Assembly: GCA_946538835.1 (NCBI GenBank)
Contig: CAMNGZ010000004.1
Coordinates: forward strand, 1-37,566
Length of the DNA stretch: 37,566 nt
Reading direction: 5' to 3'
From: an uncultured Clostridium sp.
GTDB lineage: Bacteria; Bacillota_I; Bacilli_A; Acholeplasmatales; Anaeroplasmataceae
Translations under genes and position numbers: made by a program
Part shown: piece after piece, positions 1 to 37,566 of the stretch
Layout: the number at the start of each line of letters is the position of its first letter
Position numbering within the stretch: the first letter of the stretch is position 1
Notes under the pieces: model-generated
The model's database searches: none
The model's input: only the letters and a program-made list of their open reading frames with translations
What the model was told of the DNA's origin: nothing

Positions 1-1
1 T

Positions 2-166
2 GAATTTTCACAACTATTTGAATATGTTTATAAACTAACTGATAATGAAATTTTAATTTATAATAATTTGAAGATAAATAATTATTCATTAAACACATTT
101 GAAACATTGTCTAGTCTATTAGAACATGATATTTTTATCGTTTGTGATTATTGTGAAATGCCTTAA
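2..166 (+). CDS. C-terminal fragment of an unrecognised protein (5' end outside window)
   Basis: An open frame enters from the left edge and runs 54 codons to a TAA at 164-166. The visible tail is hydrophilic and ends in a short Cys-containing segment (IVCDYCEMP). No start lies inside the window and I recognise no family. In Bacilli comFC often lies upstream of hpf, but this tail lacks the phosphoribosyltransferase signature of ComFC, so I do not assign it. It precedes the hpf promoter, so it probably belongs to a separate upstream transcript. Confidence 0.5.
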   Translation, partial: EFSQLFEYVYKLTDNEILIYNNLKINNYSLNTFETLSSLLEHDIFIVCDYCEMP

Positions 167-205
167 TTATATTCGACAAAATATTGCAAAATATTTCAAA
201 TCACA

Positions 206-233
206 TTGAAAAATTGAAAATATATGCTATAAT
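206..233 (+). promoter_or_regulatory. SigA-type promoter of hpf
   Basis: TTGAAA (206-211), a 16-nt spacer and TATAAT (228-233) preceded by TGC, an extended -10. The predicted start of transcription lies about 30 nt before the hpf ribosome binding site. Confidence 0.75.
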
Positions 234-270
234 GTAGATGTGGATAGAAGTTAAAAAAGGAGTGGATATT

Positions 271-813
271 ATGAAGGTAGAAGTAGTAGGAAAAAACGGA
301 TTCCAACCAAGTGATGAGAACAAAGAATTTGTCACTGCAAAACTACAAAAAGTTGAAAATTATTTTAAGGAACAAAACGATTTAAGAGCTCGTGTAGTTG
401 CTAAGGTTTATCCAACATATCAAAAGGTTGAAGTAACTATTCCAACAAAGAATATTACTCTAAGAGCTGAATCTAAAGGTCAAGATCTTTATTCAGCAGT
501 TGATTTATCATTAGATAAATTAGAAAAGCAAATCAGAAAATATAAAACAAGAGTTAAAGAAAAGAAGAGCAAAGATGCATTAAAGGAAACATTTGCTGAT
601 GGTTATTTTGAAAAGCCAGCAGAAAAGGTTCAACCTGCAAATTTAGTTAGAACTAAACAAGTTACTCTAGTACCATTATCAGATGAAGATGCTATGGAAC
701 AACTAGAATTAACTGATCATAATTTCTTCTTATATTTAGACAATGTAACTTTAAAAGTTAAGGTTTTATATGTAAGAGATGATGGTAATTATGCCATTAT
801 TGAAACTGAATAG
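271..813 (+). CDS. hpf: Ribosome hibernation promoting factor, long form
   Basis: Long-form HPF binds the 30S subunit near the mRNA/tRNA channel and dimerises 70S ribosomes into inactive 100S particles. The 180-residue product has both parts of the long form. The N-terminal RaiA/YfiA-like domain is about residues 1-100, with a Lys/Arg-rich end near IRKYKTRVKEKK. After a linker comes the C-terminal dimerisation domain, with LVRTKQVTLVPLSDEDAMEQ and HNFFLY. I use the ATG at 271 rather than the ORF-track start at 238, because AAAAAAGGAG sits just upstream and family N-termini match MKVEVVGKNG. The gene has its own promoter and terminator. In many Bacilli it is directly followed by secA; here two lipoprotein genes intervene. 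Confidence 0.95.
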   Translation: MKVEVVGKNGFQPSDENKEFVTAKLQKVENYFKEQNDLRARVVAKVYPTYQKVEVTIPTKNITLRAESKGQDLYSAVDLSLDKLEKQIRKYKTRVKEKKSKDALKETFADGYFEKPAEKVQPANLVRTKQVTLVPLSDEDAMEQLELTDHNFFLYLDNVTLKVKVLYVRDDGNYAIIETE

Positions 814-823
814 AAAACTATTT

Positions 824-849
824 GACCGGTATAATCCGGTCTTTTTTTT
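824..849 (+). terminator. Rho-independent terminator of hpf
   Basis: Perfect 6-bp stem GACCGG/CCGGTC with loop TATAAT, followed by eight T. It lies 11 nt after the stop codon. Confidence 0.9.
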
Positions 850-892
850 GTGAAAATTATGTGAATGTGAACAGTTTAAGCAGTAAACATAA

Positions 893-921
893 TTGACTAC
901 TTTTTTAGTTAAGATTATAAT
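893..921 (+). promoter_or_regulatory. SigA-type promoter of the first lipoprotein gene
   Basis: TTGACT (893-898), 17 nt, TATAAT (916-921). This is one of the closest matches to consensus in the window, which suggests strong expression. Confidence 0.85.
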
Positions 922-950
922 AACTACAGTAAAAATAAAGGAGAAAGAGT

Positions 951-2072
951 ATGAAATTTAGAAAATTTTTATTACCTGTAGCAGTTTGTGCTACAATGTT
1001 TTCATTAACTTCTTGTGGCGACAAGGATGTTGTTGTTACACTTCACAATGTAGGAAAGGATGAAGCTCTAACAATTAAAGCCACAGATGATAAGAAAGAA
1101 GTTGCTAAAGTAGTTAAAGCTCTACATTACACTTCATATTTAAATAAAGATAAGACAGTTGATGCTACAAAGGCTAAATTATCTTTAAATGCTGAATTGT
1201 TAGATGATTCTCATACTTCAAAGGCTAATGCAGTTGTTCAATATGCATTACCTGAATTAAAGAATGATGCAACAATGGATGATTTAGTTAAAGGTCTTAA
1301 AGTATATGCTGGTATTGATGGAGAATTTGATATGCCTGCTGAAGATTTTGAAGATAGTCCTTTTGCTGTTGTAATGGCTTTTTCAAAAGCTAATGCTCAT
1401 TTATATACTGATGATAAAAAAGCATACGCAGATTTTAAGTTAACTACAAAAGCAACTGAAGGTGTTTCAGCTTCAGATGTTGAAATGAAAGGTTATTTAG
1501 AGAAATCTTTAATCACAACAACAATTTTAAAGTCTGTTCCAAAGTCTATTGGCGATGTTGCTGAAAAAGGAATTACTAATTATAATGAATATTATAAAGC
1601 ATTAAAGAATTATAATTTATATACTTTTGCATCTAAGGGTATCGAGACAATTTCTAAAGAAGAATCTTCAACAACAGCATATCTTGATTTAGACACTTAT
1701 TTAAGTCAAACTAATGGTCAAACTGTTGAAGGATTAGTTGAAAAAATAGGATTAAAGATTATAGATGCTAAGAATGGCGATATTACATTTGGAATTAAGA
1801 AAGATTTACCAGGTGGTAAAGAAGAAATAGTAGAAGCTAGTCTTACTTTAAATGTAGAAACTTGCTTACCTAAAAATTTTGGCTTTTCATTGTATTTTGA
1901 ATCTAACCCAACAAAATCTGGTGTTGTTCACACTAGTTCTATAAAGATTAATGCTGGTCTTGAATTTGGTCAAGATGTTCCATCATTAAGCGACACTAAA
2001 GATTATATTATTAATTTTGGTGATTTCCTTGGTTCATTTGATCCAGAATCAGAGTCAGATTTAGATTACTAA
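951..2072 (+). CDS. Predicted lipoprotein A (tandem paralogue, unknown function)
   Basis: The 373-residue product begins with a lipoprotein signal peptide: MKFRK, a hydrophobic stretch, then lipobox LTSC with the modified Cys at residue 22. It should therefore be anchored to the outer face of the membrane. The rest is soluble and acidic, without membrane helices or motifs I recognise. The pattern suggests a beta-rich extracytoplasmic domain, but that is inference. It is a clear paralogue of the next gene: they share TSCGD(K/R)(D/N)VVVT, DEALTIKAT, KEV, DAKNG and an end built like FGQDVPSLSDTKDY / YGVDVPEISNKEEY. GGAGAAAGAG precedes the ATG. Strong promoter and own terminator make it a single-gene unit. 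Confidence 0.85.
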   Translation: MKFRKFLLPVAVCATMFSLTSCGDKDVVVTLHNVGKDEALTIKATDDKKEVAKVVKALHYTSYLNKDKTVDATKAKLSLNAELLDDSHTSKANAVVQYALPELKNDATMDDLVKGLKVYAGIDGEFDMPAEDFEDSPFAVVMAFSKANAHLYTDDKKAYADFKLTTKATEGVSASDVEMKGYLEKSLITTTILKSVPKSIGDVAEKGITNYNEYYKALKNYNLYTFASKGIETISKEESSTTAYLDLDTYLSQTNGQTVEGLVEKIGLKIIDAKNGDITFGIKKDLPGGKEEIVEASLTLNVETCLPKNFGFSLYFESNPTKSGVVHTSSIKINAGLEFGQDVPSLSDTKDYIINFGDFLGSFDPESESDLDY

Positions 2073-2079
2073 TAAATTC

Positions 2080-2109
2080 AAGCTCAATTTATGCAATTGA
2101 GCTTTTTTT
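2080..2109 (+). terminator. Rho-independent terminator of lipoprotein A
   Basis: Stem AGCTCAAT/ATTGAGCT with a 7-nt loop TTATGCA, followed by a T tract ending at 2109. Confidence 0.9.
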
Positions 2110-2135
2110 AAATGTGTAAGAAATATGAAAGTCAA

Positions 2136-2164
2136 TTTTAAAAAATATATTTTTTTAGTATACT
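2136..2164 (+). promoter_or_regulatory. Probable promoter of lipoprotein B
   Basis: A good -10, TATACT (2159-2164), with a weak -35, TTTTAA (2136-2141), at 17 nt in an AT-rich stretch. The -35 is uncertain. Confidence 0.5.
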
Positions 2165-2191
2165 ATTTATAGGTAAAAAAGGAGAAAAAGT

Positions 2192-3307
2192 ATGAAAATT
2201 AGACGTTTATTATTAACTGGTGCAACATTTGCAACATTATTTAGCTTAACTTCTTGTGGTGACAGGAATGTTGTTGTTACATTTCACAATGGTGAAAACG
2301 ATGAAGCTCTAACAATTAAAGCTACTAATGATTCAAAGGAAGTAGCAAATGTTATTAAGGCTATGCATTACACTGCATATTTAAACAAGGAAAAAACTAT
2401 CGACCTTACAAAGGCAAAGATTTCACTTAATACTTCAGTTTTAGCTAAAGAAAAAGAAGATTATTATGCAAAAGCTAATGTGGTTTTACAATATGACTTA
2501 CCAAAGGCTGATTCTGTAACAACTATTCAAGATTTAGCAAACGGAATTAAGCTTTATGCTTCAGTTGATGCAGAAGCTAAATTACCTAATGATGTTAATT
2601 TTATAAAAGGATTACCTTTAACTCAAGGTAAACTTAATGCTAGTTTATATTCTGATGACACTAAACTTTATGTTGGCGCAAAGGGTAATGCAACATTAAG
2701 AGGTATTACTACTAATACTGATGTTAAAGGATTCTTAAACAAGAATCAAATAATTAATACTATTTTATCTAGTGATACAGTTGGTTCAACAATTCAATTA
2801 AATATGGCAAATTATTCTAATGTTTATAATGAATTAAGAACTTATAATTTCTACAAAATTATTTGTGAACAAACTCAAGTTGAAGAACAATCTTCAACTG
2901 GTATTAACTATGTGGATCTTGATCAATTCATTCATACAATTACTGAAGAAGATGAAGTTGACTTAGAGGAAATAGTTAAGCAATTAGGCGTAGAAATTTC
3001 TGATGCAAAAAATGGCAAGATTACTTTTACAGCTGATTTTGAAAAAATTGCGCAATTATCAGGTGTAAAGATTGATAACGCTAGTGGTAAAATAGCTGCT
3101 ACAGTTGATGTTGACACTGTTGCAGTATCAAATGTACATTTTGAAGTAAATTATAAAGCTGACACTACAAATACAACTAATCTACTTAAAGAATGTTCAT
3201 TAAATTTTGACATGTCTTTTGAATATGGCGTTGACGTTCCTGAAATAAGCAATAAAGAAGAGTATACACTTGATCTTGTTACTTATATTAATGGACTTTT
3301 AAAGTAG
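2192..3307 (+). CDS. Predicted lipoprotein B (tandem paralogue, unknown function)
   Basis: The 371-residue product has a signal peptide nearly identical in layout to lipoprotein A, with lipobox LTSC and the modified Cys at residue 22. The first 60 or so mature residues are close to A (VVVTFHN, DEALTIKAT, KEVANVIKAMHYT); the middle has diverged and the C-terminus resembles A again. Several nucleotide stretches are also shared, for instance around 'gctctaacaattaaagc', which fits tandem duplication. The ribosome binding site is AAAAAAGGAG. It probably has its own promoter and is followed by its own terminator, so the copies can be expressed independently. Function is unknown; a secreted binding or adhesion role is possible but unsupported. 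Confidence 0.85.
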   Translation: MKIRRLLLTGATFATLFSLTSCGDRNVVVTFHNGENDEALTIKATNDSKEVANVIKAMHYTAYLNKEKTIDLTKAKISLNTSVLAKEKEDYYAKANVVLQYDLPKADSVTTIQDLANGIKLYASVDAEAKLPNDVNFIKGLPLTQGKLNASLYSDDTKLYVGAKGNATLRGITTNTDVKGFLNKNQIINTILSSDTVGSTIQLNMANYSNVYNELRTYNFYKIICEQTQVEEQSSTGINYVDLDQFIHTITEEDEVDLEEIVKQLGVEISDAKNGKITFTADFEKIAQLSGVKIDNASGKIAATVDVDTVAVSNVHFEVNYKADTTNTTNLLKECSLNFDMSFEYGVDVPEISNKEEYTLDLVTYINGLLK

Positions 3308-3322
3308 TAAAAATTATAACTA

Positions 3323-3348
3323 AGAATCGGAGTTTCCGGTTCTTTTTT
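3323..3348 (+). terminator. Rho-independent terminator of lipoprotein B
   Basis: Stem AGAATCGG/CCGGTTCT (one T-G pair), loop AGTTT, then a T tract. Confidence 0.85.
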
Positions 3349-3420
3349 ATTGTAAAAAAACAATTAATTTTAACATTTATAATATTCGTTTCATTTTTGG
3401 CTTGATGCATAGAAGTTTTC

Positions 3421-3449
3421 TTGAAATAAGGGCCTTTTTATAGTAAAAT
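3421..3449 (+). promoter_or_regulatory. Probable promoter of the secA operon
   Basis: TTGAAA (3421-3426), 17 nt, TAAAAT (3444-3449), leaving a leader of roughly 40 nt before secA. The rest of the 3349-3496 gap shows no gene. Confidence 0.6.
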
Positions 3450-3496
3450 ATCATTAGTATTTGTTTAAAGTACATATAGTATTGGAGTTATAAATT

Positions 3497-6019
3497 ATGT
3501 TTAAGAAATTATTTGATACAGGATATAAAGAGTTAAAAAGAGATCAAAAAATTGCTGATAAAGTAATGGCATTTGAAGAAGAAATATCAAAGCTTTCTGA
3601 TGATGAATTGAAGGCCAAAACACCTTATTTTAAAGAATTATTAAAGAATGGTAAAACATTAGATGATATTTTGCCAGAAGCATATGCTGTTTTACGTGAA
3701 GCATCATGGCGTCTATTACATATGAAACCATTCTATGTTCAAGTATGCGGCGGTATTGCCATACATGGTGGTAACATTGCAGAGATGCGTACTGGTGAAG
3801 GTAAATCTTTAACTGCTGCTTTGCCTGCATATTTAAATGCTTTAACTGGTAAAGGTGTTCATATTGTTACTGTAAATGAATATCTAGCTGGTCGTGAAGC
3901 ACAAGGCGATGTTGGTAATTTAATGCGTTATCTTGGCTTGACTGTAGGTTTAAACGTTCGTGAATTAACTCAAGCACAAAAGAGAGAAGCATATAATTGT
4001 GATGTTATGTATTCTACTAATAGTGAATTAGGATTTGACTATTTGAGAGACAATATGGCTACTAGTGAGGCTAATCTTGTTAACCTTCGTGGCTTAAATT
4101 ATGCAATCATCGACGAAGTCGACTCTATTTTAATTGACGAAGCACGTACACCACTTATTATTTCTGGTCGTGCTAAGAATACTAAAGCTAGTTATCAAGA
4201 AGCTGATCGTTTCGTAAAATCTTTAACAGAAGAAGATTATGAAATAGATGTTGAGTCTAAGACAGTTCAATTACTTGAATCTGGTGTAGTTAAAGCTGAA
4301 AAGATGTTTAATTTAAATAATTTATATGAGCCTGAAAATGTATCATTAGTTCATAGAATTAATAATGCATTAAAAGCTAATTTAATTTTCACAAATGGTG
4401 TTGAATATGTTGTTTCTGAAGGCGAAGTTCTTATCGTAGACTCATTTACAGGTCGTATCTTAAAAGGTAGACAATATAGTGAAGGTTTACATCAAGCCAT
4501 CGAAGCTAAAGAAGGCGTTGAAATTAAACAAGAAACAGTTACTGTTGCGACTATTACTTATCAAAACTTCTTCAGAATGTATAAGAAATTATCAGGTATG
4601 ACTGGTACTGCTAAGACTGAAGAAGAAGAATTTAGAGATATTTACAACATGTATGTTGTAGAAATTCCTACTAATAAACCAGTAATTCGTATTGATGACA
4701 CTGATTTATTATTTGGTTCTCAAGAAGCTAAATATCACGCTTTAATTGAAGAAGTTAAAAAGAGACATGCAACTGGTCAACCAATCTTAATTGGTACTGT
4801 TGCTGTTGAAACAAGTGAATTATTAAGTCAAAAGTTAACTAAAGAAGGTATTCCTCACGAAGTATTAAATGCTAAAAATAATGAACGTGAAGCTGAAATT
4901 GTTGCAAAAGCAGGTCAAATGAATGCTGTAACAATTGCTACAAATATGGCTGGTCGTGGTACTGACATTAAACTTGGTGAAGGTGTAAAAGAAGTTGGCG
5001 GTCTTTGCGTATTTGGTACTGAGCGTCATGAATCACGTCGTATTGACAATCAGTTAAGAGGTCGTTCTGGTAGACAAGGTGATCCTGGTTATACTAGATT
5101 CTATACTTCAAGTGAAGACCAATTAATGATTCGTTTTGGTGGAGATACATTTAAAAAGAGACTTGATTATGCTATTCGTTTAACAAATGGTGGAGATGAA
5201 TCAATCCCTCTAGAAAGCAAGATGTTCACTCGTTTAGTTACTAATGCTCAACAAAGAATTGAAGGAGCTAACTATGATTCGCGTAAGAATGTCTTAAAAT
5301 ATGACGATGTTATTCGTTTCCAACGTGAATCATTCTATTCACAAAGAATGCATATCATTCGTGATAAATCAATTGAAAACATAGCTCGTTCTATGATGAA
5401 GAAAGCTGTTGAATCTATTTGCTATTCTCATATGGAGGAAGTTGGTAGAAATAAATATGATATCGATGATGAAGCTATCACAAAAGAATTCAATTTAGTA
5501 TACTTTGGTCAAGGAAATGCTGACTATGGTGTAATAAAAACTTATGATGAAAATCAAATCATTGATTATTTAACTGCAACAGCTAATAAATTATTAGATC
5601 AAAAGAAGAACATGTATGATGAAGAATTATTCCAAGAATTCTTAAAAGTAATCGTACTTCGTGTTCTTGATGATCATTGGACTGACCACATTGACAAGAT
5701 GGATGAGTTAAGACAAGCTGTATCATTACAAGGTTATGGTCAAGCGAACCCTCTTCAAATTTATCAAAAGAGAGGTCTTGAATTATATAATAAGATGCTA
5801 GATGCAATCAACAGAGATGCATTAAAGTTCTTAATTCGTGCACAAATTCGTACAAATAGCGAGGCTGAAGATAGATTGAAAGGTACTATGACTAATGATA
5901 GTCATACTGATTCATTTAGACCTGATCCTGTCCGTAATGAATTTAAGAATATCGGTCCAAATGACCTTTGCCCATGTGGATCTGGTAAAAAATTTAAGTA
6001 CTGTCATGGTAGAAGATAA
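3497..6019 (+). CDS. secA: Protein translocase ATPase SecA
   Basis: SecA drives unfolded preproteins through the SecYEG channel by ATP hydrolysis, cycling between cytosol and membrane. The 840-residue product is full length. Walker A is at residues 97-104 (MRTGEGKS) and the DEVD Walker B at 206-209, followed by SILIDEARTP. The second nucleotide-binding domain has NMAGRGTDIKLG and QLRGRSGRQGD. The C-terminal zinc tail CPCGSGKKFKYCHG (Cys825, Cys827, Cys836, His837) is intact; this tail binds SecB or ribosomes in other bacteria. The start codon follows a modest site (TTGGAG). prfB follows, as in Bacillus. Confidence 0.98.
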   Translation: MFKKLFDTGYKELKRDQKIADKVMAFEEEISKLSDDELKAKTPYFKELLKNGKTLDDILPEAYAVLREASWRLLHMKPFYVQVCGGIAIHGGNIAEMRTGEGKSLTAALPAYLNALTGKGVHIVTVNEYLAGREAQGDVGNLMRYLGLTVGLNVRELTQAQKREAYNCDVMYSTNSELGFDYLRDNMATSEANLVNLRGLNYAIIDEVDSILIDEARTPLIISGRAKNTKASYQEADRFVKSLTEEDYEIDVESKTVQLLESGVVKAEKMFNLNNLYEPENVSLVHRINNALKANLIFTNGVEYVVSEGEVLIVDSFTGRILKGRQYSEGLHQAIEAKEGVEIKQETVTVATITYQNFFRMYKKLSGMTGTAKTEEEEFRDIYNMYVVEIPTNKPVIRIDDTDLLFGSQEAKYHALIEEVKKRHATGQPILIGTVAVETSELLSQKLTKEGIPHEVLNAKNNEREAEIVAKAGQMNAVTIATNMAGRGTDIKLGEGVKEVGGLCVFGTERHESRRIDNQLRGRSGRQGDPGYTRFYTSSEDQLMIRFGGDTFKKRLDYAIRLTNGGDESIPLESKMFTRLVTNAQQRIEGANYDSRKNVLKYDDVIRFQRESFYSQRMHIIRDKSIENIARSMMKKAVESICYSHMEEVGRNKYDIDDEAITKEFNLVYFGQGNADYGVIKTYDENQIIDYLTATANKLLDQKKNMYDEELFQEFLKVIVLRVLDDHWTDHIDKMDELRQAVSLQGYGQANPLQIYQKRGLELYNKMLDAINRDALKFLIRAQIRTNSEAEDRLKGTMTNDSHTDSFRPDPVRNEFKNIGPNDLCPCGSGKKFKYCHGRR

Positions 6020-6021
6020 TT

Positions 6022-6045
6022 AAAAAAGCTCGTAAGAGCTTTTTT
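6022..6045 (+). terminator. Hairpin with T tract between secA and prfB
   Basis: Stem AAAAAAGCTC/GAGCTTTTTT with a GTAA loop. Only 19 nt separate it from the prfB start, with no room for a full promoter after it. prfB and the genes behind it must be reached by read-through or by a promoter inside secA, so this may act as an attenuating terminator. Confidence 0.8.
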
Positions 6046-6064
6046 CCTTGAAAGGAGAAACTGT

Positions 6065-7165
6065 ATGGAAAAATATGAAATCAATAAATATTTAACTGAA
6101 TTTGAGTCTAAAATTACCATTCTTGCGAAAACACTAAATGTTACTAAGCTTGAAAATGAAATTGATGACTTAAATCTTAAGATTCAAAGTCCTGACTTTT
6201 GGAATGATGCTAAAGAGGCTCAAGATGTTATCAATACAGTTAATCGTTTAAAGGAAAAATTCAATGCTTACGAAGATTTGAAATTATCCTTAGATAGCTT
6301 AAATGAGTTAGTTTCATTTGGCGATGATGCTGAAACACTTGAAGAAGTATCAAGAGAAATTTTAATTCTTGAGAAGAAATTAAAAGAATTTGAGACTACT
6401 ATTTTATTGAATGGTAAATATGATGACTATGATATCTATATGGATATTCACCCCGGACAAGGCGGTACTGAAGCTATGGACTGGGTTGAGATGCTATTTA
6501 GAATGTATCAAGGCTATTGTAAAGCTCATAATTTTAAAATTAAAATTTTAAATCTTGAACCAGGTGAAGCAGGTATCAAATCACTTTCTTTAGAGATTAA
6601 AGGAAAAAACTGTTATGGTTTGTTAAAGAGTGAACGTGGTGTTCATAGACTTGTTCGTATTTCACCATTTGATAGCGCTAAGCGTCGTCACACTTCATTT
6701 GCAAGTGTAGATATTGCGCCTATCATCAAAAATGATTTTGACATTGAAATTAAAGATGAAGATTTAAGAATTGATACTTATATGTCATCAGGTCATGGTG
6801 GACAAGGTGTTAATACAACTTATTCTGCAGTTCGTGTAACATATTTACCTTTAAATATTGTTGTAACATGTCAAAATGAACGTAGCCAATTAAGAAATAA
6901 GGATGAAGCTATTAAAGTTTTAAAGTCAAAACTATTAGAAGTAGAAGCTTTAAAAGCTGAAGAAAATCTAAAAGAAATTAAAGGCGAAACTTTATTAAAT
7001 GGTTTCGGTTCTCAAATTAGAAGTTATGTATTTACACCATATACAATGTGTAAGGATCATCGCACTAATTATGAAACAAGTGATGTATTTGGAGTAATGG
7101 ATGGTGAAATCGAAGGATTTATCAATAGTTATTTGAATATGAAAGCTGGTGAAAGAAATGACTAA
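6065..7165 (+). CDS. prfB: Peptide chain release factor 2
   Basis: RF2 recognises UAA and UGA and triggers release of the finished peptide. The 366-residue frame carries the stop-codon recognition motif SPF at residues 200-202 and the catalytic GGQ at 245-247, in the context GHGGQGVN rather than the usual GAGGQ. The C-terminus, GSQIRSYVFTPYTMCKDHRT, is typical. The frame is open from the first ATG. The programmed +1 frameshift found near codon 25 of most bacterial prfB genes (CTT TGA C) is absent; the equivalent region reads through ILAKTLNVTK without a stop. AAAGGAG lies 7 nt upstream. The hairpin after secA lies directly before it, and the YitT-family gene overlaps its end. Confidence 0.97.
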   Translation: MEKYEINKYLTEFESKITILAKTLNVTKLENEIDDLNLKIQSPDFWNDAKEAQDVINTVNRLKEKFNAYEDLKLSLDSLNELVSFGDDAETLEEVSREILILEKKLKEFETTILLNGKYDDYDIYMDIHPGQGGTEAMDWVEMLFRMYQGYCKAHNFKIKILNLEPGEAGIKSLSLEIKGKNCYGLLKSERGVHRLVRISPFDSAKRRHTSFASVDIAPIIKNDFDIEIKDEDLRIDTYMSSGHGGQGVNTTYSAVRVTYLPLNIVVTCQNERSQLRNKDEAIKVLKSKLLEVEALKAEENLKEIKGETLLNGFGSQIRSYVFTPYTMCKDHRTNYETSDVFGVMDGEIEGFINSYLNMKAGERND

Positions 7166-8090
7166 TCTATTAAAGAAAATAAATATAAAAAATGTTATTT
7201 GGATTGTAATTGGCGTCTTTTTAATGGCTTTTTCTTATTATTTTTTCTTTGCGCCATCTGACCTTTGTTATGGTGGTGTGTCTGGTATTGCGATTATTCT
7301 AAGACAAACTCCTCTTGGAAATTATTCTTGGTATAAAGACTGGATGTTTTTCTATACTGCTCAAGCTATTTTGGCTGTATGTGCAATATTATTTGTCGGC
7401 AAATCTTTCTTTTGGCATACTATTTTAGCTTGTATTTTGGACCCGACTTTTAATTTAATTTTCTCTAAAGTTGGATTGGATTCACAATATTTTTTGCAAA
7501 TAATTCCGCAATCTAATTGGTATGTAGTTACTATGCTTGTTGGTGGAGCTATGAGTGCTATTGGTATAGGTTTATGTTTAAGAGTAAATGCTTCTACCGG
7601 TGGTATGGATATTATTCAAAAGATTTTGCAACAAAAATTCCATATTCCTTATTCTAAGTCAATGTATTTAACTGACTGGTTCATTGTGTTAATTTCAGGT
7701 TTCTTTATTCCAAATATTTGTCAAAAAGCTGCAGGCTTAGAAAATATCCATGTTTATAATATTGAAATGGTTCTATATGGTATGATTACAGTATTTATTA
7801 CTGGATATATTTGTGATTATTTAGCTTTAAATGCTCGTAAGAGAAGAACAGCATTCATCATCTGCGATGATCCAACTATTATAAAGGATTATATTTTTAC
7901 TGAATTTGATCGTGGCTTGACAATTGTTGATGCTATTGGTGGATATACAAATAATCCTAAGAAGATGATTGTATGTACAATTGAAAAAGCTCAATGCTAT
8001 ATTTTACGTGATAAGATTAAAGAACTTGATCCAAAAGCTTTTACATTCTTTGCAGAAACAAAGGAAATAGTTGGTGAATATGATAATTAA
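7158..8090 (+). CDS. YitT family membrane protein (YitT_membrane + DUF2179)
   Basis: The 310-residue product has about five or six hydrophobic segments in its first 225 residues, starting with NVIWIVIGVFLMAFSYYFFF and containing the family-type FFAPSDLCYGGVSGIA. A soluble DUF2179 domain follows from about residue 228 (RTAFIICDD) to the end, with GGYTNNPKKMIVCTI. The biochemical role of YitT proteins is not settled. I use the ATG at 7158, which overlaps the end of prfB and has GGTGAAAG just upstream, instead of the GTG at 7149. It is probably translationally coupled to prfB, and recX overlaps its end. Confidence 0.88.
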   Translation: MTNLLKKINIKNVIWIVIGVFLMAFSYYFFFAPSDLCYGGVSGIAIILRQTPLGNYSWYKDWMFFYTAQAILAVCAILFVGKSFFWHTILACILDPTFNLIFSKVGLDSQYFLQIIPQSNWYVVTMLVGGAMSAIGIGLCLRVNASTGGMDIIQKILQQKFHIPYSKSMYLTDWFIVLISGFFIPNICQKAAGLENIHVYNIEMVLYGMITVFITGYICDYLALNARKRRTAFIICDDPTIIKDYIFTEFDRGLTIVDAIGGYTNNPKKMIVCTIEKAQCYILRDKIKELDPKAFTFFAETKEIVGEYDN

Positions 8091-8688
8091 TAAAATTGAA
8101 AAAGAAAAGAAAGGTAAATTATATAAATTAATTTTTTCAAATAATACTGAATTAGTATGTAACGAAGAATTAATTGTAAATAATTTGCTAAGGAATGGTA
8201 AAGAAATAGATTTAGATTTTTATCATAAATTATTTAGTGAAGCTAATATCTATATTTTTTATGATAAAGCTCTAAGTTATTTATCTCGTGGTTTAAAAAG
8301 TGAATATAAGATATATACTTATTTGATTGATAAAGAAGCTACTAAAGAAGAAGCTTTAAGTGTTATTAATATTTTAAAAGATAAAAAATTATTAGATGAT
8401 TATAAATATTTTGATTTTTTAGCTAATTATTATTTAAGAAATTTATATGGCCCTTTTTATATTGAACAAAAGGGTAAACTTGAACATATAGATTCTAAAA
8501 TTATTCAAGAAGTATTAAATAATATTGATTTTTGTGAATTAGAAAATAATATAGAAATTTTGTCAAATAAATATATTAGAATGCAAAGAGAAAAAGATAT
8601 TAATAAACTTAAATTGAAATTAAAAAAGTATTTATATTCACGCGGCTTTTCGGTCGAGATGATTAATAAAAAAGTGGGTGAGCTATAA
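8080..8688 (+). CDS. recX: Regulatory protein RecX
   Basis: RecX binds RecA filaments and modulates homologous recombination. The 202-residue product is built from helical repeats typical of the family: ALSYLSRGLKSEYKIYTYL matches the conserved 'aLryLs.R.rse.El..kL', and DDYKYFDFLANYYLRNLYGPFYIEQKGK matches the 'D..yA..yv......G..rI...L' motif. The C-terminal KLKKYLYSRGFSVEMI is the third repeat. It is very Lys- and Ile-rich and shorter than B. subtilis RecX. The ATG at 8080 overlaps the end of the YitT gene by 11 nt; TTGGTGA is a weak ribosome binding site. recA is not in the window. Confidence 0.85.
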   Translation: MIINKIEKEKKGKLYKLIFSNNTELVCNEELIVNNLLRNGKEIDLDFYHKLFSEANIYIFYDKALSYLSRGLKSEYKIYTYLIDKEATKEEALSVINILKDKKLLDDYKYFDFLANYYLRNLYGPFYIEQKGKLEHIDSKIIQEVLNNIDFCELENNIEILSNKYIRMQREKDINKLKLKLKKYLYSRGFSVEMINKKVGEL

Positions 8689-10457
8689 TGAAAAAGGATA
8701 GATTTACTGAGATTTCTAATGAAACAAATGAGCTTATTGCTAAAAATAAGAAAGTTTTAGATTTATATACAAATATTAGATTTATAATGATATTAGCTTT
8801 AGTTGTGTTTGTTATTTTAGCTATCCAAAAAGAAAAAATAAGACTTGTATCTATAATTGTATCAATTGTTTTATTTATTGTAGCATTTACATTGTCTATA
8901 ATTATGAATAAATATAAAAAGATTGATAATGATTTAAATTATAAGAAAAGTGTTATAAGAGATTATTTATCTCGCTTTACTAATGATGTAAAATCTAAAG
9001 ATACTGGTCTTGAATTTGCTAAGAATGAATATTTTGAAACTGATCTTGATATATTGGGTAATAAGTCTGTTTTTAACTATATCAATTTTAGTAAAACTCC
9101 ATTTGGTAAGAAGGAAACTGCTTACTTATTATCTGGTTCTTTAGAATTGAAAGATAAACTTAAAGAACGTCAAGAAGCTAGTCAAGAATTAGCTAATAAT
9201 TTAAGTCAAACTCTAGATACTGTAAGTTATTCTTATCAATATCAGAATTTAAATCCTAATAATAAAGTTAGTGATCTTGAAAATTCTTTAAAGAGTTTTG
9301 ACAATAAATATTCTGTATCAATTATTCAAATATTATTTGGAGTTTTATATTTGGCTTTCTTTATCACCTTAATCGTATTAAGTGTGTTAAAGATTGTTCC
9401 ACCATATTCAATTTTTATATTAATGGGTGCTGGATTCTTTTTATCTAATATGATATATCCTTCTTCAAGAGTACTTGCAAATGATTTAGCAAATGCGCGA
9501 AATATTGTCAAAGGCTACAGTGATTTAATATTAGATATTTCAAAGAAAAATTATGAGTCTGATATTTTGAAAGATCTTCAAAAACCTATTAAATTAATTA
9601 ATAATAAAGCTTTAAAGAGTTTTAACATTATTTCAGGTTTCGCAGAGAGTAGAAATAATATTTTATATCAAGTTTTATTTGATGGTTCTATTATGGTAGA
9701 CTTATATGTATTATTATTTTATTCTCGTTGGCAAAAGAAATATGCAAATTATTTAAGAGAAGCTTTTTTGTCAATTGGTAAGATTGAATCTCTAATCTCT
9801 ATTTCTACAATAAGTCTTGTAAAAGAAGAGTCTTGTTTACCTGTAGTATCTAATAAATTTGAATTTAAAAATATTCGTCATCCACTTATTTGTGAATCTA
9901 AATGTATTCCGAATAGTTTTGAATTTAGTAAACGTAATATTATCACAGGTTCAAATATGAGTGGTAAAACTACATTTATGCGTTCAATTGGTACAAATTA
10001 TATATTATTCTTATCTGGATCAAATGTTTGCGCAAATAGTTTTGAAGCGCCAATTTTAAAACTTTTTACTTCTATGAAAGTGGTAGATGATGTAAATAAT
10101 AACATTTCAACTTTCTATGGTGAAATTCTTCGTGTTAAGAATATTGTAGAATATATTAAAGACAACAAACCAATGTTAGTTCTTGTCGATGAAATTTTTA
10201 AAGGGACTAATACTCATGATAGAATTATTGGTGCTAAGAGCTTCATTGAAAAGCTTAATAGAGATAATATTTATTCTATCATAACTACTCATGACCCAGA
10301 GTTATGTAAAGTAGAGGATGTTAAGAATTATCATTTTGAAGAACATTATGAAGATGATAAGATTTTATTTGATTATTTGATTCATGATGGCATTGCAAAT
10401 ACACGTAATGCTATTTATTTGTTAAAATTGGCTGGTATTGTTGATAAAGAAAAATAG
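8688..10457 (+). CDS. Membrane-anchored MutS-family ATPase (not classical MutS1)
   Basis: The 589-residue product has a C-terminal MutS ATPase domain. Walker A is GSNMSGKTT (residues 421-429), a diversity loop follows near DDVNNNISTFYGEI, Walker B has Asp501-Glu502 (LVDEIFKGTN), and the TTHD switch has His535. Upstream is the helical core region. The mismatch-reading N-terminal domain I of MutS1 is missing. In its place are two hydrophobic helices near residues 25-70 and two more near 208-256, predicting membrane attachment. Similar TM-containing MutS-like proteins occur in Bacillota and Bacteroidota, but their function is not known to me. The ATG shares its A with the recX stop (TAATG), indicating coupling. 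Canonical mismatch repair is unlikely. Confidence 0.85.
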   Translation: MKKDRFTEISNETNELIAKNKKVLDLYTNIRFIMILALVVFVILAIQKEKIRLVSIIVSIVLFIVAFTLSIIMNKYKKIDNDLNYKKSVIRDYLSRFTNDVKSKDTGLEFAKNEYFETDLDILGNKSVFNYINFSKTPFGKKETAYLLSGSLELKDKLKERQEASQELANNLSQTLDTVSYSYQYQNLNPNNKVSDLENSLKSFDNKYSVSIIQILFGVLYLAFFITLIVLSVLKIVPPYSIFILMGAGFFLSNMIYPSSRVLANDLANARNIVKGYSDLILDISKKNYESDILKDLQKPIKLINNKALKSFNIISGFAESRNNILYQVLFDGSIMVDLYVLLFYSRWQKKYANYLREAFLSIGKIESLISISTISLVKEESCLPVVSNKFEFKNIRHPLICESKCIPNSFEFSKRNIITGSNMSGKTTFMRSIGTNYILFLSGSNVCANSFEAPILKLFTSMKVVDDVNNNISTFYGEILRVKNIVEYIKDNKPMLVLVDEIFKGTNTHDRIIGAKSFIEKLNRDNIYSIITTHDPELCKVEDVKNYHFEEHYEDDKILFDYLIHDGIANTRNAIYLLKLAGIVDKEK

Positions 10458-10486
10458 GAATTCGTTGAAATTCCTATTTTTTTTTT
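10452..10486. terminator. Bidirectional terminator between mutS-like gene and HAD gene
   Basis: Stem AAATAGGAATT/AATTCCTATTT with loop CGTTGA. It has a ten-T tract on the + side and five T on the - side, so it can end both convergent transcripts. The mutS-like stop codon lies inside the left arm. Confidence 0.85.
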
Positions 10487-11300
10487 AGATATTTAGATTT
10501 AAGATTTTGTTAATAAATTTACATGCACCGTCATGAGAATTATCAAATTCACTAATATATTTAGCGGCTTCTTTAGCTTCTTTTTCGCCATTAATCATAG
10601 CACATGTCTCCCCTTTTAATTTAAGCAATGATGCATCTTTAATAGAATCACCTATCGCAATTAAATCGGATTCTTTGAATTGATATTTTAACATAATTTC
10701 TAGAACTGCATACATTTTGTTGACATTTTTTATGTTTAAATAGAAGAGCTCATATTTCAAATCTTTGCCAAGACTTGTTAATTGAAAATAGTCTTTATAT
10801 GATTCTATATTTTTCTTAAAGTCTTCACTTTTATCTACATGGACAACCATAAAAATCATATTTGGTGATTGTAAGTCAAGATTTAGAAAATTGTTTTCAT
10901 AAATTGTGGTTTCTTTAGTGATACCATAAAGTGGTTGCAAGATAGAAAGTCTGTTATGAATATATAAATTGTTTCTAAAATGATAGAATGCACTATATAT
11001 CTTATCTTCATTATCTTTAAACACTTTTTTTAAGGTTGTTATGTCAATTGACATAACTTCGTCTTCAATATTCTTATCGTAGAAGTGAAGTTCACCGCCT
11101 GCTTGACAAATAATTGGACCATGTAGATTTAATTCTTCATGAATTTTACTCATTTCACTATAATTATCTTGACTAGCCAGTACAACCATATGTCCGAGTT
11201 CTTCATATTTTTTCAAGCATTTTTGGGAATATTCTGATACTTTACCTACATCATTTAATAATGTATTATCTAAATCTAGAACAATTAATTTTTTTTCCAT
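10485..11300 (-). CDS. HAD-superfamily (Cof/IIB type) phosphatase
   Basis: The 271-residue protein fits the Cof-like HAD phosphatases that remove phosphate from sugar phosphates or flavin-type cofactors. Motif I is VLDLDNT with nucleophile Asp9 and acid Asp11. Motif II is the Ser of LASQDN, where relatives usually have A-T-G-R. Motif III is the Lys in NIKNVNKMYAV and motif IV is AIGDSIKDASLL. The alpha/beta cap lies between motifs II and III. The substrate cannot be read from sequence. AAGGGAGG on the minus strand sets the start. It is the first of only two minus-strand genes and is transcribed convergently with the mutS-like gene. Confidence 0.85.
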   Translation of the reverse strand: MEKKLIVLDLDNTLLNDVGKVSEYSQKCLKKYEELGHMVVLASQDNYSEMSKIHEELNLHGPIICQAGGELHFYDKNIEDEVMSIDITTLKKVFKDNEDKIYSAFYHFRNNLYIHNRLSILQPLYGITKETTIYENNFLNLDLQSPNMIFMVVHVDKSEDFKKNIESYKDYFQLTSLGKDLKYELFYLNIKNVNKMYAVLEIMLKYQFKESDLIAIGDSIKDASLLKLKGETCAMINGEKEAKEAAKYISEFDNSHDGACKFINKILNLNI

Positions 11301-11329
11301 ATTAGCCTCCCTTTCTTTAATTTAATTCT

Positions 11330-11358
11330 ATTATACAAAAAAGAAAAATAATTAAAAT
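11330..11358 (-). promoter_or_regulatory. Probable promoter of the HAD phosphatase gene
   Basis: On the minus strand a TATAAT (11330-11335) has a weak -35, ATTTTA (11353-11358), at 17 nt. The -10 is convincing, the -35 is not. Confidence 0.45.
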
Positions 11359-11409
11359 ACTAAAATATTAAATTGTAGCTTGTTGAGTCGAATTTTAACT
11401 AAAATCGCC

Positions 11410-11438
11410 TTTAATGAAGATGATTTTTATAGTATAAT
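11410..11438 (+). promoter_or_regulatory. Probable promoter of the ftsK operon
   Basis: TATAAT (11433-11438) with a weak -35, TTTAAT (11410-11415), at 17 nt. It precedes the AAGGGGG ribosome binding site at 11451-11457. Confidence 0.5.
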
Positions 11439-11463
11439 AATATGTATAAGAAGGGGGATTAAT

Positions 11464-12348
11464 ATGGTCCTTGCATTTAAATTTGATATGGCTTCATTGA
11501 TCAGTTTAATCCTTGGTATTTTCTTAGGATTGGTCATTGCAATTTTAATATATTTGTTACTAGTCCTAACTAGTATGAATAAGAACAAAAAAATATTTAA
11601 ACCTCAGGTTAAAGATGTTGACTCTAACGAGGTTGTTGAGCTTATTAATAACGCTAAAGATGAATTTAAAGATAACAAGCTTCGTGGCGAACAATCTTAC
11701 GTTACTTATGCAATTGATATTTCAAAAAAATTAATTTATCAGATTGCTAAAAAATTTTATCCTAATAGTCGCCATCCTTTACTTGAAATCTCGATTGATG
11801 AAGCTTTAATGTTGATTTCATATATTTCAAAAAGACTTGATGAAGTCTTAGCTCACAATGGATTAAAGTTCTTAAAGAGATTTAAGATTTCTTTTATTGT
11901 TTCATTGTACGACATTAAAGAAAATTTTATGGAAAATGACATTGTTAAAGCCACAAGAAAATATAAAATTTCTAATGCATTTAATGCCGCTAAAAATGTT
12001 TTAAATATTATAAATCCTGTTTATTGGATTCGTAAAGTTGTTATGAATAAAGCTATAAATATTATTTTAAAGAAACTTTGTGTTGTAATGATTTCTGTTA
12101 GTGGTGAAGAAACTTATAAGATTTATTCTAAATCAATTTACTCAAAAGAAAGTGAAATTGATTCTGGCGTTGCTGAGTTAGTAGATGATTTGTCAAAGAC
12201 TGTTAAAGAGGAAGAAGATTTTAATAAAGTTGATTCTCAGTTAGATATTGCAGATGAAGAAAATAAAGGCCTTATGTTAATTGAAAATAGTAATGAGCCT
12301 GTCAAAAAAAAGAAAAAAGGTTTTTGGCCTTTTCGTAAAAAGGAGTAA
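11464..12348 (+). CDS. Membrane-anchored protein of unknown function upstream of ftsK
   Basis: I use the ATG at 11464, behind AAGGGGG, giving 294 residues; the ORF-track start would overlap the promoter. One strong transmembrane helix spans about residues 12-36 (ASLISLILGIFLGLVIAILIYL). A mostly helical cytoplasmic region follows, with conserved-looking segments such as KKFYPNSRHPLLEISIDEAL and FLKRFKISFIVSLYDIKENF. After that comes an acidic linker and a basic-aromatic tail, KKKKKGFWPFRKKE. I do not recognise the family. The ribosome binding site of ftsK lies in its last codons, so the two are coupled. A membrane partner for the soluble translocase is a reasonable guess. Confidence 0.7.
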   Translation: MVLAFKFDMASLISLILGIFLGLVIAILIYLLLVLTSMNKNKKIFKPQVKDVDSNEVVELINNAKDEFKDNKLRGEQSYVTYAIDISKKLIYQIAKKFYPNSRHPLLEISIDEALMLISYISKRLDEVLAHNGLKFLKRFKISFIVSLYDIKENFMENDIVKATRKYKISNAFNAAKNVLNIINPVYWIRKVVMNKAINIILKKLCVVMISVSGEETYKIYSKSIYSKESEIDSGVAELVDDLSKTVKEEEDFNKVDSQLDIADEENKGLMLIENSNEPVKKKKKGFWPFRKKE

Positions 12349-12353
12349 TTAGC

Positions 12354-14666
12354 ATGCTTTGGTTTAAGAAAAAGAAAAAAATTGTTGAAGTTAAAAATGA
12401 GAGATTTGTAATTCCTCAAATCCAAAGTCCATATCAAGGTATTAAGAAAACTAGAGATGGTTTTGTTCCATCAACATTTTCAAGTGCTATTTTTGGTACT
12501 GGATTAAATGATAAAGCGAAGATTCATGATTCTAGCAAGGAACTAGGGGATACTCGTAGAAAATATGATTCATTTAGAGATCCTAAAGATAGAAAAGTAT
12601 CTGATGATGAATTGATTCAAAAATATGGTACTAAGTATCCAGAATTCCATCAAATTGATATTGAACAAGCAAAGCGTATTTATGGTGAAGATTTTGAATT
12701 CCATAAAAAGGAAGATAGTGCTCCTGTCGTTGATACAAATAAGAAAGCTTTCAGCTTTATTGAATCAAAAGATGATAATAAAGCAGCTGATATTAAGGAA
12801 GAAGTTCCTCCTGTTAAAAATTTTGATTTCTCTTTTGAAAAAGAAGAACCTAAGGAAGATGATAATCCTTTCCAAAGATTTACTAATCTTAAGGTTGGAG
12901 AAGATGTTTACAAAAGTAGTCTTGAATCAAAATTTAATAATAATGGTGAATACAAGACTAAAAATAGTGCAATTGTAAGAAAAAGTGATAATCAAAGTCA
13001 AACTATTTTTGATGACCCTAAATTCAATCATCCAATTGAAAAAGATATAAATATGTATCCTAGTCATCATAAAGAAATTGAAGAAGACAATAAAATTAAT
13101 ACTTATCAAGAAGTAGCCCCAGCTCCTGTTGCTAATAACAATTATCAAGAAGATTCATTTGAAGAATCAGAGCCTGAAGTTTCATACATTGAACCTACAA
13201 CTTTAGAAATGCCTTCTTTAATTAATCCATATAAGGATTATCAATTACCACCATTATCATTATTAAGTCATCATGAAGATGAAAATGAAGAATTGCCAGC
13301 TTGGATTGAAGAGAAGAAACAAATTATTAATGATACATTAAATTCATTCGCCATCTCTGGTGAAGTTGCTAAATATGTATTGGGACCTACCTTCACTCGT
13401 TATGAAATTTTACTTGAAACAGGTGTTAATGTTCGTAAGATTTTATCAATTGAAGACAACTTACAAATGAATTTAGGTGTTAAGTCTATTCGTATTCAAG
13501 CTCCTATTCCAGGTAAACGTACTGTTGGTATTGAAGTTCCAAATGAAAAGAGAAAAACTGTATTCTATGGTGATACATTATCAGAGAGTTTCATCAATGA
13601 TAATAAGCCTTTAAATGTTGTGGTTGGTAAAGATATTGATGGTAATATCATTGAGACTAATATTGCAAAATGGCCACATGGTTTAATTGCCGGTGGTACT
13701 GGTAGTGGTAAATCAGTTTGTATCAACACTATCATTACTTCTTTACTTTTAAAGAATAAGCCAAATCAGGTTCGTTTCATTATGATTGACCCTAAACAAG
13801 TAGAATTGTCAGTTTATAATGATTTACCTCACATGATTACCCCTGTTATCAGTGATCCTAAAATGGCTAGTACTGCATTAAAGTGGGCAGTTAACGAAAT
13901 GGAAAGAAGATTTACTCAATTTTCATCTGTTCGTGCTCGTGATATTTCTTCTTATAATGAAAAAACTGAAGAAGACCCTACATTACAGAAGATGTGCTAC
14001 ATTGTCATTGTTATCGACGAATTGGCTGACCTAATGATGACTTGTGGTCAAGATGTTGAAGATTCAATTCAACGTATTACTCAAAAGGCTCGTGCTGCAG
14101 GTATTCATTTGATTGTTGCCACTCAACGTCCTACTGTTGACGTAGTTAAAGGAACAATAAAGGCTAATATTCAAGCTCGTTTAGCATTCCGTGTAAATTC
14201 TCAAGTTGATTCTACAACAATTCTAGATGAAGTTGGTGCTGAAAACCTACTTGGTTATGGTGATATGTTGTTAAAAGAAGTAGATTTTGCAAAACGTGTT
14301 CAAGGTTCTTATATTCCGGATAGTGATATTGATGCAGTTGTTGACTTCATTTGCAATGAAGCGCAACCTGATTATCAATTAACTCATAAAGATTTGGAAG
14401 AATCTAATGAAACTGCTTCATTTGGTGGATTAACTACTAATGAAGAATCTCCTGATTTGATATATCAAATCGCAGTTTGGTGTGTTGAAAATCAATCTTG
14501 TTCTATTAACTCTTTAACTCAAGCATTTAGTCTTGGATTCAATAGAGCTCAAAGAATTGTTCAAACATTAGAGACTATGGGTATTATTAGTGAACGTAAA
14601 GGTACTAAACGTGATATCTTGATGGATTTAAATCAAATCAATGATTTATTCGAAAAAGGAGAATAA
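12354..14666 (+). CDS. ftsK: FtsK/SpoIIIE-family DNA translocase without membrane domain (SftA-like)
   Basis: FtsK-family motors pump DNA through the division septum to clear chromosome termini. The 770-residue protein has a RecA-like motor with Walker A GGTGSGKS (residues 447-454) and Walker B Asp555 in IVIDELADLMM. The substrate-binding segment RAAGIHLIVATQRP is intact. A C-terminal winged-helix gamma domain (about 705-765, with SLGFNRAQRIVQTLETMGII) would read orientation sequences. There is no N-terminal transmembrane domain. Instead it starts MLWFKKKKK and runs about 300 acidic, low-complexity residues before the motor, like the soluble B. subtilis translocase SftA. AAAAGGAG precedes the ATG. 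lepB starts 4 nt after its stop. Confidence 0.95.
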   Translation: MLWFKKKKKIVEVKNERFVIPQIQSPYQGIKKTRDGFVPSTFSSAIFGTGLNDKAKIHDSSKELGDTRRKYDSFRDPKDRKVSDDELIQKYGTKYPEFHQIDIEQAKRIYGEDFEFHKKEDSAPVVDTNKKAFSFIESKDDNKAADIKEEVPPVKNFDFSFEKEEPKEDDNPFQRFTNLKVGEDVYKSSLESKFNNNGEYKTKNSAIVRKSDNQSQTIFDDPKFNHPIEKDINMYPSHHKEIEEDNKINTYQEVAPAPVANNNYQEDSFEESEPEVSYIEPTTLEMPSLINPYKDYQLPPLSLLSHHEDENEELPAWIEEKKQIINDTLNSFAISGEVAKYVLGPTFTRYEILLETGVNVRKILSIEDNLQMNLGVKSIRIQAPIPGKRTVGIEVPNEKRKTVFYGDTLSESFINDNKPLNVVVGKDIDGNIIETNIAKWPHGLIAGGTGSGKSVCINTIITSLLLKNKPNQVRFIMIDPKQVELSVYNDLPHMITPVISDPKMASTALKWAVNEMERRFTQFSSVRARDISSYNEKTEEDPTLQKMCYIVIVIDELADLMMTCGQDVEDSIQRITQKARAAGIHLIVATQRPTVDVVKGTIKANIQARLAFRVNSQVDSTTILDEVGAENLLGYGDMLLKEVDFAKRVQGSYIPDSDIDAVVDFICNEAQPDYQLTHKDLEESNETASFGGLTTNEESPDLIYQIAVWCVENQSCSINSLTQAFSLGFNRAQRIVQTLETMGIISERKGTKRDILMDLNQINDLFEKGE

Positions 14667-14669
14667 ATT

Positions 14670-15509
14670 ATGCCAAAAGAATTAGATAAGCAAAAGATGT
14701 TTAAAAAGATTTTAATTAAAAGTCTTATATCGTTGATAATTATTACAACATTAGTCATTGTTGGTTCAATATATAAAGAAAAGATTTCTAAATTATCTAT
14801 TATAAATCCTATTGCTTATGTGACTACTGGAATTTTAATAATTATTCTTTATTTATCTGCTTTTGTTTTTTCAATATATTTTTTGAAAACAAATGATCCA
14901 ATCTTTTCTGATAAAACAGTTTATACGATTTATTCAACTCATGATTTATTAAGTTTCTTATTTAATGTCTTATATGGATTATTCTTTATATTGGTATTCT
15001 TTATAACTCCTACAACTGTAAGTGGTAGTAGTATGAATAACACTTTATATAATGGAGATAGATTGCTAATTTGGCATCTTAATTATAAAGTTGAAAGAGG
15101 AGATATTGTCATCGTTGATATTAATAAAAATTATGATGATACTGAAAACGAAGAAGAATTCTATATAAAAAGAGTTGTGGCAGTTGAAAATGATACTGTT
15201 AGATATGAAGCTGTGACTACAACTAGAGGTATTATTTATGTAAATGATATTAAAGTTGAAGAAAATGTTCCTTATCAAAGATTTAAAACTTCAATGTCTA
15301 TTCATTCAACTGGTGAATCAGATTTGACTAGTACATATGAAGGAAAAATTAGAAGTGGTTACTCTTTAGTTCTTGGAGATAATAGAAATCATTCAAGAGA
15401 TAGTCGCTATATTGGATTGATTCATAATGAAGATATTTTAGGTAAAGCTGTATTTAGATATTATTCAAAAGCTGCAGGTTTTGGGAAGATAGAGACTTCA
15501 ATTTTGTAA
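14670..15509 (+). CDS. lepB: Signal peptidase I
   Basis: Type I signal peptidase cleaves signal peptides from exported proteins at the outer face of the membrane. The 279-residue product has the catalytic Ser121 in SGSSMNNTL and the general-base Lys167 in FYIKRVVAV. The conserved box LGDNRNHSRDSRYIG is present. Three hydrophobic helices precede the catalytic domain, at about 13-31, 46-70 and 92-114, whereas many Gram-positive enzymes have only one. The ribosome binding site AAAAAGGAG lies at the end of ftsK, so it is in the same operon. The substrates include products delivered by SecA and SRP, both encoded in this window. Confidence 0.93.
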   Translation: MPKELDKQKMFKKILIKSLISLIIITTLVIVGSIYKEKISKLSIINPIAYVTTGILIIILYLSAFVFSIYFLKTNDPIFSDKTVYTIYSTHDLLSFLFNVLYGLFFILVFFITPTTVSGSSMNNTLYNGDRLLIWHLNYKVERGDIVIVDINKNYDDTENEEEFYIKRVVAVENDTVRYEAVTTTRGIIYVNDIKVEENVPYQRFKTSMSIHSTGESDLTSTYEGKIRSGYSLVLGDNRNHSRDSRYIGLIHNEDILGKAVFRYYSKAAGFGKIETSIL

Positions 15510-15517
15510 AAAAATTC

Positions 15518-15546
15518 TTTTTAAATTAGTAATTTTATGTTATACT
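15518..15546 (+). promoter_or_regulatory. Extended -10 promoter of rbgA-rnhB
   Basis: TATACT (15541-15546) preceded by TGT (extended -10), with a poor -35, TTTTTA, at 17 nt. No clear terminator separates lepB from it, so read-through is possible. Confidence 0.6.
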
Positions 15547-15569
15547 AAAAAAGTTTTAGGAGTGATATT

Positions 15570-16424
15570 ATGGCACAATTCCAATGGTATCCTGGACATA
15601 TGGCGAAAGCTCAAAGAGAGTTAACAGAGGTTTTACCTTTAGTTGATATTGTAATTGAGTTGAGAGATGCAAGAATCCCTTATTCAAGCCAAAATCCAGT
15701 AATTGATAATTTAATAAAAGATAAGTATAGATTGATTCTTTTAAATAAAGCTGATTTAGCAGATAAGAAAATTACTCAAGCATGGATTAAAAAACTAACA
15801 GCTGCTAACACATACGCTCTTGATATAGACTGTCAAACAGGTCTTAATATCAATAAGGTTATTCCAACAATAAAAACAATTTTAAAAGATAAGTTGGATA
15901 AGTTAAGAGAAAAAGGTCTTGTAAACAAGACTTTAAGAGCTACTATTGTAGGTATTCCTAATGTTGGTAAATCTACATTCATTAACAAGATGACTGGTAA
16001 AAAAGTTTCTATTACTGGTGATAAGCCAGGTGTTACTAAACATTTATCATGGTTTAAAGCAAGTGATGACTTACAAATACTTGATACTCCAGGTATTTTA
16101 TGGCCAAAGTTTGAAAGCGAAGAAGTTGGTATTAAACTTGCAATTTGCCAAGGTATTAAAGATGAAATCGTTGATAAATATAAAATGGCAGTTTATGGTC
16201 TAGTATATTTAGCACAAAAATATCCTTCTCGTTTAAAGGAACGTTATAATCTTGATGATTTAGATACAAGTGATGAAGGTCTACATTTAATTGAAGAAAT
16301 TGCAAGAAAACGTGGTTTTATTCAAAAGGGTGCTCGCATTGATTATGAGAGAACTATTACTTATGTATTAAATGATATTAGATCAAATAAGTTAGGAGCG
16401 ATTAGCTTTGAAGAATCAGAATAA
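15570..16424 (+). CDS. rbgA: Ribosome biogenesis GTPase RbgA (YlqF)
   Basis: RbgA is a circularly permuted GTPase needed for late assembly of the 50S subunit. The 284-residue product starts with the family signature [12 protein letters not shown]4 is NKAD (residues 59-62) and lies before G1, [12 protein letters not shown] (128-139), as expected for circular permutation. G3 is DTPG in [12 protein letters not shown]. The C-terminal helical domain with [17 protein letters not shown] is the ANTAR-like RNA-binding part. AGGAG precedes the ATG. The end overlaps rnhB by 17 nt, the same gene pair as in B. subtilis. Confidence 0.97.
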
Positions 16425-17061
16425 TTTATATGAATATGAAGAAGCATTAGAAGATAGAGGCTACAAATATGTAGCTGGTGTTGACGAAGTAGGACGTGGT
16501 CCTTTAGCAGGACCTGTTGTTGTTGCGGCAGTAATTCTTCCTATGGGACTTAGAATTAAAGGTATCAATGACTCAAAAAAATTAAGTGAAAAGAAACGTG
16601 AAGAGCTTTATAAACAAATTATGAAAGAAGCTTTAGCTGTATCTGTGGCTTATGTATATGAAGATGAGATTGATAAAATTAATATCTATGAAGCGACTAA
16701 AAAAGGTATGCTTGAAGCAGTTGATAAATTACAAATTAAGCCAGAGCATGTTTTAATTGACGCAATGCCACTTCCAGAACTTAAGATTGAACATACTTCA
16801 ATCATACATGGTGATGCGTTAAGTGCTTCTATTGGTGCTGCAAGCATCATTGCTAAAGTGACAAGAGATCATTTTATGGAAAAGATGGATCACAAATATC
16901 CAAATTATGGTTTTAAGAAACATAAAGGATATTGTACAAAAGAACATTTGGAAGCTCTTGAAAAATATGGTCCTTGTGAAATTCATAGAAAATCATTCGC
17001 GCCAGTAGCTAAATTTTATCAAAAGCAATTGTCTTTTGATTTGTTCTCAGAAGAAAACTAA
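16408..17061 (+). CDS. rnhB: Ribonuclease HII (TTG start)
   Basis: RNase HII cuts the RNA strand of RNA/DNA hybrids and nicks at misincorporated ribonucleotides. The 217-residue product has the catalytic set: Asp26 and Glu27 in [13 protein letters not shown], Asp118 in LIDAMP and Asp154 in VTRDHF. The start must be the TTG at 16408. AGGAG lies 9 nt upstream, and no ATG or GTG occurs in frame before the catalytic VDEVGRG motif. It overlaps the end of rbgA in another frame by 17 nt, which implies translational coupling. A strong terminator follows. Confidence 0.95.
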
Positions 17062-17080
17062 ATTTATCTATATTATATAT

Positions 17081-17109
17081 AATATAGGCTATTTTGGCCT
17101 ATATTTTTT
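17081..17109 (+). terminator. Rho-independent terminator of rbgA-rnhB
   Basis: Stem AATATAGGC/GCCTATATT with loop TATTTTG and a T tract to 17109. Confidence 0.85.
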
Positions 17110-17111
17110 AT

Positions 17112-17140
17112 TTGACAATAATATTTGTTTGTTTTATTAT
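17112..17140 (+). promoter_or_regulatory. SigA-type promoter of topA
   Basis: A perfect -35, TTGACA (17112-17117), 17 nt, TATTAT (17135-17140). The -35 begins 3 nt after the previous terminator. Confidence 0.85.
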
Positions 17141-17169
17141 TTAAATAGAAAAATTTGGAGGTAGTTTAC

Positions 17170-19446
17170 ATGGAGAATATTATTATAGTTGAGTCACCTT
17201 CTAAATCACACACAATATCATCTTATCTTGGATCTGATTATAAAGTTGTTGCATCTGTTGGTCACATTAGAGATTTAGCAACTAGTGGTAAAGAGGGACT
17301 TGGAATTGATATTGAAAACAATTTTAAACCTACCTATGTTACTATAAAAGGAAAAGAAAAATTGGTTGCTGAATTAAAGAAATTATGTAAGGGAAAGAAA
17401 GTATTTCTTGCAACCGACCCTGACCGTGAAGGTGAGGCTATTAGTTATCATTTGAAGGAAGTATTAAAGTTAAAGGATGATGATTATTCACGTATTGAAT
17501 TTCACGAAATTACTAAAGAATCTGTCCTTGATAGCTTTAATCATCAAAGAAAAGTTGATATGAATCTAGTAAATAGTCAAGAAACTCGACGCATGATTGA
17601 TAGAATTATTGGTTTTAGACTATCTAAGTTATTACAATCTCGTATTAAATCAAAATCAGCTGGTCGTGTTCAAAGTGTTGCGTTAAAGCTTATTGTTGAT
17701 TTAGAAAAAGAAATTCTGGCATTTGTTTCAACGCCATATTACGAGTTATTAGCTAAAAAAGATAACTTAGAATTAGATTTTGTTTCTTATAAGGATAATA
17801 AAGAAACTATCGTTGATAAGAAATTAGCAGAAGAAATTTTAAAAAGCTTAAGTAATGACTTTGTTGTTACTGATGTAACGAACAAGGAAGTTGAACGTTT
17901 ATCTCGTCCTGCATATACTACAAGTACTATGCAACAAGATGCATCTAACAAATTAGATTTTTCATCTCAAAAGACTATGAGTGTAGCTCAAAGCTTATAT
18001 GAAGGTAAAAATATTGGTACAACTACTACTGGTTTAATTACTTATATGCGTACTGATTCTACTCGTTTAGCAGATGAATTTGTTAAAGATGCAAAAAGTT
18101 ATATTGTTTCTAAATATGGTAAAGAATATGTTGGTTTCATGCATACAAAGAGCCAAAAATTAGCTCAAGATGCTCATGAAGCTATACGTGTCACAGATAT
18201 TAATCGTACACCTGAATCAATTAAGAAATATTTAACTCCTGATGAGTTTAAATTATATCAATTAATTTATACAAGAACTATTTGTTCATTAATGTCTAAA
18301 GCTATTGATAATAGACTTACTGTATTATTTAAGAATAATGATACTTTATGGCGTGTGACTTATACTACAAATATATTTGACGGTTTCACAAAGGCTGATG
18401 TTTTCTATAAAAAAGAAGAAAAGGCACCGCTTCCTAATTTAGCAGTTGGTGATATTTTAAATGGCTTTGATGTATCTATTAAAGAACTTTTCACAAAACC
18501 TAAATCTAGATACACTGAAGCAACATTAATTAAGGATATGGAAGATTTAGGTATTGGTAGACCTAGTACTTATGCTCAAACTTTGACTACTTTAAAAGAA
18601 AGAGATTATATTAGAGTTGAACAAAAAAAGCTTATTCCTACTGAGCAAGGTATATTGACAACTGAAGCTCTTGACAAATATTTTCCATCGATTATTAATG
18701 TTAAGTATACTGCTAATATGGAAAATAATCTTGATTTAATAGCTAAAGGTGAAGTAGAAGAATTAACTGAATTAAACGAATTCTATAATTCATTTAATCC
18801 TGTATTTTTAAACGCTAAAGAGACAATGGAAAAAGTTCAACCTAAATTATTAGATGAATTATGTCCTGTATGCGGTTCACCTCTTTGTGAAAGAATATCT
18901 AGATATAAAAAAGTATTTATTGGTTGTTCAAACTACCCAACATGTACTTATATAAAACCTGATGAGAATAAAACACCTAGCGAAGATACAGGAATAGTTT
19001 GTCCTAAATGTAATAAAGGAACATTTATTAAACGTATTGCTACACGTGGTAAATCAAAAGGAGAAGCATTCTATGCTTGCTCATGTTATCCTAAGTGTAA
19101 GAATATTGTTAATGATGAACCAACAAATGAGAAATGCCCAAAATGTGGTGCCATAATGCTTAGGGGAAAAGATGGTAATTTATATTGTTCTCAAGATTGT
19201 GATTCTCCAAAGACATATGATTTGAGTGATATGTTAAAAGAGTTTAGAACTCAAGAATATAAGAAAAATCATTGTAAACCTTATATGGTATTCACAAATG
19301 AAGAACTTGAAAAAATAGCTTCATTACGTCCAATATCTAAAGAAGATTTTATTAAAGACAACATTTTTAAGTATAATGCTGAAGACAAAATTGAAAAATA
19401 TGGTGATGGTATTATAGCTGTTGTTAATGAATATTTATCTAAGTAA
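17170..19446 (+). CDS. topA: DNA topoisomerase I
   Basis: Type IA topoisomerase that relaxes negative supercoils by passing one strand through a transient single-strand break. The 758-residue product has the Toprim domain with Glu8 in IVESPSK and the acidic triad in DPDREGE (residues 83-89). The active-site Tyr292 is in YMRTDSTR. The tail has zinc-ribbon repeats with Cys pairs: CPVCGSPLC...GCSNYPTC, CPKC...CSCYPKC and CPKCGAIM...CSQDC. The ATG at 17170 is used because TTTGGAGG lies 8 nt before it; the ORF-track start overlaps that site. It has its own promoter and terminator. Confidence 0.98.
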   Translation: MENIIIVESPSKSHTISSYLGSDYKVVASVGHIRDLATSGKEGLGIDIENNFKPTYVTIKGKEKLVAELKKLCKGKKVFLATDPDREGEAISYHLKEVLKLKDDDYSRIEFHEITKESVLDSFNHQRKVDMNLVNSQETRRMIDRIIGFRLSKLLQSRIKSKSAGRVQSVALKLIVDLEKEILAFVSTPYYELLAKKDNLELDFVSYKDNKETIVDKKLAEEILKSLSNDFVVTDVTNKEVERLSRPAYTTSTMQQDASNKLDFSSQKTMSVAQSLYEGKNIGTTTTGLITYMRTDSTRLADEFVKDAKSYIVSKYGKEYVGFMHTKSQKLAQDAHEAIRVTDINRTPESIKKYLTPDEFKLYQLIYTRTICSLMSKAIDNRLTVLFKNNDTLWRVTYTTNIFDGFTKADVFYKKEEKAPLPNLAVGDILNGFDVSIKELFTKPKSRYTEATLIKDMEDLGIGRPSTYAQTLTTLKERDYIRVEQKKLIPTEQGILTTEALDKYFPSIINVKYTANMENNLDLIAKGEVEELTELNEFYNSFNPVFLNAKETMEKVQPKLLDELCPVCGSPLCERISRYKKVFIGCSNYPTCTYIKPDENKTPSEDTGIVCPKCNKGTFIKRIATRGKSKGEAFYACSCYPKCKNIVNDEPTNEKCPKCGAIMLRGKDGNLYCSQDCDSPKTYDLSDMLKEFRTQEYKKNHCKPYMVFTNEELEKIASLRPISKEDFIKDNIFKYNAEDKIEKYGDGIIAVVNEYLSK

Positions 19447-19469
19447 AAAACATGGAAACATGTTTTTTT
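19445..19469 (+). terminator. Rho-independent terminator of topA
   Basis: Stem AAAAAACATG/CATGTTTTTT closed by a GAAA tetraloop, followed by another T. It overlaps the end of the stop codon. Confidence 0.85.
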
Positions 19470-19475
19470 CTTTAT

Positions 19476-19504
19476 TTGAAAAAAGCAATAATATATGCTA
19501 AAAT
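19476..19504 (+). promoter_or_regulatory. SigA-type promoter of the ftsY-ylxM-ffh operon
   Basis: TTGAAA (19476-19481), 17 nt, TAAAAT (19499-19504) preceded by TGC (extended -10). Confidence 0.8.
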
Positions 19505-19533
19505 AATATGAATAATTTTGGAGGTATATTTAG

Positions 19534-20502
19534 ATGGGTTTCTTTTCACTTTTTAAGAAAAAAGATAAGTCTAAAGCTGAAAAATATAAATTAGGTCTTT
19601 TCAAGACACGTGAGGGAGCTTTTAACTCTTTAAAAGAAGTTTTAGATGGTAAAGATAAGATAGACGATGATTTGTTTGATTCTCTTGAAGAAATTTTTAT
19701 TCAAGCAGACATTGGTGTTGAAACAGTAGTTAATTTTATTGACGCACTTCGTGATGAATGTGATGCTAAAAAAATTACTGATCCTAAGCTATTAAGTGAA
19801 ATTATTATTGATAAGATGTTTGAAATTTATCTTAAGGGCGAAGTAGTAAATGCTAACTTAAACGTTGAAAAAGGTAGATTGAATGTTGTTTTATTCGTAG
19901 GAGTTAATGGTGTAGGTAAAACTACTAGTATTGCCAAAATTGCTAATATGTATAAAAAACTTGGTTATAAAGTTTTACTTGCTGCTGGTGATACATTTAG
20001 AGCTGGTGCTATTGAACAATTAGAAGAATGGGCTAAAAGAGTAGGCGTTGATATTGTTTCTAAGAAGGCTGGAAGCGATCCTTCAAGCGTCATGTATGAT
20101 GCAATTGATAAAGCTAAAAAAGAAGGCTATGATTTAGTTTTATGCGATACAGCTGGTAGACTACAAAATAAAGTTAACCTTATGAATGAATTGCAAAAGG
20201 TTAACAAGGTTATTGGGGAAATTGCGCCTGGTAATCCATGTGAGACACTTCTTACAATTGATGCTACAACTGGTCAAAATGGTATGATTCAAGCCAAAGC
20301 TTTTTCAGAAATTACACATGTTACAGGTGTGATTTTGACTAAGCTTGATGGTACTGCTAAAGGTGGTATTGTACTTGCAATAAGAGACCAAATGGGTATC
20401 CCTATTAAATTTATTGGTTTAGGAGAGAAATTAGACGATCTTGAAGTATTTGACATTGAACAATACTTATATGGTCTATTTGCTGATTTCTTTACAGAAT
20501 AA
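19534..20502 (+). CDS. ftsY: Signal recognition particle receptor FtsY
   Basis: FtsY is the SRP receptor GTPase that docks ribosome-nascent chain complexes at the membrane. The 322-residue product is compact, with only a short basic-hydrophobic membrane-targeting start (MGFFSLFKKKDKSK) in place of a long acidic A domain. The N domain is at about 20-105 and the G domain follows, with G1 GVNGVGKTT (residues 123-131), DTFRAGA, DTAGR and TKLDGTAKGG. GGAGG precedes the ATG. Its stop overlaps the ylxM start by one base (TAATG), the same cluster as in B. subtilis. Confidence 0.98.
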   Translation: MGFFSLFKKKDKSKAEKYKLGLFKTREGAFNSLKEVLDGKDKIDDDLFDSLEEIFIQADIGVETVVNFIDALRDECDAKKITDPKLLSEIIIDKMFEIYLKGEVVNANLNVEKGRLNVVLFVGVNGVGKTTSIAKIANMYKKLGYKVLLAAGDTFRAGAIEQLEEWAKRVGVDIVSKKAGSDPSSVMYDAIDKAKKEGYDLVLCDTAGRLQNKVNLMNELQKVNKVIGEIAPGNPCETLLTIDATTGQNGMIQAKAFSEITHVTGVILTKLDGTAKGGIVLAIRDQMGIPIKFIGLGEKLDDLEVFDIEQYLYGLFADFFTE

Positions 20503-20807
20503 TGGATATTAAAGGTAGAGAAAGATATATCAATTTGTTTGATATATATGCTAGTTTATTAACCAAAAAACAATATAGTTATTTTGAAGAATATTATTAT
20601 CTTGATTATTCGCTACAAGAAATAGCCGACTTACATAGTGTTTCAAGAAATGCTTGTTATGACGCAATTAATAAAACTTGCAAGATTCTTGAAAATTATG
20701 AAGATAAGATGCACTTATTAAGTAAGAATCAAAAACTTAAAGAGGCTCTTGATTTAGAAAATATAGATGAAATTAAAAATATCATTAATGATGTAATTGA
20801 GGAGTGA
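20502..20807 (+). CDS. ylxM: YlxM family HTH protein of the SRP cluster
   Basis: The 101-residue product is a YlxM/P13-like protein with a sigma-factor-like helix-turn-helix (SLQEIADLHSVSRNACYDAI, about residues 38-57). In streptococci YlxM binds the SRP and modulates FtsY activity; a similar role here is inferred from family and position. No good ribosome binding site lies before the ATG. It overlaps the ftsY stop as TAATG, so translation should depend on coupling. It ends in TGA, one of the two TGA stops in this window. Confidence 0.92.
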   Translation: MDIKGRERYINLFDIYASLLTKKQYSYFEEYYYLDYSLQEIADLHSVSRNACYDAINKTCKILENYEDKMHLLSKNQKLKEALDLENIDEIKNIINDVIEE

Positions 20808-20812
20808 TTTAT

Positions 20813-22228
20813 ATGGCTTTTGATGGTTTATCAAATAGACTTCAAATGGCTTTAAGAAGAGTTACAGGTAGAGGTAGACTTAATGAAAATGACATTGATG
20901 AAATGTTAAAAGAAGTTAGATTAAGTTTACTTGAAGCTGACGTAAACTTTAAAGTAGTACGAGAATTCTTAAAGGATATTAAAGAAAAAGCTCTTGGTGA
21001 AAAGATTATGAAGGGTCTTAATCCAGGACAAGAAGTAGTCAAGATTGTTCGTGAAGAACTACGTGCTACTTTAGGGGATGAAACAAGTGAAATTGTATTC
21101 CCTATGAATAAGCCAACTGTCATTATGACTTGCGGTTTACAAGGTGCAGGTAAAACAACAGCTTGTGCAAAGATGGCAACTTTCTATAGAAAGAAAGCTA
21201 ATAAGAAGCCATTTATGATTGCTGCAGACATTTATAGACCTGCCGCAATCGACCAATTGGTAACTCTTGGTAAATCAATTAACGTGCCTGTTTTTGAAAT
21301 GGGTGCCAAAGTTAAACCTGAAAAGATTGTTGAAGAAGGTTTAAAAGAAGCTCGTAAAGGTGATTATGATTTAATTATTATAGACACTGCTGGACGTCTA
21401 CATATTGATGAAGACTTAATGGCTGAATTACAAAGAGTTTCTGATATTTCAAAACCTGATGAAGTATTATTAACAGTTGACGCTATGACTGGTCAAGATG
21501 CTGTAAATATTGCTAAATCATTTAATGAACAATTGAAATTAACTGGTTGTATCTTAACTAAAATGGATGGAGACACTCGTGGTGGTGCTGCTTTATCTAT
21601 TAAGAAGATTACAGGTATTCCAATTAAGTTAATGTCTACAGGTGAAAAACTAGATGCACTTGAAATTTTCCATCCTGATAGACTTGCAGACCGTATCCTT
21701 GGTATGGGTGATGTATTAAGCTTAATTGATACTGTCACTGAAAACGTTGATGAAGACGAAATGATGGATATGACTGAAAAGTTGATGAGTGGTAAATATA
21801 ACTACAATGACTTGTTAAAGCAATTCAAGATGATTAAACGTATGGGTTCTATCTCAAAGATTCTTGGTTTTTTACCAGGTATGAAACAGTTAAAACAAGC
21901 TGCTAGTCAAATTGATGATAAGCAATTTGTATATATGGAATGTATTATTTCTTCAATGACTGAAGAAGAGAGAAAAAATCCAAACTTAATTAATACTAGT
22001 GCTTCTCGTAGAGAAAGAATCGCTAAAGGTAGTGGTAGATCTGTTGCTGAAGTAAATAGATTGAGAGAAGCTCTTGAGACTCAAATTAAGACTATGAAGA
22101 AGATGTCTACAATGAGTCAAGATGATATGACACGTATGGCCAATAACCTTCAAAATGGTAATTTCTCTAACATTCAATCTCGCCCTCACAAAGGAAAAGG
22201 TAAGGGAAAAGGTAATTTTAGATTTTAG
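20813..22228 (+). CDS. ffh: Signal recognition particle protein Ffh
   Basis: Ffh binds signal sequences and 4.5S-type SRP RNA and pairs with FtsY. The 471-residue product has the N domain, a GTPase domain with G1 GLQGAGKTT (residues 108-116), TAGRLHID and LTKMDGDTRGG, and a methionine-rich M domain from about 305. The M domain includes MIKRMGSISKILGFLPGM and the SRP-RNA-binding segment TSASRRERIAKGSGRS. The C-terminus ends in a basic KGKGKGKGNFRF tail. The ATG at 20813 follows GAGGAG; the ORF-track start at 20804 overlaps that site. The SRP RNA gene is not visible here. Confidence 0.98.
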   Translation: MAFDGLSNRLQMALRRVTGRGRLNENDIDEMLKEVRLSLLEADVNFKVVREFLKDIKEKALGEKIMKGLNPGQEVVKIVREELRATLGDETSEIVFPMNKPTVIMTCGLQGAGKTTACAKMATFYRKKANKKPFMIAADIYRPAAIDQLVTLGKSINVPVFEMGAKVKPEKIVEEGLKEARKGDYDLIIIDTAGRLHIDEDLMAELQRVSDISKPDEVLLTVDAMTGQDAVNIAKSFNEQLKLTGCILTKMDGDTRGGAALSIKKITGIPIKLMSTGEKLDALEIFHPDRLADRILGMGDVLSLIDTVTENVDEDEMMDMTEKLMSGKYNYNDLLKQFKMIKRMGSISKILGFLPGMKQLKQAASQIDDKQFVYMECIISSMTEEERKNPNLINTSASRRERIAKGSGRSVAEVNRLREALETQIKTMKKMSTMSQDDMTRMANNLQNGNFSNIQSRPHKGKGKGKGNFRF

Positions 22229-22240
22229 TAGGTGTTAAAA

Positions 22241-23113
22241 ATGATAATTGCTTCACTTGAAAATATAAGTGACATTGATTTTTATAAAACATATGCTAAT
22301 GGAATAGTCGTTTATACAAACGACTTTTCTTCATTTTATAATAAAGCGTATGATTTAGAAGAAATTAAAGAAATTTATGAAAAAAAAGATGGTTTAATGA
22401 TGTTTGTTGATGTCTCTATGATGATGGAGAACAAGGACATTTTAAATCTTTCTAAGTTTATTGATTCATTAAAGGATTTAGATATATATTATTATTTTAG
22501 TGATTTAGGTGTTTTCCAATTATTAAAGGATAAAGGTTTAGGTAATAGAGGCGTTTACAACCCATCAACTTTATTAACAAACCATTTAGATGTTAAATTC
22601 TATCTTGATTGTGGTATGTTATCTTGCCAAGTTGCAAATGAAATTCCTGTATCTGATATTGAAAAAATTTCTAAACATAATAGTAACAACATTTTCTTCA
22701 AATCTTTTGGTTATCATCAAATGTTCCATTCTAAGCGTAATCTTATTAGTTTATATAAAGAACATAAGAATCTTGATTTTGATATTGATCCAATGCATAT
22801 GTTCTTGAAAGAACAAAAGAGAGATGACTTATACCATATTTATCAAGGTAATCACGGAACATTGTTATTTAGAAGTTATGTAATAAACTATATTGAAGAA
22901 ATCCTAACTATTAATCCACGTTATATTTTCTTAGATAATATCTTTATTGATTCAGATACATTTAAATCTGTTTTAAAAACTTATAGTGATTTCTTGACTA
23001 ACAAAATAAGTATTGATGAAGCGTTAAAAAATCTTTCAAATACTGGTTTAGATATTCAAGATGGATTTAAGTTTAACGATACAGTTTACCAAAAGGAGAA
23101 ATCAAATGAATAA
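22241..23113 (+). CDS. trhP1: U32 family protein, tRNA 5-hydroxyuridine synthesis subunit 1 (YrrN/TrhP1-like)
   Basis: The 290-residue protein matches the smaller member of the yrrN-yrrO pair. In B. subtilis the pair is needed, with prephenate, to form 5-hydroxyuridine at tRNA position 34. Family-like features are a TIM-barrel-type alternation with DIYYYFSDLGVFQLLKD, VYNPSTLLTN and GYHQMFHSKRNLISLY. It is annotated from length, order and adjacency to the obvious U32 partner, since U32 subunit 1 is less conserved. I use the ATG at 22241, after TAGGTG. It follows ffh by 12 nt, so the tRNA-modification genes ride on the SRP operon. Confidence 0.8.
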   Translation: MIIASLENISDIDFYKTYANGIVVYTNDFSSFYNKAYDLEEIKEIYEKKDGLMMFVDVSMMMENKDILNLSKFIDSLKDLDIYYYFSDLGVFQLLKDKGLGNRGVYNPSTLLTNHLDVKFYLDCGMLSCQVANEIPVSDIEKISKHNSNNIFFKSFGYHQMFHSKRNLISLYKEHKNLDFDIDPMHMFLKEQKRDDLYHIYQGNHGTLLFRSYVINYIEEILTINPRYIFLDNIFIDSDTFKSVLKTYSDFLTNKISIDEALKNLSNTGLDIQDGFKFNDTVYQKEKSNE

Positions 23114-24302
23114 AATTGAGTTATTAGCTCCTGCTGGAGATTTAGAAAAGTTAAAAATTGCTGTATTATATGGTGCTGATGCTGTCTTTATTGGTGGTTC
23201 AAAGTTCTCACTTCGTGCAAGAGCTTCTAACTTTACTATTGAAGATATAAAAGAAGGCTGTGAATTTGCTCACAAGCATGGTTCAAAAATTCATGTCACT
23301 TGTAATATTTTGCCACATGAAATTGATATTGAAGGAGTTAGAGAATATTTACATCAACTTGAAGTAGCTGGTGTTGATGCCATTATTTGCGCATCTCCTT
23401 TAATTATTACTGAAGTATTAAAGACAAAAATGGAATGTCATGTTTCAACTCAAGAATCTACTTTAAATAGTTCTATGGTTAAATTTTTCGAAAATTTAGG
23501 TGTTGAACGTGTTGTCCTTGGTCGTGAATTAGATTTAGACTCAATTAAGGAAATTAAGGCAAATTGTAATATTGATATTGAAGCATTTATTCATGGTGGT
23601 ATGTGTGTTTCATACAGCGGTAGATGTATGTTATCTAACAATATGACAAATCGTGATGCAAATAGAGGTGGTTGTGCTCATAGTTGCCGTTGGAATTATG
23701 ATTTATTTAAAGGTAATACTAAACTTAATCCTTTAAATGATTATTTTGCAATGTCATCTAAGGATTTATGTGGTTTACCTGTCTTAAAGCAATTTATTGA
23801 AACAGGTGTCACAAGCTTAAAGATAGAAGGTAGAATGAAGTCTCTTCATTATATTGCAACAATTGTCAAATCATATAGACAAGCTATTGATGAATATTAT
23901 GCTACAGGTGATATTAAAAATATCGATAAATATATGACACAAATTAAGAAAGCCGAAAATAGAGAGACTTCAATTGGCTTCTTAAAAGGTATGACTACTG
24001 TAAATGAACAATTATATGATTTGTTTAAGGAAAATCCTACTCAAACATTTATAGGTACTGTACTTGGATATGATAAGAATAAACAATTGATAAAGCTTGA
24101 TGTTAGAAATTATTTTACAAATCATTGTAAGATTGAATTGTTCTCATATGAAGGAGAAGATAAAATTTTTACAATTGATGATATTTTAGATGATAAAGGT
24201 TTTCATATTACTGAAGCTAATCATCCAAGAGATATTGTCTATATTAAATGTCCTTTTGTTGCTAAAGAAAATGATATGTTGAGGCTAGTTAATGAAGCTT
24301 AA
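23106..24302 (+). CDS. trhP2: U32 family protein, tRNA 5-hydroxyuridine synthesis subunit 2 (YrrO/TrhP2-like)
   Basis: The 398-residue protein carries the U32 'peptidase' signature ELLAPAGDLEKLKIAVLYGADAV at its start. The conserved cysteine set is GMCVSYSGRCMLSN plus GGCAHSCRW; related U32 proteins bind an Fe-S cluster with such cysteines. IEGRMKSLHYIA is also family-typical. Despite the name, members studied act in RNA or quinone hydroxylation rather than proteolysis. The ATG at 23106 overlaps the trhP1 end and has AAAAGGAG at good spacing. The methyltransferase yrrM and udk of the Bacillus cluster are absent; greA follows after one extra gene. Confidence 0.92.
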   Translation: MNKIELLAPAGDLEKLKIAVLYGADAVFIGGSKFSLRARASNFTIEDIKEGCEFAHKHGSKIHVTCNILPHEIDIEGVREYLHQLEVAGVDAIICASPLIITEVLKTKMECHVSTQESTLNSSMVKFFENLGVERVVLGRELDLDSIKEIKANCNIDIEAFIHGGMCVSYSGRCMLSNNMTNRDANRGGCAHSCRWNYDLFKGNTKLNPLNDYFAMSSKDLCGLPVLKQFIETGVTSLKIEGRMKSLHYIATIVKSYRQAIDEYYATGDIKNIDKYMTQIKKAENRETSIGFLKGMTTVNEQLYDLFKENPTQTFIGTVLGYDKNKQLIKLDVRNYFTNHCKIELFSYEGEDKIFTIDDILDDKGFHITEANHPRDIVYIKCPFVAKENDMLRLVNEA

Positions 24303-24981
24303 AGTAGTAGATGTAGATTTGTCTTTAGAACAAGATGTTAAACCTCGTAACAAGAATATCTACATTAAAGTTAAAGACGATGTTTTGACTATTACTACTC
24401 CAAGATTATATAAAGATAATGAAATTAAAAAAATTGTTCTTCAAAACGAACAAAAAATATATAATTTGTATAAAAAAGCTAACAAGAATAAACAAGAAAA
24501 AAACACTGTTCACGTCTTTGGAGAACTATATAATGTTAGAATTGAATCTGATGTTCGAGCTTATTGTAAAATTGTAGGACATGATTTAATAATTCATACG
24601 CCGATAAATAGTGAATCTCAAAAGAAGAATATTTTTAAACTTTTTTTAGCAAATGAATTAAAAAAATATGTTGATGAAGTGTTTCCTACTATTTATAGTG
24701 GCTCATTTAGTGATATTGTATCTAGTGAGCCTGATATAAAATATACTGATGTTAAAACTTATTATGGTAAGTGTTATCCAAGAAGAAAACTTGTTTATTT
24801 AAATATAAATTTGGCTAGATATTCAAAGATATATATATTATCTGTTATATATCATGAGATGTGTCACTTTAAATATTTTAATCATCAAGCTGGTTTTTAT
24901 AAACTTTATGAGGAACGATTCCCTAAAGCGAAGACAATTCAACATAAATTAAAAGCTATTAAATATAATGATTTGTATTAA
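24292..24981 (+). CDS. YgjP-like (DUF45) zinc metallopeptidase domain protein
   Basis: The 229-residue protein belongs to the YgjP/DUF45 group. The zinc motif is in YHEMCHFKYFNHQAGFYKL, the family's HExxH followed by NH and F at fixed spacing. The upstream LYNVRIESD and AYCKIVGHDLIIHTP strands fit its beta-rich N-terminal region. The conserved 'W/Y.G.c.....i.lN..L' pattern appears as TYYGKCYPRRKLVYLNINLARY. The substrate is unknown. It overlaps trhP2 by 11 nt with GAGG upstream, so it is the last gene of the ftsY operon. No clear terminator follows. Confidence 0.85.
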   Translation: MKLKVVDVDLSLEQDVKPRNKNIYIKVKDDVLTITTPRLYKDNEIKKIVLQNEQKIYNLYKKANKNKQEKNTVHVFGELYNVRIESDVRAYCKIVGHDLIIHTPINSESQKKNIFKLFLANELKKYVDEVFPTIYSGSFSDIVSSEPDIKYTDVKTYYGKCYPRRKLVYLNINLARYSKIYILSVIYHEMCHFKYFNHQAGFYKLYEERFPKAKTIQHKLKAIKYNDLY

Positions 24982-24988
24982 ATAGCAC

Positions 24989-25017
24989 TTTATATTTTTA
25001 TATTTTTATTGTATAAT
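24989..25017 (+). promoter_or_regulatory. Probable promoter of greA
   Basis: TATAAT (25012-25017) with a weak -35, TTTATA (24989-24994), at 17 nt. Confidence 0.55.
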
Positions 25018-25046
25018 AAATTAGCAAATTTTGAGGAGGTTTCGTT

Positions 25047-25526
25047 ATGGCAAATAACAAACATGAAATTACTGAAGAATATAAGAAGCAACTAGAAGAT
25101 GAATTAGACAACTTAAATAATGTCTTAATTCCTCAAAACGTTCAAGCTTTACAAGAAGCTCGTAGCCAAGGTGACTTATCAGAAAACGCTGACTATGATG
25201 CTGCTCGTGATGAACAAGCAAGATTAAATGCTAGACTAGTTGAAATTAAAGATATTTTAAAGAATTCTATTATTATCAAGTTAGATAATACTAGCAATGT
25301 TCAAAATGGTAAATTTGTTGTCCTTGAGTTCGATGGACCTAATGGAAAAGAAACTAAGAAGTACCAATTAGTAGGTAGCGTAGAAGCTGATATTTTCTCA
25401 GCAAAGTTATCTAATGCTAGCCCTTTTGGTAAGGCTATTTTAGGTCATAAGAAGGGTGATACTGTTCGTGTTGTAGCACCTAAAGGTATGATTAACGTTA
25501 AGATTGTTGACGTAACAAATGCTTAA
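25047..25526 (+). CDS. greA: Transcription elongation factor GreA
   Basis: GreA enters the RNA polymerase secondary channel and stimulates cleavage of backtracked transcripts. The 159-residue product is full length. The N-terminal coiled coil (about 1-75) has the tip motif LSENADYDAARDEQ, whose acidic residues coordinate the catalytic metal. The C-terminal FKBP-like domain includes ASPFGKAILGHKKGDTVRVVAP. A near-perfect ribosome binding site, TGAGGAGGT, indicates high expression. It keeps the yrrN-yrrO..greA neighbourhood known from Bacillus. Confidence 0.98.
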   Translation: MANNKHEITEEYKKQLEDELDNLNNVLIPQNVQALQEARSQGDLSENADYDAARDEQARLNARLVEIKDILKNSIIIKLDNTSNVQNGKFVVLEFDGPNGKETKKYQLVGSVEADIFSAKLSNASPFGKAILGHKKGDTVRVVAPKGMINVKIVDVTNA

Positions 25527-25542
25527 AATTAGTATTTTTCAT

Positions 25543-25578
25543 AAAAAGGATTAGAAATTTCAATCTAATCCTTTTTTT
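25543..25578 (+). terminator. Rho-independent terminator of greA
   Basis: Thirteen-bp stem AAAAAGGATTAGA/TCTAATCCTTTTT, 8-nt loop, T tract to 25578. Confidence 0.9.
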
Positions 25579-25579
25579 C

Positions 25580-25608
25580 TTGAAATTGAGTAAAGAAATT
25601 CGTATAAT
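25580..25608 (+). promoter_or_regulatory. SigA-type promoter of yqeG-yqeH-yqeK/rsfS
   Basis: TTGAAA (25580-25585), 17 nt, TATAAT (25603-25608). The -35 starts 2 nt after the greA terminator. Confidence 0.85.
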
Positions 25609-25625
25609 TATTACGTGGTGATGTT

Positions 25626-26198
25626 ATGATAGAAAAGTTTATAGACTATAAAAAATGCATACCAGACGAATACGTTAGTGACGTCTTTCATATAGATTAT
25701 AGTAGATTATACGCTCTTGGAAAAAGAGTTATATTTTTTGACCTAGATAATACATTGATTTCTTATAAAGAAACTGTGCCAGGCCAAAATATAAAAAATT
25801 TAATAGATTCTTTACAGTCAATTGGATTCGAAGTGATGGTTGTTTCTAACAGTCCTAAAAATAGAGTTAGAAAAGCTAGCAATTATTTAAATATTAAGCA
25901 TGTTAATTTAGCCTTGAAGCCTTTAAAATTTGGATTTAAGAGAGCATTAAGAAAATGCGAGAAAAAATATACATATGACCAAGTTCTTGAGGTAGGAGAT
26001 CAGCTTTTAACAGATGTATATGGTTCTCGTAGAATGAATTTTTACACTATTTTGGTCAGAGCTATTGATCATAAAACTGAAGTACGTGTTACAAAATTAA
26101 ATCGTATTAGAGAAAGAAAGATTATTAACAAAATTAAAAATAAGGACTTTGAAAGTTATATTACAAAACTTCAAAAATACGAAAGTGAGAATTTATGA
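25626..26198 (+). CDS. yqeG: YqeG family HAD IIIA-type phosphatase
   Basis: The 190-residue protein is a HAD-family phosphatase of the YqeG type. The nucleophile motif is FFDLDNTL (Asp39, Asp41), motif II is VVSNSPKNR, the Lys motif is in LKPLKFGF, and GDQLLTDVYGSRRMNFYTILV is motif IV. Some family members act on phosphatidylglycerophosphate, but the substrate here is unknown. GGTGAT precedes the ATG. It ends in TGA within an ATGA overlap with yqeH, as in Bacillus. Confidence 0.93.
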   Translation: MIEKFIDYKKCIPDEYVSDVFHIDYSRLYALGKRVIFFDLDNTLISYKETVPGQNIKNLIDSLQSIGFEVMVVSNSPKNRVRKASNYLNIKHVNLALKPLKFGFKRALRKCEKKYTYDQVLEVGDQLLTDVYGSRRMNFYTILVRAIDHKTEVRVTKLNRIRERKIINKIKNKDFESYITKLQKYESENL

Positions 26199-27307
26199 AA
26201 AAATTAATTTGTAAAGGATGCGGAGCTGAATTACAAACAACTGATGATTCTAAAAAAGGTTTTATTGCTAAAATTGATGAAACAAAAGAAGTATTATATT
26301 GCAAAAGATGTTATCGCTTGATGCATTATAATGAATTCCCAAAGATTTTAGCAACTAATGAAGAATATGAAAATGTTGTTGATGATTTACTAACAAAAGA
26401 TGGATTAATTGTGTTTGTTGTTGATGTATTTGACTTTACAGGTACATTTATTCCAAAAATTATGGATAAATTGCGTAATAAGAATGTCATTCTTGTAGCA
26501 AATAAATTAGATTTATTGCCAAAGAGTGCCAATGTTTCTAAAATTGTTGATTGGTTAACTTATATGGCAAATCGTTATTTCTTTAAGGTAGATGCAATTA
26601 ATGTAGTATCAAGTAAAAAAGGATATTACATTGATGATTTGATGAATACTATTAATTTCTTACGTAATGGTAAAGATGTGTACTTTATGGGTGTTGCAAA
26701 TGTAGGTAAATCTAGTTTGATTAATGCTATTTTAAAACGTTGTTCGAATAAAACAACAGATGTTATTGCGACAAGCCCAATTCCAGGTACTACTTTATCA
26801 AGTATAAATATTAAATTCTTTGATGATTTTAAATCTATTATTGATACACCAGGACTTATTAATCAAAATAATGCTCAAAGCGTTTTAAATGAACAAAGCT
26901 ATAGGGCACTTATTCCTACAAAAGAAATAAAACCAATTACTTATCAAATTGAACCAGGAAATACTGTCTTACTTGGTGCTATAGCCAGTGTAGCACTTGA
27001 GAGTGCTAAAGAAAATATTTCATTCACTTGTTATCAAAGTGAAAATGTTACTGTTCATAGAAGAAAGAACATTGATACAATTGAGTTTATGAAACGTCAT
27101 AAAGGTGAATTATTAACGCCTCCATGTAAAGGCGATTTAAGTGAACTTGATTATGTCACAAAAGAGTTTAAATTACTTCCTAAGCAAGATGTTGTTATTT
27201 CAGGTCTAGGATTTATCACAACAAATAAAGCTTGTAATGTTAAAGTTACTCTTTTAAAAGATTTGGATGTGTTTGTAAGAAATGGAATTTTCTCAATCAA
27301 AGATTAA
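26195..27307 (+). CDS. yqeH: Ribosome biogenesis GTPase YqeH
   Basis: YqeH is a circularly permuted GTPase needed for 30S subunit assembly. The 370-residue product starts with a zinc finger of two Cys pairs (CKGC and CKRC, residues about 4-37). G4 is NKLDLLP, placed before G1 GVANVGKSSLIN (residues 166-177), and G3 is DTPGLIN. The C-terminal domain has GLGFITTNKACNVKV. It overlaps yqeG (ATGA) and its end overlaps the next gene by 26 nt. Bacillus has aroE, yhbY and nadD between yqeH and yqeK; here they are missing. Confidence 0.96.
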   Translation: MKKLICKGCGAELQTTDDSKKGFIAKIDETKEVLYCKRCYRLMHYNEFPKILATNEEYENVVDDLLTKDGLIVFVVDVFDFTGTFIPKIMDKLRNKNVILVANKLDLLPKSANVSKIVDWLTYMANRYFFKVDAINVVSSKKGYYIDDLMNTINFLRNGKDVYFMGVANVGKSSLINAILKRCSNKTTDVIATSPIPGTTLSSINIKFFDDFKSIIDTPGLINQNNAQSVLNEQSYRALIPTKEIKPITYQIEPGNTVLLGAIASVALESAKENISFTCYQSENVTVHRRKNIDTIEFMKRHKGELLTPPCKGDLSELDYVTKEFKLLPKQDVVISGLGFITTNKACNVKVTLLKDLDVFVRNGIFSIKD

Positions 27308-28211
27308 TGAAGTTAAAGAGATAGTCAAAAATAAATACCAAACTTTATATCCTGATAAGATGGATAGATATTACCATATATTAGGAGTAGCTAAAATGGC
27401 TAAATATTTAGCTAATATTTATAATGTTGATGAATCTCGTGCTGAAATTTGTGGTTTAGTTCATGATTTTTATAAATATGAATCAATTGATGAAATGAAG
27501 ACTTTAATTGATCCAAAAGATTTAAATGAATGTATAAAATATCCTGTTTTATTTCATTCATATGCTTCATCAGAAGCTTTAAAGAAAGTATTTAATATTG
27601 ATGATTTAGAAATGAAATCTGCCATTAGAAATCATGTGTTTGGCCACATAAATCAAACAAAATTAGAAGAAATAGTTTTAATTAGTGATTACACTGAAGA
27701 AACTAGACAATACCCTGATTGTATAAAGGTTAGAAAGACATTGTTAGATGGTAATTTAAATAAAGCTATTTATGATTCAACCTTAAATACAATTAATTTT
27801 ATTAAAAAGAAAAATATAGAACCTCATCCTATGCAGGTTTTAGTATTAAATGAATATCGGAGGAAATTAATAATGAGTAAATTAGAAGATGTATTGAACG
27901 GATTAAAGAGAATTAATCCTGAAAATGTAGTTGCTTATGATTCAAATTTATCTAGCCCATTTTTTGATTTTATTGTTGTTGCAACAGTAGGATCAGTAAG
28001 ACAAGCTAACCAAGCACTTTCATATATTAAAGAAGAATTAGCTAAAGAAAATTTCGATATCAAATCATATGAAGGCTTTGATTCTGAATGGGTTTTAATT
28101 GATGGTTATGACTTCTTAATTCACATTATGACTGAATCAGAAAGAGAAAGAATAAATATTGACAAGTTGTATATGAATTTAGATAAGTTAGATATTGAAA
28201 AATTATTATAG
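27282..28211 (+). CDS. YqeK (HD-domain Ap4A hydrolase) joined in frame to RsfS (ribosomal silencing factor)
   Basis: The frame encodes 309 residues covering two normally separate proteins. Residues 1 to about 195 are YqeK, which cleaves diadenosine tetraphosphate. Its metal-site pattern is His32, His61-Asp62 (LVHDFYKYE), His92, His118 and Asp136 (ISDYTEE). Residues 198-309 are RsfS/YqeL, which binds uL14 and blocks 50S-30S joining, with DSNLSSPFFDFIVVATV, YEGFDSEWVLIDGYDFLIHIM and a divergent end. No stop separates them. A strong CGGAGGA is translated as part of the junction and sits 9 nt before an in-frame ATG at 27873. Free RsfS (112 residues) is therefore likely also made. The upstream start is the ATG at 27282 inside yqeH, with a weak site. 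Confidence 0.88.
   Translation: MEFSQSKINEVKEIVKNKYQTLYPDKMDRYYHILGVAKMAKYLANIYNVDESRAEICGLVHDFYKYESIDEMKTLIDPKDLNECIKYPVLFHSYASSEALKKVFNIDDLEMKSAIRNHVFGHINQTKLEEIVLISDYTEETRQYPDCIKVRKTLLDGNLNKAIYDSTLNTINFIKKKNIEPHPMQVLVLNEYRRKLIMSKLEDVLNGLKRINPENVVAYDSNLSSPFFDFIVVATVGSVRQANQALSYIKEELAKENFDIKSYEGFDSEWVLIDGYDFLIHIMTESERERINIDKLYMNLDKLDIEKLL
27858..27875 (+). promoter_or_regulatory. rsfS: Internal ribosome binding site and start for RsfS inside the yqeK-rsfS frame
   Basis: CGGAGGA (27858-27864) followed after 9 nt by ATG (27873-27875) in the same frame as yqeK. The ATG falls exactly where stand-alone RsfS proteins begin (MSKLEDVLNGL). Confidence 0.75.
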
Positions 28212-28230
28212 TTTAATACATTTATTATAT

Positions 28231-28274
28231 AAAAAGGAACTTTCATAAATATTGTGTTGTTAGTTCCTTTTTTT
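28231..28274 (+). terminator. Rho-independent terminator of the yqeG operon
   Basis: Stem AAAAAGGAACT/AGTTCCTTTTT with a long 20-nt loop, then T. The -35 of the next promoter lies in its loop and right arm. Confidence 0.8.
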
Positions 28275-28285
28275 AATAGTATAAT
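28257..28285 (+). promoter_or_regulatory. Probable promoter of the two-gene ABC operon
   Basis: TTGTTA (28257-28262), 17 nt, TATAAT (28280-28285), overlapping the preceding terminator. Confidence 0.65.
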
Positions 28286-28308
28286 AATAAATCAAAAGGA
28301 GAGAAAGT

Positions 28309-30393
28309 ATGATAGAATTAAAGAATGTATCAAAATTTTACACTAATAATGGTGTAACTTCTTTAGGTTTAAAAAGTATTAACTTAAAACTTAATAGAAA
28401 TGAAATCGTAGCTATCTGCGGTGAATCAGGTAGTGGTAAATCTACTTTATTAAATGTTATCACCAAAATTGACACCTTTGATGATGGCGAAATTTATATT
28501 GATAACGAAGAGACAAGTTATTTTGATATCTCTGATATGGATAATTTTAGAAAGAATAAAGTCGGATTTATTTTTCAAAATTATAATATTATTGAATCTT
28601 ATGATGTTTTAAATAATGTTATGTTACCATTAATCATTAATGGTATGAATAAACAAGAAGCCAAAAAAAGAGCTTTAGAATTAATTGAAAAAGTTGGTTT
28701 AAGCCATCGTATCCATAATAAAGGTTCTCATCTATCAGGTGGTGAGAAGCAACGTTGTGTAATCGCTAGAGCTTTAGCAAGTAACTGTGAAATTTTAGCT
28801 TGTGATGAACCAACAGGTAATCTTGATAGTGAAACAAGTAAAGGGATTATAAAATTAATTAAAGAAGTTTCAAAAGATAAGATTGTACTAATAGTAACAC
28901 ATAACTTTGATGAGGTTAAAGATATTGTAAATAGAAAGATTACATTATCTGATGGTGAAATAGTTCGTGATGATGTTTATGAGAGCGTACCAGATGACAA
29001 TAAACATTATCAAGAAAGTGCTGATTTAAATGTTTCAAAGAAAGCATTATTTCATATTGCGTTGTCTAATTTAAAATACACTCCTAAAAAGACTATTTTC
29101 ATAAGTTTAATCTTTATTTTATTATCACTAATATTAACACTATCTCTTAGTAGTATAAGTATATCTCAAGATGGTTTACACGGAAAAAATAATTTCCCAA
29201 ATGCTATTGAGAATAGAATCTATGTCTATAATCAAGACGAACCAATTTCTAAAGAATTCTTAGAGAATAATTTTAAAAATCAATATGTTGCAAATCCTTT
29301 TGAGGTCAACAATAGAGCTACATTGGTCGGTATTGAAGATTATTGGATTTCTGCATATTATGAACCAGGCTATTCTGAAAAAGATTTAAAGTATGGTAGA
29401 ATGCCTGAAAATGATAATGAAATAGCTATTAATTTCAGCCAATATCAATCAAGTCAAATTAAAACATATTTAAATAAAACTATTAGAATAAATATGTATT
29501 ATAATGAAAGTTATGGAGAATTTAAAATTGTAGGTGTTTGTTCATCTGCAAATAGTTATTGTGCTTTTTTTGGAAATAATAAATTACAAAAAGCTATGCG
29601 CTACAATTCATTAAAACTATCATTAAATCCTATTTTGTTTAATGATACTAAATTTAGTAATGCAATAGATGTAGTATATGAAAAAGATGGAGAGAATAAA
29701 CTAGTTGTTAATAGTAGTTTAGATATATCTAATTATCGCCCTATTCTTTATAATAAAACTAATGGTTCCATGAAATTTTCTTTTGATTTATCAAAAGTTA
29801 AAATCGAAGTGAATGAAAATATTTCTTCTTGCAAACTTTATTTAAATGACCAATATGAATTAGATAAAATTCTATCAGCATTTGTTTATTGCAACGGAAA
29901 TAAGGCGGATGCAATAAAACTAATAACTGATAATGGATACATAGCAATTGATACTTATAATTATGCTGAAAGAAATTATGCAACTTATATTAATGAATTT
30001 TCTATTATTTCAATAATTTGTAGTGTGATTGTAACGGCTTTATTGGCATATTTTATTAGCTATGCGATTTTAAGAATAGCATATAAATCAAGAATTCATG
30101 ATTACAATATTATAAGAACACTTGGTGTTACTAATAGATATATGAAATCTATCGTAACTTATGAATTATTGGTTTCTTCATTAATTACTTCGATAATTAT
30201 ATTTATAGTTTCTAAAATTGTTGGTGAGTGTTCAACTGATGCATTTTTAATGATGCTTAGTAAACTAGATTTAAAACTATTTATTATTTATATTTTAGCT
30301 ATTATTATTTTTTCATACCTATTAAGTGTAGGCTTCAATAAGAGATTATTTAAATTTAGCGTATCTAAACAATTTGAAGGAAGGGGTAAATAA
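28309..30393 (+). CDS. MacB-like ABC protein, ATPase fused to FtsX-type permease (subunit 1)
   Basis: The 694-residue protein has an N-terminal nucleotide-binding domain (about 1-225) with Walker A GESGSGKST, signature LSGGEKQR and Walker B ILACDEPTGNLD. This is followed by an FtsX/MacB-type permease. One helix is near 262-285, a large extracytoplasmic domain spans about 290-560, and three helices lie near 565-590, 610-635 and 655-680. This is the MacB mechanotransmitter layout: energy is used to move substrates outside the membrane rather than through it. No MacA-type adaptor or two-component system is adjacent, so the substrate (peptide, lipoprotein or drug) is open. AAAAGGAGAG precedes the ATG. 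Confidence 0.9.
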   Translation: MIELKNVSKFYTNNGVTSLGLKSINLKLNRNEIVAICGESGSGKSTLLNVITKIDTFDDGEIYIDNEETSYFDISDMDNFRKNKVGFIFQNYNIIESYDVLNNVMLPLIINGMNKQEAKKRALELIEKVGLSHRIHNKGSHLSGGEKQRCVIARALASNCEILACDEPTGNLDSETSKGIIKLIKEVSKDKIVLIVTHNFDEVKDIVNRKITLSDGEIVRDDVYESVPDDNKHYQESADLNVSKKALFHIALSNLKYTPKKTIFISLIFILLSLILTLSLSSISISQDGLHGKNNFPNAIENRIYVYNQDEPISKEFLENNFKNQYVANPFEVNNRATLVGIEDYWISAYYEPGYSEKDLKYGRMPENDNEIAINFSQYQSSQIKTYLNKTIRINMYYNESYGEFKIVGVCSSANSYCAFFGNNKLQKAMRYNSLKLSLNPILFNDTKFSNAIDVVYEKDGENKLVVNSSLDISNYRPILYNKTNGSMKFSFDLSKVKIEVNENISSCKLYLNDQYELDKILSAFVYCNGNKADAIKLITDNGYIAIDTYNYAERNYATYINEFSIISIICSVIVTALLAYFISYAILRIAYKSRIHDYNIIRTLGVTNRYMKSIVTYELLVSSLITSIIIFIVSKIVGECSTDAFLMMLSKLDLKLFIIYILAIIIFSYLLSVGFNKRLFKFSVSKQFEGRGK

Positions 30394-30394
30394 T

Positions 30395-32743
30395 ATGATC
30401 AATATTAACCATTTAAACAAAAAATTTAAAAATGGCAAGAATAGTATTAATGTTATTAATGATACCTCATTATCATTACCTGATACTGGACTTATAACCT
30501 TATTAGGTGAATCTGGCAGTGGTAAAACCACATTATTGAATGTAATTGGCGGCTTAGATAAATTTGATAAGGGTGCTATTTCTTATGATGATATAACTCT
30601 TTCTAAATATAAAATGAATGAAATTGATAGCTATAGAAAATTAAATATTTCATACATTTTCCAAAATTATTATTTATTACCATCTTTATCAATTTATGAT
30701 AATTTAAAAAAATCATTAGAAATAATCAATATTACTGATAAAGATGAAGTTGATTTAAGAATCAAAGAAGCTCTTACTGCCGTAAATATGTACAAATATC
30801 GTAAAAAACTTGTAACAAATTTATCTGGTGGTCAACAACAACGTGTTGCAATTGCAAGAGCTTTAACTAAAAAATCAAAACTAATTATTGCTGACGAACC
30901 TACAGGTAATCTTGATAGTGATAATTCTTTAAATATTATGAATATCTTAAAAGAGATTTCTAAAACTCACTTAGTATTATTGGTTACTCATAATAAGAAT
31001 TTAGCTAGACACTTTAGTGATTACATTTATGAAATAAGTGATGGTTCTATCTATAACGGCTATGTGCCTCAAAAAGAAGATCTAGATTTTGATGAAAATA
31101 CAATCTATCTTAAGGATTTAAATAATGACACTTTAAAGGACGATAAGATTGAATTAACAAGCTATAATAATGTTAATAATTTAAAGATTCAATTAATTAA
31201 TATTAATGGAACTTATTATATTGAAGCAAATAAACCTATTAAATTATTATCTGATACAAATATAAAAGTAATAAATAAATCTAGAGAAGAAGTTAAAGAA
31301 GAAAAAGTTTCAATTAATTATGATTCATCAAAATTCACTGATAAATATGAACATAAAGTGTTAAAGAAATTTTTTAATCAATTAGCTATGTCATTTAAAT
31401 CATATAAAACAAAGAAAAAGAAGATAAGATTCTTACGTCTAACTTTATTTTTCATTGGATGCATTTCAGCAATTTTAACTATAGGATTATTTAAAAATTT
31501 AAAGCCTGATTTATCATCAATAAAAGAAGTTTCAAACTCTTATCGAGTTTATAATAATACTGGATATAAATTTTTTCAAAATGTACCAACATATGATGAA
31601 GTAAAAAAATTATATTTAAATGATACTATTGAAGACTTTGGACAAAAAAGGGAATGTTCATTATCTTTGATATTTAACGATGACTTTATTAATCCTAATA
31701 AAACATCTGGTTATTTACTTCCTTTAACATTTAATAGTAATAAAATTATTTATGGTTCATCAAAGTGTAAAAATGAAAATGATGTTATTGTTTCTAAACG
31801 AATTATTGATGATATTAATATAGGTATTCCATATCAACAATTAATTGGCAAGAAGTTATATGATGATAATCACGAATATAACATTGTTGGAATAACTGAT
31901 AGCTTATATTATGAATTATTCTATGAGGAACAATTGTATAATGAATCAAATTATTTAGTTAAGGGTGCAATATTTTATAATTCTGATGATTTTGTAGAAA
32001 AAAATTATGAATTAATTGATGGAAGATTACCAGAGAATAATAATGAATGTTTAGTGATTGGTTCAAATAATTTAAATTATTATGAAGCTACAGTAGTAGG
32101 TCATGTTAAGCCAAAGAGCGATGATTCTGATTTAAGTTTTTATACTGGTGTATATTTATTGAATAAAGATCAGTACAAATCATTTAAGCTTACCCAACTA
32201 AATAGAAATAGTATGGATTATAAGTATTATTCATATAAATTTAAAAATAATACTAATAATACTAAATTCGATGGATTTGTTAATGATTATGACTATCAAA
32301 AACTAATGATTGAATATAATTTTAAAAAGGGAAATTCTAGAAATACATCCTTAATCCTTATGGGTACAATGGGTGTTATAATGGTCCTTTATATTTATTT
32401 CACTGAGCATGCAAAAATGATGTCTAATATAAAGGAAGTTGGAATGTTAAGGGCTATTGGTGAAACAAGAAAGAACATTAGTTTAAAATATGCCTGTGAC
32501 TCATTTGTAGAAGCTTTACATACCGTTACCTTTGGCTATGTATTGGTTGGCGTATTTGTTGGAATAGTTCAATCAATAATGAGATATCTTATGCAAGCGA
32601 AAAATACATTATTCTTCGAAAACTATATATACTATGTTATATATTTGTTAATTTTATTAATATTCATTGTATTTGGTAGTATTCCAAGCATTTTATTAAC
32701 TAGAAGAACTCCTAGTGAAATTATTGCAAAATACGATATTTAG
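30395..32743 (+). CDS. MacB-like ABC protein, ATPase fused to FtsX-type permease (subunit 2)
   Basis: The 782-residue protein has the same layout as its neighbour but is diverged. The NBD has Walker A GESGSGKTT, signature LSGGQQQR and Walker B LIIADEPTGNLD. About 130 extra, mostly hydrophilic residues separate the NBD from the first helix near 358-378 (RLTLFFIGCISAILTIGLF). An extracytoplasmic domain follows, then three C-terminal helices and the typical end RRTPSEIIAKYDI. The start at 30395 lies 1 nt after the previous stop, with GAAGGAAGGGG upstream. The two unequal proteins probably form a heterodimer; this is inferred from adjacency and shared layout. Confidence 0.9.
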   Translation: MININHLNKKFKNGKNSINVINDTSLSLPDTGLITLLGESGSGKTTLLNVIGGLDKFDKGAISYDDITLSKYKMNEIDSYRKLNISYIFQNYYLLPSLSIYDNLKKSLEIINITDKDEVDLRIKEALTAVNMYKYRKKLVTNLSGGQQQRVAIARALTKKSKLIIADEPTGNLDSDNSLNIMNILKEISKTHLVLLVTHNKNLARHFSDYIYEISDGSIYNGYVPQKEDLDFDENTIYLKDLNNDTLKDDKIELTSYNNVNNLKIQLININGTYYIEANKPIKLLSDTNIKVINKSREEVKEEKVSINYDSSKFTDKYEHKVLKKFFNQLAMSFKSYKTKKKKIRFLRLTLFFIGCISAILTIGLFKNLKPDLSSIKEVSNSYRVYNNTGYKFFQNVPTYDEVKKLYLNDTIEDFGQKRECSLSLIFNDDFINPNKTSGYLLPLTFNSNKIIYGSSKCKNENDVIVSKRIIDDINIGIPYQQLIGKKLYDDNHEYNIVGITDSLYYELFYEEQLYNESNYLVKGAIFYNSDDFVEKNYELIDGRLPENNNECLVIGSNNLNYYEATVVGHVKPKSDDSDLSFYTGVYLLNKDQYKSFKLTQLNRNSMDYKYYSYKFKNNTNNTKFDGFVNDYDYQKLMIEYNFKKGNSRNTSLILMGTMGVIMVLYIYFTEHAKMMSNIKEVGMLRAIGETRKNISLKYACDSFVEALHTVTFGYVLVGVFVGIVQSIMRYLMQAKNTLFFENYIYYVIYLLILLIFIVFGSIPSILLTRRTPSEIIAKYDI

Positions 32744-32751
32744 TTAAAAAG

Positions 32752-32776
32752 AAAAAGCCACTTAGTGGCTTTTTTT
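32752..32776. terminator. Bidirectional terminator between the ABC operon and the 4-TM gene
   Basis: Stem AAAAAGCCAC/GTGGCTTTTT with a TTA loop. It has T tracts on both strands and serves the two convergent units. Confidence 0.88.
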
Positions 32777-33239
32777 AATTGGCTCTATAAATTATCTTCT
32801 TTATGATAGCTCTAACCAAACAGAATATTGAAAGTGCTACGATAATAATTGAAAAAATAACATATAGCATGTTAGAACCTGTAATTTCATGACCTAAACT
32901 ACTAGCATTACTAATAAACATGATTGTAAAAATTGTGTTTACTAGAATTAGGCTAATATCTAATACAATGTAATAGATATGTACTCGTCTTGGGTCAAAT
33001 TCCTGAAATAGTTGAGCACTAATTAATGTTAAAAGTGATAGCCCGAGATTTAAAACTAATTGAGCTGCTAGATTAGCTTGAAAGCCACTATGATACCATG
33101 TGTTTTTCATAAGTTCAAATCCTGTTAGTGCTAACAAAATTTGAACTATTGAGATAATAGTACCAACAAGCAAATCAAGATGAACATTTTCATCTTTTAC
33201 ACATTTTTTTGTTGAATATTTTAATAATTGATTTTCCAT
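32775..33239 (-). CDS. Four-helix integral membrane protein of unknown function
   Basis: The 154-residue protein has four predicted transmembrane helices, at about 23-43, 54-77, 84-109 and 123-146. Loops are short and charged, and there is a hydrophilic N-terminus of about 20 residues. The second and third helices are joined by QEFDPRRVHIYY. I recognise no family, and no catalytic motif is visible. AAGGAGAG on the minus strand lies 9 nt before the ATG. Its promoter carries a cre-like palindrome between -35 and -10, so it is probably controlled by carbon supply or by another LacI-family repressor. Confidence 0.75.
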   Translation of the reverse strand: MENQLLKYSTKKCVKDENVHLDLLVGTIISIVQILLALTGFELMKNTWYHSGFQANLAAQLVLNLGLSLLTLISAQLFQEFDPRRVHIYYIVLDISLILVNTIFTIMFISNASSLGHEITGSNMLYVIFSIIIVALSIFCLVRAIIKKIIYRAN

Positions 33240-33262
33240 ATATTCTCTCCTTCTTTATTTAT

Positions 33263-33291
33263 ATTATATGTCTAAAAGCGCTTTCATTCAA
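33263..33291 (-). promoter_or_regulatory. SigA-type promoter of the 4-TM gene
   Basis: On the minus strand TTGAAT (33286-33291), 17 nt, TATAAT (33263-33268). The spacer contains the cre-like site. Confidence 0.75.
33273..33286 (-). promoter_or_regulatory. cre-like operator (CcpA/LacI-family type) in a promoter spacer
   Basis: The minus strand reads TGAAAGCGCTTTTA, which differs from a symmetric TGAAAGCGCTTTCA cre at one position, with a perfect AAAGCGCTTT core. It lies entirely between -35 and -10, where a bound protein would block RNA polymerase. The GCGC core stands out in this AT-rich intergenic DNA. Confidence 0.65.
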
Positions 33292-33384
33292 TATCGATTT
33301 TAAATTAATTTTACAATTTCAAAAATAAAATTGTTTAGTTGTTTTTAAATGATAAAGAATAGAGATAAATTAATAATTTTTTTC

Positions 33385-33413
33385 TTGATAAATAGGTCGT
33401 TTTAAACTAAAAT
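33385..33413 (+). promoter_or_regulatory. SigA-type promoter of the HD-GYP gene
   Basis: TTGATA (33385-33390), 17 nt, TAAAAT (33408-33413). Confidence 0.7.
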
Positions 33414-33442
33414 AAAAGAGTTTTTAAGAAGGATTGAGAATT

Positions 33443-34690
33443 ATGAGAAAGCCAAATTGTCTAAGTATTGTTGAAACAAAAAAGCTTTGGGAAATAGCAA
33501 TTGAATTTCTTACTAGAATAGATAGTGCTCTAATTGAATATAATTTAAAGTTTGCATACATTATGCTTAAGTTTGCAAAATTAGAAAGACTTAGTTTTAA
33601 TAAAATAAAAAAATTTGTATTCGTTTCATGCTTTAACGATATTGGACGTTTACATTTAAATCAAGAAAAGTCATCAAAAAGTATAGAAACATACTTATTT
33701 TTAAAGTATTTTTCACCTTTAAAAGATTTTTCAAATGTTTTGTTAGAAAAGACGTTGTATGACAAATCAAGCAAATATAGACGTGACGCTCTTCGCTTTA
33801 AAATATGTATGGATTATACTAAAAATCTTGTACTATATAATGATAAAGATAAAGCCTTAAGTTATTTAATACCTGAAAATTATGTTGATGTAGACTTTAG
33901 AAAACTTTCTAAGCTTGTTAAATCTAGTGATTTATTGCATGAACTTCATTCAATGAATTACAAGGATCAAGTATATCAAGTAATGGGATATTCTATATTT
34001 AAGGATAGAGAAAAAGAAGAATTGATTGAAATGTTATCTTCTTTATTTGAAATGTATAGTGTTCAAACATTGTATCATTCTAAAGTAACAGCGTACACTG
34101 CATATTATTTAGCCAGAAAAATGAGAGTAAATAAAGAACAAATTAAAAAATTGTACATAGGTGCATTATGTCATGATCTAGGGAAAGTATGCATACCTTT
34201 GTCTATTCTTGAGAAGAATGGTAAATTAACTCCTGAAGAATATGAGATTATGAAAACTCACGTAACTCATTCAAAAGAGATTTTACAACATGAACTAAAT
34301 TTTGATATTATCGAGATAGCATATCGTCACCATGAGCGAATTGATGGTACAGGATATCCTAATATGGTTCCTGGAGAGAGAATGACTCTTGAACAAAAGA
34401 TTATGCAAGTTTCTGATGTTTATAGTGCATTAATTGCTAAACGAAGTTATAAAGATGAATTCTCTATTACAGATACTATGAATATTTTATTTGAAGAAGC
34501 GAATAATAAGAAATTTGATATGTCTGTTGTAGAAATGCTAAATAAATATTCTAAAAAAGTAGTAAAATCTACTAATAAGCTTATGGAAGAAGCGAATAAT
34601 ACTTATTCTAAAATTAGTAATGAACGTAATAAGTTGATTGAATTTTATGAAAAGCGTCCAGAATTAAAGTCTATTGATTTATATGATTAG
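33443..34690 (+). CDS. HD-GYP domain phosphohydrolase with a degenerate N-terminal HD domain
   Basis: HD-GYP proteins usually degrade cyclic di-GMP or related cyclic dinucleotides. The 415-residue product has a complete catalytic set in its second half: HDLGK (His244-Asp245), THVTHSKEIL, and HHERIDGTGYP (residues 296-306). The N-terminal half looks like a decayed copy: FNDIGRLHL at residues 64-72 lines up with CHDLGKVCIP, with the metal-binding His replaced by Asn. No sensor or membrane domain is visible, so it is a cytoplasmic enzyme. No GGDEF protein is in the window. AAGAAGGAT precedes the ATG at 33443; the ORF-track TTG overlaps it. Confidence 0.88.
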   Translation: MRKPNCLSIVETKKLWEIAIEFLTRIDSALIEYNLKFAYIMLKFAKLERLSFNKIKKFVFVSCFNDIGRLHLNQEKSSKSIETYLFLKYFSPLKDFSNVLLEKTLYDKSSKYRRDALRFKICMDYTKNLVLYNDKDKALSYLIPENYVDVDFRKLSKLVKSSDLLHELHSMNYKDQVYQVMGYSIFKDREKEELIEMLSSLFEMYSVQTLYHSKVTAYTAYYLARKMRVNKEQIKKLYIGALCHDLGKVCIPLSILEKNGKLTPEEYEIMKTHVTHSKEILQHELNFDIIEIAYRHHERIDGTGYPNMVPGERMTLEQKIMQVSDVYSALIAKRSYKDEFSITDTMNILFEEANNKKFDMSVVEMLNKYSKKVVKSTNKLMEEANNTYSKISNERNKLIEFYEKRPELKSIDLYD

Positions 34691-34713
34691 ATATTACAAT
34701 GTGATATCTATTT
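34688..34713 (+). terminator. Weak hairpin after the HD-GYP gene
   Basis: TAGATATTAC/GTGATATCTA (one T-G pair) with a 3-nt loop, starting at the stop codon, followed by only three T. It may be a weak terminator or a 3'-end stabilising hairpin. Confidence 0.4.
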
Positions 34714-34781
34714 AAAAGTGAAAGTTATATATAAAAAGTTAACAAATAACAAAGGAATGTTATTCATATATTTAATTTTTG

Positions 34782-34810
34782 TTGCAAATAGTACTACTTT
34801 TATATAAAAT
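34782..34810 (+). promoter_or_regulatory. Probable promoter of the PAP2 gene
   Basis: TTGCAA (34782-34787), 17 nt, TAAAAT (34805-34810). Confidence 0.65.
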
Positions 34811-34829
34811 AAATTAAGGAGTGATTTAT

Positions 34830-35414
34830 ATGTTTTTGGATCTTGATTTAAATGTTGCAAGAGCGTTAAATTCTTTTTTACATAATACTAATGGTGCCTT
34901 TACAAGTTTATTTAAGGGAATAACTTTTTTAGCTGAAAAAGGTTGGTTCTTTTTCTTGGTTTCATTTATTTTATGTTTATTTAAAAAGACAAGAAGAAAA
35001 GGAATTATTTGTTTATTATCTATAATTATTTCTTGCGTGTTTATGTATTTACTTAAAAACATTGTAAGAAGACCTCGACCATTTATCGATGAAACTAGTG
35101 AATACTATAAATTTTGGGTTGAAGCAGGTAAGGTCTATGAATCTTCATATAGTTTTCCATCAGGTCATACTACTATAGCTTGCGCATTTGGAGTTGCAAT
35201 GTTCTTAACTAGTAACAAAAAATATTCTTATGTTTATTTTCTAATTCCAGTTTTGATTGGTATTACAAGAATATATTTTAATGTACACTATTTTTCTGAT
35301 GTATGTGCCGCAGCATTCTTATCTGCACTATTAGCTATAATTACATACTTTATATATAATTACCTAATAAAAAAATATTATATTACTGAAAAATGCGAAG
35401 AAGATAATGCATAA
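34830..35414 (+). CDS. PAP2-family membrane phosphatase
   Basis: The 194-residue integral membrane protein has the three phosphatase motifs. KX6RP is at Lys76..Arg83-Pro84 (KNIVRRPRP), PSGHTT comes after the extracytoplasmic loop, and RIYFNVHYFSD is the R-x5-H-x3-D motif. Five or six hydrophobic helices surround them. Such enzymes dephosphorylate undecaprenyl pyrophosphate or phosphatidylglycerophosphate; which one cannot be decided. The ATG at 34830 follows TTAAGGAGTGAT; the GTG at 34821 is inside that site. It is a single-gene unit. Confidence 0.92.
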   Translation: MFLDLDLNVARALNSFLHNTNGAFTSLFKGITFLAEKGWFFFLVSFILCLFKKTRRKGIICLLSIIISCVFMYLLKNIVRRPRPFIDETSEYYKFWVEAGKVYESSYSFPSGHTTIACAFGVAMFLTSNKKYSYVYFLIPVLIGITRIYFNVHYFSDVCAAAFLSALLAIITYFIYNYLIKKYYITEKCEEDNA

Positions 35415-35432
35415 CTTTATCTTCTTTTTTTT
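35399..35432 (+). terminator. Rho-independent terminator of the PAP2 gene
   Basis: Stem AGAAGATAA/TTATCTTCT, 9-nt loop, T tract. The left arm lies in the last codons and the loop contains the stop codon. Confidence 0.85.
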
Positions 35433-35433
35433 A

Positions 35434-35462
35434 TTAACAAAATTATTTTCTTGCACTATAAT
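35434..35462 (+). promoter_or_regulatory. SigA-type promoter of the DUF6273-like gene
   Basis: TTAACA (35434-35439), 17 nt, TATAAT (35457-35462), directly after the PAP2 terminator. Confidence 0.75.
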
Positions 35463-35487
35463 ATAAGTATAGGAAAGAGGGATATCC

Positions 35488-36096
35488 ATGGAAGAAAAGA
35501 AAAATAATTTATTAGATTTGTCTAGTGAAATTAATAAAAACCGTTTAATTGGTAAGACTATTAATTTCGGTTATGATAAGACTAGTGAAAATGAAATTGA
35601 ATGGGAGGTTATCGGAGAGAATAAGGATAGTTTGTTGTTAATCACTAAACAAATTGTTAAGGCTATTCCATTTAGTTTAGATTTACATAAAGATAACTAT
35701 AATTTATATCATGACTCATTAATTAGAAAATATTTAGCTAATGATTTTCCAAAATATTTTCATAAATATGAACTTGATATGATTAAATCTTTTGGCAAAG
35801 ATAAATTCTATATCTTATCAGAAGATGATTTAGTGAGATATTATAACATTGATTACCAAAAAGAAAACAGCTTCTTAAAAGCTAGACCAACACAGTTGTT
35901 GTTTTCTGAAGGATTTGAAACTAATGAATCTGGTTTTGGTAAATATTGGCTAAAGAATTTTGATTCTAGGCATGATTATGCAAAGATTATTGATTCATTT
36001 GGTAATATTACAAGAGCTAAGATTGATAATCCAAATATAGGTATTAGAGTTTGTTGCTGGATAGAAAAAAATGTCGACAAAAAAATGATAGAATAA
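35488..36096 (+). CDS. DUF6273-like domain protein
   Basis: The 202-residue protein shows the DUF6273 pattern: a start resembling EIEWEVIGENKDSLLLITKQ, a middle with SLIRKYLANDFPKYF, then FYILSEDDLVRYY, and an end YWLKNFDSRHDY...GIRVCCWIE. In other Bacillota such domains often sit in surface proteins, but this one has no signal peptide or membrane helix and should be cytoplasmic. Function is unknown. GAAAGAGGGA precedes the ATG. It has its own promoter, and the BspA-type gene follows after 106 nt, probably from another promoter. Confidence 0.75.
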   Translation: MEEKKNNLLDLSSEINKNRLIGKTINFGYDKTSENEIEWEVIGENKDSLLLITKQIVKAIPFSLDLHKDNYNLYHDSLIRKYLANDFPKYFHKYELDMIKSFGKDKFYILSEDDLVRYYNIDYQKENSFLKARPTQLLFSEGFETNESGFGKYWLKNFDSRHDYAKIIDSFGNITRAKIDNPNIGIRVCCWIEKNVDKKMIE

Positions 36097-36118
36097 TTAA
36101 CGATTTTAATTAAAATTA

Positions 36119-36147
36119 TTGTCGTATTGTAATATTTATGATAAAAT
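36119..36147 (+). promoter_or_regulatory. Probable extended -10 promoter of the BspA-like gene
   Basis: TGATAAAAT (TAAAAT at 36142-36147, extended -10) with a weak -35, TTGTCG (36119-36124), at 17 nt. A perfect AT palindrome ATTTTAATTAAAAT (36103-36116) ends 2 nt before the -35. Confidence 0.6.
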
Positions 36148-36202
36148 TAAAACAAAATGTTGCATTTTAAGAGAAAAATGCTTTAAAAAGAAGGAAAAAA
36201 AT

Positions 36203-37495
36203 ATGGCACAAAGAAAGAAAAAGAAGAGCAAAAAGAGAGTGTTCTTCACTTTATTAGCACTTGTCGCTGTAGCTGCTATTGTTGTTATTTCAGTTAATAC
36301 ATTCTTATTAACTGACTTTGATTACAATACTAACGGCGATGAATTAACTGTACTTAAATATAGTGGTACAGATTTAACAGATGTAGTTATTAAAGATAGT
36401 TATCTAATTAATGGTAGAGACTATAAAACTACTACAATCGGCCAAGATGCATTCAAAGGCTTAGATGTAGAAAAGGTAACATTACCAGATTCTGTAAAAA
36501 CAATTGAAGACAACGCATTTAAAGGTTGTGAAAAGATGACTGAAGTAAAGTTGCCTTCAAAGCTTGAGTTTATGGGTCAATCTGCGTTCTCACATTGTAA
36601 ATCATTGAGAAAGATTGATATTCCTGGTACTTTGCAAACAATTTCTAAGTCAGCATTTGCAGATTGTAAAAATTTAAAATATATCCATATTAATGAAGGT
36701 TGTAAGATTGTTGCTGAGAGTGCATTCTCTAACACTTATGCAGAAAATGTCTTATTACCAAGAAGCTTAACTGAAATCAAAACATCAGCATTTGACAATA
36801 TTAATGTTGCTGAACTAGAAATTCCAAATGGTGTTGAAACAATTGGTATTCAAGCATTTGGTGATAACAACAGTTTGCTAACTGTAACTTTACCAAAATC
36901 AGTTACAAAAGTTGGTAGAAATGTATTTAAAAACTGTCAAAGATTAGCGGTTATTAATAACCTTGCAAAAGTAGACCTTGATGGTGCATATGATGCTAAT
37001 GTTAACCCTGTTATTAATTATGGTAAAAAAGATGTATCAACTATCGATGTTCATAATGAAACAGGTAACTTTATCTTTGTTCAAAAAGATACTGGTTATG
37101 AACTTGTAGGATTTGATTATGTAAGTACAGATGTAACCACTCCTACTCTTGTAGTTAATGATGAAATTTTGCCTTATTCAATTGGTGCATGTGCATTCTA
37201 TGCGGGTCAAATGAAGACACTTGTTGTTGATGATCATGTAACAAAGATTAGTTCTTTAGCATTTGCGAACTCATTACTTGAAAAATTAACTATTGGTGAA
37301 GGTGTAAAGCGCATTGAGCGTGATTGTTTATCTGGATGTACAAAACTTGAACAAATTAAATTTGTTCGTAATGGTACATGGTATTATAAAAATGAAGATG
37401 GAGACGTCTTAAGCAATCCTAAGATGACCGATCCATATGCTAACAAAGATATTTTCTTCAGTGTATATGGTGCTGGTTATTGGTACAAAGATTAA
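36203..37495 (+). CDS. Membrane-anchored BspA-type leucine-rich-repeat (LRR_5) surface protein
   Basis: The 430-residue protein has a very basic start (MAQRKKKKSKKR), one transmembrane helix at about residues 14-35 and a large outer domain. Treponema/BspA-type repeats are clear: units of about 23 residues with 'aF.gc..L..v.lP.sl..Ig..AF', such as IGQDAFKGLDVEKVTLPDSV and MGQSAFSHCKSLRKIDIPGTL. Six or so lie at about 75-265, then a non-repeat stretch, then two more near 330-390. There is no lipobox or LPxTG motif, so anchoring should be by the uncleaved helix. I use the ATG at 36203 after AAGAAGG; the upstream ORF-track start overlaps the promoter. A binding or adhesion role is inferred from the family. 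Confidence 0.85.
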   Translation: MAQRKKKKSKKRVFFTLLALVAVAAIVVISVNTFLLTDFDYNTNGDELTVLKYSGTDLTDVVIKDSYLINGRDYKTTTIGQDAFKGLDVEKVTLPDSVKTIEDNAFKGCEKMTEVKLPSKLEFMGQSAFSHCKSLRKIDIPGTLQTISKSAFADCKNLKYIHINEGCKIVAESAFSNTYAENVLLPRSLTEIKTSAFDNINVAELEIPNGVETIGIQAFGDNNSLLTVTLPKSVTKVGRNVFKNCQRLAVINNLAKVDLDGAYDANVNPVINYGKKDVSTIDVHNETGNFIFVQKDTGYELVGFDYVSTDVTTPTLVVNDEILPYSIGACAFYAGQMKTLVVDDHVTKISSLAFANSLLEKLTIGEGVKRIERDCLSGCTKLEQIKFVRNGTWYYKNEDGDVLSNPKMTDPYANKDIFFSVYGAGYWYKD

Positions 37496-37503
37496 TTTAA
37501 ATG

Positions 37504-37536
37504 AAGCTGCTTAATAAAAATATTAAGCAGTTTTTT
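37504..37536 (+). terminator. Rho-independent terminator of the BspA-like gene
   Basis: Stem CTGCTTAATA/TATTAAGCAG with an AAAA loop and six T. The last 30 bases of the window after it show nothing. Confidence 0.9.
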
Positions 37537-37566
37537 ATTTGCGTAAAATGTCGAAAAATGTTATAA

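Follow-up and report, generated by a model that had tools for sequence, protein, structure and literature searches.

The locus considered here, in a gut/rumen bacterium, encodes the HD hydrolase YqeK and the ribosomal silencing factor RsfS in one open reading frame with no stop codon between them. It raises the question of whether the two proteins have indeed become one, and whether the same gene also yields RsfS in free form. We know of no explanation for the adjacency of yqeK and rsfS that is seen in so many Firmicutes. The window is the whole stretch of 37,566 nucleotides that was analysed, and its relevant features, by position in it, are as follows:

25626..26198, plus strand: yqeG-like HAD gene, first of the run (open reading frame list; named from gene order and sequence)
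26195..27307, plus strand: yqeH GTPase gene, overlapping the yqeK start by 26 nt (open reading frame list; named from gene order and sequence)
27282..28211, plus strand: fused yqeK-rsfS gene, 309 aa (no interruption between the ATG at 27282 and a stop codon whose last base is 28211; family matches)
27282..27851, plus strand: YqeK HD-hydrolase domain, residues 1-190 (TIGR00488)
27828..27908, plus strand: continuous junction helix, residues 183-209 (DSSP on the AlphaFold2 model)
27858..27863, plus strand: CGG AGG codon pair, which builds the core of the internal Shine-Dalgarno sequence (codon count)
27859..27864, plus strand: internal Shine-Dalgarno (SD) sequence GGAGGA (duplex energy and synonymous shuffle, see below)
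27873..27875, plus strand: internal ATG, putative start of free RsfS of 112 aa (sequence; alignment)
27873..28208, plus strand: RsfS domain (TIGR00090)
27878..27880, plus strand: TAA at the earlier end of yqeK, shifted out of frame by one base (comparison with relatives)
28229..28275, plus strand: terminator-like inverted repeat with a long loop and a T run, 3' of the fusion gene (RNA fold)

The fused gene and its putative internal start site

The YqeK model TIGR00488, for symmetrical Ap4A hydrolases, scores 97.4 bits on residues 28-190 (curated cut-off 70.15) and the RsfS model TIGR00090 scores 59.9 bits on residues 202-297 (curated cut-off 56.9), and the Pfam HD and RsfS domains concur with these calls. 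The sequence-only reading had proposed a fusion of YqeK and RsfS in one frame, and this is borne out by an uninterrupted frame in which both families pass their cut-offs. No second RsfS was found in the source genome, a metagenome-assembled genome (MAG) that is 63% complete.

At the junction, TAT CGG AGG AAA TTA ATA ATG AGT is read as YRRKLIMS. As had been predicted, this YRRKLIM junction holds an in-frame ribosome-binding site and start codon, with GGAGGA lying 8 nt from the ATG at 27873. When relatives with separate genes are aligned, this ATG falls where their RsfS begins. The internal site is stronger than chance would account for: it pairs with the anti-SD at -9.5 kcal/mol, as against -4.0 kcal/mol for the yqeK start; these energies use the standard anti-SD, as the 3' end of the 16S rRNA was not found in the source MAG. 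Downstream of the gene, the segment 28216-28290 folds at -17.1 kcal/mol into the terminator-like hairpin, which a pattern scan missed on account of its long loop.

Predicted structure and functional residues

An AlphaFold2 model of the fusion (mean pLDDT 94.7, pTM 0.87) has halves that match solved structures of YqeK and RsfS (for RsfS, 6sj6 and 2o5a). The YqeK catalytic residues H32, H61, D62, H92, H118 and D136 are identical across a comparison set of 21 fused proteins and 34 separate relatives. In the Streptococcus pyogenes YqeK, the metal and substrate residues are H29 and D59 of the HD pair, H91, H117 and D135 (PMC11857287), and this set is present in the window protein. It also has K65, in place of which some fused relatives have R or H.

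On the RsfS side, the residues of Staphylococcus aureus RsfS that contact uL14, E70, W77 and D81, correspond to E264, W270 and D274, and most interface residues are conserved among relatives. The position equivalent to S. aureus Tyr98 is not Tyr in the window protein: the PDB alignment places Ile291 there (codon 28152-28154) and rules out Y297, which had been a candidate. Across relatives, fused or not, this position is F, L, I, V, M or Y, and mostly F in the separate ones. An Ala mutant at Tyr98 lost ~80% of activity in S. aureus (PMC9503621), and with a different residue at this position the strength of anti-association is not to be assumed. The domains probably each retain their own activity, judging from these residues, with dinucleotide hydrolysis by the one and 50S binding at uL14 by the other.

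Probable origin of the fusion

In unfused relatives, yqeK runs into rsfS. Measured from the second rsfS codon, its stop lies anywhere from 9 nt upstream to 20 nt downstream, and mostly in another frame; within the family of the window species the range is from 7 nt upstream to 20 nt downstream. Ancestrally, therefore, the ribosome-binding site sits within yqeK or at its end, and a single indel, or the loss of a stop, suffices to fuse the genes. The sequence-only reading had regarded GGAGGA as the old rsfS ribosome-binding site left behind by the fusion; the site is there, but it is not simply a leftover, since yqeK already overlaps rsfS in unfused relatives. At the junction a single A separates the window from its sister species. 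The genes are separate in G001, of the same genus, with a junction one base longer than that of the window; likewise, TAA 27878-27880 coincides with the yqeK stop in G001, G010 and G014, all with junctions one base longer. With the closest species separate and the old stop surviving, the fusion in the window species is recent.

We consider it likely that an overlapping pair was fused by the loss of one A and that the gene now yields both YqeK-RsfS and free RsfS. At the start, the rsfS ribosome-binding site would have lain within the last codons of yqeK, and loss of one A in the overlap would have joined both frames into a single protein whose last YqeK helix continues into the first helix of RsfS, a course of events that comparison of relatives and the confident model support. 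Initiation at 27282 would produce the fusion, whereas ribosomes loading at GGAGGA and starting at the ATG at 27873 would produce free RsfS. With a weak ribosome-binding site for yqeK and a strong internal one, free RsfS may form a large share of the output.

A one-base difference also invites the suspicion that a deletion error in the assembly conceals an ordinary overlapping yqeK-rsfS pair: adding one A to the AAA run at 27864-27866 would recreate the sister arrangement exactly, with the stop at 27878-27880. Such an error is very improbable. For about 20 other genes of the window, the alignments to orthologues in G004 and G021 are unbroken, and none is frameshifted; moreover, in G004 the frames are arranged as in the window but the old stop is gone, which means that the fusion there cannot be an error of this kind, and the number of fused genomes (see below) weighs in the same direction. 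We accordingly set aside both assembly error as the main explanation and the sequencing error, hiding a stop or frameshift, that had been raised against the fusion from the outset.

Spread of the fusion among relatives

A search for YqeK-RsfS fusions in relatives, proposed along with the original reading, found them in 36 genomes, all of the same class. In the family of the window species, 20 of the 51 genomes with a match are fused, including G060, where the gene lies at a contig edge. Two other families of the order contribute four (G025 and G029 in f2; G081 and G088 in f3) and three other families of the class contribute 12 (G306 in f16, G408 in f9 and ten in f19). Thus, the worry that this assembly alone is fused does not hold, even though its closest relative has separate genes. 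No match outside the class was found among 392 sampled genomes of the phylum at a strict threshold, which divergent cases may escape. An alignment-based contig search (14 loci) gave Acholeplasmatales and Anaeroplasmataceae MAGs as the named relatives.

Each fused genome has exactly one RsfS match. In a maximum-likelihood tree of YqeK plus RsfS from 55 pairs, the fused genomes fall in ten groups; the fused state needs 10 changes on this tree, at least 9 of them forced by well-supported (starred) branches. Some of these changes may be re-separations and others new fusions. The window gene is a real and recent instance of this recurrent fusion, most likely with two products. Because the fusion recurs and each such genome has a single RsfS, it becomes directly testable whether YqeK and RsfS are linked physically or functionally.

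Family f19 (L109-L119, L127) mixes fused and separate yqeK-rsfS, and most of its fused members are without an internal start, in view of which the fusion there may be older. In genus g24 of family f3, with genomes of 0.3-0.9 Mb, each genome has at most one match; the matches listed are YqeK-like, and none of them is to RsfS.

Signs of maintenance of the internal start

The CGG-AGG pair occurs once in 125,571 codons (429 kb of genome), at the junction, and CGG accounts for 11 of the 3879 Arg codons in the same 429 kb (0.28%), over which 17 of 2380 internal ATGs have an equally strong SD. When synonymous codons were redrawn with the amino acids fixed and the codon usage of the window, an SD this strong arose at p=0.0012. 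The sister species and the relatives in genus g3 have GAAAGG where the window has CGGAGG; the SD sequence has changed and the site has stayed. A constraint on the protein YRRKLIM alone is ruled out for the window by the codon test, but could account for the site in genomes with p above 0.05, such as those of f2 genus g8, where Gly-Gly largely dictates GGA GGA. By these codon-level signs, the internal site in the window looks to be under maintenance.

Genus g4 is an older fused genus that has retained the internal site in 7/8 species. All 8 of its species are fused, with protein identities of 46-75% (one close pair at 92%) and synonymous codons near saturation. The third-base G that makes GGA is kept in 7/8 species, where the background frequency is 0.16 (p about 1e-4 when the close pair is treated as one), and among 15 comparable columns the two codons behind AAGGAG take first and joint second place for third-base G.

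Across the 36 fused genomes, the internal site is strong in 16, middling in 6 and weak or absent in 14, and the start codon at the junction is missing altogether in 11. The internal start is thus retained in some lineages and dispensable in others, some of which have lost it after fusing; as the 11 genomes without it have a single RsfS, the fusion alone can serve as RsfS. To the earlier question of whether the internal AGGAGG-ATG is conserved, the answer differs by lineage. A gene with two products is likely for the window on the codon-level signs but not a general rule, given the 14 genomes with a weak site or none, 11 of them lacking the start codon. Internal starts ranging from strong to absent provide a natural series in which fused and free protein would differ in ratio.

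Alternative explanations and possible meaning

If the fusion is real, the internal ribosome-binding site might still be a remnant of the recently separate gene, with the fusion as the sole RsfS. The 11 fused genomes without a junction start codon, and the three more in which the site is weak, each have a single RsfS and show that such a state is viable; furthermore, the window fusion is only one base away from the separate arrangement of its sister, and with the closest species separate and the old stop surviving, the site may have lacked time to decay. On the other hand, the window's SD sequence has been altered with its strong core kept, using in CGG AGG one of the rarest choices available, and g4 holds the site despite its near-saturated synonymous change. 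We therefore regard a remnant as rather unlikely and prefer a gene with two products. A further view, to which we give an even chance, is that overlapping neighbours in small AT-rich genomes fuse by drift through cheap indels, with no regulatory meaning; it addresses the purpose of the fusion and is compatible with the anatomy preferred here. Two further in-frame fusions in this genus, NadD-NadE and DUF368-peptidase M20, likewise carry an SD and an ATG where the genes join, and the latter combines unrelated functions. They suggest that neighbouring genes fuse readily in general, which weakens the case for a reason special to YqeK-RsfS. Against drift stand the repeated fusion of the same pair and its presence in ten species sampled from f19, most of which lack the internal start. 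This is a hint that the joined protein has some use or is at any rate stable, but not proof of selection.

Besides hydrolysing Ap4A, YqeK acts on NaAD analogues and on 8-oxo-GTP (PMC9426524); the targets of RsfS include late 50S precursors in addition to mature subunits (PMC13246957). The proposed link between Ap4A breakdown and silencing is thus possible as a conjecture. In a physically coupled, repeatedly fused module, the Ap4A (dinucleotide) hydrolase would sit on the 50S subunit or on precursors of it, and alarmone level would be read jointly with silencing; the internal start would tune coupled against free RsfS, with other lineages committed to the fusion. We consider such a module distinctly improbable.

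Relation to known systems

We found no description of a YqeK-RsfS fusion in the literature searched, in which a paper covering both proteins reports their synteny and no fusion. For the Firmicute nadD-yqeK-rsfS cluster, where yqeK and rsfS (also named yqeL) are separate, synteny has been described (PMC7549365); the proteins, their order and the conserved neighbours are alike, whereas here there is one reading frame and nadD lies elsewhere (contig C27), fused to nadE in the source genus. As in the mycoplasma NadD-YqeK (JCVISYN3A_0380, PMC9426524), YqeK of a Mollicute-type genome is in frame with a protein whose gene is a conserved neighbour, but the partner here is RsfS, encoded downstream, and YqeK is at the N terminus. 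The NadD-YqeK model PRK07152 scores 90.5 on the fused protein, below its cut-off of 315, and a Pfam/TIGR domain scan found no NadD domain in it. Relative to RsfS of S. aureus and Escherichia coli on the 50S subunit (PMC7125091, PMC9503621, PMC13246957), the fold and the interface residues E70, W77 and D81 are shared, and the N-terminal YqeK and the Ile at the Tyr98 position set the window protein apart.

With an in-frame SD and start codon that carry signs of nucleotide-level constraint, the gene has the features of an internal-initiation gene. It recalls the cyanobacterial CcmM (M58/M35, PMC8580825), in which one frame has an enzyme-like domain first and an internal ribosome-binding site for the C-terminal part; the proteins are unrelated, and the short product is established for CcmM whereas free RsfS is predicted here. 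Domain fusions in such genomes can hide second products overlooked by annotation.

As to the other fusions in the genus, the one joining NadD to the glutamine-dependent NAD synthetase NadE is found at L128:1404-3842 (G000, contig C27) and L129:1353-3791 (G001, contig C105), and its junction retains AGGAGA and an ATG. The DUF368 undecaprenyl-phosphate translocase-like protein and peptidase M20 are joined at L146:3867-6215 on the minus strand (G000), with AAGGAGG-ATG at the junction; they are fused also in G001 (L151) and separate in G002 (L152).
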